Below are positions 1 to 64,000 of a stretch of DNA of 64,000 nt, piece by piece. Positions within the stretch are counted from its first letter, which is position 1. Each line of letters begins with the position of its first letter. The notes under the pieces are model-generated. The model did no database searches, was not told the origin of the DNA, and was given only the letters and a program-made list of their open reading frames with translations. The stretch comes from Microbacterium faecale (GTDB taxonomy: Bacteria > Actinomycetota > Actinomycetes > Actinomycetales > Microbacteriaceae). The position numbers and the translations under genes are program-made. The DNA lies in the NCBI RefSeq assembly GCF_014640975.1, contig NZ_BMHO01000001.1, forward strand, positions 2,180,166 through 2,244,165, written 5' to 3'.

Positions 1-1098
1 CACCGCACGTGGCGCAAGATCTCCCGCGGTGCGGCACCGCACAAGGTCGCGCAGCATGGGGATCCACGTGTCGTCCTCCACGTCATGGAAATAGTTGTCG
101 CCGAGCCAGCCGGGATCCGGGTGACGCATCCGGCGTGCAATCACGTCGTCGGCGGTCCCCAGCAGTCCGCTTCCGCGGAACACCGTGTTGATGAGGGTCT
201 CGTCGACGCCGAACGTATCAAGCGCAACTACCGGGATGCCACGTGCGGCCGCCTCGATCGCGGCCGTGGAGCTGACCGTCACCAACCCCTCGGCGCGGTC
301 CAGGGCGCGCGACATCGGTTCGTACGACACGACGAGGTTTGCCGGCAGCGGTCCGAGTTCGGTGAGGAGATCGACGTATCCGTCCTCCTCGCGATGCGTC
401 TCGTGCTCCCCCGGACGCCCGCGCAGCTTGACGACGACGCGGGCATCCGGCGTCGCCTTCGCCGTCTCGACGAGGATCCGTGCCACGCGCCTTCGATCTT
501 CTCGCGCTCGCGGCACGATCGCCTGGGCGGCGAAGACGAGGTCGGTGCCACCCCGGCCCGCCGGATCAGCATCGGCGATCCTGCGAGCGAACGGCAACGT
601 CGCGAGCGCGAACCGCTGGTCGATGGCGCGTTCCTTCGCTAGGGCACGGAACTCACGCACCTCCCGATGGGAGTGCACGATCATCAGGTCGCATCGGCGC
701 CGGAAGTGCAGCGCGCGCCACGTCGCGGGTACCGAGATTCCCGGTAGTCCGGACACGATCACGGGGCACGGATCTCGTCGCGAGGCCTCCCGTGCGACGA
801 CGCGCGCGACCGGACCGCGCGCCGCCGCGACGACGACGTCGGCGCGCGCAAGCCGGGCGGGCAGGTCGGTGAACGACGCGCGTCGCGCCCGCTCGGGGGG
901 CAGCCCGGATCCGGTCAGCGCGGCACGGAGCTGCACGTCGCTGACGGCGACCTCCGTATCGAGCACCACGAGCTCACCGTCGATGCGTCGATCCGCGACG
1001 AGGGCGGCCGCCCACTTCACATAGGAGTCGGTGTCGGCGACCGCCACGACGCGTATCGCTGTGTTCCCCGCCGCGGTTCGTCCGCGTTGCGACGTCAC
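1..1098 (-). CDS. DUF6716-type putative glycosyltransferase, 3' end outside window
   Basis: The frame is open from a GTG at 1098 to the window edge (366 codons, no stop), so the C-terminus is missing. The GTG overlaps the neuB stop as GTGA, the coupling style used at every junction of this operon. The protein begins with a Rossmann-like segment (IRVVAVADTDSYVKWAAAL), has no signal peptide or membrane segment, and continues with a second domain containing VTVSSTAAIEAAARGIPVV, a pattern typical of GT-B glycosyltransferases and epimerases that bind a nucleotide sugar. I recognise it as the DUF6716 family often found with actinobacterial sialic acid genes. Inference: it transfers a nonulosonic acid or another sugar of the same glycan. 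The family name is from memory and the function is not established. Confidence 0.75.
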   Translation of the reverse strand, partial: MTSQRGRTAAGNTAIRVVAVADTDSYVKWAAALVADRRIDGELVVLDTEVAVSDVQLRAALTGSGLPPERARRASFTDLPARLARADVVVAAARGPVARVVAREASRRDPCPVIVSGLPGISVPATWRALHFRRRCDLMIVHSHREVREFRALAKERAIDQRFALATLPFARRIADADPAGRGGTDLVFAAQAIVPRAREDRRRVARILVETAKATPDARVVVKLRGRPGEHETHREEDGYVDLLTELGPLPANLVVSYEPMSRALDRAEGLVTVSSTAAIEAAARGIPVVALDTFGVDETLINTVFRGSGLLGTADDVIARRMRHPDPGWLGDNYFHDVEDDTWIPMLRDLVRCRTAGDLAPRAV

Positions 1099-1967
1099 GA
1101 CAGGACACGACGGAGCTTGGCCCGCGGGGCCTCCTCGCTCGCATAGACGTGCTTGACACCGTCGCCGCGCGCGGCCTCGATGATGCGGATGTCACGCACG
1201 AGCGTCGCGAGACCGCCGGGCTCGAGCGAGGCGGCGTGATCGGATCCCCACATCGTCCGATCGAGAGTGATGTGACGTTCGACCGCGACGGCGCCGAGTG
1301 CGACCGCCGCCAGCGAGATCTGCAGGCCACGTTCATGCCCGGAGTAGCCGATCGGAACGCCAGGGAACCGATCGCGCAGCACCGGGATCATCCGCAGGTT
1401 CGCTTCGGTCGGCTCGAGCGGATAGGTCGATGTCGCATGCAGGATCGTGAGGTCGCTCGTGCCGAGAGTGTCGACAGCTCGATCGATCTCCGGCATCGTC
1501 GACATCCCGGTCGAGAGGATGATCGGCTTGCCTGTGTCGCGCAGCGCGGCGAGCAACTCCAGGTCAGTGACGCTGGCCGAGGCAACCTTGTGCGCGACGA
1601 CATCGAGCTCCTCGAGGAACTCCACGCTCGGCACATCCCACGGCGAGGCGAACCATTCGAGACCGCGCATGACGGCGTGATCGCCGATCTCGATGTACTC
1701 GTCGCGCCCGAACTCGACGCGGTGTCGGTACTCGAGGTAGGTCATCGTTCCCCACGGCGTCTCTCGCGGGACGTCTCGCATGTGTTCGGGCGTGCAGATC
1801 TCCGGCGTGCGCTTCTGGAACTTCACCGCATCCGCCCCCGCGTCCGCGGCAACGTCGATGAGCTGTTTGGCGAGCTCGACAGACCCGTTGTGATTGAGCC
1901 CGATCTCCGCGATGACGAGGGCGGGCGCGCCCCCGCCGATCTGACGAGAACCGATCATGACGCTCAT
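1095..1967 (-). CDS. neuB: N-acetylneuraminate synthase family protein (NeuB), no SAF domain
   Basis: It condenses phosphoenolpyruvate with N-acetylmannosamine or a related hexosamine to form a nine-carbon sialic (nonulosonic) acid in the cytoplasm. The 290 residues form the NeuB TIM barrel: VIAEIGLNHNGSVELAKQLI near the N-terminus, DAVKFQKR, KVASASVTD, PIILSTGMS, ILHATSTYP, IGYSGHERG and a VERHITLDRTMWGSDHAASL metal/PEP-binding segment. The protein stops at APRAKLRRVLS, just where the C-terminal antifreeze-like (SAF) domain normally begins; well-studied NeuB proteins are about 340-350 residues. The ATG at 1967 overlaps the neuA stop (ATGA), and the stop overlaps the next GTG. The exact sugar (Neu5Ac, legionaminate or other) cannot be read from the sequence. 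Confidence 0.92.
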   Translation of the reverse strand: MSVMIGSRQIGGGAPALVIAEIGLNHNGSVELAKQLIDVAADAGADAVKFQKRTPEICTPEHMRDVPRETPWGTMTYLEYRHRVEFGRDEYIEIGDHAVMRGLEWFASPWDVPSVEFLEELDVVAHKVASASVTDLELLAALRDTGKPIILSTGMSTMPEIDRAVDTLGTSDLTILHATSTYPLEPTEANLRMIPVLRDRFPGVPIGYSGHERGLQISLAAVALGAVAVERHITLDRTMWGSDHAASLEPGGLATLVRDIRIIEAARGDGVKHVYASEEAPRAKLRRVLS

Positions 1968-3154
1968 CGGCGTCTCCCTTCTGGTTGCGCCGAAACTCCG
2001 ACGCGTGCGGCCAGGACCAACTCTGCGAGCTGACGGATGGCACCGTCGCCGCCCGATCGTGTGAGGATCAGCCGGGCCCGCGCTGACGCCTCGGGGTGCG
2101 CGGAGGGAACCGCGACGGGCCATCCGACGAGATCGAGCGCCGAAGCATCGTTGATGTCGTTGCCCACGTACGCGATACGCGCGAGAGGGACGCCCACTCG
2201 CTCCGCCCATTGCACGAGCGCGCGGCCCTTGTCCTCGACCGCGTGGATGACCTCCACGCCGAGCTTCGCCGCGCGGGCCGCGACGACCGGATTGCGCTCG
2301 GTCGACAGGATGAGGACCGAGATGCCTGCTTCCCGCAGCAGCCGTACACCCATCCCATCCGACCGGCTGACGCGCACCGACTCGGTGCCGTGCTGGTCGA
2401 CACTCACGGTGTCGTCGGTGTGGACACCGTCGAAGTCAGTGACGACGGCGTCGACGTCGATGAGCGCGTCGGCGGGATCCGGCTCGAGGTGCGCGATCGC
2501 GCGCGCGACCTCGAGCTGTGCCGGAGTGTCGATCTCGATCGCCGTCTCCGCCGGCACCTCTTGCGCGTCGAGGCGTCCGAAGAACCGATGGGCTGCGGCG
2601 CGGAATCCCGCGGCGTCCATGACGTAGAACGCCCCCGTCTCGACGAGCTGCGGCGGCCGGTCCTGGCGGCGCGGACGGTCACGGGCATCGTGTCCGGTTG
2701 GCACTGTCGCGCCCCCGCGCCTCGTCCAGACGAACTCGCCAGATGCGCGCGCGGAGAACACGCTGTCGGCGTCGCCGGAGGAGACGCGCGCCACGGCGTC
2801 GCGCAAGCCGGCTGCGGGGATGAAGGGACTCGTCGCCTGCAGGAACGCCAGGACCTGCGGACGTACGCCGCGGTCAGCGAGCACGTCGAGTGCGTGCAAC
2901 AGCGCGGACTCCGACGTCGCCGCGTCCCCCGCGAGCTCCGCGGGTCGCGCGACCAGCTCCGCGCTCCATGCACGCGCGGTCTGCGCGATCTGTTCGTCGT
3001 CGGTCGACACGACGACGTGATCGATGCCGGCGGCGCGGGCCGAGCGAACGGCGCGCGCCACGAGCGGAATGCCGCCGACGCGGGCGACGTTCTTCCCCGG
3101 AACGCCCCGGGACCCCCCGCGCGCGGGAATGATCGCGACGACACCCGACGTCAT
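1964..3154 (-). CDS. neuA: CMP-sialic acid synthetase fused to a HAD phosphatase (NeuA-HAD)
   Basis: A two-domain protein of 396 residues. Residues 1-225 are a CMP-N-acylneuraminate cytidylyltransferase: the CTP-binding signature IIPARGGSRGVPGKN (8-22), STDDEQIA, FLQATSPF and VETGAFYVMD. Residues 232-396 are a KdsC-like HAD phosphatase: nucleophile and general acid in DFDGV (Asp240, Asp242), LSTERN as motif II, a conserved lysine in DKGRAL and motif IV GNDINDASAL. The first domain activates the sialic acid with CTP; the second may remove a 9-phosphate or act as an oligomerisation domain, as in vertebrate CMAS, whose C-terminus is also HAD-like. All HAD acids needed for catalysis appear present. 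It starts at ATG 3154, overlapping the upstream stop, and ends in an ATGA overlap with neuB. Confidence 0.93.
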   Translation of the reverse strand: MTSGVVAIIPARGGSRGVPGKNVARVGGIPLVARAVRSARAAGIDHVVVSTDDEQIAQTARAWSAELVARPAELAGDAATSESALLHALDVLADRGVRPQVLAFLQATSPFIPAAGLRDAVARVSSGDADSVFSARASGEFVWTRRGGATVPTGHDARDRPRRQDRPPQLVETGAFYVMDAAGFRAAAHRFFGRLDAQEVPAETAIEIDTPAQLEVARAIAHLEPDPADALIDVDAVVTDFDGVHTDDTVSVDQHGTESVRVSRSDGMGVRLLREAGISVLILSTERNPVVAARAAKLGVEVIHAVEDKGRALVQWAERVGVPLARIAYVGNDINDASALDLVGWPVAVPSAHPEASARARLILTRSGGDGAIRQLAELVLAARVGVSAQPEGRRR

Positions 3155-4077
3155 CGCACCGCCCCTTCCGGCGTCACGAATGGCCGCTCGCGAACGACGA
3201 CCGGCGATCCCTCGAGCACTCGCCGCAGCGTCGTCGCGGCGCTCGTCGGCAGCGTCACGATCTCGCGCGGGACGCGTCGACCGGCGAGAACGAGTTCGAT
3301 GGGGAGTCCCGTACGCACGACCCGTACGCGCGGAAGCGCCGCGACCGCCGCGAGCACATCCTCTTCCTCGCGACGGTGCGGCAGATACGCCGTGTCGGCA
3401 CCGCGCGCGCTGTCTCGCACCCACTGTAAGTATTCTGTTCGCGGCATATGCCGGTCGACGACGCGTGCGCTACCCAGGATCACGCGATCCTCGCGCACTG
3501 CGGCAGCCGCTGGAGTCCTTGCGGCCGCCGCGCGCAGCCACTCGAACGCGTGGAGCTGGACTCGGACGCCGAGATCCCGCAGCCGACCCGCGCGCCCCTC
3601 GCCCAGGTCGAACGTTGTGAAGATCCTGGCGTCACCAGCGACGGCCCGCAGCCGGATCGCGTCGAGCGCGAGCGGCGCGAGGCGTCGTGCCACAGCGCGC
3701 TCGGCAACGCCCGGGCGCGTGAGCGGGCGCGCTCCAGCGATGGCGTCGACGAAGTCGAGAGTGGCGAGCCCGTCGTCGAGGAACGTGAGTCGGCGCGGGC
3801 GCAGCACGGTGACCGCCAGCCGGAACTGCCCCGAGAATCCGTCACCGACAAGCCAATGGTCGTGACGACGCAGCGTTCGCCACGGGATTCCGTAATAGCC
3901 GGCCTGCTCACCGAACAGGGCATCGAGTCGATTGAGCACACCTGCCGTCTTCTCGACCTGCGGTGCGAGTCGCGCCGCCAGGTCGACGCGAGTGCGATGG
4001 GCCGCGGCCCACTCCGCCGCGCCGATCATCTGCAGGGGCGATTCGACCCACGCCAGCGGCGCGTCGTCGTGCGGCAT
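3151..4077 (-). CDS. Sialyltransferase-like protein (polysialyltransferase / GT52 type)
   Basis: Probable glycosyltransferase that uses CMP-sialic acid to decorate a surface glycan. It carries the short motifs of bacterial sialyltransferases: ESPLQ near the N-terminus (residues 12-16), an acidic DDG (101-103) expected to hold the catalytic acid, a YLPHRREEE segment with the CMP-binding histidine (about 234), and a late LPTSAATTL serine/threonine motif. The ESPLQ opening is typical of the alpha-2,8-polysialyltransferase and LsgB/GT52 families. No transmembrane segment is seen. I chose ATG 4077 because GGAGGA lies four bases upstream; a GTG at 4128 would add 17 residues but sits directly against its Shine-Dalgarno. 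It is the first gene of the four-gene operon. Acceptor and linkage are unknown. Confidence 0.8.
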   Translation of the reverse strand: MPHDDAPLAWVESPLQMIGAAEWAAAHRTRVDLAARLAPQVEKTAGVLNRLDALFGEQAGYYGIPWRTLRRHDHWLVGDGFSGQFRLAVTVLRPRRLTFLDDGLATLDFVDAIAGARPLTRPGVAERAVARRLAPLALDAIRLRAVAGDARIFTTFDLGEGRAGRLRDLGVRVQLHAFEWLRAAAARTPAAAAVREDRVILGSARVVDRHMPRTEYLQWVRDSARGADTAYLPHRREEEDVLAAVAALPRVRVVRTGLPIELVLAGRRVPREIVTLPTSAATTLRRVLEGSPVVVRERPFVTPEGAVR

Positions 4078-4160
4078 CGGTCCTCCGGTAGCGAGCGACG
4101 GGCGGTTCCATCCGAACCGTTCGCTCACCCTCCTCCGGAGGGGTTAACGTCGACGCGCGC

Positions 4161-5030
4161 TCAGGTGACGAGCTCGTGACGCGTCGATGAAACCTCGGGC
4201 GTGAGCACGCGTTGCGCGCCCGCGTAGACGTTCATGCGATCGCCGCGGAGGAAGCCCACGAGCGTCATGCCGGCTTCGGCGGCCAGCTCGACGGCCAGGC
4301 TCGACGGCGCTGACACCGCGGCGATCATCGGGATTCCTGCCATTGCCGCCTTCTGCGCGAGTTCGAACGCCACGCGCCCCGAGACCATCAGGATGTGCCC
4401 CGCCAAGGGGACGTGGTCGTTCATCGCCGCCCAACCGACCACCTTGTCGACCGCGTTGTGGCGACCCACGTCCTCTCGCAGGACGATGAGCTCGCCCGTG
4501 CGGCCGTCGAACAGCGCCGCCGCGTGCAGCCCGCCGGTCTTGTCGAAGACCTCCTGCTGCGCGCGCAGCGCGTCGGGAAAGGTCGCGAGCATCGCGGCGT
4601 CGATCTCCAGCGGATCCGTCGACACGTCGTACACCGACTCCGTGCGCACCGCGTCGATCGATGCCTTGCCGCACACGCCGCACGAGCTCGTCATATAGAC
4701 GCGGCGAGCCATCTCCGCCCCGGGAAGCGGGACGCCTGGCGCGAGCGCGATGTCGAGGACGTTGTAGGTGTTGTCCGCACCCCCCGTTCCGGGGCCGCCG
4801 CAGTGAATCGCGCCGACGACGTCGGATCCGGCGCGGATCGCGCCCTCGGAGAGCAGGAACCCCGTCGCGAGTTCGACGTCGTGCCCGGGCGTGCGCATCG
4901 TCACCGACAGGGGTTCGCCCGCGACCCGGATCTCGAGCGGCTCCTCGACCGCGAGCGTGTCCGGTCGTCGACGCGGCTCGGCTCCGAGCGTGATCCGCGT
5001 GACCGGGCGTCGCTGCGTGATGCGTCCCAT
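4161..5030 (-). CDS. fdhD: Formate dehydrogenase accessory sulfurtransferase FdhD
   Basis: FdhD carries sulfur from a cysteine desulfurase (IscS in E. coli) to the molybdenum-bis-MGD cofactor and is needed for formate dehydrogenase-type enzymes. The 289-residue protein has the persulfide-carrying loop [10 protein letters not shown] (Cys117 and Cys120), [15 protein letters not shown] early, and [15 protein letters not shown] plus [16 protein letters not shown] in the C-terminal half, all family hallmarks. It starts 3 bases after the stop of the oxidoreductase gene, so the two are cotranscribed; that oxidoreductase is the obvious client. Confidence 0.96.
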
Positions 5031-5033
5031 CAG

Positions 5034-7340
5034 TTACCCGCGTCTCGCGAACCGGACGATGATCGACTTCGACGTCGGCGTGCCGCTGTCGTCCGCGAAC
5101 GATTCGAGTGGCACGAGAACGTTCGTCTCGGGGTAGTACGCTGCGGCGTTTCGTCGGGGCGTGTCGTAGGACACGAGCCGGAACTCCTCCGCGCGACGTT
5201 CCTCGAGGCCATTCGGGCCGTGCCACTCCGACACGACGTCGACGATGTCCCCATCCTCGAAGCCCTGCTCGTGGATGTCATCCGGATGTGTGAGCACGAC
5301 GCGCCTGCCGTCGTGGATGCCACGGTACCGGTCGTCCTTGCCGTAGATCGTGGTGTTGTACTGGTCGTGCGACCGCAGCGTCTGCAGGAGCACGCGTCCG
5401 GCGGGAATGTGCGGGTACTCGAGGCGGTTGGCGGTGAACATCGCCTTGCCGGTCGCGGTTGCGAACTGGCGGGTGTCTCGAGGCGGGTTCGGCAGGTAGA
5501 ACGTCCGCCCCTTCTGGATCCGCTCCTCGTACCGCTCGAAGCCGGGGACGACGCGCGAGATGTGATCGCGGATCCGCGCGTAGTCGCCTTCCAGTGCCTG
5601 CCAGTCGGCGCGCGGAGCGTCCTCGCGCCCCGCGAACACGCGCTCGCACAGGCGAGCGAGGATCGCGACCTCGCTCAGCATGTCGCTCGATGGCGGCTCG
5701 AGACGGCCCCGAGATCCGTGCACCGCGCCCATCGAATCCTCCACCGTCACGCGCTGGTCGCCCGAGCCTCGGCGATCGCGATCCGTGCGTCCGAGGGTCG
5801 GCAGGATGATCGCGCGGCGGCCCGTGACGACATGCGAGCGGTTGAGCTTCGTCGACACGTGCGCCGTGAGGCCCGTCTTCGCCATGCCGGACTCGACGAT
5901 CGCGGTGTCGGGGGTGGCGCTGACGAAGTTGCCGCCGACCGCGAGGAAGAACCGCACCTTCCCGGCGTCCATGGCGCGGATCGCGGCGACGGTGTCGTAT
6001 CCGTGTTCCCGCGGCGCCGTGAACGCGAACTCCTCGTCGAGAGCATCGAGGAAGTCCGTCGGAGGCTTCTCGTAGATGCCCATCGTGCGGTCACCCTGCA
6101 CGTTGGAGTGCCCGCGCACGGGGCACACGCCGGCGCCGGGTCGCCCGATGTTGCCCTGAAGCAGGAGCACGTTGACGACATCGCGCAGGGTGGCGACGGA
6201 GTGCTTGTGCTGGGTGAGCCCCATCGCCCAGCAGACGATCGTCTTGGACGATGCGCGCACGCGCTCCGCGAGCTCGCGGATCCGCTTCTCGTCGAGGCCC
6301 GTCGCGACCTCGATCTCGTTCCAGGAGACCTGCTCGGCCGCCTCGGCGTACTCGGCGTAACCCGAGGTGTGGGCGTCGATGAAGGTTGTGTCGAGCACGC
6401 CGCCGCGGATGGCGTGCTGCTCGATGAGGTGCTTGCCGATGCCGATGAACAGCGCCTGGTCGCCGCCGAGGCGGATCTGCACGAAGTCGTCGGTCAGCTG
6501 CGTGCCGCCGAGGATCATGCCGCGCGCGGTCTGCGGATTCTTGAAGTGCAGGAGGCCGGCTTCGGGCAGCGGGTTGATCGCGACGATCGTCGCGCCGCGC
6601 TGCTTCGCCTTCTCGAGCGCGGTGAGCATGCGCGGGTGGTTCGTCCCCGGGTTCTGCCCGGCGATGATCAGCAGATCCGCATCGTGGATGTCGGTGATCG
6701 ACACGGTGCCCTTGCCGATGCCCAGCGTCTGCCCCAGAGCGGATCCGCTCGACTCGTGGCACATGTTCGAACAGTCGGGCAGGTTGTTCGTGCCGTAGCC
6801 ACGCACGAGCAGCTGATACAGGAACGCCGCCTCGTTCGAGGTGCGGCCCGAGGTGTAGAACACCGCCTCGTCAGGATCGTCGAGCGCGCGCAGCTCGTCG
6901 GCGAGGATGTCGAGCGCCTCGTCCCAGGACAGCGGGCGATAGTGCGTCGCCCCCTCGTCGAGGATCATCGGGTGGGTCAGGCGCCCCTGCTGTCCGAGCC
7001 ACCAGTCGTCGTGCGAGCGCAGCTCCTCGATCGAGTGCTCGGCGAAGAACTCCGGTCCGATACGTCGGATCGTCGCTTCCTCGGCGACGGCCTTGGCGCC
7101 GTTCTCGCAGAACTCGGCCATGTGGCGCCGGTCCTCTTCCGGCCACGCGCAGCCGGGGCAGTCGAACCCGTCCTTCTGGTTCACTCGGAGCAGGGTCTCG
7201 GCGGTGCGCTTGACACCCATCTGCTCGAGCGAGATCTTCAGGGAGTTCACGACTCCCGGCACACCGACCGCGTGCGTCTGCCGGGGGCGGACGGTCAGCT
7301 TCGACTCGTCGATGTCGTGTTTCGGAGGCCTCGTCACCAT
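5034..7340 (-). CDS. FdhF/YdeP family molybdopterin oxidoreductase
   Basis: A 768-residue bis-MGD molybdoenzyme of the FdhF/YdeP group (formate dehydrogenase alpha-like). An N-terminal FDCPGCAWPE segment is followed by the catalytic region with NNLPDCSNMCHESSG, where a cysteine would be the molybdenum ligand, then IIAGQNPGTNHPRM, CWAMGLTQHKHSV and VRGHSNVQGDRTMG cofactor-binding loops, and a C-terminal molydopterin-dinucleotide binding domain (TLRSHDQYNTTIYG). No twin-arginine signal is present, so it is cytoplasmic. Members resemble formate dehydrogenases, but the physiological reaction of this subgroup is uncertain and no electron-transfer subunit or cofactor gene lies nearby. ATG 7340 is chosen because the longer frame upstream would overlap the divergent FUSC gene. 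It forms an operon with fdhD. Confidence 0.92.
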   Translation of the reverse strand: MVTRPPKHDIDESKLTVRPRQTHAVGVPGVVNSLKISLEQMGVKRTAETLLRVNQKDGFDCPGCAWPEEDRRHMAEFCENGAKAVAEEATIRRIGPEFFAEHSIEELRSHDDWWLGQQGRLTHPMILDEGATHYRPLSWDEALDILADELRALDDPDEAVFYTSGRTSNEAAFLYQLLVRGYGTNNLPDCSNMCHESSGSALGQTLGIGKGTVSITDIHDADLLIIAGQNPGTNHPRMLTALEKAKQRGATIVAINPLPEAGLLHFKNPQTARGMILGGTQLTDDFVQIRLGGDQALFIGIGKHLIEQHAIRGGVLDTTFIDAHTSGYAEYAEAAEQVSWNEIEVATGLDEKRIRELAERVRASSKTIVCWAMGLTQHKHSVATLRDVVNVLLLQGNIGRPGAGVCPVRGHSNVQGDRTMGIYEKPPTDFLDALDEEFAFTAPREHGYDTVAAIRAMDAGKVRFFLAVGGNFVSATPDTAIVESGMAKTGLTAHVSTKLNRSHVVTGRRAIILPTLGRTDRDRRGSGDQRVTVEDSMGAVHGSRGRLEPPSSDMLSEVAILARLCERVFAGREDAPRADWQALEGDYARIRDHISRVVPGFERYEERIQKGRTFYLPNPPRDTRQFATATGKAMFTANRLEYPHIPAGRVLLQTLRSHDQYNTTIYGKDDRYRGIHDGRRVVLTHPDDIHEQGFEDGDIVDVVSEWHGPNGLEERRAEEFRLVSYDTPRRNAAAYYPETNVLVPLESFADDSGTPTSKSIIVRFARRG

Positions 7341-7406
7341 GAGGCCATCGTAGTCCGCGCGGCGCAGGTGACGGGCAACCGCCCACCCACGTCGTACGGT
7401 GGTGCC

Positions 7407-8450
7407 ATGAGCGTGATCTCGGCGGTGCGGGCCCAGCGGCGATCGCCCCTGTTGCAGGTCGTGAAGTCCTCCGTCGCGACGCTCGCCGCGTGGTTCCTGT
7501 CCGTGCTGGCGATCCCCGACGGGCCTGCCCCGGTCTTTGCCGCCATCGCCGCGCTCCTCGTCGTCCAACCGAGCGTCAACCAGTCGATGCTGAAGGCCGT
7601 CGAGCGTTCGATCGGCGTTCTCGTGGGCGTCGTGGTGGCCTCGGCGCTCGGACTGCTGCTCGGCGAGGCCTCGTGGGTACTGATGGTCGCGATCGTCGTC
7701 TCGCTCGTCGGAGCCTGGGCCCTGAAGATGACGCCCGGCACGACGAACCAAGTCGGGATCAGCGCACTGCTGATCCTGACGCTCGGGGCGGCCACCCCCG
7801 ACTACGCGGTGGCGCGCGTCGTCGAAACGATGATCGGTGCGGCCATCGGGTTCGTGGTCAACCTCGTCCTGGTCCCGCCGGTGGCGGTCGGCCCCGCGCA
7901 CCGCGCGCTCGACGCGCTCGGCGACGAGGTCGCCGCCACAATGGAACGTCTCGCGTCCGCGCTCGAGGCGCCGCAGTCACCAGCCGCGCGCGAAGAACTG
8001 CTCCTCACGGCCCGCCTGCTGCGTCCAATGCGCGTCTCGGCCGAGACCGCAATCGACGACGCGGCTGATTCGCTCACACTGAACCCCCGCGGGCGACGGC
8101 ATCGGCGTGAGCTTACTGACGTGCGCGATCTCCTCAATCGTCTGTCCTCCGTCGTGACCCAGGTGCTCGGCATGACGCGCGCCTACTACGACCGATACGA
8201 CGACGACCTGGCGAGCGAGGCGGCGGTGATCGGCATCGCCGAACAGCTGCGTCGCGCCGCCCACGACGTCCGCCTGGAGCTGCGCCGCACGCCGACCACG
8301 AAGGCGGATCCCACCGTGACGGAGACACTCCCTGCGCTCACGCGTCCGTACACCGTCGTCGCGCCGACCGGCGACCACTGGATCCTCATCGGAGCGCTTC
8401 TCGAGGACCTGCGCCGGATTCACGGCGAGGTCTCGGGCGACGAGGCCTGA
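7407..8450 (+). CDS. FUSC / aromatic acid exporter family membrane protein
   Basis: An integral membrane protein of 347 residues. The first ~160 residues hold about five hydrophobic segments (for example TLAAWFLSVLAI, VFAAIAALLVV, VLVGVVVASALGLLLG, ALLILTLGAA, IGFVVNLVLVPPVAVG), followed by a long soluble helical tail. The segment ALLVVQPSVNQSML matches the conserved region of FUSC/ArAE proteins (fusaric or aromatic acid efflux). The substrate is unknown. The gene starts 67 bases from the divergent oxidoreductase gene, so the short gap must hold both promoters. A second, shortened relative lies at 20044-21000. Confidence 0.86.
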   Translation: MSVISAVRAQRRSPLLQVVKSSVATLAAWFLSVLAIPDGPAPVFAAIAALLVVQPSVNQSMLKAVERSIGVLVGVVVASALGLLLGEASWVLMVAIVVSLVGAWALKMTPGTTNQVGISALLILTLGAATPDYAVARVVETMIGAAIGFVVNLVLVPPVAVGPAHRALDALGDEVAATMERLASALEAPQSPAAREELLLTARLLRPMRVSAETAIDDAADSLTLNPRGRRHRRELTDVRDLLNRLSSVVTQVLGMTRAYYDRYDDDLASEAAVIGIAEQLRRAAHDVRLELRRTPTTKADPTVTETLPALTRPYTVVAPTGDHWILIGALLEDLRRIHGEVSGDEA

Positions 8451-8475
8451 GGCGCGCACGCTAGCGTAGGACGCC

Positions 8476-8949
8476 GTGTTCCACATCGTCTTCTACGAAC
8501 CGCGCATCCCGCCGAACACCGGCAACGCGATCCGCCTCTCTGCCATCACCGGCAGCACTCTCCACCTCGTCGAACCGCTCGGATTCGACCTCTCGGATGC
8601 CAAGCTGCGGCGCGCCGGGCTCGATTACCACGATCTCGCGCACGTGCGCGTGCACGCGGATCTCGACGCGGCTCTCGACGCGCTCGCCGATCTCGGAGTC
8701 GAGGCGCTCTATGCCTTCACCGGACACGCGACGCGCGCATTCACGGACGTCAGCTACTCCCCCGGCGATGCACTGCTGTTCGGCCCTGAGCCCACGGGCC
8801 TGCCCGATAAGGTGCTGCACCACCCGCGCGTCACCGACCTCCTGAGGATCCCGATGCGCCCCGACGTACGCTCGCTCAACCTCGCGAACGCTGCCGCGGT
8901 CGCGACGTTCGAGGCGTGGCGCCAGAACGGTTTCGACGGAAGCGCCTGA
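8476..8949 (+). CDS. trmL: tRNA (cytidine(34)-2'-O)-methyltransferase TrmL
   Basis: A minimal SPOUT methyltransferase of 157 residues that methylates the 2'-O of the wobble nucleotide in tRNA-Leu. Family signatures are FYEPRIPPNTGNAIRLSA at the N-terminus, LLFGPEPTGLP in the middle, and IPMRPDVRSLNLANAAAVA, which forms the knotted SAM-binding region. Length matches the family (about 155). It follows the FUSC gene by 25 bases on the same strand. Confidence 0.95.
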   Translation: MFHIVFYEPRIPPNTGNAIRLSAITGSTLHLVEPLGFDLSDAKLRRAGLDYHDLAHVRVHADLDAALDALADLGVEALYAFTGHATRAFTDVSYSPGDALLFGPEPTGLPDKVLHHPRVTDLLRIPMRPDVRSLNLANAAAVATFEAWRQNGFDGSA

Positions 8950-8972
8950 GCGCCCGGTGACGTCGCCGCGTC

Positions 8973-9599
8973 TCAGTCGGCGCGCTTTCGACGAACAGTG
9001 CGGACCGTGACCGGGACGAGCACCCAGGTCACCACGGCGATAGCGGCAAGCACCGAGCCCGCGATCCATCCCGACGCTCCGCCGATCACGACATCGAAGA
9101 CGAATCCCACGACTCCCGCGAGCAGCACCGAGACGATCGCGAGGGCGGCGATCAGGCATACGTGTCCGGCCGTCACCACCGAGCGCTTCGCTCCTGCGCG
9201 GAAGAGCACACGGTGTGCGGCGACCGGCGCGAGAGCGAGGACGGAGCTCAGCGCGCTCAACGCGATGAGCACGAGGTACAGGCCCTTCCGACCGAGCGCC
9301 AGGTCCGCGAACGCCGGCTGGAAGGCAAGGGCGAGCAGGAAACCGGTGAGGATCTGCGTGCCGGTCTGCAGCACGCGCAGCTCCTGCAGCACCTCGGTCC
9401 AGTTGCGGTCGGCGCGTTCGTCCGCCGTCTCGTTCCGTCGGGGCTGGTCGGCCACTTCGTCGTCGGTCACCCTCTGACGGTACTGCGACTCATCGCCGTC
9501 CGTCTCGCATGCCGCGATGCTGCCCGAGGCGCTCGCGGTCCCCGAGTCGTGATCCTCGCGCGCGCCGCGCATCAACCTTTTGATGGAGACAGACGACAT
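8973..9599 (-). CDS. DUF6328-like four-helix membrane protein
   Basis: A predicted protein of 208 residues. The first ~75 are polar and charged, then WTEVLQELRVLQTGTQILTG leads into four hydrophobic segments (LTGFLLALAFQPAF, LYLVLIALSALSSVLAL, VCLIAALAIVSVLLAGVVG, SGWIAGSVLAAIAVVTWVL). ELRVxQTGxQxLxGFLLxLxFQ is the signature I associate with DUF6328; no function is known. ATG 9599 is a plausible start with GGGA six bases upstream, but the unusual charged N-terminus means a downstream start is possible. It is divergent from the MMPL gene. Confidence 0.72.
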   Translation of the reverse strand: MSSVSIKRLMRGAREDHDSGTASASGSIAACETDGDESQYRQRVTDDEVADQPRRNETADERADRNWTEVLQELRVLQTGTQILTGFLLALAFQPAFADLALGRKGLYLVLIALSALSSVLALAPVAAHRVLFRAGAKRSVVTAGHVCLIAALAIVSVLLAGVVGFVFDVVIGGASGWIAGSVLAAIAVVTWVLVPVTVRTVRRKRAD

Positions 9600-9646
9600 T
9601 CCGATTCCCGATGTCCGGCCGGGAGGATCTTGATGGGCTTGTGGGT

Positions 9647-11746
9647 ATGACGGGTTCTCCTCACACTTCACGGTTCTCAGATCGGCTGGTCTCGCGCCGC
9701 GGCGCTTGGATCGCGCTCGGTGCGTCGCTTCTCGCACTCGTGGTGCTGTTCGGCATCTTCGGTGGAGCCCAGGCGCCGGTTCGCACGGCGCACGCGCCGG
9801 CGGATTCGGAGAGCTCGCGTGTCAGCGACGTACTGGATGCTTTCCCCGATTCCGATCGCCAGCCCGTCCTCGTCGTGGCCACTCGCGACGACAACGAAAC
9901 GCTGGCCGACAGCGACCTCGCCGAGCTGGATGAGCTGCTGCCGGTGCTCAACACACACGCCGACGCGGATCCGAGCGGGCCACTGGTCAGCGACGACGGG
10001 CAGGCCGCCGTCCTCGTCGTGCCGATCGCGGTCGGCGCGGACAACACCGAGACCGGCGCCACCATCGAGGCGATGCGGAGTGCGCTCGCCGAGCACGCTC
10101 CGGATGGTCTTCAGCTACAGGTCACGGGCGGGCCCGCGTTCGGTGCCGACGTCGCCTCCGCGTTCGACGGCGCCGATCTCACCCTCCTCGTCGTGACGAT
10201 CGCGATCGTCGCGGTTCTGCTGGTCCTGACCTACCGTTCGCCGGTGCTGTGGCTCATCCCGCTGACCGTCATCGGCGTCGCCGACGGGCTCGCGGGGCGC
10301 GTCACCGCCGCAGCGGGCTCCGCGTGGGGCCTGGCGTTCGATGCGGGGATCATCAGCGTGCTCGTCTTCGGCGCGGGCACGAACTACGCACTGCTGCTCA
10401 TCTCACGCTACCGCGAGGAACTGCAGCGGACGGGAGATCACCGCGTCGCTCTGGCGACGGCCTGGCGGGCGACGCTCCCGGCGATCCTCGCATCGAACGT
10501 CACGGTCGTGCTGGCGCTCGCCACACTCGTCTTCGCCGCGATCCCATTGACGCGCGGGCTCGGGATCCCCGCGGCCATCGGACTGCTCATCGCGCTCGCC
10601 GCCGTCCTGCTCGTCCTGCCGCCTTTCCTCGCCGTCTGCGGCCGGCGGATCTTCTGGCCGTTCGTTCCTCGACCGGGTGATGCGCGCGTGCACGGCAGCG
10701 CGTGGCGCGCCGGTGCGACCCGGGTCGCAAAGCGCCCCGTGGCAAGCCTGCTCGCGGGCGCCGCGCTGCTGGCCGTCATGGCGGCCGGCCTCTTCGGCGC
10801 CCAGGTGGGACTCGACCAGATCGAGAAGTTCCGCGTGCCCTCCGAATCCGCCGTCGGACTGGAGACGCTCTCAGCGCACTTTCCGCCGGGCGAGGCCCAG
10901 CCGATCCTGATCGTCGCGAACTCGGAGCACGCCGACGACGTCACTGTCGCCGCGGCCGACGTCGACGGCGTCGTGCGTGCCCACCCTGCAGGCGAGTCCG
11001 GGGACTCCGCGGTGACGAAGATCATGGTGACGAGCGAATACTCTCCGGGAACGGACGCCAGCCTCGAACAGATCTCGGAACTGCGCGACACCGTGCACCC
11101 GATCGACGGCGCGGATGCGCTCGTCGGGGGCGCCGTCGCGGCCGACCTCGACGCGCGAGGAGGAAACGAACGCGATCTGGGCGTCATCGCGCCGCTCGTC
11201 CTCGGGGTCAGCTTCCTCGTGCTCGTCGTGCTGTTGCGCTCACTCATCGCTCCCGTGCTGCTCCTCGTGGTCAACTTCGTCAGCGCGGTCGCCGCCATCG
11301 GCGCGGGCACATGGCTCGGGCGCGTCCTGTTCGGGTGGGATGCCCTGGACCTGCAGGTTCCGATCCTGGCGTTCCTCTTCCTCGTCGCGCTAGGGATCGA
11401 CTACACGATTTTCCTCGTGCACCGCGCCCGGAGCGAGGCAGCCGTGCACGGCACGCGAGCGGCGATGATCGACGCGGTCGCGCACACCGGAGGGGTGATC
11501 ACCAGCGCCGGAGTGGTCCTCGCGGCCGTGTTCGCCGCGCTGGGCGTGCTGCCGCTGGTCACGCTCGGACAGCTCGGCCTCATCGTCGGCATCGGCGTCC
11601 TTGTCGACACGCTCGTCGTGCGCGCCGTGATCGTCCCTGCGACCTTCCGCCTCATCGGAGACCGCGTGTGGTGGCCGAGCGCGCCGCGCACGAACGCGAG
11701 AGAATCAACAGATGCGACCGATCCACACGACGCTGTCCGAGCCTGA
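9647..11746 (+). CDS. MMPL-family RND transporter
   Basis: A ~700-residue inner-membrane transporter of the RND superfamily with two halves. Each half has one N-terminal membrane helix, an extracytoplasmic domain of about 130 residues, and five further helices. The first half contains FGAGTNYALLLISRYREEL and the second LVALGIDYTIFLVHRARSEA, the paired transmembrane motifs of MmpL proteins whose acidic residues relay protons. The likely substrate is a lipid or lipophilic compound. ATG 9647 is preferred because it leaves a short cytoplasmic N-terminus; ATG 9611 would add 12 residues and has no better ribosome site, so the start is uncertain. The 3' end overlaps the histidine kinase gene by 35 bases. 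Confidence 0.93.
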   Translation: MTGSPHTSRFSDRLVSRRGAWIALGASLLALVVLFGIFGGAQAPVRTAHAPADSESSRVSDVLDAFPDSDRQPVLVVATRDDNETLADSDLAELDELLPVLNTHADADPSGPLVSDDGQAAVLVVPIAVGADNTETGATIEAMRSALAEHAPDGLQLQVTGGPAFGADVASAFDGADLTLLVVTIAIVAVLLVLTYRSPVLWLIPLTVIGVADGLAGRVTAAAGSAWGLAFDAGIISVLVFGAGTNYALLLISRYREELQRTGDHRVALATAWRATLPAILASNVTVVLALATLVFAAIPLTRGLGIPAAIGLLIALAAVLLVLPPFLAVCGRRIFWPFVPRPGDARVHGSAWRAGATRVAKRPVASLLAGAALLAVMAAGLFGAQVGLDQIEKFRVPSESAVGLETLSAHFPPGEAQPILIVANSEHADDVTVAAADVDGVVRAHPAGESGDSAVTKIMVTSEYSPGTDASLEQISELRDTVHPIDGADALVGGAVAADLDARGGNERDLGVIAPLVLGVSFLVLVVLLRSLIAPVLLLVVNFVSAVAAIGAGTWLGRVLFGWDALDLQVPILAFLFLVALGIDYTIFLVHRARSEAAVHGTRAAMIDAVAHTGGVITSAGVVLAAVFAALGVLPLVTLGQLGLIVGIGVLVDTLVVRAVIVPATFRLIGDRVWWPSAPRTNARESTDATDPHDAVRA

Positions 11747-12989
11747 ACCGCTCGGACGCACGGGGGCGGGCGCGACCGCGCGGGCGATGGAGTGGGGGCA
11801 GCACGCCATGGCCGTGCTCCTCACCGTCGTCGGCGTCGTCAGGGCGAGCGGAGATGGCGTCCCGTTGCCGATCGCGGCACTCGTCGGCGCGGCTGTGCTC
11901 GCGTGGCACACGGCAGGTGCACTCCTGCCGTCGACGAGCGGAGCGCGCCGACGTGTCGTGTGGTGGCTCCTCGGCTTCGCCACGATCTGGGTCATCGCTG
12001 TGGCCGTCTCGGCCGAGTTCGTGTGGCTCGCATTCCTGCTGTGGCTACTCGCGGGTCATCTGCTGCCGCTGCGCGGGGGCCTCGTCTTCTCGGGGCTCGT
12101 GCTCGCCGTCGCGATCGCGGCACTGATCGTGCACCATGGCGCGACAAGCTACGCGAACGTGCTCGGCCCGCTGATCGGCGGCGTCTTCGCCTTCGGCATC
12201 TCACGCGGGTACCTGCAACTCCTCCGGGACGCGGCGGAACGCGAACGCCTCGTCGCATCGCTCACCCGAGCACAGGAGGAGGCCGCGGCGCTCCAGGACG
12301 AGCTCGTGCTGGCCCAACGGCACTCCGGCGCGGTCGCCGAGCGCACGCGCATCGCACGCGACATTCACGATTCGATCGCCCAGGCGCTGTCCTCCATCCG
12401 CCTCCTCGCGCACGCCGCGTCGAGCCAGACATCCGATGCCGCGGCATCGGAGACGCTGAGGAGGCTCGAGTCCCTCGCGGGCGACAGCCTGACGGACGTG
12501 CGACGAATCGTCGCGGCATTGACGCCCGCGGCGCTGGAGGATGAGGCTCTGGCCGATGCCCTCGGGCGTATGCTCGACCGCGTGCGGGACGAAACGGGGA
12601 TCCGCACCGAGCTGCGCATCGACGAGACCGTGCCGTCGCTGCCGCCCGACGTCGAGGTCGCGCTGCTGCGTACCGCCCAGTCCGCGCTCGCGAACGTCCG
12701 ACAGCATTCCGCCGCGAGCCGCGTGGTCATGAGCCTCATCGACGCCGACGACACCGTCCGGCTGGACATCATCGACGACGGTGACGGTTTCGATCCCACT
12801 TCCTGGGACGCGCGTCCCCCGACGCCCGAATCGAGCTTCGGGCTGATCTTCATGCGGGACCGGCTGCGCGAGCTCGCGGGCGGCCTCGACGTCGAGTCGG
12901 CGCGCGGAGACGGAACCGCGATCTCGGCACACCTCCCGCTCCGCGCCTCCGCCGCGCCCGACGACGCCGCCCAGGAGCAGAGGCCATGA
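11712..12989 (+). CDS. Sensor histidine kinase, NarL-partner (HisKA_3) type
   Basis: A 425-residue membrane kinase. About five hydrophobic segments occupy residues 30-165, with no large extracellular loop. A coiled linker (residues 170-205, rich in Glu/Ala/Leu) leads to the dimerisation box RTRIARDIHDSIAQALSSIR, with the phospho-accepting His219. The HATPase_c domain follows, with QSALANVRQHSAASRVVM (N-box) and IIDDGDGFDP (G1). AGAGAA-like sequence sits about 8 bases before ATG 11712. The gene begins inside the transporter gene and its stop overlaps the response regulator start, so the three are translationally coupled. Confidence 0.95.
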   Translation: MRPIHTTLSEPEPLGRTGAGATARAMEWGQHAMAVLLTVVGVVRASGDGVPLPIAALVGAAVLAWHTAGALLPSTSGARRRVVWWLLGFATIWVIAVAVSAEFVWLAFLLWLLAGHLLPLRGGLVFSGLVLAVAIAALIVHHGATSYANVLGPLIGGVFAFGISRGYLQLLRDAAERERLVASLTRAQEEAAALQDELVLAQRHSGAVAERTRIARDIHDSIAQALSSIRLLAHAASSQTSDAAASETLRRLESLAGDSLTDVRRIVAALTPAALEDEALADALGRMLDRVRDETGIRTELRIDETVPSLPPDVEVALLRTAQSALANVRQHSAASRVVMSLIDADDTVRLDIIDDGDGFDPTSWDARPPTPESSFGLIFMRDRLRELAGGLDVESARGDGTAISAHLPLRASAAPDDAAQEQRP

Positions 12990-13606
12990 CCACCACCGTG
13001 CTCCTCGTCGACGACCACCCGGTCGTCCGCACCGGACTACGCGCCGTCCTCGCGGCCAGCGGCTCGCTCGCCATCGTGGGAGAGGTCGCGACCGGAGAAC
13101 AGGCTGTCGCTCTCGCTGAGACGCTGCGTCCGGACGTCGTGCTCTGCGATCTGCGCCTCGGCGACGGAATGGACGGCATCGAGGCGACGGCCGCGCTCCG
13201 TCGACTCGATCCGCCACCCGCCGTGCTCATTCTCACAACGTTCGATCGTGACGCGGAGATCCTCGGTGCGATCTCGGCGGGAGCGGCCGGCTACCTCCTC
13301 AAGGACGTCGATCCGCGGGAGATCATCGACGGCATCCAGCGTGCCGCACGCGGCGAGACCGTGCTCGCGCCCGACCTGGCGGCGCGCGTTTTCGATGGTA
13401 TGCGTCGCCCTCTCCCCCGCCTCACCGCGCGCGAAGTCGACGTGCTGAAGTTGCTGGCGACCGGTGCCGCCAACCGCGAGATCGCGCGCACGCTCTTCGT
13501 CACCGAGGCGACCGTCAAGAGCCATATCTCGCACATCTTCACGAAGCTCGACGTCGACAGCCGGGCGCGCGCGATCCACGTAGCGCAGCGCACCGGTCTC
13601 ATCTGA
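12986..13606 (+). CDS. LuxR/NarL-family response regulator
   Basis: A 206-residue DNA-binding response regulator, cognate partner of the kinase just upstream (4-base ATGA overlap). The receiver domain has the acidic pair in LLVDDHP, phospho-accepting Asp55 in VLCDLRLGD, and the conserved lysine in GYLLKDVDP. The C-terminal LuxR helix-turn-helix reads LTAREVDVLKLLATGAANRE followed by VTEATVKSHISHIFTKLDV. By position it most likely controls the overlapping MMPL transporter gene. Confidence 0.96.
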   Translation: MTTTVLLVDDHPVVRTGLRAVLAASGSLAIVGEVATGEQAVALAETLRPDVVLCDLRLGDGMDGIEATAALRRLDPPPAVLILTTFDRDAEILGAISAGAAGYLLKDVDPREIIDGIQRAARGETVLAPDLAARVFDGMRRPLPRLTAREVDVLKLLATGAANREIARTLFVTEATVKSHISHIFTKLDVDSRARAIHVAQRTGLI

Positions 13607-13721
13607 CGGCGGACCAGACGGGTTCATCACCCTGCGCGGAGATGCGCCAGCACGAGCCCGATCGGCATGCCCGCGACTGCCGGCGACAAAGACGGCTGCA
13701 CGCGGATCCCGTCGGTGCCCA

Positions 13722-14069
13722 TCACCGCGACCCGCGGACGACGGTCAGCAGAAACGCCGCGTCCTCCAGAGCCACCACGCTGTGCCGGTGCTGCGGGATC
13801 ACCATGTGCGTGCCGGCACCCAGCTCCCACGAGTCGGCTCCCGCCGTCATCCTCACCCGGCCGCGCAGCACGTGCAGCATGGCCTCGCCCGGGTTGTCAT
13901 GCTCCGACAGATCCCTGCCCGCCATCAACGCCATCATCACCTGTGAGAGCTGGCCGCCGGGCGCAGCACGGAACACTCGCGTCGCGCGACCCGCCCGGGA
14001 GTCTGCGGCCGACGCGAGGAGTTCGTCAGTCGCTGCGGACAGGTCGACGATCGTCGTCTCCTCAGCCAC
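13722..14069 (-). CDS. Small cupin-domain protein
   Basis: A ~115-residue single-domain cupin. The two cupin motifs can be seen in MMALMAGRDLSEHDNPGEAM with LHVLRGRVRM, and GAGTHMVIPQHRHSVVALED. Histidines and acidic residues suitable for metal binding are present, as in proteins that bind a small ligand or act as simple dioxygenases or isomerases. GTG 14069 is chosen because GAGAGGGG lies about 7 bases upstream; an ATG at 14087 would place that ribosome site inside the gene. It is convergent with the response regulator gene. Specific function unknown. Confidence 0.78.
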   Translation of the reverse strand: MAEETTIVDLSAATDELLASAADSRAGRATRVFRAAPGGQLSQVMMALMAGRDLSEHDNPGEAMLHVLRGRVRMTAGADSWELGAGTHMVIPQHRHSVVALEDAAFLLTVVRGSR

Positions 14070-14439
14070 CGTCACACCCCTCTCCATCGGGCGCCCGTAT
14101 CGGCCATCTCAACGTCGGTATCGAACATGCTCCACAACTTACTCGCGCGCGACCGGGCGGCATAACAAGCCAGTCGGGCGTCGGCGGAGCCCTGCCTCAC
14201 GCGCGGGAAACTCGGTCGCGGCTCCCGCTCATCCGCGCCGATCAATCCTGCGCCGCCTTGCTGTGCACGACGGAGAACGCCGCAGAGATGTTGACCTGCA
14301 CGCTGCTTCTCGACTCACCATCGACATCGTCGTGATTGTCGTTCTGCCGCCGAGTGTGACAGCAGACCCCACGCGTGTTCACGGGTACGGCTCACCTGCA
14401 TCTCAACGGGAGGCGCGATGGGCCCGCGCGCACCAGAGA
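14070..14439. other. Intergenic region without a recognisable gene
   Basis: About 370 bases between the cupin start and the terminator of the downstream ABC operon. Open frames here are short and lack a ribosome site or family resemblance. The base composition is slightly less GC-rich than in flanking genes. The part next to the cupin should contain its promoter. No repeat or mobile element was recognised. Confidence 0.5.
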
Positions 14440-14474
14440 CTGGGTGCCGCCGCGATTTTCACGGCGGCACCCAG
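14440..14474 (-). terminator. Terminator hairpin after the ABC importer operon
   Basis: A perfect 13-base-pair stem (14440-14452 with 14462-14474) and a 9-base loop containing TTTT. It lies 28 bases beyond the stop of the substrate-binding protein gene, where transcription of the minus-strand operon should end. Confidence 0.7.
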
Positions 14475-14501
14475 CTCAGCAGGGTGCGGCGGCCACGGGT
14501 G

Positions 14502-15575
14502 TCAACCGGCCAGCCAGTCGGTCAACGTGATCGTCGTCTCGTTGAAGTTCTCCGCGTACCACGGCACGTCCTGGATCACGGTATCGCCCGGGTTGACCTC
14601 GGGATCGAAGACGGCGACCTGAGTGGCGAACTCATCGAGCTTCGGCTTGGCTTCGCTGTTGATGGGCGCCACACCGAGAAGTTCGGAGATCTTGGCGACT
14701 GGGCCCGGCTCGACGACGCTGGAGACGAAGTCCTCAACCGCCTCTTTCTTGGTGGAGCCCAGCGGAACCGCGAACGCGTTGAGCGACGCGACGGCCACAT
14801 CCCAGACGACGGTGATCTCGTCTCCGTCAGTGAGCATGGGCACGATTCGAGAGTCGGGGAGGAAGAACATGTCGACCTGATCGGCAGCGACCGCCTGCTG
14901 GAGGGCACCGACGTTCGGGGCGAATGTCGTCACATCGCGGACCGTGTCCCACTTGTCGAGCGCACGGTCGACATCGAGCGGATACAGTTCGTCTGCCTTC
15001 ACACCATCAGCGATCAGCGGGTACTCGAGAATCCCGTTCTGCAAGTTGGTCACGACACCGCGGGGGCCGGGGAACTTCTCCGTATCGAAGAAGTCGGCGA
15101 TCGTCTCGGGCCCTTCACCCTCGGGATAGGCATCGGTGCGATACGCCAACGGCGTCGTGTTGATCCAGTTGGCGACGTAGCAGTCACCGACGGAACCCTC
15201 CACCAGATTGGTCTGATCGATGTTGTCGAGAGCGAGGTGCTCGAAAAGCGTTCCGCAGTTCTGCTCCGCCGCGTACGGGGCAACGGCCACGACGTCCCAC
15301 TGGACCGCGTTGGCATCGACTTGAGCCTTCACCTGCGCAACGTCAGGCGGTGAGGTGTTGACGAAGGTCACGTCCGGATTCTCGGCCGTGTACGACTTCT
15401 GCCAGGCTTTGATCTGTGCGTCCTGGCCATCGCCGCCGTATCCGACGTATGTGATGGAGACGGCCGCATCGGCGTCGCCGCCCGATGATTCCGCCGCGCC
15501 AGCGCAGCCAGCGAGAATCCCCACCAGTGCGATCGTGCTGACGCCCACGCGGGCGGCCTTGGATCTTGACACCAT
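14502..15575 (-). CDS. ABC transporter substrate-binding lipoprotein, spermidine/putrescine type
   Basis: A PotD-like periplasmic-type binding protein, exported and lipid-anchored: a short basic N-terminus, a hydrophobic stretch and a lipobox LAGC (Cys24 counted from ATG 15575). The mature protein has the PotD/PotF pattern YVGYGGDGQ, then WINTTPLAYRTDAYP and PGPRGVVTNLQNG. ATG 15575 is preferred over the ATG two codons earlier because AGAAGG then lies 6 bases upstream. It is last in a four-gene importer operon (permeases, ATPase, binding protein) with a 116-base gap before it. Substrate is uncertain: polyamine, or another small cation or organic acid. Confidence 0.88.
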   Translation of the reverse strand: MVSRSKAARVGVSTIALVGILAGCAGAAESSGGDADAAVSITYVGYGGDGQDAQIKAWQKSYTAENPDVTFVNTSPPDVAQVKAQVDANAVQWDVVAVAPYAAEQNCGTLFEHLALDNIDQTNLVEGSVGDCYVANWINTTPLAYRTDAYPEGEGPETIADFFDTEKFPGPRGVVTNLQNGILEYPLIADGVKADELYPLDVDRALDKWDTVRDVTTFAPNVGALQQAVAADQVDMFFLPDSRIVPMLTDGDEITVVWDVAVASLNAFAVPLGSTKKEAVEDFVSSVVEPGPVAKISELLGVAPINSEAKPKLDEFATQVAVFDPEVNPGDTVIQDVPWYAENFNETTITLTDWLAG

Positions 15576-15691
15576 TGTCATCCTTCTTTCTCAGGAGTGA
15601 GGCCCTGTGAAACCGGGCACGTGATTCTTCAAAGTGCAATGCCTGTTCAGTTGTCTGTGTGTTGATGGTCTGGGTGCTGTCCCCATGAGAG

Positions 15692-16834
15692 TCAGGCGGC
15701 GACGATCCGCTGTCGCTCGGGTTTCCACCACGCGACGACTTCATCGCCGAGCGTGAGCGTGGAATCGAACGCGTCGATCCGCGCCGTCGCCGGCTGGCCT
15801 GCGCGTCCGACCGCCAGCATCGCGGTGCGGTACGACCCCATGTATTCGAGGTCACGAAGGGTCGCACTGACGGAATTGGCGCCGGCTGGCACCGAGCTGA
15901 TGTCGCGCGCGATACCGACGTCTTCCGGTCGGACGACGATCGCGCTGCGCGAGAGCACGCCTGGGTGATCCGAGACAGTTCCGGGATCGACGGTCCACGT
16001 CTCCTCTTCCCACCTGACCTGTCGGCCGGTGGCGGAGTCACCGACGTCGAACACGTTCGAGTCGCCGAGGAACCTCGCCGTGAACAGCGACTCTGGTGCT
16101 CTGTAGAGCTCCTCAGGCGAGCCAACCTGCTCGATTCGACCGTTGTCGAACAGTGCGATGCGGTCGGAGAGGTTCATCGCCTCCTCTTGATCGTGCGTCA
16201 CGAAGACGAACGTCGATCCGACCTCGCGGTGAATACGACGTATCTGCGTCTGCAGAGCGCTCCGGAGGTTGCGGTCGAGCGCGCCGAGCGGCTCGTCGAG
16301 GAGGAGGGCCTTGGGGTTGAAGACGATGGCACGCGCCAGCGCGACCCGCTGCTGCTGCCCACCGGAAAGTTGGGAGGGATAGTTGTCGTCGCGTCCGACC
16401 AGGTGCACCAACTCGAGAACCGTAGCGACTCGGCGAGTGATCTCGTCCTTGGCCACCCGGCGCTCGCGCAGCGGGTAGGCGACGTTCTGAGCGACTGTCA
16501 TGTGCGGGAAGAGCGCATAGTTCTGGAACAGCATGCCCAGGTTGCGCCTATGCGGGGGCAGCCTGCCCACGTCTTCGCCGTTGAGGGCGATTGTTCCCGC
16601 GCTGAGCGTTTCGAAGCCGGCGATGAGGTTGAGGGTCGTCGTCTTGCCAGAGCCGCTGGGGCCGAGCAGGGTCATGAACTCCCCCGGCTCGATGGTGAGA
16701 GAAATGTCGGAGACAGCGCGGATGGCGTGACCGTAGTCCTTGGAGACGCCCTCCAGTCGGATCCGAGTCCCCTGCTTTTCTGCCGTCGCTGACGACTCCA
16801 CCGGGGCCGCCTGTTCCTTGTTCGACCTGGTCAC
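15692..16834 (-). CDS. ABC transporter ATP-binding protein, PotA type
   Basis: A 380-residue ATPase of the CUT1/PotA class. It has Walker [10 protein letters not shown], a Q-loop [13 protein letters not shown], signature [14 protein letters not shown], Walker [13 protein letters not shown] and H-loop [10 protein letters not shown], followed by a TOBE domain from about residue 270. It energises the adjacent two permeases. GTG 16834 has AGGAG 8 bases upstream. It follows the second permease gene by 10 bases, so it belongs to the same transcript. Confidence 0.95.
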
Positions 16835-16844
16835 GGCATTTCTC

Positions 16845-17696
16845 CTAACGGGACTTCCTGCGGGTACCGATCAGTTGCGGGACTAAGACGATGATGGTCA
16901 CGACGACGACGACGAGCGTCGATGCCGCTGAGATCGTGGGGTCGAGCTCGTGCGTCACCGCGTTGTACATCTGCACAGGGAGCGTCTGAAACGTGGGCGA
17001 TCGCAAGAACAGGGCGATGACCACCTCGTCGAAGGAGGTCACGAAAGCGAAGATCGCGCCACTGATCACGCCCCGGCTGATGAGAGGCATGGTGACCCGG
17101 ATGAATGAACGCAGCGGAGAGGCGCCGAGCGATGCCGAAGCGCGCAGCAGCGTCTGATCGAAGCCGCCGAGCGAGCTCGTCACCGCCACGAGCACGAACG
17201 GCACTCCGAGCGTGGCATGGGCGAGCACATAGCCGAACGCACTGCCGGTGAGGTGCCACTGCAGAAACGAGATGTACACGGCGACTGCGACCACGATGGT
17301 CGGGGTCACCAACGAGATCATGAGCAGGGTGCGCAGAAACCCGGCGAACTTGCTCGTCAGACGATTCAGCGCGACTGCCGCCGCGGTGCCCACGACTGTC
17401 GCGACGAGCGCGGCGAACACCGCCACCAGCACCGAGTTCCCGAGGGAACTCAACCAGCGGGGGTCCGTGAAGAAGGTCTCGTACCACTGGAGTGAGAATC
17501 CCTCGGGAGGGAAGACGAAGTCGGTCCTGGCGCTGAAGCTCAACGGGATCACGATGAGCGTGGGAAGGATGAAGTAGAGCGCAACGATCACCCCGATCGT
17601 GGTCAGCCACCACGGGATCGGATCGACTCCGCGGTCGCGCCGCCGCGGGCGTGCCTCGACCAGCGCCTCGTCGCGGAGTTCCGGTGACGTCGTCAT
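16845..17696 (-). CDS. ABC transporter permease, PotC type
   Basis: A 283-residue inner-membrane permease with six hydrophobic helices. The cytoplasmic EAA loop is SASLGASPLRSFIRVTMPLI, which contacts the ATPase. ATG 17696 overlaps the stop of the first permease gene (ATGA), so I use it rather than the longer frame upstream, which is merely the other permease read out of phase. Confidence 0.93.
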   Translation of the reverse strand: MTTSPELRDEALVEARPRRRDRGVDPIPWWLTTIGVIVALYFILPTLIVIPLSFSARTDFVFPPEGFSLQWYETFFTDPRWLSSLGNSVLVAVFAALVATVVGTAAAVALNRLTSKFAGFLRTLLMISLVTPTIVVAVAVYISFLQWHLTGSAFGYVLAHATLGVPFVLVAVTSSLGGFDQTLLRASASLGASPLRSFIRVTMPLISRGVISGAIFAFVTSFDEVVIALFLRSPTFQTLPVQMYNAVTHELDPTISAASTLVVVVVTIIVLVPQLIGTRRKSR

Positions 17697-18565
17697 GAGT
17701 CGTCCTTCCTCTGCGACGTGGAGACGACACCGACCGCAGAGATGGTGCCGCCGAACCGATTCGCCCAGGCCACGAGCACAAGCGTGACGACGAGCACGAG
17801 CATGCCGAGCGCGCCAGCGCCAGCGAAGTCGAGGAGCTGCGTGGTGCGGGTGGCGAGCAGCTGCGCGAGGAGTGATTCCTGCGGAGAACCGAGCAGTGCC
17901 GGGGTCACGTAGAAGCCGATGCTCAGTGTGAAGACGAGAATGATGCCGGAAACGACGCCGCCGCGCGCGAGCGGCCAATAGATCTTCCAAAAGGCCACCA
18001 GGGGCGACGATCCGAGCCCCCTCGCAGCGAGCAGGAGCCGCCGGTCGATGGATCCGAGGACGCTGTAGAGCGGAAGCACCATAAACGGAAGCATCACCTG
18101 ACTCATGGCGATCGTGACGCCGACCACGTCCCCGTAGAACACAACGTCCTGTATCCCGAAGAACTCGAAGATGCTCTGCACCGGGCCGCCCCGCTGCAAG
18201 ATGATGACCCAGGCGAAGTTGCGGGCCATGACGGAGGTCCAGAACGGAACAAGCACGATGACCAGCAAGACCCCGCGCACCCGGGGGCTCACTCGCGCCA
18301 TCAGGTAGGCGTAGGGAAATCCGAGCACGAAAGTCACGAGCGTCACGACGACCGCCGTCGTCGCCGTCCGAAGGAGAATCGTGAGCGTCACGCCGTCGGT
18401 GAAGAGGCTCGTGTAGTGCTCGAGGGTGAACTCTGGCGTGCCGAAACTGCGCAGCAGACTCTGGAAGAGCGGCAATAGGAGCACCACTGCGAGCAGTGCG
18501 AGCCCGGGGATCAGCAGGAGCCAGCTGGGGCGAAGCCCGTGCCTCGGGCGTGCCGTCGTCGTCAT
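17693..18565 (-). CDS. ABC transporter permease, PotB type
   Basis: A 290-residue permease, first gene of the importer operon, with six membrane helices beginning at LLLIPGLALLAVVLLLPLF. The EAA loop reads AARGLGSSPLVAFWKIYWPL. The promoter must lie in the 18566-18915 gap, which also contains an imperfect direct repeat that may be an operator. Confidence 0.93.
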   Translation of the reverse strand: MTTTARPRHGLRPSWLLLIPGLALLAVVLLLPLFQSLLRSFGTPEFTLEHYTSLFTDGVTLTILLRTATTAVVVTLVTFVLGFPYAYLMARVSPRVRGVLLVIVLVPFWTSVMARNFAWVIILQRGGPVQSIFEFFGIQDVVFYGDVVGVTIAMSQVMLPFMVLPLYSVLGSIDRRLLLAARGLGSSPLVAFWKIYWPLARGGVVSGIILVFTLSIGFYVTPALLGSPQESLLAQLLATRTTQLLDFAGAGALGMLVLVVTLVLVAWANRFGGTISAVGVVSTSQRKDDS

Positions 18566-18786
18566 CGTATGGTCATCCGTTCGGCTCGGGGTGAGTCGTC
18601 CCTGGTCGCGCGTCAGACGGTGAGTCGGTTGTCAGCGCGAGCACGGTTCTTCGTGTCCGAGCGTGGTGGTGGACGAAGCCGATGATCATCACAGCGCGCC
18701 CGGTCGATGGGAAGACACCGCGATCGTGATGGCCACAAGCTTCCTCCCCATCGAGGTCGAGTCTGCGTGTTCAGGTGACGAATGTT

Positions 18787-18913
18787 CAGATTGTACGCAT
18801 CTGGCTCATATATCGAACTTACGCTGACGGAGCACCGCGGTCAAGGGCGATCATTGCATGAAGCGGGCTTCACAAATCCCCAGATTGTGCACATGTAGTC
18901 CATATTACGAACC
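18787..18913. repeat. Imperfect direct repeat upstream of the ABC importer, candidate operator pair
   Basis: Two copies of about 33 bases at 18787-18819 and 18881-18913. The first 14 bases differ at two positions (CAGATTGTACGCAT and CAGATTGTGCACAT); the rest shares CATAT and CGAAC. The copies start 94 bases apart and sit in a noticeably AT-richer stretch upstream of the permease operon. The second copy contains the palindrome TGTGCACA. The rest of the ~350-base gap 18566-18915 shows no gene. Confidence 0.4.
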
Positions 18914-18915
18914 AG

Positions 18916-19129
18916 TTGCGCCCCATCTGATACATGTGTCCGATGGTTCAGACGCCCCTGATCGGCATATCAGCACCGCGCGCGTCGCAGGCGAGGCGCA
19001 CCTCGCCCCCGCTGCTCACGTCGGGCACCATTCCGGAGGGCCGACGATACCGGCGCCTACCTGCTGACCGGTCGAGAGAGTCACCTCAGCGGTGTGACTC
19101 TTCCCATCGACGGCGAGTTCGTCGAGTGA
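18916..19129 (+). pseudogene. Relic of a short-chain dehydrogenase/reductase (C-terminal part)
   Basis: No intact frame exists, but two adjacent frames read like the end of a classical SDR. From 18916 one frame gives LRPI-stop-YMCPMVQTPLIG, which resembles the SDR consensus N-x-x-CPG-x-V-x-TPLIG. From about 19040 the next frame gives DDTGAYLLTGRESHLSGVTL followed by PIDGEFVE and a stop at 19127-19129, which resembles the conserved SDR end S-x-x-x-G-x-x-x-x-VDGG. An in-frame stop (18928-18930) and a +1 shift separate the pieces, and nothing upstream encodes the Rossmann half. I infer a decayed, 5'-deleted gene. Confidence 0.5.
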
Positions 19130-19159
19130 CGGGTGCTATGCGATCGGCGACGATATGAC

Positions 19160-19813
19160 TTAGCCCTCGTTACCGGGGTGGTCGATCGCTCCGGCGCCAC
19201 CCAGCCATTCATCTTCACCCCGGTGAAACGCGACAAGATCATCCCAGCGATCGTCTCCGAGCAGGTCATGGTTGAGCTTCACGCCGTTCTTCGTCTGCAT
19301 ATAGCCGAGGAACCGGTACGACGGGCGCATCGTCGAGAGAAGGTCCACGTCAAGATCCGGAATCTGGCCGGGCATGACCGGGCGCAGTTCGTCCCACTCG
19401 AAGAGGACGTGAAAACTCAGAATCTTCCACCGCCCCTCCTCGCGTATCGTTCGCGAGAAGAAGCGGCAGTAGCTGTGGAGGTCTGCCTCGACGCCGTCGA
19501 TGTCGTAACGGCTGAAGATCTTCGCCGGGCTCTCGACGAGCCCGCGATCGCCTTCGATGCGTGCGAAGGCGGGAAATACCCAGTGCTTACCGGAGAAGTC
19601 CCGAGTATTCGTTTCGCCGATCAGCTCACGGGTGGAGTCGACGTAGGCCTGCCCGCCGAGGCCGTCGTACCAGGTCGTGCGAACCCAGGCATTCTCGTGG
19701 AAGCATTCCGCCATGAGGTCGAACCTGCGCTGATCCCGACAGAACCTCTCCCTCGTGACGAGATCGAAGATGGCCTGCCGGTCGGTGGTGTCGTCACTGT
19801 GGGCGAGCATCAT
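19160..19813 (-). CDS. NTF2/SnoaL-like protein
   Basis: A 217-residue protein of the nuclear transport factor 2-like fold (SnoaL-type). Recognisable segments are DRQAIFDLVTRERFCRDQRR, FDLMAECFHENAWVRTTWYD and later EADLHSYCRFFSRTIREEGR, WKILSFHVLFEWDELRP. Such proteins often act as small dehydratases, isomerases or hydroxylase partners in aromatic or polyketide metabolism; the reaction here is unknown. AAGGA lies about 6 bases before ATG 19813. It sits beside an SDR relic and an importer, suggesting the remains of a catabolic cluster. Confidence 0.78.
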   Translation of the reverse strand: MMLAHSDDTTDRQAIFDLVTRERFCRDQRRFDLMAECFHENAWVRTTWYDGLGGQAYVDSTRELIGETNTRDFSGKHWVFPAFARIEGDRGLVESPAKIFSRYDIDGVEADLHSYCRFFSRTIREEGRWKILSFHVLFEWDELRPVMPGQIPDLDVDLLSTMRPSYRFLGYMQTKNGVKLNHDLLGDDRWDDLVAFHRGEDEWLGGAGAIDHPGNEG

Positions 19814-20043
19814 TGCTGTCCTTCCCTCACGAGTCAACGTATCACCAGGGCCGGGGCGAGCAGGTGGCGATTCGCCGCAGCAGAGACCAGCGGCACGCGT
19901 TCGAGCGCCGCAACTGCCTGTCGAAGGTCTTGCTCGAGGAAATCGAAGACGAAAACAACGGTCCCGCCACACGCAGGTCGGCGTTGGAGAGATTCGACGA
20001 GATCCTCTCGGTCGTCAATGCGTCGATCCCGCGTGCTGCCAGC
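19814..20043. other. Intergenic region, no confident gene
   Basis: This gap of 230 bases lies between two minus-strand genes. One minus-strand frame ending at 19834 stays open for about 65 codons but has no clear start, and its sequence (for instance VVFVFDFLEQDLRQAV) matches nothing I recognise. It may be another relic. The stretch next to 19814 must carry the ribosome site and probably the promoter of the NTF2-like gene. Confidence 0.4.
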
Positions 20044-21000
20044 TCATTTGCTCTCGCGCGCTTCCCGTGCGGAAGCGACATCATCGACCACAAGTGCGAT
20101 GAGACGCATGCTCGTGATGAGTGATCCGTAGAGCGGCCATGACCGCTGGGGCAGATCCTCATCATCCGACAGGTCCGCGGAGAGGCCGACGAGGCGGTCG
20201 CTGATCGATTCGACCTCGGTATCCGGGTCGGCAATGGCGCGGCCCGCGTCGCGCACGATCTCCACCCACTGTTCACGGAAGCGCGTATCCCATTCCCCCT
20301 CCGAGTACGTCGCTTCCCGCAGGGTCCGGGCAAGATGCCTCAGGTGGGAGATGCCTTCGTCCACGCGGCCCAGGATCTCGTCATAGTCGGTGTTTCCGTC
20401 CTTCTCACCGCCGCGGATCGGGCCACGCAGATGCAGCCGAAGGTTGACCCTGCGGCTCTTATGCGCGCTGCGCACGGACTGCCATGCACGACTGAGGTCC
20501 GTGCCCATTGATTCAATCTCCTCTGCCCAGACCTCCGCCTCGTGGGTGTCCCACGACGACCCGAGTTCGTCCGCCATGTTGATGAGGACCTTGCCCATGC
20601 GCAGATTGATGTCGTCGACATAGCGGGCGGCTTGCTGATCTCGTAGCGGAGGGATGAGGAGGAGATTGACCACCAGCCCCACACCGGCTCCAACGGCGAC
20701 TTCGATGATGCGGTCGAGCAGAACCGGCTGTTGCTCCGTGAAGCCGTCGCCCAGAATGAAGATGCCCGTGGTGGCGATTGCTACCCCTTCGTGGCGGATC
20801 CAGGGGATTCTGGACGCGACCAGCCCCACGAAAATGGCGAGGGCGAACGTCCATAGCCCAACGCCCAGATAACTGCCGATCACGAACGACAACCCGACGC
20901 CGGCCCATGAAGCTACGGTCGACTGTGCGCCGCGCAGCAGGGATTGATAGACCGTGGGGTAAACGGTCAGCAGCGCCACCCACGGCGCCAGGAACGGCAT
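20044..21000 (-). CDS. FUSC-family membrane protein, apparently 5'-truncated
   Basis: About 318 residues from ATG 21000. The reading begins abruptly at MPFLAPWVALLTVYPTVYQS, which aligns with PVFAAIAALLVVQPSVNQS about 40 residues into the FUSC protein at 7407-8450. The remaining helices and the C-terminal soluble domain (EEIESMGTDLSRAWQSVRSA and onward) are intact. The first membrane helix expected upstream is absent in all three frames of 21001-21100, and no ribosome site precedes ATG 21000. The gene has therefore probably lost its 5' end, or is a shortened variant. The 3' part shows no frameshift. Confidence 0.65.
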   Translation of the reverse strand: MPFLAPWVALLTVYPTVYQSLLRGAQSTVASWAGVGLSFVIGSYLGVGLWTFALAIFVGLVASRIPWIRHEGVAIATTGIFILGDGFTEQQPVLLDRIIEVAVGAGVGLVVNLLLIPPLRDQQAARYVDDINLRMGKVLINMADELGSSWDTHEAEVWAEEIESMGTDLSRAWQSVRSAHKSRRVNLRLHLRGPIRGGEKDGNTDYDEILGRVDEGISHLRHLARTLREATYSEGEWDTRFREQWVEIVRDAGRAIADPDTEVESISDRLVGLSADLSDDEDLPQRSWPLYGSLITSMRLIALVVDDVASAREARESK

Positions 21001-21205
21001 CACGGAGAGGTGACAGGGACTGCTCGGGCCGTGAGGGCCATCGACTGTCTCATCGTGGCCCCGAACCTGCCCGGGGTCAACTCCCCCGCCCCACCCGAGG
21101 TCGGCGGCGGCCGAGTACGAGATCCCGCGGCATGAGCTGCACGGGCTACTCGCGCGCTCTCGAGAGGTGGAATCGATCCCGACCGCGGATACTGGCGCAA
21201 CCAAC
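21001..21205. other. Intergenic region between the truncated FUSC gene and tRNA-Ala
   Basis: No gene is supported here. Open frames crossing this stretch run through the tRNA gene or lack family resemblance. It is the junction where the FUSC gene has lost its start, beside a tRNA gene, so it is a plausible recombination boundary. No direct repeat of the tRNA end was seen. Confidence 0.45.
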
Positions 21206-21238
21206 AACGAGAGCCCGGCCGATGACCGAGCTCTCGTT
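21206..21238 (-). terminator. Terminator hairpin downstream of tRNA-Ala
   Basis: Inverted repeat with 9-base arms (AACGAGAGC at 21206-21214 and GCTCTCGTT at 21230-21238). It lies 53 bases past the 3' end of the minus-strand tRNA gene, as expected for its terminator. Confidence 0.6.
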
Positions 21239-21291
21239 TGTGACACATGTCGCGACTCAGGTGAGAGTTCTGTCGCGACTCATCACAATGG

Positions 21292-21364
21292 TGGACCCAG
21301 GGGGACTCGAACCCCCGACCCCCTGCATGCCATGCAGGTGCGCTACCAGCTGCGCCATGGGCCC
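21292..21364 (-). tRNA. tRNA-Ala(GGC)
   Basis: A 73-nt cloverleaf: acceptor stem GGGCCCA pairs with TGGGTCC with one G-T pair, the D-arm contains GCGCAGCTGGTAGCGC, the anticodon stem CCTGC/GCAGG encloses loop ATGGCAT with anticodon GGC, and the T-arm is GGGGG-TTCGAGT-CCCCC. CCA is not encoded. It lies between rsfS and the accessory region and could serve as an integration site. Confidence 0.95.
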
Positions 21365-21417
21365 ATACACGCTTCGCTACCCCGCGGGGCAACCCGATCA
21401 GTTTACTACAGGCGAAA

Positions 21418-21804
21418 TCAACCCGCGAAATCGGACGAGGCCTGCGGGCGTGTCGGCAGCTCGAACGGCACGGTCGGGCAGTCCTTCCACAGACGCTCCA
21501 GCGCGTAGTACTCGCGGTCCTCCGCGTGGAACACGTGCACGACGAGGTCGCCGAAGTCGCACAGCACCCAGCGACCGCCCGTCTTCCCCTCGCGGCGAAG
21601 CAGCTTGTGGCCGGTCTCGAGCAGCTCGCGCTCGATCTCGTCAGAGATCGCGACGACGTTGCGCTCGGACCGTCCCGTGACGATGAAGAAGATGTCGGCG
21701 AGCGGCATCGGCTCGGATACGTCGAGCGCCACGAGGTTCTCGCCGCCCATCTTGTCGGCCGCGGTCGCGGCAGTCTGCAGCATCTCGATGGACGAGGGAT
21801 TCAC
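21418..21804 (-). CDS. rsfS: Ribosome silencing factor RsfS
   Basis: RsfS (Iojap/YbeB, DUF143) binds ribosomal protein L14 and blocks subunit joining under starvation. The 128-residue protein shows the family core: ALDVSEPMPLADIFFIVTGR, RNVVAISDEIERELLE, EGKTGGRWVLCDFGDLVVHV and EDREYYALERLWKD. The start is GTG 21804, overlapping the TAG stop of the upstream gene by one base. The nadD-rsfS neighbourhood is standard, although here a hypothetical gene is inserted between them. Confidence 0.96.
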   Translation of the reverse strand: MNPSSIEMLQTAATAADKMGGENLVALDVSEPMPLADIFFIVTGRSERNVVAISDEIERELLETGHKLLRREGKTGGRWVLCDFGDLVVHVFHAEDREYYALERLWKDCPTVPFELPTRPQASSDFAG

Positions 21805-22793
21805 TAGTTGAAGACTCCCGTGAAATAGAGGGTGGCAAGCGTTCCGATCGCGACAATGCCTAGCGCGCCGGCGGTGATACCGAGGACGAGGAGGACACCG
21901 CGGCCCTTGTCCGGCGTCGGAGGGCGGATGACCTCGTGCGCACTCTTCTGCGTCGAGATCGCTGCCGACGCGGCGATCGGTGTGGGCGACGAGCTCGCGG
22001 GCAGCTCGCCGTCGATGAGCACGGCGTCGACGTCGCGGCCGTCGGTCGTCCCCTTCGCGGCGCCCGTGGATCCGATGCCCTCGGGAAGCGAGAGCGAGCT
22101 CGTCATGATGATCGAACTCGGCGACGTCTGTGTGTACTGCCGTTCCATGAGCGCGTCGAACGACGTCGGTCCGACACGGTCTCCTGTGCGCTGCCCGACG
22201 CCGGCGCCGAACGACGGATTGAGCGTCGGGATCTCGGTCGAGCTCGTCGTCGGCTCCAGCACGGCGGGGTCGGCGGGTTCATCGTCGTCCGACTCAGCGG
22301 GATCGACCTCGATGACGTCGAATGTGGCCGGCTCGTCGACACCCGCGTCGTCCTCGCTCGACGACGTCTCGAGATCGTGACCGACGGCGGGAGTCGACGA
22401 CTCGTCCGCCTCTGGCTCCTCCAACGGTTCGCTCGGCTCCGACGGTTCGTCTGGCCCGGAATCGCCTGCCTGGTCCGGCGTCACGATGGGGACTTCGTTC
22501 GTTCGGAGGCGACGCAGCTCCTTGCGGGTCAACGGCGGACGGACGTCGACGTCCGGCGATGACGTGGCCACAATGTTCGGCTCGCGACGCGGTTCCGCGA
22601 AAGTCTCGGCATCTGCCGGACGCGCGGCTTCCGACGTGACCGGCGTTCCACGGTCGCCGGTCGGGGTGTCGGCGGGGCTCGTTTCCCCGGCGTTCAGCGC
22701 TTCGCGCACGGCGGCCTCGCCGCCCTGTGCGCGCAGCTCACGCAACTCGCGCCGCGTCAGCGGGCGAGTCGGCTGATCGCCGGATGTGCTCAT
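21804..22793 (-). CDS. Hypothetical tail-anchored protein with PLTR-ELR motifs
   Basis: A 329-residue protein not tied to a named family. The N-terminus carries [13 protein letters not shown] (about residues 11-23), and a second copy [14 protein letters not shown] occurs near residue 98. Between and after these the chain is acidic, low in hydrophobics and rich in Ser, Pro, Glu and Asp, so probably disordered. One membrane helix closes the protein ([20 protein letters not shown]), leaving the bulk on one side of the membrane. ATG 22793 overlaps the nadD stop (ATGA), and its own stop overlaps rsfS, so it is firmly inside the nadD-rsfS operon. Similar proteins occur at this site in related actinobacteria, to my recollection, without known function. 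Confidence 0.8.
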
Positions 22794-23389
22794 GCCCTGC
22801 TCCGATACAGATGATGTTTCGCGATGTACTGAACCACGCCGTCCGGGACGAGATACCACACGGGCATCCCCTGCTCGACGCGGTCGCGGCAGTCAGTCGA
22901 GGATATCGCCAATGCGGGGATCTCAAGCCGCGTCACACGCTCACTCGGCAGATCCTGAGTATTCAGGTCATGGCCGGGCCGGGAGACGGCCACGAAGTGA
23001 GCCAGCTGCCAGAGCTCATCGTGATCGCGCCACCCGAGCATCTGAGCGACCGCGTCAGCGCCCGTGATGAAGAAGAACTCGGCATCGGGCCGCTCCGCAC
23101 GCAGATCGCGCAGCGTGTCGACGGTGTAGGTCGTGCCCTGGCGCTCGATATCGACGCGGCTGACGGTGAAGTCCGGGTTCGATGCCGTCGCGATGACGGT
23201 CATCTCATAACGCTGCTGCGCTGGCGAGACGGCCTGCTTGTGCCACGGCTGGCCCGTCGGGACGAACACGACCTCGTCGAGATCGAAGCTCGTCGCCGCC
23301 TCGCTCGCGGCGACGAGGTGCCCGTGGTGGATGGGATCGAATGTTCCCCCCATCACCCCGATCCGGGCCGGTCGCGTCGCCGTCGTCAC
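22790..23389 (-). CDS. nadD: Nicotinate-nucleotide adenylyltransferase NadD
   Basis: It makes deamido-NAD from nicotinate mononucleotide and ATP in NAD synthesis. The 199-residue protein has the nucleotidyltransferase signature [15 protein letters not shown], then [25 protein letters not shown] and [15 protein letters not shown] (the ISST/R motif that binds ATP). Length fits the family. It starts at GTG 23389 and overlaps the next gene by 4 bases. Confidence 0.97.
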
Positions 23390-23398
23390 CCGCTTTGC

Positions 23399-23590
23399 CT
23401 AGTGCTTCTCGTCGGTGTGCTGGACCGGCTTCTCGTGACGGTGGGCCACGTTCTGGTACGACGCGGTGATCAGCGCGAGTACGCCGAAGATCACGATCGA
23501 GGCGATGCCGTAGGGAAGCGTCTCGAGCGCGACGTTGCCGTGGTGCTCGGACTCGGCGGCGAGGTGCGCCAGACCGGAAGCGATGTGCAT
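23399..23590 (-). CDS. Small single-helix membrane protein
   Basis: A 63-residue protein with one hydrophobic helix (YGIASIVIFGVLALITAS) and a histidine-rich, charged C-terminus ending in EKPVQHTDEKH. It starts 66 bases after proA and ends 9 bases before nadD, so it is part of the same transcript. A small membrane protein at this place is common in Microbacteriaceae, as I recall; no function is known. The coding signal rests on the good start, conserved position and codon bias. Confidence 0.65.
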   Translation of the reverse strand: MHIASGLAHLAAESEHHGNVALETLPYGIASIVIFGVLALITASYQNVAHRHEKPVQHTDEKH

Positions 23591-23656
23591 CCTGACTCCA
23601 TTCGAAGGGTGAGAGCGTCGATCCCCTAGCTTATCGCCAGGGCGTGGGTTAGACGA

Positions 23657-24910
23657 TCAGGCTCGGACCTGGCCGGACCCGCGTCCGAGCCATTTGGTGC
23701 TCGTCAACTCTGGCAGCCCCATGGGACCGCGGGCGTGCAGCTTCTGCGTCGAGATGCCGACCTCGGCACCGAAGCCGAACTCGCCGCCGTCGGTGAACCG
23801 CGTCGACGCATTCACGAACACGGCGGCGGAGTCGACCTCGGCGAGGAAGCGCTCGGCGTTCACGACGTCGGCCGTCACGATCGTCTCGGTGTGCTGCGTG
23901 CTGTACCGGCCGATGTGAGCGATCGCGTCATCGAGCGTGTCGACCACGCGCATCGCGATGTCAAGACTCAGGTACTCCGTCTCCCAGTCTTCATCCGTCG
24001 CCGGAACGACGTCGTCGGCCAAGCCGCGGACGGTCTCGTCGCCGTGCACCGTGACCCCCGCCGCCTGAAGTGCGCCGACAACGGCCGGCACGAGCCGCTC
24101 GGCCGCGGAGCGCACCACGAGCACGGTCTCGGCCGAGTTGCAGACGCTCGGACGGTGGGTCTTCGAGTTCACGGTGATGTCGAGCGCCCACTCGTCAGGA
24201 GCCGACCCGTCGAGCACGACGTGCACGTTGCCAGCGCCCGTCTCGATGACGGGAACCGTGGAGGTCGTCACCACGGTCTCGATGAGACCGGCGGATCCCC
24301 GCGGGACGAGCACGTCGACGAGACCGCGCGCGGTCATGAGGGCGTTCGCGCCGTCGCGGCCGAAGTCATCGACCGTCTGGACCGCGTCCCGATCGACGCC
24401 CGCCGAGCCGAGCGCCTCGCACATGATCGCCACGAGAGCGGCGTTCGAACTCTGCGCCGCGGAACCGCCGCGGAGCACGACGGCGTTCCCCGACCGCAGC
24501 GCGAGCGCGGCGATGTCGACCGTGACGTTCGGACGCGCCTCGTAGATGGCCCCCACGACGCCGAACGGCACGCGAACCTGCTCGAGCAGCATTCCGTTCG
24601 GCAGCCGTTGCCCGCGGACCACCTGGCCGACCGGATCCGCGAGTGCCCCGACGTCGCGCGTCGCCTGCGCGAGCGCGGCGATGCGGTCGTCGGTCAGCGC
24701 AAGTCGATCGAGCAGCGCGTCACCGATGCCGTCGGCACGCCCGCGCTCCAGGTCCTCCGCGTTCGCCTCGAGGATCCGCGGAGCGTTCGCCACGAGAGCA
24801 TCGGCGATCGCGTCGAGCGCGTCAGCCTTCTGCGCGCTCGTCAGGCGCGCGACGGAGTGTGAGGCGGCCTTCGCTCGTGCGAAGCGAATCTCGGGGGTAT
24901 CGGTGGTCAT
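23657..24910 (-). CDS. proA: Gamma-glutamyl phosphate reductase ProA
   Basis: Second step of proline synthesis: NADPH-dependent reduction of glutamyl-5-phosphate to the semialdehyde. The 417-residue protein is of the aldehyde dehydrogenase fold, with RVPFGVVGAIYEARPNVTVD, NAVVLRGGSAA, LVPRGSAGLIETVV and the catalytic cysteine in THRPSVCNSAETVL. ATG 24910 overlaps the proB stop (ATGA). Confidence 0.97.
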   Translation of the reverse strand: MTTDTPEIRFARAKAASHSVARLTSAQKADALDAIADALVANAPRILEANAEDLERGRADGIGDALLDRLALTDDRIAALAQATRDVGALADPVGQVVRGQRLPNGMLLEQVRVPFGVVGAIYEARPNVTVDIAALALRSGNAVVLRGGSAAQSSNAALVAIMCEALGSAGVDRDAVQTVDDFGRDGANALMTARGLVDVLVPRGSAGLIETVVTTSTVPVIETGAGNVHVVLDGSAPDEWALDITVNSKTHRPSVCNSAETVLVVRSAAERLVPAVVGALQAAGVTVHGDETVRGLADDVVPATDEDWETEYLSLDIAMRVVDTLDDAIAHIGRYSTQHTETIVTADVVNAERFLAEVDSAAVFVNASTRFTDGGEFGFGAEVGISTQKLHARGPMGLPELTSTKWLGRGSGQVRA

Positions 24911-25755
24911 CGCGTCTCCTGGGTGTCAACGTCACGAATCACGGGCAGAGTGCCAGTCGCGGGCTCTGCCGTCGGCGTCGGCGCGAACCAGGTCCCGATG
25001 TTCGCGCCGGCGAGGGCCTCAGAGACATTATCCGCGCTCGTGACGAGCGCGCCGATTCCGTGGTCCTGCGCCAGCCGCGCGGCCATCGCCTTCGTCGCCG
25101 CCCCACCCGTGCCGACACTATTGACGACCTTGTCGCCGAACTCGTACGCGCGCAGATCGTCTTCCGGGCCGATTGTGTCGATCGGGCGGGAACCCGGGCG
25201 GTCCGGGGGCGCCGTGTAGAGCGCCGTGATGTCACTGAGGAGCACGAGAGCGTCTGCCTTCATGAGGTGTGCGACGAGCGCGGAGAGGCGGTCGTTGTCG
25301 CCGAACCGGATCTCGTGAGTCGCGACGGTGTCGTTCTCGTTGACGATCGGCAGCACGCCGAGCGTCAGCATCCGGTCCATCGCGCGCCGGGCGTTGATAC
25401 GCGGCGTCATGTGCTGCAGGTCACTGAGCGTGAGCAGCACCTGTCCGGCAAGGACGCTGTGCCGGTCGAGGCTCGACTGCCACCGCCACAGCAGCACATT
25501 CTGACCGACGGCGGCCGCCGCCTGCTGCGTCGCGAGGTCATCCGGGCGTCCGCTTCCGACGTCGAGGAGCGAGAGCGCCGTGGCGATCGCCCCCGACGAG
25601 ACGAGGATGATCTCCTGTCCGCGCGCACGAGCTGTGACGATCGCGTCGACGAGCATGTCGATGCGCCACGTCGCATCACCACTGATCGACGAGGATCCGA
25701 CTTTGACGACGATGCGCCGCGCCTCGCTGAGGTCGCTGCGCACGCGAGCCGTCAC
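24907..25755 (-). CDS. proB: Glutamate 5-kinase ProB, without PUA domain
   Basis: First step of proline synthesis: ATP-dependent phosphorylation of glutamate. The 282 residues cover only the amino acid kinase domain ([65 protein letters not shown]). E. coli ProB is about 367 residues with a C-terminal PUA domain, which is missing here, as in several other bacteria. GTG 25755 overlaps the obg stop (GTGA). Confidence 0.96.
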
Positions 25756-27263
25756 GCGGGCGCTCCCGTGTCCTCGTCCTCGTCACGGCGCGCGAGCCGG
25801 CGTTCCTCCTCGAGGGCGCGCTCGATCGTGCGGGCGTCCTGGCGAGCATGGTACGCATCCCGGCGCTCCGTCGTGGTGCGTCGCCGATTGCCCTCCAGCC
25901 GCGGATCCATGCCGCGCGGCGCCTGGGTGAGTTCGGCGGCCGATGTGAGGGCCGGATCCCAGTCGAAGACCATATCGTCATCGCCGATGACCACGGTGGC
26001 TCCCGGCTCGGCGCCGGCGCGGAACAGCTCGTTCTCGATCCCGAGCTTCTCGAGCCGGTCGGCGAGATAGCCCACCGCCTCGTCATTCTTGAAGTCCGTC
26101 TGATGCACCCAGCGCTCGGGCTTGCTGCCGCGGATCCGGAAGAACGTCCCCTGCGAGCCGCCCTCCTTCACGACGGCGAACTCGCGCTCGGCGTCGCGCG
26201 GGCGGATCGTGATGCGCTCCCGCGACTCCTCGACCGGAGCGAGAGCGCGGTGCTCCTCGACGACCTTCGCCAGCGCGAAGGTGAGCTCTCGCAGCCCTCG
26301 CCGGGCGACCGCGGAGACCTCGAAGACGCGGTAGCCCATTGCCTCGATGTCGGCGCGCACGAACGCGGCAAGCTCCTCGGCCTCCGGCACGTCGACCTTG
26401 TTGAGCACGACGAGTTGGGGACGATCGAGGAGCGGCACCTGCCCGTCGGGAACCGGGTAATTCGCCAGCTCTGAGCGGATCACCTCGAGGTCACTGACCG
26501 GGTCGCGGCCGGGGTCGAGCGTGGCACAGTCGAGCACGTGCACGAGCGCAGTGCACCGTTCGACGTGGCGGAGGAACTCGAGACCGAGCCCTCGACCCTC
26601 GCTCGCGCCCTCAATCAGCCCAGGAACGTCGGCGACCGTGAAGCGCGCGTCGCCCGCTTGTACGACGCCGAGGTTCGGGTGCAGCGTCGTGAACGGATAG
26701 TCGGCGATCTTCGGCCGCGCGGCGGAGACGGCCGCGATCAGGCTGGACTTGCCCGCCGAGGGGAAGCCGACGAGCGCGACATCCGCGACCGTCTTGAGTT
26801 CGAGCACGACATCGCCCTGCCACCCGGGAGTGCCGAGCAGCGCGAACCCGGGAGCCTTGCGCTTCTGCGACGCCAGCGCCGCATTGCCGAGGCCGCCCTG
26901 TCCGCCGGCAGCGGCAAGGAAGCGCATGCCGGGTTCATCCAGGTCGACGAGGGTCTGCCCCGTGGGATCCTTCACGACCGTGCCGACCGGAACGGCCAGC
27001 TCAAGCGGGGCGCCGCGTGCGCCGTGTCGCAGATCCCCCATACCGAAGCCGCCGTTCTCGGACGATCGGTGGGGCGAGTGATGGTAGGTGAGCAGCGTCG
27101 TCGTCTGCGGATCGGCGACGATGATGACGTCGCCGCCGTCGCCGCCGTTACCGCCGTCGGGACCGCCGAGCGGCTTGAACTTCTCGCGACGCACGGAAAC
27201 GCACCCGTTGCCGCCCTTGCCTGCCTTCAGGTGCAGGGTGACCTCATCGACGAACGTGACCAT
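25752..27263 (-). CDS. obg: GTPase Obg (CgtA)
   Basis: A ribosome-assembly and stress GTPase of 503 residues. The glycine-rich Obg fold (1-158) is followed by the GTPase domain with [20 protein letters not shown] (G1), [16 protein letters not shown] (G3) and NKVD (G4). The OCT domain (about 340-420) follows, then a charged tail rich in Arg and Glu. It lies downstream of rplU-rpmA, with a hairpin terminator in the gap, and upstream of proB. Confidence 0.97.
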
Positions 27264-27298
27264 GGTGCCTCTTCGGGAGAAAATGTGGATGCTACGCA

Positions 27299-27330
27299 GA
27301 ACGGGGGCGAGCCTCAGCCCACCCCCGTTC
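27299..27330 (-). terminator. Hairpin between rpmA and obg
   Basis: Perfect 9-base arms GAACGGGGG (27299-27307) and CCCCCGTTC (27322-27330). It follows the rpmA stop on the minus strand and could end or attenuate the ribosomal protein transcript before obg. Confidence 0.6.
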
Positions 27331-27361
27331 GACGTCTGCAGCGATCGTGTGACGCCGCCGA

Positions 27362-27619
27362 TTACTCGGCCGCGGAGACCACACTGACGACCTTGCGGCC
27401 GCGCTTCGTACCGAACTCCACGGCGCCCGCCGCGAGTGCGAACAGCGTGTCGTCGCCGCCGCGTCCCACGTTGGTGCCGGCGTGGAAGTGCGTGCCGCGC
27501 TGACGCACGAGGATCTCGCCCGCGTTGACGTCCTGGCCGCCGAAGCGCTTCACGCCGAGGCGCTGAGCATTCGAGTCACGACCGTTACGGGTAGAGCTGA
27601 CGCCCTTCTTACTTGCCAT
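27362..27619 (-). CDS. rpmA: 50S ribosomal protein L27
   Basis: The 85-residue L27 of the large ribosomal subunit lies near the peptidyl transferase centre. [20 protein letters not shown] and LGVKRFGGQ are the typical N-terminus, followed by [26 protein letters not shown] precedes ATG 27619. It follows rplU by 22 bases. Confidence 0.98.
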
Positions 27620-27641
27620 CTCGGTGTCCTCTTCCTGGCGC

Positions 27642-27950
27642 TTACTTGATTCCGGTGACCTTGACGCGCGTGAGCTCCTGACGGTGCCCCTGGCGCTTCT
27701 TGTAGCCGGTCTTGTTCTTGAACTTCTGAATGACGATCTTCGGGCCGCGGAGGTTGCCCTGGACCTCGGCCGTGACCTTGACCTTCGACAGCGCGTCGGC
27801 CTCGGTCGTCACCGTGTCGCCGTCGACGAAGAGGACGGCGGGCAGCTCGATCGACTCGCCCTCGGCAGCCTGAACTCGGTCAAGCGTGATGATCGAGCCG
27901 ACCTCGACCTTCTCCTGCCGGCCACCGGCGCGAACAACTGCGTAAACCAC
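27642..27950 (-). CDS. rplU: 50S ribosomal protein L21
   Basis: The 102-residue L21 has the usual start [20 protein letters not shown] and end [20 protein letters not shown]. The start is GTG 27950 with AGG 7 bases upstream; the frame extends further 5' but the added residues do not resemble L21. About 130-190 bases upstream form a leader and promoter region. Confidence 0.96.
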
Positions 27951-28138
27951 GTTGATACCTGTTTCGTAGGAAATGGGATTGTGCGAGGCGCATCCGTCAT
28001 GGTGTGTGATCGCGCCGCCAGTGGGAGAGCGCGCGACCCGAGACGCACCAGCGTACAACTTTACCTGATTGATGCTGAATGCGGCAATTGCGCGCGGCGG
28101 CGCGTCGTGACGATCCCGTCACCGATATCGTGGCGGCC

Positions 28139-28405
28139 ATGGCGATCCTCGTCGACACCCCGATGTGGCCCGCGCACGGCCGACTCTGGGCCCACCTCAT
28201 CAGCGACACGGATCTCACGGAGCTCCACGCGTTCGCGGCGGCGGTCGGCCTCCCCCGCCGGGCATTCGACCTCGACCACTACGACGTGCCCGCTGAGCGC
28301 ATCGACGCAATCGTCGCCGCGGGCGCACGGCGCGTCACCGCCGGCGAACTGACCCGGGCGCTCATCGCCTCCGGACTGCGCGTGCGCGGACGCGACCGCA
28401 CGTGA
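28139..28405 (+). CDS. DUF4031 domain protein
   Basis: An 88-residue protein with the DUF4031 pattern: MAILVDTPMWPAHGRLWAHL, ELHAFAAAVGLPRRAFDLDH and DVPAERIDAIVAAGARRVTA. Function unknown; such proteins are common in actinobacteria. ATG 28139 is preferred because the family begins at this point. It is divergent from rplU and convergent with rne. Confidence 0.85.
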   Translation: MAILVDTPMWPAHGRLWAHLISDTDLTELHAFAAAVGLPRRAFDLDHYDVPAERIDAIVAAGARRVTAGELTRALIASGLRVRGRDRT

Positions 28406-28443
28406 TCGGCCCTGCGCGCGGACTCCTCCGCGGGCAGGGCCGA
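28406..28443. terminator. Bidirectional terminator between the DUF4031 gene and rne
   Basis: TCGGCCCTGC at 28406-28415 pairs with GCAGGGCCGA at 28434-28443, with an inner GCGGA/TCCGC pairing. It begins directly after the DUF4031 stop and ends 15 bases before the rne stop, so it can serve both. Confidence 0.7.
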
Positions 28444-28458
28444 TGACGGCGCGAACCC

Positions 28459-30993
28459 TCAGCTCGCGGACTCCTCCGTCGACTCCTCGCCCACCTTGAC
28501 CGCGGTGCCCTGCAGAGCCGCCGTCGTCACGCGACGACGCGAGCGGCCCTGCCCCGGCGCCTTCGGCTCCGGCAGCGCATTCAGGACGGAATCCAGCAGG
28601 TTGCTGGCTCCACCGGATCCCGACGACGATGAGGCGCTTCCCGATCCCGACGTCGACGCCGCGCCGCCGGAATCGCTCGCGCGACGACGACGCGGCTTGC
28701 GCGGCTTCTCATCAGCGGCGGGAGCCTCGTCCTCGGCTCCGCGCGGCCCCTCGGGCAAAACGGTCGCGAGCTGGTCGAGCGACGACGGAGCGTCAGCCCC
28801 GTTGCGGCCCTGGTCAGGTCGGGCGGGAGCGTCGTCCTCCTTGGGGAGCGTCGACGCGGCGATCTTCGCGAGCGCAGACTTCGCGCCCTCGGTGTTCACG
28901 TGGGTCGGCTCGTCCTTCTCCGCCGGCGCCTCGCTCTTGCCGGAGCGCGACTTGCCGCCGCGCGAGCGGCGCCCGCCGCCGTTGCCCGAAGTGCGGTGCT
29001 TCGACACGGGATCGTGGTGGACGATGATGCCGCGTCCGGCACACACGTCGCAGGCCTCGCTAAACGTCTCCAGCAGCCCGAGACCGATCTTCTTACGCGT
29101 CATCTGGACGAGGCCGAGCGTGGTGACCTCGGCGACCTGGTGCTTCGTGCGGTCGCGGCTGAGGCATTCGATGAGACGCCGCAGCACGAGGTCGCGGTTG
29201 GACTCCAGGACCATGTCGATGAAGTCGACCACGATGATGCCGCCGATGTCGCGCAGGCGCAGCTGCCGCACGATCTCCTCCGCCGCCTCGAGGTTGTTCT
29301 TCGTGACGGTCTCTTCGAGGTTGCCCCCGGATCCGACGAACTTGCCGGTGTTGACGTCGATGACCGTCATCGCCTCGGTGCGGTCGATGACGAGCGACCC
29401 GCCGGACGGGAGCCAGACCTTGCGGTCGAGCGCTTTCTCGATCTGCTCGGAGATGCGGTGATCGTCGAACGGATCGGCGTCGCCCTCGTGGGTCTCGACA
29501 CGCTCGAGGAGATCGGGCGCGACCTGCTCAAGGTAGGACCGGATGGTCCCCTCGGCATCGGTGCCCTTGATCACCATCCGCCGGAAGTCCTCGTTGAACA
29601 CGTCGCGGACGATCTTCACGAGCAGGTCCGGCTCGCTGTGCAGGAGCTTCGGCGCCTGGCCCTTCTCGACCTGCTTCCGAATGTGCTCCCACTGCTTCGC
29701 GAGGTGGTCGACGTCGCGCGTGAGCTGATCCTCCGATGTACCCTCAGCGGCCGTGCGCACGATCACGCCGGCCGACTCCGGCAGGACCTTCTTCAGGATC
29801 TTCTTGAGTCGCGCGCGCTCCGTGTCCGGAAGCTTCCGCGAGATGCCGTTCATGGATCCGGCAGGGACGTACACGAGGTAGCGTCCGGGAAGCGAGATCT
29901 GGCTGGTCAGGCGCGCACCCTTGTGGCCCACGGGATCCTTCGTGACCTGCACGAGCACCGTGTCACCCGGCTTGAGCGCGAGCTCAATGCGGCGCGGCTG
30001 GTTGCCCGTCTCGACCGCGTCCCAGTCGACCTCGCCGGAGTAGAGCACCGCGTTGCGGCCGCGACCGATGTCGACGAACGCCGCCTCCATGCTCGGCAGC
30101 ACATTCTGCACGCGCCCGAGGTAGACGTTGCCGATGAGCGACTGGTCCTGAGCGCGAGCGACGTAGTGCTCGACGAGCACGCCGTCCTCGAGGACGCCGA
30201 TCTGAGTGCGGTCCTGCTTCGCGCGCACGACCATCTCGCGATCGACGGACTCGCGACGGGCGAGGAACTCGGCCTCGGTGACGACCGAGCGGCGACGCCC
30301 GGCCTCGCGCCCGTCGCGGCGACGCTGTTTCTTCGCCTCGAGGCGGGTGGACCCCTTGATGCGCTGGGGCTCGGTGACCACCTCGACGACGCGCTTGCGC
30401 CCGCCACCGTCGTTCTGGTCGCTCCCGGATCCGCGGCGCCGACGCCGACGCGAGGAACGGCCGCCGCCGGACGACCGGTCGGAGCCACTGTCGTCGTCCT
30501 CGTCGTAGTCGTCTTCGTCGAGTGCGGGCAGCGACGGCATCAGGCGCACGTCCGGTGCGTAGAACGCGAGGGCCGTCGACACGCGGGAGACGAAGTTCTC
30601 CGGCAGGAGCCCGAGGCTCACCGCAGTCGGGACCTTCGGCGAATCGTCGTCGCCCCCCGAGCCATCCGCCGAATCGTCGGAACCGGAGCTGGCGTCAGCC
30701 TTCTCGTCCGGCGCCGGAGCGTCGGAGCCCGACGGCTCGGCCGGTGGATCGGAGCTGGCGGAGCCGGAGGCTGCGTCGTGATCGGATCCCGGATTCTCGG
30801 CGGAGCCGTCATTCCCCTCCGGCGCCTGCGTGTCCGCAGCGGTGCCGTCGGATTCGGATCCAGGCACGACGGGCGCCTGCGCTGCAGACTCGGGATCGGA
30901 CGCGCCTGGCCGTCCGACCTGTGGCGTCGCCTGCTCCTGCTCGTCTGCTCGTGTGTCGTCCTGGTGGTTCGTGTCGTTGTTCTCTTCGGCCAT
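28459..30993 (-). CDS. rne: Ribonuclease E/G
   Basis: Endoribonuclease for mRNA decay and stable RNA maturation, 844 residues. An acidic, Ser/Asp/Gly-rich N-terminal region of about 200 residues, probably disordered, precedes a basic segment and the S1 domain (YVARAQDQSLIGNVYLGRVQ). The RNase H-like/DNase I-like catalytic core has VIDRTEAMTVIDVNTGKFVG and IIVVDFIDM with the metal-binding aspartates, then the zinc-link ACDVCAGRGII. A Ser/Gly-rich basic tail ends the protein. The extra N-terminal region is the usual actinobacterial arrangement, in contrast to the C-terminal scaffold of E. coli RNase E. Confidence 0.95.
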   Translation of the reverse strand: MAEENNDTNHQDDTRADEQEQATPQVGRPGASDPESAAQAPVVPGSESDGTAADTQAPEGNDGSAENPGSDHDAASGSASSDPPAEPSGSDAPAPDEKADASSGSDDSADGSGGDDDSPKVPTAVSLGLLPENFVSRVSTALAFYAPDVRLMPSLPALDEDDYDEDDDSGSDRSSGGGRSSRRRRRRGSGSDQNDGGGRKRVVEVVTEPQRIKGSTRLEAKKQRRRDGREAGRRRSVVTEAEFLARRESVDREMVVRAKQDRTQIGVLEDGVLVEHYVARAQDQSLIGNVYLGRVQNVLPSMEAAFVDIGRGRNAVLYSGEVDWDAVETGNQPRRIELALKPGDTVLVQVTKDPVGHKGARLTSQISLPGRYLVYVPAGSMNGISRKLPDTERARLKKILKKVLPESAGVIVRTAAEGTSEDQLTRDVDHLAKQWEHIRKQVEKGQAPKLLHSEPDLLVKIVRDVFNEDFRRMVIKGTDAEGTIRSYLEQVAPDLLERVETHEGDADPFDDHRISEQIEKALDRKVWLPSGGSLVIDRTEAMTVIDVNTGKFVGSGGNLEETVTKNNLEAAEEIVRQLRLRDIGGIIVVDFIDMVLESNRDLVLRRLIECLSRDRTKHQVAEVTTLGLVQMTRKKIGLGLLETFSEACDVCAGRGIIVHHDPVSKHRTSGNGGGRRSRGGKSRSGKSEAPAEKDEPTHVNTEGAKSALAKIAASTLPKEDDAPARPDQGRNGADAPSSLDQLATVLPEGPRGAEDEAPAADEKPRKPRRRRASDSGGAASTSGSGSASSSSGSGGASNLLDSVLNALPEPKAPGQGRSRRRVTTAALQGTAVKVGEESTEESAS

Positions 30994-31234
30994 TTCTGGC
31001 GAACTCCCTGCACGAGCGGTCTCACGCCCGTGGAAATCGTGTTGCGCGTCGCGTCGCGAGGCAACTTCTCATCGGTCTGCGGCGGCCCCTGGGGCCTCTC
31101 ACCGCGCGAAGCATCCATTGCTCCGAAGTCTTCTCGCAGTCATTATCTCACCTTGGTACCAATCTCGCGCATTCAGGTACGTCTCGCAGGTTCGGGCGCG
31201 TCGTCTGAGCGGCGGCGATGACAGACTGGACGTC

Positions 31235-31849
31235 ATGACCATCGCGACGCAGAAGCGCCCGACCGCCCTGGCCGTCTGGCTCGTCTTCGCCGGAATCGTC
31301 GGCCTCATTGCCGCGTTCACCCTCACGATCGAGAAGTTCGACGCCTACGAGAACCCCGGCGAGGGCGCGGCGTGCGACTTCAGCGTGCTCGTGCAGTGCT
31401 CGGCCAACCTCGATGCCCCACAGGGGTCGGCGTTCGGGTTCCCGAACCCGATCATCGGGCTCATCGGTTGGATGGCACCGCTCGCCGTCGGAATGGCGGT
31501 GCTGGCGGGCGCGCGATTCGCGCGATGGTTCTGGGCGGCATTCACCCTCGGCATGACGTTCGCGTTCGGCTTCGTGTGCTGGCTCATCGCGCAGAGCATC
31601 TTCGTCATCGGCACGCTGTGCCCGTGGTGCATGGTGACGTGGGTCGTCACGATCCCGTCGTTCTACGCGGTACTGCTGCACAGCGTGCGCATCGGCGCGC
31701 TCCCACTCCCCCGCGGCGTGCGGAAGGTTGCCGACCGCACGATGGGGTGGGTACCGCTCATCTCGGTGCTGTCGTTCGTGATCATCACGCTCATGGCGCA
31801 GGTGCGGCTGGATGCGATCACGTCGATCCTCGACACGATCTTCGCGTAG
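31235..31849 (+). CDS. Vitamin K epoxide reductase (VKOR) family protein
   Basis: A 204-residue membrane protein with about five helices. It has the VKOR cysteine pairs: CDFSVLVQCSANLD in the loop after helix 1, and the active-site CPWC in IGTLCPWCMVTWVV. In actinobacteria VKOR regenerates DsbA-type oxidases using quinone, so it supports disulfide formation outside the membrane. No Dsb partner gene is adjacent. The start ATG 31235 is 241 bases from the divergent rne start. Confidence 0.93.
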   Translation: MTIATQKRPTALAVWLVFAGIVGLIAAFTLTIEKFDAYENPGEGAACDFSVLVQCSANLDAPQGSAFGFPNPIIGLIGWMAPLAVGMAVLAGARFARWFWAAFTLGMTFAFGFVCWLIAQSIFVIGTLCPWCMVTWVVTIPSFYAVLLHSVRIGALPLPRGVRKVADRTMGWVPLISVLSFVIITLMAQVRLDAITSILDTIFA

Positions 31850-31873
31850 GCCCTTCCCCGGCCCGGGCGCGGG

Positions 31874-32290
31874 TCAGTCGAACCAGAGGGCGAGCTCGCG
31901 CGCGGCCGACTCGGGGCTGTCGGATCCGTGAACGAGGTTCTGCTGCACCTTCAGGCCCCAGTCACGGCCGAGGTCGCCGCGGATCGTTCCGGGCGCCGCA
32001 GTCGTGGGCTCGGTGGCGCCGGCGAGCGAGCGGAACCCCTCGATGACGCGGTTGCCGGCGACGCGCACGGCGACGACGTCGCCCGACATCATGAACTCGA
32101 CGAGCGGCTCGTAGAACGGCTTGCCCTCGTGCTCGGCATAGTGCTGCGCGAGGACGTCGCGAGACGGGGTCAGCTTGCGAATGTCGACGAGCTCGTACCC
32201 CTTCTGCTCGATGCGAGCGAGGATCTGCCCCGTGAGGCCGCGCGCCACGCCGTCGGGCTTGATGAGGACGAGGGTTTCTTCAGAAGCCAT
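31874..32290 (-). CDS. ndk: Nucleoside diphosphate kinase
   Basis: It exchanges gamma-phosphates between NTPs and NDPs. The 138-residue protein has TLVLIKPDGVARGLTGQILA at the start, EHEGKPFYEPLVEFMMSGDV, and the active-site histidine in NLVHGSDSPESAARELALWF. It is the last gene of the ileS-folC-DUF4233-ndk group, 17 bases after the DUF4233 gene. Confidence 0.98.
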   Translation of the reverse strand: MASEETLVLIKPDGVARGLTGQILARIEQKGYELVDIRKLTPSRDVLAQHYAEHEGKPFYEPLVEFMMSGDVVAVRVAGNRVIEGFRSLAGATEPTTAAPGTIRGDLGRDWGLKVQQNLVHGSDSPESAARELALWFD

Positions 32291-32307
32291 GTGTCGAATC
32301 TACCGGA

Positions 32308-32700
32308 TCAGGCTGTGCCGTCCGTACCGTGCTGATCCGCGATGCGGCGCTCCACGCGCGCCCCACCGATCATCGCGTAGGCCCACAGCCCACCGAACAC
32401 GACCGTGATCAGCAGGATCGCCGGGACGAGGAAGGCGCCGAGCGCGATCACCCCTTGCAGCACCCAGCCGAGTACGCGTCCCCACGTCCAGCGGAGGGTG
32501 CCGCTTGCGGCGAGGAGCACGATGAGCATGATTCCGCCCGCGACGATGCCCCACCAGTCCGCGATGCCCGACGGAAGGGACTTGAGGCCGAACACGACGA
32601 GCCCCGCGAGGAACACCACGATCGATTCGAACCCGAGCACGATCGAGCCGACCTTCTCGGGGAGGGTGCGATAGCGGCGTGCGCGCGGCGTCTTCGCCAT
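32308..32700 (-). CDS. DUF4233 membrane protein
   Basis: A 130-residue protein with four hydrophobic segments (VLGFESIVVFLAGLVVFGL, WWGIVAGGIMLIVLLAASG, GRVLGWVLQGVIALGAFLV, ILLITVVFGGLWAYAMIG). LGFESIVVFLAxLxxFGL and the position right after folC are typical of DUF4233 in actinobacteria. Function unknown. ATG 32700 overlaps the folC stop by one base. Confidence 0.88.
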   Translation of the reverse strand: MAKTPRARRYRTLPEKVGSIVLGFESIVVFLAGLVVFGLKSLPSGIADWWGIVAGGIMLIVLLAASGTLRWTWGRVLGWVLQGVIALGAFLVPAILLITVVFGGLWAYAMIGGARVERRIADQHGTDGTA

Positions 32701-34046
32701 CACGGCTTCCACCCTTCCACGCGTGCGAGCGCGATCGCCTCGCCGCCCAGCACGATCGAACCCGCCACGAGCACAGCCCTCTTCTCTCCCTCGGCGGCCC
32801 ATTCGCGCGCCGCCTCCATCGCGTCGACGACGTTCGGATGCACGGTCGGGCGCAGTCCCCGTTCCTCCGCCGCGTCCGCGATCTCGTCCGCTGACGCCGA
32901 GCGCTCCGAGTCGGACTCCGTGGCGAACACGTGCGTCGCGATCGTGGCAAGTTCACCGATGATTCCGGCGATGTCCTTGTCCGCCATCACGCCCAGCACG
33001 ACGCCCCACTCGTCCATGTCGAACGACTCGCCGAGCGCCTCGACGAGGGCCCTCGCGCCGTGCGGGTTGTGGGCGGCGTCGACCACGATCGTCGGCTCGG
33101 TTCCGATGAGCTCGAGCCGGCCGGGAGACGTCGCCTCCCCGAACCCCTCGGCACGCAGATCGTCGGGGATCGGCTGCTCGCCCCCGCCGATGAGCGCCTC
33201 GACGGCCGCGAGGGCGAGAGCCGCGTTCGCGGCCTGGTGGCGTCCGAACAGCGGCAAGTAGTCCTCGTCGTACGAGGCGGCGAGGCCGCGGAATGACACC
33301 TGCTGCCCACCGACAGCGAGCTTTCGGTCCGTGAGCGCGAAGTCGGCGCCCTCGAAGGCGATCTGTGCTCCCTGCTCTGCGGCGACACGTCTGAGCACAG
33401 CGGCGACGCCAGCGTCCTGCTGGGCCGAAACGACCCGCGCGCCCGGCTTGATGATGCCAGCCTTGACCTCGGCGATTTCCTCGCGCGTTGCGCCGAGACG
33501 GGCGGCATGGTCCATCGCAACGGGTCCGATCACCGCGACGTCGCCGTCCGCGGTGTTGGTCGAGTCCCAGGCTCCGCCCATCCCCACCTCGAGGACGAGC
33601 ACGTCGACGGGCGCGTCGGCGCACGCGACGAAGGCGAGCACCGTGAGCAGCTCGAAGAACGTCAGTGGATTCTGTCCGTCGGCCGCGAGCTCCTCGTCGA
33701 CGAGGGAGATGAACGGTTCGATCTCATTCCAGGCGTCGGACACCGCGTCATCTGCGATCGGCTCACCGTCGATCAGGATCCGCTCCGTGAACCGCACGAG
33801 GTGCGGGCTCGTGAAGAGGCCGGTCCGCAGGCCGTGCGCGCGAATCAACGACTCGATCATGCGCGCCGTCGAGGTCTTGCCGTTGGTGCCGGTCACGTGT
33901 ACGACGCGATATGTGCGCTGCGGGTCGTCGAGGTAGGCGAGCATCTTCGCCGTGCGGTCGAGGCGAGGCTCGACCCACGACTCCCCCGCCCGCGCGATCA
34001 GCTGCTCATAGACTGCGTCGGCCCGCTGCACGTCGGATCCGCTCAT
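32700..34046 (-). CDS. folC: Folylpolyglutamate / dihydrofolate synthase FolC
   Basis: A Mur-ligase-type enzyme that adds glutamate to folates, and dihydropteroate to glutamate in bifunctional forms. The 448-residue protein shows [20 protein letters not shown] (ATP loop), [28 protein letters not shown] and the C-terminal [21 protein letters not shown] 34046 overlaps the ileS stop (ATGA), so it sits downstream of the ileS T-box transcript. Confidence 0.96.
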
Positions 34047-37000
34047 CGCCCCATCTCCTGCCGTGCGACCGCGATGGTGATGTCCCCGACGTTCGCGTAG
34101 GTTCCTGCGCCGATCACATTCACGTGCTCCGGGCGGAATCCGAACTCCCTCACCCACGCATCCGCGGTGGAGAAGTCCTCTCGCTCGAGGTTCTCGTCTG
34201 CGTCCTGCGGGTCACCGAGGCGCGCAAGCTCGACAGGATCGTTCAGCACAGGCTCGAATGACACCGACAGCGTTTCCTCCTGGACGAGGGAGGCCAACGG
34301 CGAGCCGAATGGCATCGACTCGAAAGTGCCGAACACGGCACGGTCGTCGGCGCTGTCGAACGCGATCGCCAGGCGGATGCGGTCGCTGACGTCGAAGTCT
34401 GCCTTTTTGCGGGTGTCCTGCACGGCACGGATCACGTCGCGCGCGAGCCCCTCGGCCTCGAGCTCCGGCGTCATCTGCGTGTCGAGGATCACGAATCCGC
34501 CGCCGGGCAGCGTCGCGATCGCTTCGCCTGCGGGGCGTCCGGACGTGTCGAGAGCCAAGTCGTACTCGCCGTCCTGCAGCTCGATGCCACCGGCAGTGAC
34601 GACACCGTCGGACTCGGACCACTCGCCCGTCTTCGACGCCTTGATCACCTGCTGGACCTGCTTGCCGATTCTCGGCCCCAGGGCGCGCGCGTTGACGCTC
34701 AGCCGGTGGGAGATTCCGTACCGCTTCGCGGTGTCCTCCGTCAGCTCGTCGAGTTCGATCGCCTTCACGTTCAACTCGTCGCGCAGGATGTCCTCGAACT
34801 GACCGAGCCCGGCGGATCCGGCCGCGACCACCGTCAGCTTCGCGAGCGGCAGGCGCACGCGCAGCTTCTCCTTCTTGCGCAGTCCGTTCGCGACGCTCGA
34901 TGCGTCTCGTACCGCATCCATCGCCGTTCGGATGTCAGCCGCCGCCGGGAACTCGCCCGCGTCCGGCCAGTCGGTCAGGTGCACGCTCCGCTCGCCCGTT
35001 AGCCCCTGCCACACGCGCTCGGTAACGAGCGGTAGCATCGGCGCCGCCACGCGGCACAGAGTCTCCAGCACGGTGTAAAGCGTGTCGAACGCCTCGCGAC
35101 TCGCAGGGTCATCCGTCACGTCGCCCCAGAACCGGTCGCGCGACCGACGGATGTACCAGTTCGTGAGCGCCTCGGCGAAGTCGCGAAGTCGCTCGGATGC
35201 CGTTGTCGAGTCGAGCGCCTCCAGGTCGGCCCGCACGTCGCGAACGAGGTCGCCCGTGAGCGCAAGGATGTATCGATCGAGGACGTGTGTGGAGTCAGTG
35301 CGCCACTCGGCCTCGTATCCGCCCGCAGCGTTCGCGTAGGTCGAGAAGAAGTACCACGAGTTCCACAGCGGCAGCATGAACTCGCGCACGCCCTGGCGGA
35401 TCCCCTCTTCGGTCACGGAGAGGTTGCCACCGCGCAGCACCGACGACGACATCAGGAACCAGCGCATCGCGTCGGACCCGTCGCGGTCGAAGACCTCACT
35501 GACGTTCGGGTAGTTGCGCAGCGACTTCGACATCTTCTGGCCGTCGCTGCCGAGAACGATGCCGTGACAGCTCACGCCCGTGAACGCCGGGCGGTCGAAC
35601 AGTGCGGTCGAGAGCACGTGCATGACGTAGAACCACCCACGCGTCTGCCCGATGTACTCGACGATGAAGTCGGCCGGCGCGTGGTCGTCGAACCAGTCGG
35701 CGTTCTCGAACGGATAGTGCACCTGCGCGAACGGCATCGAGCCGGAATCGAACCACACGTCGAAGACGTCCTCGATGCGGCGCATCGTGCTCTTCCCCGT
35801 CGGATCATCCGGGTTCGGGCGCGTGAGCCGATCGACGTACGGGCGGTGCAGGTCGACTTCGCCCGCCTCGTTGCGCGGGAGCGCGCCGAAATCGCGCTCG
35901 AGTTCTTCGAAGGAGCCGTACACATCGACGCGCGGGTGGTTCGGGTCGTCGGACTTCCACACGGGGATCGGCGATCCCCAGTAGCGGTTGCGACTGATCG
36001 ACCAGTCGCGCGCGCCCTCGAGCCACTTGCCGAACTGTCCGTGTTTGACGTTCTCGGGCGCCCAGGTGATCTGCTCGTTATTCGCGAGCAGGCTGTCCTT
36101 GAAATCCGTCACCCGCACGAACCAGCTGGAGACCGGCATGTAGACGAGCGGGTTCCGGCAGCGCCAGCAGTGCGGGTAGGAGTGCACGTAGCTCGCGTGC
36201 TTCAGCAGGCGACCATTCTGACGAAGCAACCGCACGAGCGGCGTGTTCGCATCCATCCACAGCTCGCCGGCGACGTCGGGCACGCTGTCGAGGAAGCGGC
36301 CATCCGGACCGAGCGAAAGGAATGACGGGATGCCGTGCGCCTCGTGCACGCGATGGTCGTCCTCACCGTACGGCGCCTGGTGCACGATGCCGGTGCCATC
36401 GCCCGTCGAGACGTAGTCGTCCGCGAGGATCCGCCACGCGTTCTGCGTGCCCCACGTGTCCACGTCGACGAAGTAGTCGAACAGCGGATCGTAGGCGACG
36501 CCGGCGAGCTCGGCTCCCGTGAGTCGCGATTCGATCGCCGCGACCGCGTCCTCGGGATCCTCGTAGCCGAGTTCCTTGGCGTGCGCGGCGACGCGATCCT
36601 CGGCGAGCAGGAATCGGCCCGCCGCCACGTTCTCGCCGGGCCCGGCGGGACCCGACGGGACGATCGCGTACGCGATGTCCGGCCCGACGGCGAGCGAGAG
36701 GTTCGTCGGCAGCGTCCAGGGCGTGGTCGTCCACGCGAGCGCCCGCGCGCCGACGAGTCCGAGCGAGGACGCCTTCTCCCCCGTGAGCGGGAACGTGATC
36801 GTGACCGACGGGTCCTGGCGGTCCTGGTAGACGTCGTCGTCCATGCGCAGCTCGTGGTTGCTCAGCGGCGTCTGGTCGCGCCAGCAGTACGGCAGCACGC
36901 GGTAGCCCTCGTAGGCGAGGCCTTTCTCATAGAGAGCCTTGAACGCCCACAGCACGCTCTCCATGTACGACGGGTCGAGCGTCTTGTACCCGCGCTCGAA

Positions 37001-37459
37001 GTCCACCCAGCGCGCCTGACGCGTGACGTAGTCCTCCCACTCGCGGGTGTAGGTGAGGACGGATTCGCGCGCCTTTGCGTTGAACGCGTCGACGCCCATC
37101 TGCTCGATCTCGTGTTTCTCCGTGATGCCGAGCTGCTTCATCGCCTCGAGCTCGGCGGGCAGACCATGCGTGTCCCAACCGAAGACGCGATCGACCTTCT
37201 TGCCGAGCATCGTCTGGAAGCGCGGGAAGACATCCTTCGCGTACCCCGTCAGGAGGTGGCCGTAGTGCGGCAGTCCGTTGGCGAACGGCGGGCCGTCGTA
37301 GAAGACCCACTCGTCCGCTCCCTCGCGCTGCGAGATCGAGGCGCGGAAGGTGTCGTCGTCCTTCCAGAAGTCGAGCACCTCGCGTTCCACGTCCGGGAAG
37401 CTCGGCGAAGGGGTGACCGCGTCGGCGGCGGCACCGAAAGCGCTCTTCGGGTAGGTCAT
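34043..37459 (-). CDS. ileS: Isoleucyl-tRNA synthetase (type 2)
   Basis: A class I synthetase of 1138 residues. It has the HIGH-type motif [12 protein letters not shown] near residue 60, KMSKS in [15 protein letters not shown], and the CP1 editing domain with [17 protein letters not shown]. The HYGH form and the length over 1000 residues indicate the type 2 (eukaryote-like) IleRS found in many actinobacteria. ATG 37459 is chosen because the coding similarity begins at MTYPKSAF and the T-box leader lies immediately upstream. Confidence 0.97.
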
Positions 37460-37464
37460 CTCAC

Positions 37465-37653
37465 TCCAGCAGTTCGTCACGGATCGAACTGCGAGGACGA
37501 CTGCTGCCAGCCGCGGTACCACCCCGCGTTGCGCCCCGAGCGGAGCGCCACTCTCACAGCGGCTGTGACGGGCCTGCCCCGCGCGGCTCTACTGGGCTGC
37601 GAGCAGCCGTTCTTCCGCGAGCTCCCCGGTGATGGCCGGATCGATGCCGTTAC
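37465..37653 (-). promoter_or_regulatory. T-box riboswitch leader of ileS
   Basis: Minus-strand leader between the promoter and the ileS start. It contains the conserved T-box sequence TGGTACCGCG (37512-37521 on the plus strand as CGCGGTACCA). It also has a candidate Ile specifier ATC within GGCCATCACCGGGGAGC, the following GGAAGAACGG, and the AGTAGAGCCG segment normally seen between stem I and the antiterminator. A GCAGTTCG/CGAACTGC hairpin ends next to the ribosome site GGAG, the arrangement expected for the actinobacterial translational T-box. Uncharged tRNA-Ile would free the ribosome site and raise IleRS synthesis. Confidence 0.88.
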
Positions 37654-37658
37654 GCACG

Positions 37659-37664
37659 ATTCTA
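37659..37664 (-). promoter_or_regulatory. -10 element of the ileS promoter
   Basis: TAGAAT on the minus strand lies a few bases before the first T-box element, so transcription would start around 37652. No strong -35 is seen, which is common in high-GC actinobacteria. Confidence 0.55.
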
Positions 37665-37714
37665 CCCGACGTGGCGCGCGGCCGAGACGGATCCGCGCAC
37701 CACGTCGCCGAGGC

Positions 37715-38686
37715 TCAGGCGAGGGCCCTCTCGAGCCGAACGTAGCTGGCCTCCATACCGTCGGTCATCCCCGTCGCGAGCACGGCGTCGCGCGTGGCAC
37801 GGCTGTCATAGGTGATGACGTACGTCAGGAGGGTTCCGTCAGGCACCGGCGTGAACGTGACTTCATTGAGCGTCTCGCCGGGGATCCCCTCCATCTGCTC
37901 GGTGTGCACGACGCGGCGCTCCGGCTGCGACGAGATGACGGTGCCGGAAATCGCGAAGGGCGTCCCCTCGGTGTCGCCGGTCGGCGCCCAGTGGTACCGG
38001 TACGTGGAGCCGGCCTCACCCGGCGGGATCACCTCGTCCATCTCCCAGCCGTCGGGCCCGAGCAACCAGCTTTTCAGCAGCTCCGCATCGTGGTGGGCAC
38101 GCCAGACGTCGCCGACAGACCCGCGGATGACGCGCGCGATACGCACCTGTGTGTCGGAGAGCTCCTGCGCGTTCGTCGGCATGCCCGCGGCGAAGGTCGC
38201 GAGGTCGGCGAGCACCGCGTCGATCTGGCTCATCGCCGATTCGGTGCCCTCGACCATGCCCATCTCGACCAGCTTCTCGAGCTCATCGAGCGAGGTGAAG
38301 TGCGTCGTCGTCGTCAGGCGCGATCCGCCCGATGTCTCGTCGAACGCGAACACCATACGCATCGACGGAAGATCACGATTCGGCTCGCCGTCCTCGTCGC
38401 AGAACCCATCGATCACTTCGAACCCATTCGGGGCGTCGACGGAGAGGAACTCCCAGTAGCCGGCCGACACATCGCCGTCCGGTCCCGTCATCACGTAGCG
38501 GCTCTGGCCGCCGGGGAACACGTCATGGCGGAAGAAGGTCGCTGGGTACGTCACCGGCCCCCAGAACTGCTCGATGAGCCGCGGGTCCGCGTACGCGCCC
38601 CACAGGCGCTGTTTCGACGCCGAGAAGTCGGCGATGATCGTCATGGTCAGGTTCTCGGTGTCGGTCTCAACCGATGTCACAGGCAT
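37715..38686 (-). CDS. Tandem SRPBCC (AHSA1-type) protein
   Basis: A 323-residue protein with two copies of the START/Bet v1-like SRPBCC domain, about residues 10-165 and 180-323. Each copy opens with the family's W-x-A-x-x-D pattern (KQRLWGAYADPRLIEQFWGP and GDVWRAHHDAELLKSWLLGP). AHSA1-like proteins bind hydrophobic ligands or act as chaperone cofactors; pairs with ArsR regulators are very common. It starts 2 bases after the ArsR stop. Confidence 0.88.
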   Translation of the reverse strand: MPVTSVETDTENLTMTIIADFSASKQRLWGAYADPRLIEQFWGPVTYPATFFRHDVFPGGQSRYVMTGPDGDVSAGYWEFLSVDAPNGFEVIDGFCDEDGEPNRDLPSMRMVFAFDETSGGSRLTTTTHFTSLDELEKLVEMGMVEGTESAMSQIDAVLADLATFAAGMPTNAQELSDTQVRIARVIRGSVGDVWRAHHDAELLKSWLLGPDGWEMDEVIPPGEAGSTYRYHWAPTGDTEGTPFAISGTVISSQPERRVVHTEQMEGIPGETLNEVTFTPVPDGTLLTYVITYDSRATRDAVLATGMTDGMEASYVRLERALA

Positions 38687-38688
38687 TG

Positions 38689-39033
38689 TCAGGATCCTTT
38701 CGGTTCGTCGAGCAGCGCGTCGAGACGATCGATCCGCGCGCGCCAGATGTCTTCGAACGTGGCGAGCAACTGCCGCGCCCGGCGGATCCGCTCGGGTTGG
38801 CCCCGCACGATCCGCTGCCTTCCGCGGGGATGTTTCGTCACAAGCCCCGCCTCCTCGAGTACCGAGACGTGCTTCTGCACGGCCGCGAACGACATGTCGT
38901 ACGCGGCCGCAAGCTCGCTCACGGCGGCCTCGTCGGTCAGCACGCGGCGCACGATGTCGCGGCGCGTGCTGTCAGCCAAGGCTCGGAAGACCCGATCCAC
39001 CTCGGCGTCGCTGAGCTCCTCATATACAACCAT
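38689..39033 (-). CDS. ArsR-family transcriptional regulator
   Basis: A 114-residue winged helix-turn-helix repressor: FRALADSTRRDIVRRVLTDE, SELAAAYDMSFAAVQKHVSV, LEEAGLVTKHPRGRQRIV. There is no CVC metal motif in helix 3, so it is probably not a metal sensor. It belongs to the ArsR group that is cotranscribed with SRPBCC/AHSA1 proteins, and likely represses its own operon from the gap shared with valS. Confidence 0.92.
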   Translation of the reverse strand: MVVYEELSDAEVDRVFRALADSTRRDIVRRVLTDEAAVSELAAAYDMSFAAVQKHVSVLEEAGLVTKHPRGRQRIVRGQPERIRRARQLLATFEDIWRARIDRLDALLDEPKGS

Positions 39034-39163
39034 TTGGTTGCAGGTTAATGCGCCGCGGCCTCCGGCGCAACCCTCCCCTCAGCGGCGGCCGGGTAGACTT
39101 CCCGAAACCACCACATCTGGTACGTACACACCGTGCCGCCCATATCGCTGAGGAGTTCCGCGC

Positions 39164-41728
39164 ATGCCTGACATCCCCGACAAGCCCAAGCTCGAAGGAC
39201 TCGAAGCGAAGTGGGGTGAGCGCTGGGAAACCGACGGAACGTACCGTTTCGACCGCGCCGCCGCGCAGCGAGTCGGTCGCCAGGGAGTCTTCTCCGTCGA
39301 CACTCCCCCGCCGACGGCATCCGGTTCCCTCCACATCGGCCACGTGTTCAGCTACACCCACACGGACGTCAAAGCCCGCTTCGAGCGCATGCGCGGCAAG
39401 CAGGTGTTCTATCCGATCGGCTGGGACGACAACGGTCTGCCGACCGAGCGTCGGGTGCAGAACTACTACGGCGTGCGGTGCGACCCGACGCTGCCGTACG
39501 AAGCCGATTTCACGCCGCCGTTCGAGGGCACGACCAAGACGATCAAGGCCGCCGACCAGGTGCCGGTGAGTCGCCGGAACTTCATCGAGCTGTGCGAGAA
39601 GCTCACCGTCGAGGACGAGGCGCGTTTTGAGGACCTGTGGCGACAGCTCGGTCTGTCGGTCGACTGGACGCAGAGCTACCGCACGATCTCCGATGAGACG
39701 ATCCGCACCAGCCAGCTCGCGTTCCTGAACAACCTCGAGCGCGGCGAGGCCTACCAGGCGCTCGCGCCGACGCTCTGGGATATCGACTTCCGCTCCGCCA
39801 TCGCGCAGGCCGAGCTCGAGGATCGCGACCGGCCGGCCGCGTACCACCGCCTCGCGTTCCACCGCACCGACGGATCGGGCGACGTGTTCATCGAGACGAC
39901 ACGTCCCGAGCTGCTCGCGGCCTGCGTCGCGCTCGTGGCCCATCCCGACGATGAGCGCTACCAGCCGCTGTTCGGATCGACCGTGCGCACGCCCCTGTTC
40001 GACGTCGAGGTCCCGATCCTCGCGCACGCGGCCGCGCAGCCCGACAAGGGCTCCGGCATCGCGATGATCTGCACGTTCGGCGACGCGACAGACATCGTGT
40101 GGTGGCGCGAGCTCGATCTGCCGAACCGCACCATCATCGGCAAGGACGGTCGCATCATCGCGGACGCGCCCGACGTCGTCACGAGCGAGTCCGGCCGCGC
40201 GGCCTACGCGGAGCTCGCGGGCAAGACCGTGTTCAGCGCGCAGAAGCGCATCGTCGAGCTGCTGAGCGAGTCCGGTGAGCTCGCCGCCACCGGCGACACC
40301 TTCCAACACCCCGTGAAGTTCTTCGAGAAGGGAGACCGCCCCCTCGAGATCGTCTCCACGCGCCAGTGGTACATCTCCAACGGGGCGCGCAACGAGTCGC
40401 TCCGGGCGAAGCTCCTCGACCTCGGCTCGCAGATCGACTGGCACCCGGAGTTCATGCGCGTGCGGTTCGAGAACTGGGTGAACGGGCTCACCGGAGACTG
40501 GCTCGTCTCGCGGCAGCGCTTCTTCGGCGTGCCGTTCCCCCTCTGGTACGCGCTCGACGAGAACGGCGAGCGCGACTACGGCCGCGTCTTGACGCCCGAC
40601 ACGGCCCGCCTCCCGGTCGACCCGACGATCGATGTGCCGGATGGCTACACCGCTGACCAGCGCGGTGTTCCGGGCGGGTTCGACGCGGAAAGCGACATCC
40701 TCGACACCTGGGCCACGTCCTCGCTGACCCCGCAGCTCGCAGGCGGCTGGCAGAGCGACGACGAACTGTGGGATGTCGTGGCGCCGTTCGACGTGCGCCC
40801 CCAGGGCCAGGACATCATCCGCACGTGGCTGTTCTCGACGCTGCTGCGCAGCGCTCTCGAGGACGACCGGGCGCCGTGGCGTCACGCCGCGATCTCCGGG
40901 TTCATCGTGGATCCGGACCGCAAGAAGATGTCGAAGTCGAAGGGCAATGTCGTCACACCCGCCGACATCCTCGACAAGCACGGCTCCGACGCCGTGCGCT
41001 ATTGGGCGGCGTCGAGCCGACTCGGCACCGATGCGGCGTTCGACCCCCAGAACCCGACGCAGATCAAGATCGGCCGCCGCCTCGCGATCAAGGTGCTGAA
41101 CGCGACGAAGTTCGCTCTCGGTAACGAGGCGCCCGCCGGTGCGGAGGTCACGGATCCGCTCGACCTCGCCATGCTCGCAGCGCTCGATGGCGTCATCGCG
41201 CAGGCGACGACGGCGCTCGAGAACTATGACCACGCGCGCGCTCTCGAGGTCACGGAGTCGTTCTTCTGGACATTCTGCGACGACTACCTCGAGCTCGTGA
41301 AGGACCGTGCGTATAACGGGGGCCCCGAAGGCGCTTCCGCCGCCGTCGCGCTGCGCAGCGCCCTCTCGACGCTCCTGCGCATGCTGGCCCCCGTCGTGTC
41401 GTTCGCGGCCGAAGAGGCATGGAGCTGGTTCGAGAGCGGGTCCGTGCACGCTGCCTCGTGGCCGGTCTCCGGCGAACTCGGTGGCGACCCCGCCGTTCTC
41501 GACGCCGCTTCGCAGGCCCTCATCGGCGTGCGTCGCGCGAAGACCGAGGCGAAGGCGTCCCAGCGCACGCCGGTCGCGTCGGCGACGATCACCGCGCCCG
41601 CCGCCGACATCGCCCGCCTCGCGCTCATTGAGTCCGACCTCAAGGCCGTCGGTCGCATTGAGTCGCTGACGTTCATGGAAGGCGCCGAGCTCGCGATCAC
41701 CGCGATCGAACTCGACGAACAGGAGTGA
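39164..41728 (+). CDS. valS: Valyl-tRNA synthetase
   Basis: A class I synthetase of 854 residues. It has the HIGH motif in ASGSLHIGHVFSYTHTD, FYPIGWDDNGLPTERRVQN, editing-domain ETTRPELLAACVALVAHPDD and KMSKS in DPDRKKMSKSKGNVVTPADI. A short C-terminal domain follows the anticodon-binding part. GAGGAG lies 8 bases before ATG 39164. No T-box is visible upstream, in contrast to ileS. Confidence 0.98.
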   Translation: MPDIPDKPKLEGLEAKWGERWETDGTYRFDRAAAQRVGRQGVFSVDTPPPTASGSLHIGHVFSYTHTDVKARFERMRGKQVFYPIGWDDNGLPTERRVQNYYGVRCDPTLPYEADFTPPFEGTTKTIKAADQVPVSRRNFIELCEKLTVEDEARFEDLWRQLGLSVDWTQSYRTISDETIRTSQLAFLNNLERGEAYQALAPTLWDIDFRSAIAQAELEDRDRPAAYHRLAFHRTDGSGDVFIETTRPELLAACVALVAHPDDERYQPLFGSTVRTPLFDVEVPILAHAAAQPDKGSGIAMICTFGDATDIVWWRELDLPNRTIIGKDGRIIADAPDVVTSESGRAAYAELAGKTVFSAQKRIVELLSESGELAATGDTFQHPVKFFEKGDRPLEIVSTRQWYISNGARNESLRAKLLDLGSQIDWHPEFMRVRFENWVNGLTGDWLVSRQRFFGVPFPLWYALDENGERDYGRVLTPDTARLPVDPTIDVPDGYTADQRGVPGGFDAESDILDTWATSSLTPQLAGGWQSDDELWDVVAPFDVRPQGQDIIRTWLFSTLLRSALEDDRAPWRHAAISGFIVDPDRKKMSKSKGNVVTPADILDKHGSDAVRYWAASSRLGTDAAFDPQNPTQIKIGRRLAIKVLNATKFALGNEAPAGAEVTDPLDLAMLAALDGVIAQATTALENYDHARALEVTESFFWTFCDDYLELVKDRAYNGGPEGASAAVALRSALSTLLRMLAPVVSFAAEEAWSWFESGSVHAASWPVSGELGGDPAVLDAASQALIGVRRAKTEAKASQRTPVASATITAPAADIARLALIESDLKAVGRIESLTFMEGAELAITAIELDEQE

Positions 41729-41964
41729 TGATGCAACTTGGAACGAGATGGCCGGCAGGCAGCGACGTGCCCCCGTCGGTACCCGCCGCGCTCGCTACGG
41801 AGATCGCCGCGGCGGAGCAGAGCCTGCCGCAAACCGGCCCGACGCCCATGTGGACGCTCACGTGGCTCGAGGGCCGACCGATCGCCGAGCTGGACACAGG
41901 CATCGAGATCAGCATCGACCGGGAGGGCGTCGCCACCGTGTCGACGTTCGATCCGATGGACTGA
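41728..41964 (+). CDS. Small hypothetical protein following valS
   Basis: A 78-residue acidic protein without membrane segment or known motif; it contains PMWTLTWLEGRPIAELDTGI and ends EGVATVSTFDPMD. The ATG at 41728 shares one base with the valS stop, and AGGAG lies directly upstream (an ATG at 41731 would have better spacing). Overlap with valS and the strong terminator right after it support a real, cotranscribed gene. Function unknown. Confidence 0.7.
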   Translation: MMQLGTRWPAGSDVPPSVPAALATEIAAAEQSLPQTGPTPMWTLTWLEGRPIAELDTGIEISIDREGVATVSTFDPMD

Positions 41965-41972
41965 CACCCGCG

Positions 41973-42014
41973 ACGAAGAGAGGGTCCGGACGATCGTCCG
42001 GACCCTCTCTTCGT
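41973..42014. terminator. Perfect 42-base palindrome, bidirectional terminator
   Basis: Bases 41973-41993 are the exact reverse complement of 41994-42014, giving 21-base-pair arms with no mismatch. It lies between convergent valS-hypothetical and clpX genes and stops 4 bases before the clpX stop codon. Confidence 0.88.
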
Positions 42015-42017
42015 GCG

Positions 42018-43289
42018 TCAGGCGCTCTTGCGGCGCTCTCGGAAGACGACGGTCGGCGGCGACCCGTCCTCGACGGCCGCGCGCGTGACGACGACCTTCG
42101 CGACGTCATCGCTCGAGGGGATCTCGAACATGATCGGCCCGAGCACGTCTTCGAGGATGGCGCGCAGGCCGCGCGCACCGGTCTTGCGGTCGACGGCGAG
42201 ATCCGCGATCGCACGGAGCGCATCCTCGTCGAAGTCGAGGTCGACCCCGTCGATGAGGAACATGCGCTGATATTGCTTCACCAGGGCGTTGCGCGGCACC
42301 GTGAGGATGTCGACGAGCGCATCTTGATCGAGCGACTCGACTGCGGCGATCACGGGCAGGCGACCGATGAACTCGGGGATCAGCCCGAACTTGTGCAGGT
42401 CCTCCGGACGGACCTCGGTGAAGAGGCCGTCGTTGTCGCGCTTTGACTGCAGCGGAGCGCCGAATCCGACGCCCGCACGCCCGACACGCGACGACACGAT
42501 CTCCTCCAGCCCCGCGAAAGCTCCCGAGACGATGAAGAGCACGTTCGTCGTGTCGACCTGAATGAACTCCTGGTGAGGATGCTTGCGCCCACCCTGCGGC
42601 GGGACCTGCGCGACCGTCCCCTCGAAGATCTTCAGCAGCGCCTGCTGCACCCCTTCGCCGGAGACATCGCGCGTAATCGACGGGTTCTCTGCCTTGCGGG
42701 CGATCTTGTCGACCTCGTCGATGTAGATGATGCCGTGCTCGGCCCGCTGCACGTCATAGTCCGCGGCCTGCAGCAGCTTGAGGATGATGTTCTCGACGTC
42801 TTCGCCGACGTAACCCGCCTCGGTCAGCGCGGTTGCGTCGGCCACCGCGAACGGCACATTGAGACGCTTCGCCAGCGTCTGCGCGAGGTAGGTCTTCCCG
42901 GATCCGGTTGGCCCGAGCATGAGGATATTGCTCTTGGCGATTTCGACCTCTTCGGCCTTCTCATCCGCAGCCTTGAGCTCGCCCTGTGCGCGCACCCGCT
43001 TGTAGTGGTTGTACACGGCGACCGACAGCGCACGCTTCGCCTGGTCCTGACCGATGACGTACTCGTCGAGGAACTCGAAGATCTCACGCGGCTTCGGCAG
43101 ATCGATCTCGGAGACTTCGCCGTCCCCGGCCGACTCGGCCATGCGCTCTTCGATGATCTCGTTGCACAGCTCGACGCACTCGTCGCAGATGTACACACCG
43201 GGACCAGCGATCAACTGCTGGACCTGTTTCTGGCTCTTCCCGCAAAACGAGCACTTGAACAAGTCGGCGCTCTCGCCGATTCGGGCCAT
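42018..43289 (-). CDS. clpX: ATP-dependent Clp protease ATPase subunit ClpX
   Basis: Hexameric AAA+ unfoldase of ClpXP, 423 residues. The N-terminal zinc-binding domain has Cys13, Cys16, Cys35 and Cys38 (CSFCGKS and CDECVELC). The AAA+ module has Walker [19 protein letters not shown] and Walker [12 protein letters not shown], and the pore loop is in the YVGED region. It lies downstream of clpP1-clpP2 with a hairpin in the gap. Confidence 0.98.
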
Positions 43290-43362
43290 GGGATCACGTC
43301 TCCAGGATCTCGTCGCTGTGTTGTTTCAGGCTACCGGCTCGCACCGACGTTCGAACGCAGCG

Positions 43363-43396
43363 GCGCGCCCCGCCCGGAACACCGGACGGGGCGCGC
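43363..43396 (-). terminator. Terminator hairpin after clpP2
   Basis: GCGCGCCCCG (43363-43372) pairs with CGGGGCGCGC (43387-43396), with an inner CCGG/CCGG pair. It lies 14 bases past the clpP2 stop and 73 bases before clpX begins, so clpX may have its own promoter. Confidence 0.65.
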
Positions 43397-43410
43397 GACA
43401 GAGCAGAGCG

Positions 43411-44067
43411 TCAGCTCGCCTGGGTGCGCTTTCGTGACGTGAGCACCTGGTCGACGAGGCCGTAATCGACGGCGTCCTCCGCCCCGATGATCATGTCGCG
43501 GTCGATGTCCTTGTGGATCTGCTCGGCGGAGCGGTTGGTGTGCTTCGCCATGGTCTCCTCCAGCCACTTCCGCATGCGCATGATCTCCGCAGCCTGGATC
43601 TCGATGTCGGACGCCTGTCCGTGGCCGGACTGTCCGAGCGAGGGCTGGTGCATGAGGATCCGCGCGTTCGGCAGTGCGAGACGCTTGCCGGGCGCACCGG
43701 CCGCGAGCAGCACTGATGCCGCCGACGCTGCCTGGCCCAGCACGACCGTCTGGATGTCCGGCGAGATGTACTGCATCGTGTCGTAGATCGCCGTCATCGC
43801 GGTGAAGGATCCACCCGGCGAGTTGATGTACATGATGATGTCGCGGTCAGGATCCTGGCTCTCGAGCACGAGGAGCTGCGCCATGACGTCGTCGGCCGAC
43901 GCGTCGTCGACCTGGACACCCAGGAAGATGACGCGGTCCTCGAAGAGCTTGTTATAGGGGTCCTGTCGCTTGAAGCCGTAGGCCGTGCGCTCCTCGAACT
44001 GCGGGAGGATGTAACGGCTGGCGGGCGTCGAAAGGCCCTGCGGGGCGGGGGTGTGCGGAGTGTGCAT
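43411..44067 (-). CDS. clpP2: ATP-dependent Clp protease proteolytic subunit (ClpP2)
   Basis: A serine protease subunit of 218 residues with the catalytic serine in GQAASAASVLLAAG (Ser115), histidine in RILMHQPSLG (His140) and aspartate in DIDRDMIIGAEDA. The longer N-terminus (TPASRYILPQFEERTAYGFK) is typical of actinobacterial ClpP2, which pairs with ClpP1 in a mixed 14-mer and contacts ClpX. Confidence 0.95.
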   Translation of the reverse strand: MHTPHTPAPQGLSTPASRYILPQFEERTAYGFKRQDPYNKLFEDRVIFLGVQVDDASADDVMAQLLVLESQDPDRDIIMYINSPGGSFTAMTAIYDTMQYISPDIQTVVLGQAASAASVLLAAGAPGKRLALPNARILMHQPSLGQSGHGQASDIEIQAAEIMRMRKWLEETMAKHTNRSAEQIHKDIDRDMIIGAEDAVDYGLVDQVLTSRKRTQAS

Positions 44068-44090
44068 CGTGTGATCGATCCCTTGCTTGT

Positions 44091-44684
44091 TCAGTTCGAC
44101 TCACGCTCGGTGCCGCCGCCACCGGCGACGTCGCTCGCGCTCTCGCGGATGTGGTCGACGAATCCGTATTCGAGGGCTTCCGGTGCCGTGAACCAGTGGT
44201 CACGGTCGCCGTCCTCGTTGATCTGCTCGACGGTCTTGCCGGTCTGGGCCGCCGTGATCTCGGCGAGGCGGTTCTTCATCGACACGATGAGTTCCGCCTG
44301 CGTCTGGATGTCACTCGCCGTGCCGCCGAAACCGCCGTGCGGCTGGTGCAGGAGCACGCGGGCGTTCGGCGTGATGTAGCGCTTGCCCTTCGTGCCGCTG
44401 GTGAGCAGCAGCTGGCCCATCGACGCGGCCATGCCGATGCCGACCGTCACGATGTCGTTCGGCACGAACTGCATGGTGTCGTAGATGGCCATCCCCGCGG
44501 TGATCGAACCGCCGGGCGAGTTGATGTAAAGGTAGATGTCCTTCGTCGAGTCCTCGGCTGCGAGCAGGAGGATCTTCGCGCAGATCTCGTTCGCGTTCTC
44601 GTCGCGCACCTCTGAGCCCAGCCAGATGATGCGGTCCTTCAGCAACTGATCGAAGACACTCTGTGCCATGAGGGGTTGAGGCAT
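44091..44684 (-). CDS. clpP1: ATP-dependent Clp protease proteolytic subunit (ClpP1)
   Basis: Upstream paralogue, about 197 residues: catalytic serine in [11 protein letters not shown] (Ser88), histidine in [10 protein letters not shown] (His113) and aspartate in [15 protein letters not shown] 44684 is chosen because GGAG lies about 6 bases upstream; a GTG two codons earlier is possible. A Gly-rich tail ends the protein. It is followed 23 bases later by clpP2. Confidence 0.95.
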
Positions 44685-44780
44685 TCTCACTCCATTCGGG
44701 TGTGGCGTCGATATGACACTACCGGCGCGTACGTTGCGGCTCGGCCGTGTTCGCCGTGGGCATACGACGGCCGGCGATGA

Positions 44781-44826
44781 GACGGCGAGAGGGCCGTCGC
44801 CATCCGGCGCACGACCCTCTCGTCAG
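44781..44826 (-). terminator. Terminator hairpin after tig
   Basis: CGAGAGGG (44786-44793) pairs with CCCTCTCG (44815-44822), flanked by further partial pairing (GACGG with GTC). It lies just past the trigger factor stop on the minus strand. Confidence 0.6.
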
Positions 44827-44840
44827 TCAGACGACGTGGC

Positions 44841-46193
44841 TTACTTGGCCTCGTCGGCGGCCTCCTCGGACGGAGCGTCTGCGTCGTCCGCATCCGCGGC
44901 CTCGTCCGTCTCGTCCTCGGTGGCTGCGAAGCCCTCGAGCTCGACCGGGTCACCGTTGGTGTCGACGACCTCGGCCTTGCCGAGGACGACCGCGATGGCC
45001 TTGTTCCGCGCGACATCGCCCATGACGGCCTGCAGCTGGTTGCCCTGCTGAAGCGCCTGGATGAAGTCCTGCGGGCTCATGCCGTACTGGCTCGACGCCT
45101 GGATGAGGTACTGCGTGAACTCGTCCTGCGAGACCTCAACCTTCAGGTCCTTCGCGATGCGGTCGAAGAGGATCTGGGTGCGGAACTGCTTCTCGCTCGC
45201 CTCCGTCACCTCGGCGCGGTGCTCGTCGTCCTCGAGTCGATTCTCCTGCTCGAGGTGACGGTGCACCTCGTCCTCGATGAGGCTGGCCGGGATCGGCAGC
45301 TCGACGGTCTCGAGGAGCTGCTCGACAAGCTTGTCGCGTGCGGCGGATCCCTGCGAGAAGGAGCCCTTCTGCTTGGCCTGGTCGGCCAGCGACTCGCGCA
45401 GCTCGCCGATCGTGTCGAACTCGCTCGCCATCTGGGCGAAATCGTCGTCGGCCTCAGGAAGCTCGCGCTCCTTGACGGCCTTCAACGTGATCTGCACCTC
45501 GGCCTCTTCGCCGGCGTGGTCGCCACCGACGAGCGTCGTGCGGAAGGTCGTCTCCTCGCCAGCCGTAAGCGAGTCGAGAGCCTCGTCTGTGCCCTCGAGC
45601 AGCTGACCCGATCCGATCTCGTACGACACGCCCTCGGCGCGGTCCACCTCGGCGTCATCGATCGACGCGATGAGGTCGAGCTCGACGAAGTCACCGGTCG
45701 TGGCCGGACGATCAACCGGCACGAGCGTGCCGAAGCGGGCGCGCAGCTCGTCGAGCTCCGTGTCGATCGCGGCGTCGTCGACCTCGATCGCGTCAACCGT
45801 GACCTTCAGGTTCTCCAGGTCCGGCACCTCGAACTCAGGTGCGACGTCGACCTCGATGTCGACCACGAGGTCGCCGGAGAAGTCCTTCTCCGCGGGCCAC
45901 GTGGTCACATCAGCGCTCGGCTGGCCGAGCACCTGCAGCTCATTTTCCGACACGGCCTCGCGGAAGAAGCGGTCGAGCCCTTCGTTGACGGCGTGCTCGA
46001 TGACGGCACCGCGCCCGACGCGCTGATCGATGATCGGCGCGGGAACCTTGCCCTTACGGAAGCCGGGGATCTCGACGTCGCGCGCGATGTGCTCGTACGC
46101 GTGATCGATGCTCGGCTTGAGCTCCTCGGGGGTGACCGTGATGTGCAGCTTCACCCGGGTCGGGCTGAGCTTCTCGACGGTGTTGTTCACCAT
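44841..46193 (-). CDS. tig: Trigger factor
   Basis: Ribosome-associated chaperone and peptidyl-prolyl isomerase, 450 residues. The N-terminal ribosome-binding signature [20 protein letters not shown] is followed by the FKBP-type domain (about 165-245) and a helical C-terminal chaperone domain. The last ~40 residues are strongly acidic ([20 protein letters not shown]), as in other actinobacteria. ATG 46193 is the natural start. The tig-clpP-clpX order is conserved. Confidence 0.97.
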
Positions 46194-46343
46194 GCTCGTT
46201 CGCTTCTCCTTGTTGCGGCGCCCACGATGGGCGTGGCCACGGGTTTGAGGTCTAATTGTGCGGCACTACGTGCCTCCGGCCCGGATTCGTGTCTCCCAGA
46301 AACGCATCCGTTCCTGTTCCTCACTCATTCGGGTGGGCCGACG

Positions 46344-46417
46344 TCGGGGCGACAGGATTTGAACCTGCGACCTCCCGCTCCCAAAGCGGGCGCTCTACCA
46401 AGCTGAGCTACGCCCCG
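46344..46417 (-). tRNA. tRNA-Pro(TGG)
   Basis: A 74-nt cloverleaf: acceptor CGGGGCG/CGCCCCG, D-arm TAGCTCAGCTTGGTAGAGC, anticodon stem CCCGC/GCGGG around TTTGGGA with anticodon TGG, and T-arm GCAGGTTCAAATCCTGT. No CCA encoded. It lies upstream of tig on the same strand. Confidence 0.96.
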
Positions 46418-46529
46418 CTGATTCCACGCACTCGGGAACACGAAACGGCCTTGAGGAGTCTATCCGACATTCGGTTCGACCACGCACAACGGCTGGCGCG
46501 CCGAAAGGGTTCGATTCGCTCAGTCAAAT

Positions 46530-46572
46530 AATCGACGTCCGGGGCGGCCAGCGGCCGCCCCGGACGTCGATT
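46530..46572 (-). terminator. Strong terminator after tRNA-Gly
   Basis: Perfect 20-base-pair arms (46530-46549 with 46553-46572) and a 3-base loop. The upper arm ends at the last base of the encoded CCA of tRNA-Gly, so the hairpin begins right at the mature 3' end. Confidence 0.85.
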
Positions 46573-46574
46573 GG

Positions 46575-46645
46575 AGGGGATGACGGGAATCGAACCCGCG
46601 TGACCAGTTTGGAAGACTGGGGCTCTACCATTGAGCTACATCCCC
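46575..46645 (-). tRNA. tRNA-Gly(TCC)
   Basis: A 71-nt cloverleaf with encoded CCA at 46572-46574. Acceptor GGGGATG/CATCCCC, D-arm TAGCTCAATGGTAGAGC, anticodon stem CCAGT/ACTGG with loop CTTCCAA and anticodon TCC, T-arm CGCGGGTTCGATTCCCGT. The discriminator base is T, as in other tRNA-Gly. Confidence 0.96.
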
Positions 46646-46715
46646 GGATCAGGCGATCCAGACGAGTCTATCGGATCCCGACCCCTGGGCAGGAACTGGC
46701 GGCCTCCCGGGCGCG

Positions 46716-47246
46716 TCACAGAGACGCGGCGTGCTGCGCCGAGTATTCGAGGTACCGCTCGGCGTTGTCCCGCAGGCCCGCCACCTCCTCATCTGTCAGC
46801 TCGCGCCGCACCTTCGCCGGAACACCCGCGACGAGCGAGCGCGGAGGGATCTGGGCACCGGAGAGGACGACCGCGCCTCCCGCGACGAGACACGATTCGC
46901 CGATCCGCGCACCCGACAGGATCACGCTTCCCATCCCGATCAGCGAGCCGTCACCGATCTCGCACCCGTGGACGACCGCGTTGTGTCCGACCGACACGTA
47001 CTCTCCCAGCACGACCGGGTGACCCGCATCGACGTGGACCGAAACGTTGTCCTGCACGTTCGACCCGCGACCGATCGTGATCGACGCGACGTCACCGCGA
47101 AGCACGGCGTTACACCACGCGCTCGATCCGGCGGCCATCGTGACGCGACCGATGATGCGAGCCCCCTCGGCGAGGAGGACGTCATCGGCAAGCTCGGGAA
47201 CGTCGTCAGCGAGCGCGCGAACCGTGGCATGGGGTGAGATCGTCAT
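46716..47246 (-). CDS. Gamma carbonic anhydrase / hexapeptide-repeat protein
   Basis: A 176-residue left-handed beta-helix protein of the gamma carbonic anhydrase (PaaY/CaiE/YrdA) group. Hexapeptide repeats run through the centre, and the zinc-type histidines lie in NVSVHVDAGHPVVLG and VGHNAVVHGCEIGDG. Many members hydrate CO2, others have unknown roles. ATG 47246 faces the dps gene across a gap with IdeR-like boxes. Confidence 0.88.
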   Translation of the reverse strand: MTISPHATVRALADDVPELADDVLLAEGARIIGRVTMAAGSSAWCNAVLRGDVASITIGRGSNVQDNVSVHVDAGHPVVLGEYVSVGHNAVVHGCEIGDGSLIGMGSVILSGARIGESCLVAGGAVVLSGAQIPPRSLVAGVPAKVRRELTDEEVAGLRDNAERYLEYSAQHAASL

Positions 47247-47288
47247 GTCGGTGAGCCTATCGATTCGGCGCACCGTGAGCACGCCTTA

Positions 47289-47307
47289 TTAGGGAAGGCT
47301 CACTTTT
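47289..47307. promoter_or_regulatory. IdeR/DtxR-like box 1
   Basis: TTAGGGAAGGCTCACTTTT matches about 14 of 19 positions of the IdeR/DtxR consensus TWAGGTWAGSCTWACCTWA, as counted by eye. It lies between the divergent gamma carbonic anhydrase and dps genes. Confidence 0.55.
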
Positions 47308-47325
47308 CCCAGGTCACGCGCATAT

Positions 47326-47344
47326 TCAGTACAGGCTCACCTTG
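47326..47344. promoter_or_regulatory. IdeR/DtxR-like box 2
   Basis: TCAGTACAGGCTCACCTTG matches about 13 of 19 consensus positions and repeats the AGGCTCAC core of box 1 at a 37-base distance. It is 84 bases before the dps start. Iron control of dps through IdeR is the natural reading. Confidence 0.5.
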
Positions 47345-47427
47345 CTTGCATCGATGCGCGAAACGAGTAGATTCGGTACCAAGCGGAGGTCACATCCTTC
47401 GCCTGAACCGAAGAAAGGGGTTCCCTC

Positions 47428-47907
47428 ATGGCCACCACAGTCAAAACCACCGCTTCCAACGCGACCGCTGCGTCGAGCACCTCACAGTTCCTCGCACCCG
47501 TCGTCCTCGGCCTCCAGGCGCTCACGATCAACGGCAAGCAGGCGCACTGGCATGTCCGCGGCGCAAACTTCATCGGCGTGCACGAGTTCCTCGACACGCT
47601 CGTCGCGCACGCCGGCGGCTGGGCCGACGAGGCCGCCGAGCGGATCGTCGCGCTCGGTCTCCCCCTCGACGCCCGCGCAGAGCGCGTCGGTGAGAAGGGC
47701 GCGACCACCGGTGCGCCCGCGGGCTTCGCCCACTCGGATGAGGTCGTCGCGGGCATCATCGCCGACATTGACCGCGTGATCGCCGACCTCGACGCCGCAA
47801 TCGAGGGGCTTGACGAAACGGACCTGACGAGCCAGGACATCGCCATCGGGATCAAGTCGGGTCTCGAGAAGGATCGCTGGTTCCTGTTCTCGCACATCGC
47901 TGAGTAA
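47428..47907 (+). CDS. dps: Dps-family DNA-binding ferritin-like protein
   Basis: A 159-residue miniferritin that oxidises and stores iron and protects DNA. The inter-subunit ferroxidase ligands are present: His40 in KQAHWHVRG, His52, Asp67 and Glu71 in GGWADEAAERIV. A 20-residue Ala/Thr/Lys N-terminal tail could bind DNA. AAAGGGG precedes ATG 47428. Two IdeR-like boxes lie upstream and a strong terminator follows. Confidence 0.96.
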   Translation: MATTVKTTASNATAASSTSQFLAPVVLGLQALTINGKQAHWHVRGANFIGVHEFLDTLVAHAGGWADEAAERIVALGLPLDARAERVGEKGATTGAPAGFAHSDEVVAGIIADIDRVIADLDAAIEGLDETDLTSQDIAIGIKSGLEKDRWFLFSHIAE

Positions 47908-47917
47908 CTCGGTTCTC

Positions 47918-47950
47918 ACGGCCCCGTCGTCTTCGAGACGGCGGGGCCGT
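47918..47950 (+). terminator. Terminator after dps
   Basis: ACGGCCCCG (47918-47926) pairs with CGGGGCCGT (47942-47950), with an inner CGTC/GACG pair around a TTCG-type loop. It begins 11 bases after the dps stop. Confidence 0.75.
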
Positions 47951-47968
47951 TGCCGTGTCCGCAGGGGC

Positions 47969-49474
47969 CTACGCCAGGTGCGTCAGACGTCCGCCGAGCA
48001 GCGTGGCGTGCACGGGCATCGCCGCCAGCTGTGCGCGGGTCGCGGCGAGCGGGTCATGCGCGATGATCGCGAGATCGGCCACGGATCCCGGGAGGATGAC
48101 GTGCGGATCCGTACTGCCGCCCGCCGTCGACGCCGCCAGCGCCGTACGCACATCGATCGCCTGATCCGAATCCCACGACGCGCGCTCGTCATCCGTCCGG
48201 AACACGGCGGCGGCGATCTGCGTCCACGGATCCAACGGTGACACCGGCGCGTCGGATCCGAACAGCAGCGTTGCGCCCGCGTCGCGCAACGCGCGCAGGG
48301 GGTACGCACGCGCGGTCTGATCCGCCCACAGCGTGTCCGTGAGATCGCGGTCGTCGATCGCGTGCTGCGGCTGAACGCTCGCCTCGACGCCCAGCCGAGC
48401 GAAGCGCGGAATGTCCGCCGGCGACACCAGTTGGGCGTGTTCCATCCGACCCGGCACGCCCGCTGTCGCGAAGGCGTCGAGCGCGGCGGTCGCGGTCTCG
48501 TCACCGATCGCGTGAACGGTCGTCGCGAAGCCGGCTCCCGCCGCCCGGATGAGCAGCTCGGTCAGGTCGGCCTGGCCGATGTTCATTGCGCCGCGACCGG
48601 TCTGATCTGAGTAGCCGACGGTCGTCGCCGCCGTGCGCGTGCCGAGGGAGCCGTCGGCGATGACCTTGAGCGGCCCGACCGTGACGAGACCGTTCGCGCT
48701 CAGCGCGAGCCCCGTCTCGAGCTCCTGGGCACGTGCCTGGTCCAGGTGCTCCGGATAGACCCCGAACGCGACGCGGAGGAGATCCCATCCGCGGTCGACT
48801 CGGCGGCGCCACGCGTCGACGTTCCAGGTGATGTCGAGGTCGCTCAGCCCGACCAGACCCCGCGCCGCCGCGCGTCGCGCGGCCCGCTCCACAGCGGCGT
48901 CCGCGACCTCCTCTGCAACGTCGTTGATGCGCGTGCCGACGTCGAACGCGGCCTGCTCGCGCAGGACCCCGGCGGCGTCCGGTGCGATGCCCTCGCACCT
49001 GTGCGCGGCAGAGTTCAGCCACAGCGAGTGGAGGTCCGAGTTCACGACATACGTCGGCACGTCGCCGGTCGTCTCGTCGAGGAGGGCGAGCGACGGCGCG
49101 TCCGCCCACAGCGCGTCGCGCATGCCCACGAGGATCCGCCGACCGTCGCCGCGCACGGGGGCCGTCGCCGCGATCCGAGCCGCTTCGATGGCACCAGACG
49201 CTTCCGCGACCGAGCCGCGTTCGGCGGTGAGGGCCCACGGCACGAAGTGAACGTGATGATCCCGCAGACCCGGCACGACCCAGGAGCCCTCCACGTCGAG
49301 CACGGCTCCCCGACGACGCAGATTCCCGGCCGGTGCGATGTCGACGATGCGCCCGTCTGCGAGCCAGAGATCGAAGAGGCCGTCTCGCTCGACGTCGGGG
49401 TGGGCGATCAGGTCGCGCCCTTCGCCTGCAATGCGGGCGTTCGCGACGACGTCGACGACGGATCCGAAGTTCAT
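47969..49474 (-). CDS. Amidohydrolase family protein (YtcJ / Amidohydro_3 type)
   Basis: A 501-residue metal-dependent hydrolase. The N-terminal strand domain ends in VVPGLRDHHVHFVPWAL, whose HVH binds metal. Further family marks are VIADGSLGTRTAA, VHAIGDETATAALDAF, MEHAQLVSPADIPRFARLGV and LLFGSDAPVSPLDPWTQIAA. The class cleaves amide-like bonds of unknown natural substrates. ATG 49474 has AGGAG 8 bases upstream and begins 5 bases after the stop of the glycosylase gene, so the two are cotranscribed. Confidence 0.9.
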   Translation of the reverse strand: MNFGSVVDVVANARIAGEGRDLIAHPDVERDGLFDLWLADGRIVDIAPAGNLRRRGAVLDVEGSWVVPGLRDHHVHFVPWALTAERGSVAEASGAIEAARIAATAPVRGDGRRILVGMRDALWADAPSLALLDETTGDVPTYVVNSDLHSLWLNSAAHRCEGIAPDAAGVLREQAAFDVGTRINDVAEEVADAAVERAARRAAARGLVGLSDLDITWNVDAWRRRVDRGWDLLRVAFGVYPEHLDQARAQELETGLALSANGLVTVGPLKVIADGSLGTRTAATTVGYSDQTGRGAMNIGQADLTELLIRAAGAGFATTVHAIGDETATAALDAFATAGVPGRMEHAQLVSPADIPRFARLGVEASVQPQHAIDDRDLTDTLWADQTARAYPLRALRDAGATLLFGSDAPVSPLDPWTQIAAAVFRTDDERASWDSDQAIDVRTALAASTAGGSTDPHVILPGSVADLAIIAHDPLAATRAQLAAMPVHATLLGGRLTHLA

Positions 49475-49479
49475 ACGCT

Positions 49480-50475
49480 TCACTCCTGACAGGTCGGGCA
49501 CCAGTAGAGCTTGCGGGCCTGCATCTCCTCGAGCAGGATCTCCGTGCCGCACACGCGGCACGGGAGGCCGGCGCGGTGATACACCCAGTGACGGTCGTCG
49601 CGACTCGCCATGGCGCGGCGCCACGCGTCGTCGGCCAGGCCGTCCATCGTCATCATCTGGCCGGTCTGCACACCGATCTCGAGGAGCGCCACCCAATCGC
49701 GCCAGAGCCCTCGCGCGATCTCTTCCGGTACGGACTTTCCCGGCGTGTGGGGGTCGAGCCCGGCACGGAAGAGCATCTCGGCGCGGTAGACATTGCCGAT
49801 ACCGCTGACGACGGCCTGGTCCATCAGCAGCTGGCCGATCGCGACGGCGCGCCGACGCACGGCGGCGACGAAGCGCTCCTCGTTCTCGGCGGGGTCGCCG
49901 ACGAGCGGGTCCGGACCGAGGCGGTCGATGACCGCGCGGATCTGTTCCGGCGTCTCGACGACACAGGCGGTCGGCCCGCGCAGATCCGCGCATGCCTCTG
50001 TTGTCATCAGGCGCGCACGCACCTGGCCCACGACCGGCGGCGGCCACTCGTCCGCGTCGTCGATATCGCGGGTCTGCTCCGACATGCGCACGTGCACGCG
50101 GGTCTTCCGCGGGGCGCCGATTGAGGCGAGCGAGTTCTCTCCGGCGTCGTCGAAGACCGGCTCATCGAGTTCGGTTCCGCGCTGGTTGGTCTGCCCCATG
50201 CGTCCGTTCGCGGCCGCGATCGTCGCATCCACGAGGATATCCCCGGCAAAATCCCACGCGCCGTAGAGGCCGAGATGCACGCGTAGCCACACCTCGCCCT
50301 CGAACTCGAGGAACATCTGCTTCCCCACGGCGCGCGCGTCGATCATCTCGCGTCCGTTGAGAATCGCCGCGCCCTCCACGAAGCGGCCTTGCGGGCTCGA
50401 GACCGCAATGGGGCGCCCGACGAAGTTCCGCGAGAACTGGCGAGCGATGCGGTGGACGGAGTGGCCCTCGGGCAC
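49480..50475 (-). CDS. Fpg/Nei-family DNA glycosylase
   Basis: Base-excision glycosylase/AP lyase of 331 residues for oxidised bases. It begins MPEGHSVHRIARQF: Pro2 is the catalytic amine, Glu3 the acid, and PEGHS points to the Nei (endonuclease VIII) branch. The H2TH motif is LLMDQAVVSGIGNVYRAEML, and the zinc finger has CRVCG and CPTC. Compared with standard Nei/Fpg (about 265-290 residues) there is an extra acidic insert around residues 85-150. It is followed by the amidohydrolase and preceded by rpiB. Confidence 0.94.
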   Translation of the reverse strand: MPEGHSVHRIARQFSRNFVGRPIAVSSPQGRFVEGAAILNGREMIDARAVGKQMFLEFEGEVWLRVHLGLYGAWDFAGDILVDATIAAANGRMGQTNQRGTELDEPVFDDAGENSLASIGAPRKTRVHVRMSEQTRDIDDADEWPPPVVGQVRARLMTTEACADLRGPTACVVETPEQIRAVIDRLGPDPLVGDPAENEERFVAAVRRRAVAIGQLLMDQAVVSGIGNVYRAEMLFRAGLDPHTPGKSVPEEIARGLWRDWVALLEIGVQTGQMMTMDGLADDAWRRAMASRDDRHWVYHRAGLPCRVCGTEILLEEMQARKLYWCPTCQE

Positions 50476-50478
50476 GGA

Positions 50479-50976
50479 CTAGCTCCGCACGCGCGGCGCG
50501 GGGCCGTTCAGCAGGGAGCCGTCGCGCTCGAACGCGCCGACCTGCGCGATGCGTCGTGCGTGACGCTCTTCGTCAGAGAACGGCGTCGCCACGAATCGGT
50601 CGACGAGCGCGAAGACCTCCTCGACGGAGTGCTGCCGAGCGCCGATCGCGATGACGTTCGCGTCGTTGTGTTCGCGCGCCAACTCGGCCGTCGAGAGATT
50701 CCAGACGAGCGCCGCGCGGACACCGGCGACCTTGTTCGCGGCGATCTGCTCGCCGTTACCGGATCCGCCGAACACGACGCCGAGCGCGGTCACGCCCGCG
50801 GTCTGATCCGACACAACCGCCTGCGCGGCCCGGATGCAGAAGGCCGGATAGTCGTCGAGGGCGTCGTACTCGGTGGGGCCGTGGTCGATGACCTCGTGCC
50901 CCTGCTCGAGCAGGTGTCGCTGCAGATCGGTGGAGAACTCGAGGCCGGCGTGGTCGGTCGCGATGTGGATGCGCAT
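50479..50976 (-). CDS. rpiB: Ribose-5-phosphate isomerase B
   Basis: It interconverts ribose-5-phosphate and ribulose-5-phosphate in the pentose phosphate pathway. The 165-residue RpiB/LacA fold shows IATDHAGLEFSTDLQRHLLE, VVFGGSGNGEQIAANKVAGV, NDANVIAIGARQHSVEEVFA and a C-terminal DEERHARRIAQVGAFE. It ends 3 bases before the glycosylase gene. The final NGPAPRVRS tail is weakly conserved. Confidence 0.96.
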   Translation of the reverse strand: MRIHIATDHAGLEFSTDLQRHLLEQGHEVIDHGPTEYDALDDYPAFCIRAAQAVVSDQTAGVTALGVVFGGSGNGEQIAANKVAGVRAALVWNLSTAELAREHNDANVIAIGARQHSVEEVFALVDRFVATPFSDEERHARRIAQVGAFERDGSLLNGPAPRVRS

Positions 50977-50996
50977 ATCGAGAATCCTAGGGTGCC

Positions 50997-52199
50997 CTAG
51001 GGTGCGAGGCCCGCGGCTGCCGGGCGGAAGCCGAGGCGGACGTTCTCGTCGCTGCCGGCACGACTGACGTCGTACCAGGGGCCGAGCGGCGTCACGTGCG
51101 GACGAGCGGCCGCCGGCGTGCCGTTGAGGCGCTCCTCGATGAGGTCGACGAGACCCGAGACGTATGCGGCGTGGCTGCCGGGCGTGCGCGTGCGCGCGAA
51201 CGCGAGGCCGGCCTCTTCGGCCGATTCCTTCGCCTCGTTATCGAGGTCCCACATGACCTCCATATGGTCGCTGACGAATCCGAGCGGGACGACGGCGACG
51301 GCCGTGACCCCGTCTTCCGGGAGGCCAGCGATCACATCGTTGACGTCGGGCTCGAGCCACGGCTGCGAGGGCGGGCCCGAGCGCGACTGGAACACGAGCG
51401 ACCAGTCGGTCTCGGCGGCGTCCGGGATCTCGTCGCGAAGGCGGCCCATCAGGTATTCGGCGACGGCGCGGTGCTGCGCGACGTAAGCGCCACCCGGCCC
51501 GAAGTCGCCCTCCGGCGGGCCCGACCGTTCGGCGTCGGCCATCGGTACCGAGTGGGTCGAGAAGAGCAGGCGGATCTCGCGCGCGGGGCGCCCCGCGTCG
51601 AGCCATGCGCTCACAGCGTCGCGAATGCCCTCGTAGAACGGCTCGACGAAGCCCGGGTGATCGAAAAAGAGGCGCACCTTGTCGATCGTCATCGGATCGG
51701 CCCCCTCGCCCAGGCCGGTGCCCTCCTCGGATCCGAGAACGCGCGCGATGTCCTCGCGGTACTGTCGGTCACTCGAGTACGAGCTGTAGGCACTCGTAGC
51801 GAGGCCGAGCACGGTGCGGTGCCCATCGTCGTAGACGCCGCGCACGACATCGTCGAGCATGGGCGTCCAGTTGCGGTTGCCCCAGTAGACGGGAAGAGCG
51901 AGACCGCGGCGGTCGATCTCGTCTTGCAGCGCCTTCTGCAGCTCGCGGTTCTGGTCGTTGATCGGGCTGACCCCGTCGAAGTGGCGGTAGTGCGTCGCGA
52001 CCTCTTCGAGTCGCTCATCGGGGATCCCCCTCCCGCGCGTGACGTTGCGGAGGAATGGGATCACGTCATCCTGCCCCTCGGGTCCGCCGAAGCCGATGAG
52101 CAGCACCGCGTCATAGGCGACGGGAGTCTCGACATATGGCGCGCCCGAACGGGCAGCGGAAGAGGCGAACGGGACGGCGGAATCAGCGGGCACACTCAT
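50997..52199 (-). CDS. hemH: Ferrochelatase (probable coproporphyrin ferrochelatase)
   Basis: It inserts iron into a porphyrin at the end of heme synthesis; in actinobacteria the substrate is normally coproporphyrin III (CpfC). The 400-residue protein has YDAVLLIGFGGPEGQDDVIP, VSPINDQNRELQKALQDEID, VYWGNRNWTP, LLFSTHSVPMADAERSGPPE (catalytic histidine) and VPLGFVSDHMEVMWDLDNEA. ATG 52199 is preferred to a GTG one codon earlier. It is divergent from pepN, with 172 bases between the starts. Confidence 0.95.
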   Translation of the reverse strand: MSVPADSAVPFASSAARSGAPYVETPVAYDAVLLIGFGGPEGQDDVIPFLRNVTRGRGIPDERLEEVATHYRHFDGVSPINDQNRELQKALQDEIDRRGLALPVYWGNRNWTPMLDDVVRGVYDDGHRTVLGLATSAYSSYSSDRQYREDIARVLGSEEGTGLGEGADPMTIDKVRLFFDHPGFVEPFYEGIRDAVSAWLDAGRPAREIRLLFSTHSVPMADAERSGPPEGDFGPGGAYVAQHRAVAEYLMGRLRDEIPDAAETDWSLVFQSRSGPPSQPWLEPDVNDVIAGLPEDGVTAVAVVPLGFVSDHMEVMWDLDNEAKESAEEAGLAFARTRTPGSHAAYVSGLVDLIEERLNGTPAAARPHVTPLGPWYDVSRAGSDENVRLGFRPAAAGLAP

Positions 52200-52371
52200 C
52201 ACGCGCCCATCTTCTCACCTGTGTAGAAGTCGAGCCTGAGGATTCGCGCAGTTCGCGACATCGCGTGCGATGTCATCCGTGTCCCATGCGGGCGACGTAG
52301 GCTGTACCAGCTGCCTGGGGCGCCGAACGCGCCAGGGCCGACCCCCGAAGAACGCAATGGGAGCATGACAA

Positions 52372-54936
52372 GTGCCTGGAGAGAACCTCACACGCGCCGA
52401 GGCAGAAGAGCGCCGTGCGATCGTCGAGACCCGAAGCTATGAGGTCACGCTGGACCTGACCAAGGGTGCCGAGGTATTCGGATCGCGCAGCGTTGTGCGC
52501 TTCGACGCGACGCCCGGGGCGGCGACGTTCATCGATCTCATCGCCCGCGAGGTCCGCGAGGTGACCCTCAACGGTCGCGAGCTCGCGCCGTCGGATGTGT
52601 GGGCGGATTCCCGCATCGCGCTCGACGGGCTCGAGGAGAGCAACGAGCTCATCATCGACGCCGACTGCGAGTACACCAACACGGGCGAGGGCATGCACCG
52701 CTTCGTCGACCCCGTCGACGGGGAGGTGTACCTCTATACGCAGTTCGAAGTTCCCGACGCGCGCCGCGTGTTCGCGGTGTTCGAGCAGCCGGACCTGAAG
52801 GCGACATTCCAGTTCACCGTGTCGGCTCCGACGGAGTGGAAGGTCATCTCCAACCAGCCGACGCCGGAGCCGATCCCGCACGAGGGCGGCGGATCGGCCA
52901 CATGGGGCTTCGAGCCGACGCCGCGCATTTCCTCCTACATCACGGCGCTCGTCGCGGGCCCGTACGAAGAGTTCCGTGACGAGCTCGTCAATAGCGAAGG
53001 GCGCACGATCCCGCTCGGCGTGTTCGCCCGCAAGAGCCTCTGGGGCGACCTCGACGCCGACGAGATCGTGAGGACGACCAAGCAGGGCTTCGCCTATTAC
53101 GAGGAGAAGTTCGGCGTCCCCTACCCGTTCGCCAAGTACGACCAGCTGTTCGTGCCGGAGTTCAATGCGGGAGCCATGGAGAACGCCGGCTGCGTGACGT
53201 TCACCGAGGTGTACGTCTTCCGCAGCAAGGTCACCGACGCTGTGCGTGAGCGCCGCGTCGTGACGATCCTGCACGAGCTCGCCCACATGTGGTTCGGCGA
53301 CCTCGTCACGATGAAGTGGTGGAACGACCTCTGGCTCAACGAGTCGTTCGCCGAGTGGGCGTCGACGATGGCGACCGCCGAGGCGACCGAGTGGACATCC
53401 GCGTGGACGACGTTCAACGCGATGGAGAAGACGTGGGCCTACCGGCAGGACCAGCTGCCGTCGACACACCCCGTCGTCGCGGAGATCCGCGACCTCGACG
53501 ACGTCCTCGTCAACTTCGACGGCATCACCTACGCGAAGGGGGGATCCGTCCTCAAGCAGCTCGCCGCCTACGTCGGGATCGACGAGTTCTTCGCGGGCGT
53601 CGGTGCATACTTCCGCAAGCACGCCTATCAGAACACGACCGTCGACGACCTCCTCACGGAGCTCGAGGCGACGAGCGGACGCGACCTGCAGGCGTGGTCC
53701 GCGAAGTGGCTCGAGACCGCGGGCGTGAACACGCTCACCCCCGTCATCGACACGGACGTCGACGGCGTCATCCGGCGCTTCGCGGTGACGCAGACGGCTC
53801 CCGCTGACTATCCGACAATCCGTCCGCACCGGCTGGGCATCGGCTTCTACTCGTTGCAGGACGGCGCGCTCGTGCTCACCGAGTCGGTCGAGACCGACAT
53901 CGACGGCGATCTCACCGAAGTGCCGGAGCTCGTGGGCCGCAACCGCGGTGATCTCGTCCTCCTCAACGACGGCGACCTGACGTACGCGAAGATCCGTCTC
54001 GATTCCACGAGCCTCGCCACCGCCATCGAGCACATCGCGGACATCGCGGATCCGCTCGCGCGGTCGCTCGTCTGGGGCGCGGCCTGGGACATGACGCGCG
54101 ACGGTGAGATGGCCGCGCGCGACTACATCGAGCTCGTCCTGCGCGGGATCGGATCCGAGACCGAGTCGACGACGATCCGGACCACCCTCGGGCAGGTGCG
54201 ACTCGCCGCGGCCTCCTACGTCGCGCCGGAGACACGGGATGCGCAGCGGCGCCGCGTCGCCGACGGACTGTGGCGGCTGCTGGAGCACGCCGACGCGGGA
54301 AGCGACCTGCAGCTGCAGCTCGCGACCGCCTTCGCGCTCGCGGCGTCGACCGACGAGCACTGGGATCGCGTCGCGCAGCTGCGCGGTGGCGACATCGCCC
54401 TCGACGGCCTCGACATCGACCACGACCTCTCGTGGCAGCTGCTCGTGTCGCTCGCCGCGGGAGGCAAGGTCGATCGCAGGGAGATCGCGCGGGCGCTCGA
54501 GGAGGACAACACCTCCAAGGGATCCGAGATGGCCGCGCAAGCGCGCGCCGCTCTGCCGGGCCACGACAGCAAGCAGGTCGAATGGGCCGCGCTCGTCGAC
54601 AGCGACGAGCTGCCGAACACCGTGATCCGCTCGGCCGCGGCTGGCTTCGTCCACGCCGCCTCGCGTGACGACCTCGCCGGATTCGTCGGACCGTACTTCA
54701 CCATGGTCGAGCGCGTGTGGCGCGAGCGCACCTTCCAGATCGCGTCATACCTCGTGGAACTGCTCTATCCGGCCCCGCTGGCGAACGCCGAGCTGCGCGA
54801 CGCGACGCGCGAGTGGCTCCGCGAGCACGGCGACGCCCCCGCCGGACTGCGCCGCATCATCGCCGAGAACCTCGCGGGAGTCGAGCGCGCCATCGACGCG
54901 CAGAACCGTGACGCGGAGGCCGACGAAGAGCGATGA
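52372..54936 (+). CDS. pepN: Aminopeptidase N (M1 family)
   Basis: Zinc aminopeptidase of 854 residues. It has the substrate-binding FNAGAMENAGCVTF (about residue 265), the zinc motif ILHELAHMWFGDLV (about 300) with the distal glutamate in LWLNESFAEW, and a long helical C-terminal ERAP1-like domain. There is no signal peptide, so it is cytoplasmic. The start is GTG 52372 with GGGAG about 9 bases upstream. Its stop overlaps the next gene (ATGA). Confidence 0.96.
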   Translation: MPGENLTRAEAEERRAIVETRSYEVTLDLTKGAEVFGSRSVVRFDATPGAATFIDLIAREVREVTLNGRELAPSDVWADSRIALDGLEESNELIIDADCEYTNTGEGMHRFVDPVDGEVYLYTQFEVPDARRVFAVFEQPDLKATFQFTVSAPTEWKVISNQPTPEPIPHEGGGSATWGFEPTPRISSYITALVAGPYEEFRDELVNSEGRTIPLGVFARKSLWGDLDADEIVRTTKQGFAYYEEKFGVPYPFAKYDQLFVPEFNAGAMENAGCVTFTEVYVFRSKVTDAVRERRVVTILHELAHMWFGDLVTMKWWNDLWLNESFAEWASTMATAEATEWTSAWTTFNAMEKTWAYRQDQLPSTHPVVAEIRDLDDVLVNFDGITYAKGGSVLKQLAAYVGIDEFFAGVGAYFRKHAYQNTTVDDLLTELEATSGRDLQAWSAKWLETAGVNTLTPVIDTDVDGVIRRFAVTQTAPADYPTIRPHRLGIGFYSLQDGALVLTESVETDIDGDLTEVPELVGRNRGDLVLLNDGDLTYAKIRLDSTSLATAIEHIADIADPLARSLVWGAAWDMTRDGEMAARDYIELVLRGIGSETESTTIRTTLGQVRLAAASYVAPETRDAQRRRVADGLWRLLEHADAGSDLQLQLATAFALAASTDEHWDRVAQLRGGDIALDGLDIDHDLSWQLLVSLAAGGKVDRREIARALEEDNTSKGSEMAAQARAALPGHDSKQVEWAALVDSDELPNTVIRSAAAGFVHAASRDDLAGFVGPYFTMVERVWRERTFQIASYLVELLYPAPLANAELRDATREWLREHGDAPAGLRRIIAENLAGVERAIDAQNRDAEADEER

Positions 54937-55322
54937 CGGACGCGGCCCCTACGTTCTTCGAGCAGGTCGGCGGACACGACACCTTCCGACGCCTCGTCGA
55001 GGTGTTCTACCGCGAGGTCGCCAACGACCCGGAGCTGCGCGACATGTACCCGGAGGAGGATCTCGGCCCCGCCGCCGATCGCCTCCGCCTCTTCCTCGAG
55101 CAGTATTGGGGCGGCCCGAGCACCTACGGCGACACGCGCGGCCACCCTCGGCTGCGGCTGCGTCACCAGCCGTTCCGCATCACGCCGGGCGCGCGAGACC
55201 GGTGGCTGCGCGCGATGCGAGTCGCGGTCGACGAAGCCGAGCTCTCGCCTCTCCACGAGGCGACGCTGTGGGACTATCTGGAACGCGCGGCCTTCGCGAT
55301 GGTGAACACGTTCGAGCGTTAG
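54933..55322 (+). CDS. Truncated hemoglobin, group II (GlbO type)
   Basis: A 129-residue 2-on-2 globin. TFFEQVGGHDTFRRLVEVFY, LFLEQYWGGPSTYGDTRGHP and LRLRHQPFRITPGARDRWLR contain the group II marks, with the proximal histidine in LRHQPF. The pepN-glbO pairing with a 4-base overlap is typical in actinobacteria. Likely roles are oxygen or nitric oxide chemistry. Confidence 0.95.
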   Translation: MTDAAPTFFEQVGGHDTFRRLVEVFYREVANDPELRDMYPEEDLGPAADRLRLFLEQYWGGPSTYGDTRGHPRLRLRHQPFRITPGARDRWLRAMRVAVDEAELSPLHEATLWDYLERAAFAMVNTFER

Positions 55323-55323
55323 G

Positions 55324-55368
55324 GCGTGTCTCGTCATTGGACCCGTCGCGAGCGATTGTGAGACACGC
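55324..55368. terminator. Possible bidirectional terminator after the globin gene
   Basis: GCGTGTCTC (55324-55332) pairs with GAGACACGC (55360-55368), with a large 27-base loop. It fills the gap between the convergent globin and hypothetical genes. Confidence 0.45.
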
Positions 55369-55369
55369 G

Positions 55370-56026
55370 CTACCCCGTCGCGCGCACCGCGGTCAGTCCG
55401 GACACCGCCGGGCCGCGCGAGAGCACGTGGCCGCGCGCGAGTGAGACTCGCGTCCAGCGTCCCGATCTGAACACCCGGGCGTTCTCTGAGCCCGCGATGA
55501 AGCCGAACGAGAACGCCGCGAACGCGACGCCGAGCGGCAGTCCGCCCAGGTCGTCGTCTTCTGGCCCCCACACGGATCCGCGCACCGCCTGCACCGCATC
55601 CTCGCCCGCGTTGGTCGGCACCTGGTGCGCGACGGCGGCGATGCCCCACTGCGCGCGCGTCGCGAGTGTCTGCGAGGCGATCTCGCCCGTCTGCTTCCAG
55701 CCGCCGCGCGGCGGGGCGACCCCGGCCCACGCTGGCGCGAGGCCCTGTTGCGGAAGCTGCAGCTGACCCGGATCCGACGTCTCGGTGAGCTCCTCGACGA
55801 CCACGTCGCACACGAGTTCCGGATCCGCGTGCAGCATGCGCATCGCGAGCACCGTCGGCGTGCGGTCGAGCAGGCCGCGCGGTGCGAGCGCTGCCGCCGT
55901 CATCACGAGCACGCCGTTCTCGGCCTGCAGGCGCACGCCCTCTCCCCCGACGCGCGTCGAGCGTCCGGCGAAGGTGAGGGCGTCCCGCGCCGATTCGGGA
56001 TCCGCCAGTACGAGTCGCTCATTCAT
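55370..56026 (-). CDS. Hypothetical conserved actinobacterial protein
   Basis: A 218-residue soluble-looking protein without a recognised domain. Segments that could define a family are LVLADPESARDALTFAGRST, NGVLVMTAAALAPRGLLDRT, WGIAAVAHQVPTNAGEDAVQ and AAFSFGFIAGSENARVFRSG. No signal peptide or catalytic motif is evident. The coding frame has consistent GC-rich third positions and ATG 56026 faces the divergent thioesterase start across 18 bases, which supports the call. Confidence 0.75.
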   Translation of the reverse strand: MNERLVLADPESARDALTFAGRSTRVGGEGVRLQAENGVLVMTAAALAPRGLLDRTPTVLAMRMLHADPELVCDVVVEELTETSDPGQLQLPQQGLAPAWAGVAPPRGGWKQTGEIASQTLATRAQWGIAAVAHQVPTNAGEDAVQAVRGSVWGPEDDDLGGLPLGVAFAAFSFGFIAGSENARVFRSGRWTRVSLARGHVLSRGPAVSGLTAVRATG

Positions 56027-56044
56027 CCTCTCTAGACTAGGCGC

Positions 56045-56920
56045 GTGACAGTCGAGGACGATCCGAATGACCCCGTGAAGATGCTGCTCGGCGTGCTGCG
56101 CCTCGACGAAAGCGCCGCGCGCACCGAGGAGGACATCTTCGTCGGCGACTCGCACCCGATGCCCGGCGGACGCGTCTACGGCGGTCAGGTCGTCGCGCAG
56201 TGCGTCGTCGCCGCGACGCGCACCGTCGACGCCGACCGCCCCGCGCATTCGCTCCACGGCTACTTCCTCCGCGCCGGCGACGTGCGCCTGCCGACGACCT
56301 TCGCGGTCGACCGGATCCACGACGGCCGTTCCTTCGCGCGCCGCCGGGTGCAGGCGTACCAGGACGGGGTGCCGATCTTCAGCGGCATCATCTCCTTCCA
56401 ACAGGACGACCCCGGGCTCTCGCATCAGGTCGAGATGCCCACAGTGCCCGCTCCCGAAGACATCGACGCGTCGGGAACCAGCCCCCAGGACGACGCGCGG
56501 ATCATGCGCCGCAATCCGATCGAGGCGCGGCGCGTACTCGGCCCGGTACTCGCTGAGACGTCGTCGCAGGCGCCGCACCAGGCAACCTGGCTCCGCGTCA
56601 AGCGCGACCTCGGCGACGATCCGCGGCTCCAGCAGGCCGCCCTCGCGTACATGAGCGACTTCACGATCCAGGAGTCCTCGCTCCGCGCGAACGGCATCTC
56701 CTGGCGCACCGAGGGGCTCAAGAGCGCGAGCCTCGACCATGCGATCTGGTGGCACCGCCCGGCACGCGCCGACGACTGGCTGCTCTACGTCGCCGAGTCG
56801 CCGGTCTCGCGCGGCGGGCGCGGGATGAACGTCGGGCGCCTCTACTCCCGCGACGGCGCGCTTGTCGCCAGCATCGCTCAGGAGATCATGATGCGGGTGC
56901 CGATCTCAGGCGACGCGTGA
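56045..56920 (+). CDS. Acyl-CoA thioesterase II (TesB type)
   Basis: It hydrolyses acyl-CoA to free acid and CoA. The 291-residue protein has two hotdog repeats, with GGRVYGGQVVAQCVVAATRT and SLHGYFLRAGD in the first and SLDHAIWWHRPARADDWLLY plus GRGMNVGRLYSRDGALVASI in the second, matching TesB. The start is GTG 56045. Its 3' end overlaps the convergent sufU gene by 15 bases. Confidence 0.95.
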   Translation: MTVEDDPNDPVKMLLGVLRLDESAARTEEDIFVGDSHPMPGGRVYGGQVVAQCVVAATRTVDADRPAHSLHGYFLRAGDVRLPTTFAVDRIHDGRSFARRRVQAYQDGVPIFSGIISFQQDDPGLSHQVEMPTVPAPEDIDASGTSPQDDARIMRRNPIEARRVLGPVLAETSSQAPHQATWLRVKRDLGDDPRLQQAALAYMSDFTIQESSLRANGISWRTEGLKSASLDHAIWWHRPARADDWLLYVAESPVSRGGRGMNVGRLYSRDGALVASIAQEIMMRVPISGDA

Positions 56921-57346
56921 GGTCTTGAGGTCGGCTTCGAGCGCGACCCACGCGAGCATCGCGCACTTGACGCGCATGACGTACTTCGCGGTGTTCTGGA
57001 ACGCCGCGGCGTCCTCGAGCTCCTCCGCGGGCTCCCCCGCTCCGCGCGAGCGCATCATCTCGCGGAACTGGTCGATCCGCGTCTGAGCCTCGTCGCGCGT
57101 CGCGCCCGTCAGCAGTCCGCTCATGATCGACGCCGACGACATCGAGATGCTGCAGCCCTGGCCGTCCCAGGCGAGCCCCGTGATCCGGTCGTCCTCCACG
57201 GTGATGCCGAGCGTGATCTCATCGCCGCACGACGGATTCAGCTCGTGGTGCGTAAAGGGGTGCTGCGACGGATCGCCCTTCCCCTCCGGGGTCTTGGCAT
57301 GATCCAGGATCAGCTCCTGGTACATCGCCTCGAGGCCGCCGCTCAT
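56906..57346 (-). CDS. sufU: SufU sulfur-relay protein for Fe-S cluster assembly
   Basis: Zinc-dependent sulfurtransferase (NifU_N/IscU-like) that takes sulfur from SufS and passes it to the SUF scaffold. The 146-residue protein has the metal ligands Cys40 and Asp42 (NPSCGDEITL), Cys65 (GQGCSISMSSASIMSG) and Cys128 (VMRVKCAMLAW). The insert typical of SufU, between Cys65 and Cys128, is present. Its ATG overlaps the sufS stop (ATGA). Confidence 0.96.
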   Translation of the reverse strand: MSGGLEAMYQELILDHAKTPEGKGDPSQHPFTHHELNPSCGDEITLGITVEDDRITGLAWDGQGCSISMSSASIMSGLLTGATRDEAQTRIDQFREMMRSRGAGEPAEELEDAAAFQNTAKYVMRVKCAMLAWVALEADLKTSRVA

Positions 57347-58596
57347 CGGTCCGCTCCGAAGAATCCACGTACCTCACGGAGCGCCGCGCCGAGCGCCGAG
57401 ACGTCGTCGAGTGTCGAGTAGGCGCCCGCGCTCGCGCGCGTCGTGGACGGGGTCCCGAGCGCGCGGTGCAGCGGCTGTGCGCAGTGATGTCCTGTCCTCA
57501 CAGTGATGCTCCTGTCGTCGAGGAACTGGCCGACGTCGTGCGCGTGCACGCCGTCGACGATGAAACTCACGAGCGCGGCGCGCGTCTCGCCCTGCCGCGG
57601 GCCGACCACACGCACGCCCGGGACCGCGGCGATCTCGGCGAGCAGAGCACCGCCGATCTCGTGCTCATGCCGGGCAAGCGCCGACATGGCGAGCCGGGTC
57701 AGATAGTCGACGGCCGCTCCGAATCCCACGGCCTGGCTCACCGGCTGGGTGCCCGCCTCGAACCGGTTGGGCGCGGGCAGAAACTCGGCTTCCGTCATCG
57801 AGACGACCGTGATCATGGATCCGCCGGTGCGCGCGGGCGGCAGCGCGTCGAGCAGCTCGGCACGACCGTAGAGGGCGCCGATGCCGTTCGGGCCGAGCAT
57901 CTTGTGCGCTGAGAAGGCCGCGAAGTCGACGCCGAGGTCGGCGAGGTCGACCGGCATGTGCGGCACCGACTGACACGCGTCGAGCACCGTGAGTGCGTCG
58001 CGCTCCCGAGCGAGGGCGACGATGTCCGCCACCGGGGCGATTTGGCCGGTGACGTTCGACACGTGCGAGAACGCGATCACGCGCGTGCGGTCACTCATCG
58101 CCTCGCGCATGCCGTCGACGGTCCACACGCCACGCTCATCGACGGGCGCCCACCTCAGGACCGCGCCGGTCCGCGCCGCGAGCCGCTGCCACGGGATGAG
58201 GTTCGCGTGGTGTTCCGCCTCCGTGACGAGGATCTCGTCACCCGATTCCAGCGCGAAGCGCGGGTCGCCGAGCCCGGCGGAGGCGTCGGACATCCCGAGC
58301 GCGATGATGTTCAGCGCGTCGGTCGCGTTCTGCGTCCACACGATCTCGCTTTCACCTGCGCCCACGAACGACGCGACCCGCGCCCTGGCGTCCTCGAACG
58401 CGCTGGTCGCCTCGCCGACTGCCATCGAGGATCCGCGGTGCACCGCCGCGTAGTCTCTGCGCACGAAGTTCGCCTCCGCGTCGATGACAGCGGCCGGCCG
58501 CTGTGCCGTTGCGGCGGAATCGAGATAGACGGCGCCGGGGTGCGCGGCAAAGTACGGAAAGTCGTCGCGCAACGACGCTCCGAGCAGTGTGGGCAT
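57343..58596 (-). CDS. sufS: Cysteine desulfurase SufS
   Basis: PLP enzyme of 417 residues that makes persulfide from cysteine for Fe-S clusters. AVYLDSAATAQRP opens the domain, EAEHHANLIPWQRLAAR and FSHVSNVTGQIAPV follow, the PLP lysine is in FSAHKMLGPNGIGALY and the active cysteine in VRTGHHCAQPLHR. ATG 58596 has AGGAG 8 bases upstream; the longer frame is not family-like. The remaining suf genes (sufB, C, D) are not in this window, so SufS-SufU form a separate unit. Confidence 0.95.
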   Translation of the reverse strand: MPTLLGASLRDDFPYFAAHPGAVYLDSAATAQRPAAVIDAEANFVRRDYAAVHRGSSMAVGEATSAFEDARARVASFVGAGESEIVWTQNATDALNIIALGMSDASAGLGDPRFALESGDEILVTEAEHHANLIPWQRLAARTGAVLRWAPVDERGVWTVDGMREAMSDRTRVIAFSHVSNVTGQIAPVADIVALARERDALTVLDACQSVPHMPVDLADLGVDFAAFSAHKMLGPNGIGALYGRAELLDALPPARTGGSMITVVSMTEAEFLPAPNRFEAGTQPVSQAVGFGAAVDYLTRLAMSALARHEHEIGGALLAEIAAVPGVRVVGPRQGETRAALVSFIVDGVHAHDVGQFLDDRSITVRTGHHCAQPLHRALGTPSTTRASAGAYSTLDDVSALGAALREVRGFFGADR

Positions 58597-58888
58597 TCGC
58601 GGGACTCCTGATCGACGGGGGTGTCTTCCATCTTCTCGCATCTCAGGGGGCACCGGCTCCGCCCTCACGATTACATAACGTCGAGCGCGTGCGCCGCTCT
58701 CGTTTGAGGACTCCCATGGAGATATGCGTATGCTGAGGCTGTAGGGATGTCGACACGCAACCGATATCCTTTATTCCGCTCGCGGTGACGCGTCCGACAC
58801 GGCCGCCGGCGATGATCTATCAACGATCCGCCAACCCGGGGGCCGAGCGCGCGTGTTGCGTCAGAGGGCGCGCTCGTCGCAGGAGAAC

Positions 58889-60205
58889 GTGACTGAAAAC
58901 GTCAACGAGGTGCTGGTCCGTGCCGAGGGACTCTACAAGGTCTTCGGCCGACGCATCCATGAAGCAGTCGACAAGCTCAAAAAGGGAGCCGCGCGCGATG
59001 ATATTGACGGTGTCACCGCCGCCGTGATCGATGCGTCGTTCGAGGTGCGGCGCGGCGAGATCTTCGTCGTGATGGGGCTGTCCGGCTCCGGCAAGTCGAC
59101 CCTGATCCGCATGATCAACGGCCTGCACGACGCGACCGACGGCCGACTCACGATCGACGGCCAGGAGATCACCGACATCTCCGACAAGAAGCTGCGCGAC
59201 ACCCGACGCGACCACATCTCGATGGTGTTCCAGCACTTCGCGCTGCTGCCGCACCGCACGGTGGCCGACAACGTCGCCTATCCCCTCGAGCTGCAGGGCG
59301 TTGGAAGGCCCGAGCGGCTCGACAAGGCCCGAGAGATGCTCGACCTCGTCGGGCTGACCGGATGGGGCGAGAAGTTCCCCAGCCAGCTCTCGGGCGGCAT
59401 GCAGCAGCGCGTCGGCATCGCCCGCGCCCTCGCCGCCGACACGGACATCATGCTCATGGACGAGGCGTTCAGCGCGCTCGACCCGCTCATCCGCCGTGAG
59501 ATGCAGGAGCAGCTGGTCGAACTGCAGCAGAAGCTGCAGAAGACGATCATCTTCATCACCCACGATCTCAACGAGGCCATGTTCCTCGGCGACCGCATCG
59601 CGGTCATGCGCGACGGACGCATTGTGCAGATCGGGACACCGGAAGACATCCTCACCGACCCGGCGAATGACTACGTCGAGCAGTTCGTGCAGGACGTCGA
59701 CCGCGCGCGCGTGCTCACGGCGTCGAACGTCATGGAGCGCCCGGTCGCGGTCGTCTCGTCGACCTCCGGCCCCCGCGCCGCGCTGAAGACGATGCGCGAC
59801 GCGTACTCCAGTGCGGCGTACGTCATCGACCGAGAGCGGCACCTCCTCGGCACCGTCGAGGACCGCGATGCGCTCACTCTCGTCCGCAAGGGCGAGCGCT
59901 CGATCGAGGGGATCATCCGAGACGACGCGCTGGCCGTGAACGTCGACGATGTCCTCGTCGACCTGTTCGTGCCGGCCGTCGAGTCGAAGCTCGCGGTCGC
60001 CGTCACGGACGCCGACGACAAGCTCGTCGGGGTGATCCCCCGCGTCACGCTGCTCGCCGCGCTCGGTCCGGGCCCGAACGCGACCGAGGAGATCACCCTC
60101 CCGACGCACCCCGTCCCGTCCACCGTCGTGGATGAACTGCTTGCCGTCAGTGCGGACGGCGAACCGGTCGAAGCACATATCGCCGGAAGCGAGGAGGCCC
60201 GCTGA
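58889..60205 (+). CDS. proV: Osmoprotectant ABC transporter ATPase (ProV/OpuAA type)
   Basis: A 438-residue ATPase with CBS domains: Walker A MGLSGSGKSTLIRMINGL, Q-loop MVFQHFALLPHRT, signature LSGGMQQRVGIARALAADTD, Walker B IMLMDEAFSALDPL and H-loop IFITHDLNEAM. Two C-terminal CBS motifs (about 285-400) act as the osmotic sensor in this family. GTG 58889 is preferred because AGGAG lies just before it; an upstream GTG at 58853 in the same frame is possible. Substrate: glycine betaine, proline or similar. The 292-base gap from 58597 contains its promoter and no gene. Confidence 0.93.
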   Translation: MTENVNEVLVRAEGLYKVFGRRIHEAVDKLKKGAARDDIDGVTAAVIDASFEVRRGEIFVVMGLSGSGKSTLIRMINGLHDATDGRLTIDGQEITDISDKKLRDTRRDHISMVFQHFALLPHRTVADNVAYPLELQGVGRPERLDKAREMLDLVGLTGWGEKFPSQLSGGMQQRVGIARALAADTDIMLMDEAFSALDPLIRREMQEQLVELQQKLQKTIIFITHDLNEAMFLGDRIAVMRDGRIVQIGTPEDILTDPANDYVEQFVQDVDRARVLTASNVMERPVAVVSSTSGPRAALKTMRDAYSSAAYVIDRERHLLGTVEDRDALTLVRKGERSIEGIIRDDALAVNVDDVLVDLFVPAVESKLAVAVTDADDKLVGVIPRVTLLAALGPGPNATEEITLPTHPVPSTVVDELLAVSADGEPVEAHIAGSEEAR

Positions 60206-61167
60206 TGCTCGAGAACTTCCGCATTCCGCTCGGCGACTGGGCGGACCTCGCTCTCGACTGGTTCAAGGATGTCTTCGGCTGGCTGCTGGACATCATCAAC
60301 GTCGTCACCGGCTTCCTCGTCGAGGGCCTCGCCGAGGCGCTCGTCGCGACGCCGACGCTGGTACTCATCGCCGTCCTCGCTCTCATCGGCTGGATCATCC
60401 GGTCGTGGCAGCTCGCGGTCGGCACCGTGGTCACCATGCTGCTCGTCGTCGGCATGAACCAGTGGGAGAACGCGATGCTCACGCTCGCGCTCGTGTTGAT
60501 CGCCACCGTCATCGCGATCGTCATCGCCGTTCCCCTCGGCATCCTCGCCGCGCGTAACGACACGTTCAGCGCGATCGTCAAGCCCGTGCTCGACTTCATG
60601 CAGACGATGCCCGCTTTCGTCTACCTGATCCCCGCCGTGACCTTCTTCAGCGTCGGCTTCGTGCCGGGCGTGTTCGCGACGATCCTGTTCTCGCTGCCGC
60701 CTGGCGTGCGCATGACCGAACTGGGCATCCGCGGCGTCGACAGCGAGACCGTCGAGGCCGGACAGGCCTTCGGCGCGGCCCCCGGCCAGGTCCTTCGCGG
60801 GATCCAGCTGCCGCTCGCGACGCCGACGATCATGGCCGGCATCAACCAGGTCATCATGCTCGCTCTCTCGATGGCTGTCGTCGCCGGTATGGCCGGCGCG
60901 AACGGCCTCGGTAAGGAAGTCGTCGCGGCGATCTCCACTCTCAACATCCCGCTCGGCGTCGAAGCGGGCCTCAGCGTGGTGGTCCTTGCGGTCTTCCTCG
61001 ACCGCGTGACGGCCGCGCTCGGCAACCCCGCCGAGTACCGGGGCTCGCTGCTCGGTACTCTCAGCCGCCGCCAGACGGCAGTGCGCGACGCTCGCGCCGA
61101 CGCCGAGGCGGCCGCAGCGGCGGCCGAACTCTCCGAAGCGAAGGGCCCACGCCGCGCGGGCTTCTAA
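60205..61167 (+). CDS. proW: Osmoprotectant ABC transporter permease (ProW/OpuAB type)
   Basis: A 320-residue membrane permease with about six helices. FMQTMPAFVYLIPAVTFFSV and GAAPGQVLRGIQLPLATPTI (EAA loop) are the ProW signatures, and AVVAGMAGANGLGKEVVAAI follows. An Ala/Glu/Arg-rich cytoplasmic tail ends the protein. The ATG shares one base with the proV stop. Confidence 0.95.
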   Translation: MLENFRIPLGDWADLALDWFKDVFGWLLDIINVVTGFLVEGLAEALVATPTLVLIAVLALIGWIIRSWQLAVGTVVTMLLVVGMNQWENAMLTLALVLIATVIAIVIAVPLGILAARNDTFSAIVKPVLDFMQTMPAFVYLIPAVTFFSVGFVPGVFATILFSLPPGVRMTELGIRGVDSETVEAGQAFGAAPGQVLRGIQLPLATPTIMAGINQVIMLALSMAVVAGMAGANGLGKEVVAAISTLNIPLGVEAGLSVVVLAVFLDRVTAALGNPAEYRGSLLGTLSRRQTAVRDARADAEAAAAAAELSEAKGPRRAGF

Positions 61168-61181
61168 TATCCACACAGCTC

Positions 61182-61225
61182 GAGCGGAGTTCCTCCGCTC
61201 GTCCTTCCGGGGCCCTCCCCCGGAA
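61182..61225 (+). other. Two stem-loops between proW and proX
   Basis: First hairpin: GAGCGGA (61182-61188) and TCCGCTC (61194-61200). Second hairpin: TTCCGGGG (61205-61212) and CCCCGGAA (61218-61225). They lie in the 111-base gap before the binding-protein gene and could stabilise its mRNA so that more binding protein than permease is made. Confidence 0.5.
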
Positions 61226-61278
61226 CGATCCCGAACGTCCGGCGCCTGTGGGCGCAGGAGGAAAGGAAACATCACACA

Positions 61279-62205
61279 ATGATGAAGAAGCGTAAGCTCA
61301 CTGGCCTCGTTGCCGCAGGCCTCGCCGGAGGCCTCATGCTCGCTGGCTGCGCCAGTGACGGAGAAGGATCCGGAAACGACGGCGCGTCGGGCGACGGCGA
61401 AGACCTCGGCACGATCACGCTCGGTTTCCTGCCGTCGTGGACCGACGGCCTGTCGACCGCCTGGCTGCTCAAGGACCAGCTCGAGCGGATCGGCTACACG
61501 GTCGAGTTCGAGGAGCTCACCGAGGCAGCCATTCTGTACACCGGACTCGCAAACGGCGACGTCGACATCTACCCGTCGGCGTGGTCAGAGCTCACCCACC
61601 GTGACTACATGCAAGAGTACGGCGACCAGCTCGAAGACCTCGGCGCGTACTACGACAACGCGAAGCTCACAATCGCGGTCCCCGAGTACATGGACGACAT
61701 CAACTCGATCGAAGATCTCAAGGGCAACGCCGACCGTTTCGACGGCGAGATCATGGGCATCGAGCCGAGCGCCGGTCTCACCAACCAGACCGAGACCGTG
61801 ATGATGCCGGAGTACGGTCTCGACGGCGAGTACGAGCTCGTCACGTCGTCGACCGCGACGATGCTCGCGTCCCTCGACGACGCGATCGAGAACGAAGAGG
61901 ACATCGTCGTGACGCTGTGGCGTCCGTTCTGGGCCAACAACGCCTTCCCCGTGAAGGACCTCGAGGACCCGAAGGGCGGCATGGGCGAGTCGGAGGCCCT
62001 GCACTTCCTCGCGACCGCGGGCTTCTCGGACGAGTTCCCGGAGGCCGCCGAGTACATCGAAGGCATTCAGCTCGACGACGCCCAGTACGGCTCGCTCGAG
62101 GACATTGTCGTGAACGAGTTCGAGGGCGAGTCCGACAAGTCCGAGGCCATCACGCAGTGGCTCGAGGCGAACCCCGACGCCTACGAGACGATCATCACGG
62201 AGTAA
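61279..62205 (+). CDS. proX: Osmoprotectant-binding lipoprotein (ProX/OpuAC type)
   Basis: A 308-residue extracytoplasmic binding protein anchored through lipobox LAGC (Cys24). The ligand site has the aromatic-rich pattern of the glycine betaine family: LGFLPSWTDGLSTAWLLKDQ, DIYPSAWSELTHRDYM and VVTLWRPFWANNAFPVKDL. It completes the proVWX importer. GGAGGAAAGGA lies about 11-20 bases upstream, so the second ATG at 61282 is also possible. Confidence 0.94.
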   Translation: MMKKRKLTGLVAAGLAGGLMLAGCASDGEGSGNDGASGDGEDLGTITLGFLPSWTDGLSTAWLLKDQLERIGYTVEFEELTEAAILYTGLANGDVDIYPSAWSELTHRDYMQEYGDQLEDLGAYYDNAKLTIAVPEYMDDINSIEDLKGNADRFDGEIMGIEPSAGLTNQTETVMMPEYGLDGEYELVTSSTATMLASLDDAIENEEDIVVTLWRPFWANNAFPVKDLEDPKGGMGESEALHFLATAGFSDEFPEAAEYIEGIQLDDAQYGSLEDIVVNEFEGESDKSEAITQWLEANPDAYETIITE

Positions 62206-62219
62206 TCTCCTCGCACCAG

Positions 62220-62256
62220 CAGAACGCCCCCGGGATCTGATCCCGGGGGCGTTCTG
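62220..62256. terminator. Strong terminator between proX and ettA
   Basis: Perfect 17-base-pair arms (62220-62236 and 62240-62256) with a 3-base loop, 15 bases past the proX stop. It can also end ettA transcription from the opposite strand. Confidence 0.85.
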
Positions 62257-62273
62257 TCGTTGAGTTGTCGGGA

Positions 62274-62392
62274 GACCGAGCGAGCTCGGTCCCCTCTCGA
62301 CTCAATCGCGCGTGTTTCTCGCTTCGCTCGTCAACACACTCAATCGGCTCGGCGGGAACGAGCGAGCTCGTTCCGCTCTCGACTCAATCGCG
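62274..62392. repeat. Pair of 37-base hairpin repeats at the end of ettA
   Basis: Copies at 62274-62310 and 62356-62392 differ at only three positions. Each begins with an inverted repeat around GCGAGC: GACCGAGC-GA-GCTCGGTC in the first and GAACGAGC-GA-GCTCGTTC in the second. Two of the three differences are paired in the stem and compensate each other. The second copy includes the ettA stop codon (62384-62386). Confidence 0.7.
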
Positions 62393-64000
62393 TGTGAGCT
62401 TGCGGTGGGTGGTGCGGTGCGGACGCGCGGCGTCCGGTCCGAGGCGGTCGATCTTGTTCTGCTCGTACGCCTCGAAGTTGCCCTCGAACCAGTACCAGTT
62501 CGCAGGGTTCTCCGCCGTGCCCTCATACGCGAGGATGTGCGTCGCGATGCGGTCCAGGAACCACCGGTCGTGCGTGACGACCACGGCACAGCCCGGGAAC
62601 TCCAGCAGCGCGTTCTCGAGCGACTGCAGGGTCTCGACGTCGAGGTCGTTGGTCGGTTCGTCGAGCAGCAGCACATTGCCGCCCTGCTTCAGCGTGAGCG
62701 CGAGGTTGAGACGGTTGCGCTCACCGCCGGACAGCACGCCGGACTTCTTCTGCTGGTCAGGCCCCTTGAAGCCGAACTTCGACACGTAGGCGCGCGAGGG
62801 GACCTCGGTCTTGCCGACGATCATGATGTCGAGGCCGTCGGAGACGACCTCCCACACGTTCTTCTCGGGATCGATTCCGCCACGCGTCTGGTCGACGTAG
62901 CTGAGCTTGACCGTCTCGCCGACCTTGAGGTCGCCGCCGTCGAGCGGCTCGAGGCCGACGATCGTCTTGAAGAGCGTGGTCTTGCCGACGCCGTTCGGAC
63001 CGATCACGCCGACGATGCCGTTCGGCGGCAGGCTGAAGCTCAGACCCTTGATGAGCGTTCGGTCGTCGAACCCCTTCTCGAGGTTCTTCGCCTCGATCAC
63101 GACGCTGCCGAGACGCGGTCCCGGCGGGATCTGGATCTCTTCGAAGTCGAGTTTGCGGGTGCGCTCGGCCTCCGCAGCCATCTCCTCGTATCGAGCGAGA
63201 CGTGCCTTCGACTTCGCTTGACGCCCCTTGGTGCTGGACCGCACCCACTCCAGCTCGTCCCGGAGACGCTTCTGCAGCTTTGCGTCCTTCTTGCCCTGTA
63301 CGTCGAGACGCTCGGCCTTCTTCTCGAGGTAGGTCGAATAGTTGCCCTCATACGGGTACAGCCGGCCACGATCGACCTCGGCGATCCATTCCGCGACGTG
63401 GTCGAGGAAGTACCGGTCGTGAGTGATCGCGATGACAGCGCCGGAGTATGCCTTCAGGTGCTGTTCAAGCCAGAGCACGCTCTCGGCGTCGAGGTGGTTC
63501 GTCGGCTCGTCGAGCAGCAGCAGGTCGGGCTTCTCGAGCAGCAGCTTGCAGAGCGCGACGCGGCGCTTCTCACCGCCCGAGAGGTGCTCGATCTTGGCGT
63601 CGCCCGGAGGTGTGCGCAGTGCGTCCATCGCCTGCTCGAGCTGGGCGTCGAGGTCCCACGCGTCGGCGTTGTCGATGTCCTCCTGGAGCTTGCCCATCTC
63701 CTCGAGCAGCGCATCGAAGTCGGCGTCCGGCTCCGCCATCAGCGAGGAGATCTCATTGAACCGGTCGATCTTGCCCTTGATCTCGCCGACACCCTCCTGG
63801 ACGTTCTCGAGGACGGTCTTCGACTCGTCCAGCTCGGGCTCCTGCATGAGGATCCCGACCGAGAACCCGGGCGTGAGCGCCGCATCGCCGTTCGAGGGCT
63901 GGTCGAGACCGGCCATGATCTTGAGGATCGTTGATTTTCCGGCGCCGTTGGGACCGACCATGCCGATCTTCGCTCCGGGCAGGAACGACATCGTGACATC
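62384..64000 (-). CDS. ettA: Energy-dependent translational throttle protein EttA, 5' end outside window
   Basis: An ABC-F ATPase that binds the ribosomal E site and gates the first peptide bond according to ATP level. The visible 538 residues hold both ATPase domains: first Walker A MVGPNGAGKSTILKIM and signature LSGGEKRRVALCKLL with LLLLDEPTNHLDAESVLWLE, and second Walker A VIGPNGVGKTTLFKTI and signature LSGGERNRLNLALTL with LLLDEPTNDLDVETL. The linker between them is charged. The frame is open to the edge and reads DVTMSFLPG at 64000-63974, so the N-terminal ~20-25 residues lie beyond the window. Confidence 0.96.
   Translation of the reverse strand, partial: DVTMSFLPGAKIGMVGPNGAGKSTILKIMAGLDQPSNGDAALTPGFSVGILMQEPELDESKTVLENVQEGVGEIKGKIDRFNEISSLMAEPDADFDALLEEMGKLQEDIDNADAWDLDAQLEQAMDALRTPPGDAKIEHLSGGEKRRVALCKLLLEKPDLLLLDEPTNHLDAESVLWLEQHLKAYSGAVIAITHDRYFLDHVAEWIAEVDRGRLYPYEGNYSTYLEKKAERLDVQGKKDAKLQKRLRDELEWVRSSTKGRQAKSKARLARYEEMAAEAERTRKLDFEEIQIPPGPRLGSVVIEAKNLEKGFDDRTLIKGLSFSLPPNGIVGVIGPNGVGKTTLFKTIVGLEPLDGGDLKVGETVKLSYVDQTRGGIDPEKNVWEVVSDGLDIMIVGKTEVPSRAYVSKFGFKGPDQQKKSGVLSGGERNRLNLALTLKQGGNVLLLDEPTNDLDVETLQSLENALLEFPGCAVVVTHDRWFLDRIATHILAYEGTAENPANWYWFEGNFEAYEQNKIDRLGPDAARPHRTTHRKLTRD

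Follow-up and report, generated by a model that had tools for sequence, protein, structure and literature searches.

Four closely packed genes at one edge of a 64,000-nucleotide stretch of DNA (referred to below as the window) probably make Kdn (3-deoxy-D-glycero-D-galacto-nonulosonic acid) and transfer it in the assembly of a teichulosonic acid-like wall glycopolymer, a reading drawn from sequence to which a probability of roughly 0.7 is attached. The host is a Microbacterium, as judged by named homologues, and its genome is 99% complete. The occurrence of the compact four-gene set in Microbacterium is confirmed, and a chance origin is ruled out because orthologues of its NeuB (at least 76% identity) are present in 39 of 71 genomes of the same genus. 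In a preliminary description the set was taken for a nonulosonic (sialic) acid operon; the assignment to the nonulosonic acid class stands, but the Neu5Ac sense of the label does not, given a missed Neu5Ac synthase cut-off (TIGR03569), lack of a SAF domain, a separate NeuB clade and the absence of PF02350 and PF04131. The features are as follows.

3151..4077, minus strand: gene 1, putative Kdn/nonulosonate transferase, 308 aa (open reading frame; motifs ESPLQ, DDG, HRR and PxE)
3151..3154, minus strand: overlap of gene 1 and gene 2, ATGA, 4 bases
1964..3154, minus strand: gene 2, fusion of a CMP-nonulosonate cytidylyltransferase (residues ~1-228) and a KdsC-type HAD phosphatase (~229-396) (Pfam, NCBIfam, PDB)
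1964..1967, minus strand: overlap of gene 2 and gene 3, ATGA, 4 bases
1095..1967, minus strand: gene 3, NeuB without SAF, proposed Kdn-9-phosphate synthase, 290 aa (Pfam, NCBIfam, residue signature)
1095..1098, minus strand: overlap of gene 3 and gene 4, GTGA, 4 bases
1..1098, minus strand: gene 4, DUF6716 putative glycosyltransferase, truncated at the window edge (Pfam, host genome)

In the host genome the DUF6716 protein has its full length of 418 aa, its gene ending at window position -158 (158 bases past the edge). The 4-base overlaps described earlier at all three junctions are borne out. So are the NeuA-HAD, NeuB and DUF6716 genes, by Pfam matches to PF02348 (CTP_transf_3; 67.9 bits) and PF08282 (HAD; 35.2 bits) for the two parts of gene 2, to PF03102 (NeuB; 265.1 bits) for gene 3 and to DUF6716 (418.8 bits) for gene 4. 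Among the neighbours tested, an FdhD-family gene lies on one side of the operon; the opposite side has a convergent NUDIX gene with a PTS permease farther out.

In the proposed route, NeuB, lacking SAF, would condense mannose-6-phosphate (from ManA) with PEP to give Kdn-9-phosphate as the presumed intermediate, which the KdsC-type HAD part of the gene 2 product would dephosphorylate to Kdn, the NeuA part then activating Kdn to CMP-Kdn. Gene 1 and DUF6716, as putative transferases, would then place Kdn, or partner sugars, on a lipid-linked glycan, whose export and anchoring may fall to ABC-transporter and LCP proteins with genes outside the operon; at 1.54-1.56 Mb the host genome has genes for LCP, ABC-2 and UDP-galactopyranose mutase. 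Mannose-6-phosphate isomerase (ManA) is present in the host genome as PF20511; PF01238, also used as a ManA probe, has no match in the host genome, but was a poor choice, only 2 of 14 controls being matched.

The earlier remark that no neuC is seen in the window holds, and the idea of one just beyond it was dropped, none being found past position 1, in the flanks or elsewhere, with PF02350 (NeuC-type epimerase) giving no match in the whole host genome. What had been presented as a gap is instead what the Kdn route predicts, because Kdn is built from mannose and not from N-acetylmannosamine. PF04131 is likewise without a match in the host genome, and with both families absent Neu5Ac was set aside as the product; these two are the ManNAc-route families covered, N-acylglucosamine 2-epimerase (PF07221) being another ManNAc source.

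The best NCBIfam match of the window NeuB is to the Neu5Ac synthase model TIGR03569, at 258.7 bits against a cut-off of 399.65, and the PseI cut-off is not reached either (206.3 bits against 340.25). For comparison, two epimerase-adjacent Microbacterium NeuBs score 397.3 and 398.0 on TIGR03569, just under its cut-off. A Pfam search of the 290-aa window protein gives no match to the SAF/antifreeze domain (PF08666), a domain that is above cut-off in L162 and L163 and that occurs, along with isomerase-like domains, in a separate Microbacterium NeuB (L075). In the tree, the clade of the window NeuB is without SAF and branches separately from those Microbacterium NeuBs that neighbour an epimerase gene. 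Grouping of the NeuB with enzymes of a different product, which the preliminary description had named as counting against itself, is probably the case.

In NmeNANAS numbering, E25, K53, Q55, K129, S213, H215, E234, H236 and D247 are kept in all 49 of 49 core NeuBs, and in the same 49 S110, W112 and S/C134 replace T/F/E, the window protein having S110/W112/S134. ManNAc is contacted by Arg314, supplied by the SAF domain of NmeNANAS (PMC6795526). A broader proposal, offered tentatively and with the odds somewhat against it, is that NeuBs without SAF and with an S110/W112/S134 pocket form a separate Kdn-9-phosphate synthase family, spread over at least three phyla, usually accompanied by a KdsC-type phosphatase and devoid of the antifreeze arginine (needed in NmeNANAS), and that two alternative transferase cassettes in Microbacterium lead to two kinds of Kdn wall polymer. 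Beside the NeuB relative in Hymenobacter no HAD is annotated.

For the HAD part of gene 2 the top PDB match is 3mmz, and the score of 94.6 bits against NF058599 (KDN-9-P phosphatase; cut-off 180) is close to that against the KdsC model (87.3 bits), neither cut-off being passed; of the two models it is KdsC that scores higher in two orthologues, one of the Streptomyces type and one from f7. For the NeuA half the top-scoring model is PseF, at 110.1 bits, missing the cut-off of 205.7. In the nearest relative by NeuB (G043, 90%), the NeuA half is absent from the locus and the HAD is retained as a gene of its own.

Gene 1 is found in 20 of the 39 core-NeuB genomes and a polysialyltransferase (POLYST) in 17, never both together. 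Fisher p values for this exclusion (3e-9 for the 39 core genomes, 0.002 for all 71) overstate it because the trees place the gene 1/POLYST split on one branch, and the exclusion, as read from the trees, is a matter of one or a few historical events. The host genome has no POLYST match, and no GT2 homologue is present among the ORFs flanking the operon; POLYST and GT2 occur together in seven genomes, which belong to families f7, f9 and f10.

Judged by its sequences, the window set is related to the Kdn/teichulosonic acid gene set of Streptomyces through NeuB, NeuA-HAD, DUF6716 and gene 1. The NeuB occurs in at least 80 Streptomyces records, and in 70 of 80 named loci the order is POLYST, GT2, DUF6716, NeuA-HAD, NeuB, gene 1 homologue. 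Identity between window and Streptomyces proteins is 63-65% for NeuB and 47-50% for NeuA-HAD (7 loci each), 32-36% for DUF6716 (4 loci) and 30% for gene 1 (1 locus), and the NeuBs of the two fall in one clade (100/99). Published accounts assign SCO4873-4882 of Streptomyces coelicolor to teichulosonic acid and describe the Streptomyces polymer as made of Gal and Kdn, and one label within SCO4877-4881 is teichuronic acid; the Streptomyces block fits the order and those published labels of SCO4877-4881, a link to S. coelicolor by genus, gene order and labels. All four families of the window are in the Streptomyces block, whereas the window differs from SCO4873-SCO4882 in having no POLYST, no GT2 beside the operon and another gene order.

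A HAD domain would also suit synthesis of Neu5Ac by the phosphorylated route of animals (ManNAc-6-P to Neu5Ac-9-P to Neu5Ac to CMP-Neu5Ac), with ManNAc-6-P supplied by an unrecognised epimerase, and the rank of the Neu5Ac synthase model among NCBIfam matches points the same way, as do NanE in 10 of 39 core-NeuB genomes and a PF02350 gene in 15 (12 of the 17 of the POLYST subtype included). This is nevertheless improbable: both epimerase families are missing from the host, as from 21 of the 39 core-NeuB genomes and 16 of the 20 of the window (gene 1) subtype; the NeuB lacks SAF and has an altered substrate pocket; and SAF-bearing NeuBs adjoining a PF02350 gene exist separately in Microbacterium, branching elsewhere in the tree. 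Another nonulosonic acid, be it legionaminic, pseudaminic or new, is to be doubted to a similar degree, even with PseF as top score of the NeuA half and an Azospirillum relative of the NeuB adjoining neuC, legB and legC. The PseF and PseI cut-offs are widely missed, and the tested neighbours (FdhD, NUDIX and PTS genes) include no sugar dehydratases or aminotransferases. Leg routes use a PF02350-type epimerase, absent from the host genome, and neither Leg nor Pse synthesis is known to include a phosphatase such as that of the operon.

Absence of a POLYST match from the host genome, when Streptomyces and the seven f7, f9 and f10 genomes have POLYST and GT2, could alternatively mean a silent or decaying remnant that, for want of these partners, yields no wall polymer. 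Such a remnant is very unlikely with four open frames in tight overlap, conserved NeuB residues and a gene 1 form without POLYST that 20 of the 39 core genomes retain.

Returning to Kdn synthesis, a Bacteroides thetaiotaomicron Kdn route with a KdsC-type 9-phosphatase has reportedly been described by Wang and colleagues in 2008; the window HAD matches the model NF058599, though under cut-off, but is fused to NeuA. With Neisseria meningitidis SiaC/NeuB (1xuu) the window NeuB has the barrel and the metal/PEP residues in common, differing in its lack of SAF, in residues 110, 112 and 134 and in the accompanying phosphatase. Serratia marcescens KL1/KL2 capsule neuAB strains also have a bacterial NeuA and NeuB pair and make mainly Kdn (Kdn:Neu5Ac ~20:1; PMC9000132), but in their NeuB there is an additional sugar-phosphate isomerase/epimerase domain that the window NeuB lacks. 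A synthase without an antifreeze domain followed by a HAD phosphatase recalls the KdsA-KdsC (Kdo) pathway, Kdo-8-P synthase being said in PMC6795526 to have no such domain, though the window uses the NeuB and NeuA families and not KdsA and KdsB.

The view that such operons are little described in Microbacteriaceae agrees with the literature searched, but the genes themselves are not rare, as the Microbacterium and Streptomyces counts above illustrate. No paper among the matches listed joins Microbacterium and Kdn, a second search on the subject has Microbacterium in none of the matches listed, and searches for DUF6716 and for 'KDN-9-phosphate phosphatase' found no paper. Examples of such NeuB genes are annotated as N-acetylneuraminate synthase family, so Microbacterium could be taken for a Neu5Ac maker when sialic acids are surveyed across bacteria. 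If the proposal is right, these actinobacteria make Kdn from mannose, and the product would be predictable from sequence (no SAF, W112, a fused phosphatase and no epimerase).

The operon would also offer a minimal four-gene set for working out how Kdn is attached to the wall, including the roles of the uncharacterised DUF6716 and gene 1 families. The earlier term 'sialyltransferase-like' for gene 1 finds no significant sequence support, there being no Pfam match to E 0.1, no NCBIfam match to E 0.01 and no credible PDB match (the best, E 0.015, is to designed helical repeats); sialyltransferase as a demonstrated identity was set aside, and because Pfam and NCBIfam matches are lacking the label expresses context and motifs only. 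In profile comparison with POLYST the probability is 0.2% for gene 1 and 0.5% for DUF6716. With the bacterial sialyltransferase families GT52 and POLYST in view, three more divergent gene 1 members have no match at E 0.1, and the weak Pfam touches among the 16 members of the family are to PF07388 in two (best E 0.15), PF07922 in one (E 0.19) and four unrelated families at similar E-values. Across those 16 members 22 columns are invariant, among them E12, S13, P14, Q16, D101-G103, H234-R236, P259 and E261.

Four minus-strand genes occupy positions 1-4077 of the window, their junction overlaps being ATGA, ATGA and GTGA, so the four-gene set with 4-base overlaps at all three junctions given in the preliminary description stands. 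The odds, at roughly two in three, favor an operon for Kdn, a nonulosonic acid built from mannose, that would serve a teichulosonic-type wall polymer, and the set is most likely a reduced variant of the known actinobacterial teichulosonic system. The window spans C1:2180166-2244165 of the host genome, which is 3.12 Mb with 99.19% completeness, and Microbacterium-named proteins are close homologues of the gene 1 and DUF6716 products.

Upstream of the set: FdhD-family gene
3151-4077, minus: gene 1, putative transferase
1964-3154, minus: gene 2, NeuA fused to a HAD phosphatase domain
1095-1967, minus: gene 3, NeuB
Window edge, minus: gene 4, DUF6716 (418 aa at full length, finishing beyond the edge)
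After the DUF6716 gene: NUDIX gene, convergent, then PTS permease gene

The window NeuB matches PF03102 in Pfam, the same scan finds no SAF domain, and its scores fall far short of both the Neu5Ac-synthase and Pse-synthase cut-offs. Judged on sequence, it is other than the usual Neu5Ac synthase. The earlier assignment as a nonulosonic operon is sustained at class level, while 'sialic' in the Neu5Ac sense is not, given the lack of SAF and a score far under the Neu5Ac-synthase cut-off. In the clade of SAF-less NeuBs to which it belongs (the core clade), E25, K53, Q55, K129, S213, H215, E234, H236 and D247 are conserved in 49/49 members when compared with Neisseria meningitidis NeuB (NmeNANAS), whereas in all 49 T110 is replaced by S and F112 by W, and E134 by S in 44 and by C in 5. 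Non-core NeuBs in the comparison were from nine loci and three solved chains. Positions 53, 134, 236 and 247 of NmeNANAS are functionally important. N184 is S in 49/49 core NeuBs, a change without diagnostic value because it is also present in 6ncs and SAF-isomerase NeuBs. The published NmeNANAS ligand list includes residues 25, 55, 110, 112, 129, 213, 215, 234 and 314; Arg314, in the antifreeze domain, positions the N-acetyl group of the substrate ManNAc, and the R314A mutant is inactive (PMC6795526). Unlike NmeNANAS, the window NeuB lacks that domain.

Whole-genome profile searches of the host gave zero matches to the two ManNAc-route families tested, PF02350 (NeuC-type epimerase) and PF04131 (NanE), so that the missing neuC, previously a statement about the window, extends to the entire genome. 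A mannose-6-phosphate isomerase gene is present. Core NeuB occurs in 39 of 71 genomes of the genus (G000-G070, with kinship listed for all but four), 24 of these 39 without PF02350 and 21 without either family. Counting against a ManNAc-free route, PF02350 is present in 15/39, and PF04131 in 10/39. Since 12 of the 15 PF02350 carriers are of the type with a polysialyltransferase gene (POLYST), it is the gene 1 subtype, to which the window belongs, that shows the absence of these epimerase families most clearly, 16/20 having neither.

Those subtypes are mutually exclusive among the 39: gene 1 is in 20, POLYST in 17, both in none and neither in two (G008, complete, and G030, 77% complete). Seven genomes of other families have both (three each in f7 and f9, one in f10), and another f10 genome, G097, has gene 1 without POLYST. 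On trees of NeuB and DUF6716 (18/20 gene 1 and 13/17 POLYST genomes) and of NeuA-HAD (17 and 13), the split is one change each, and therefore a lineage split; support is modest on the NeuB tree (89/87), and the DUF6716 tree carries long-branch warnings. Repeated exchange of gene 1 and POLYST was rejected, a single change per tree being all that is needed. Two POLYST matches, G040:C1:1042090-1043523 and G060:C21:41031-42473, each have one TGA inside.

The gene 2 product is a fusion of NeuA with a HAD domain of the KdsC type, which carries DxD and GNDxND motifs. Scores of 94.6 bits for NF058599, the KDN-9-P phosphatase model, and 87.3 bits for KdsC are each below their own cut-off, so HAD substrate specificity is unreadable from these matches, and in loci L060 (Streptomyces type) and L067 (another family) the KdsC model outscores NF058599. 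In G043, the closest relative by NeuB identity (90%), the NeuA half is absent from the locus (L007/L065) and the HAD is kept as a separate open frame, 8743-9192, which seems to begin with a GTG overlapping the stop codon of gene 1. G043 has a further locus, L066, with a complete NeuA-HAD and another NeuB.

A GTDB genome scan with a Streptomyces-type NeuB (L058) gave at least 576 relatives, the best 80 of which are all Streptomyces-named. Of these best 80, 70 have the complete block of POLYST, GT2, DUF6716, NeuA-HAD, NeuB and gene 1 homologue, and the other 10 a partial one, contig ends possibly being among them; Nonomuraea has the same six genes. The block is likened to S. coelicolor SCO4877-4881 by genus, gene order and published labels: these name neuAB and 'teichuronic acid' for the region, with SCO4877 hypothetical, SCO4878 glycosyltransferase, SCO4879 conserved hypothetical, SCO4880 transferase and SCO4881 polysaccharide-related (PMC2267785), and SCO4881 as NeuB (PMC2367054). 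The teichulosonic acid cluster is given as SCO4873-4882, PhoP-controlled (PMC13011467), and the polymer as galactose plus Kdn (PMC11481543, PMC7831098). DUF6716 alone is no marker, being above cut-off in 12/296 genomes of the phylum and in an E. coli control. That E. coli match (PF20471) also means that the family extends beyond actinobacteria.

The preliminary description had gene 1 as 'sialyltransferase-like'; profile and structure-database searches yielded no credible match to known sialyltransferases. Its family invariants are ESPxQ, DDG, HRR and PxE, and the putative transferase role comes from context, namely the homologue within the Streptomyces block. The host genome has, at 1.54-1.56 Mb, genes for ABC-2, LCP and UDP-galactopyranose mutase proteins, through which export and ligation might proceed. 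By Pfam, ABC-transporter genes are near the Kdn genes in L070; members of these clusters occur in L069 as well. PF04230 polysaccharide pyruvyl transferase-like genes adjoin Kdn genes in L067 (12965-14749) and L066 (10660-11748), which suggests pyruvate-modified polymers.

Beyond the actinobacteria, NeuBs with the core-type pocket occur in Hymenobacter, with no HAD annotated next to it, and in Methylomagnum, next to a free HAD gene whose top model is NF058599 (153.7 of 180 bits) and which passes the general KdsC-subfamily cut-off only. That of Azospirillum thermophilum, which adjoins a NeuA-like/HAD fusion, has the same pocket except for M at 134. On its plasmid (L187, 1352-6944) the SAF-less NeuB and fusion adjoin neuC, legB and LegC-family genes. 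On a Methylomagnum ishizawai plasmid (L185, 2886-8498) the SAF-less NeuB and HAD have an aminotransferase gene and split transketolase-like genes as neighbours, and the set may serve an unusual nonulosonate-like sugar.

Within Microbacterium a second NeuB type is about 0.1 kb or less from a PF02350 gene in G017, G022, G023 and G069. The three placed on the tree (L162-L164, from G017, G022 and G069) are outside the core clade (100/99), and the two scanned for domains and scores (L162, L163) have SAF and, at 397.3 and 398.0 bits, fall just short of the Neu5Ac-synthase cut-off of 399.65. A separate Neu5Ac-type or Leg-type locus, with canonical-type NeuB and PF02350 epimerase, is probable in some members of the genus. 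Different again is a single protein in G068 (L075, 8233-10476) that by Pfam, run on this locus, combines CBS, NeuB, SAF and a xylose-isomerase-like barrel and shares W112 with the core; a relative, L074, has a NeuB of the same kind, and both resemble the isomerase-domain NeuB of Serratia.
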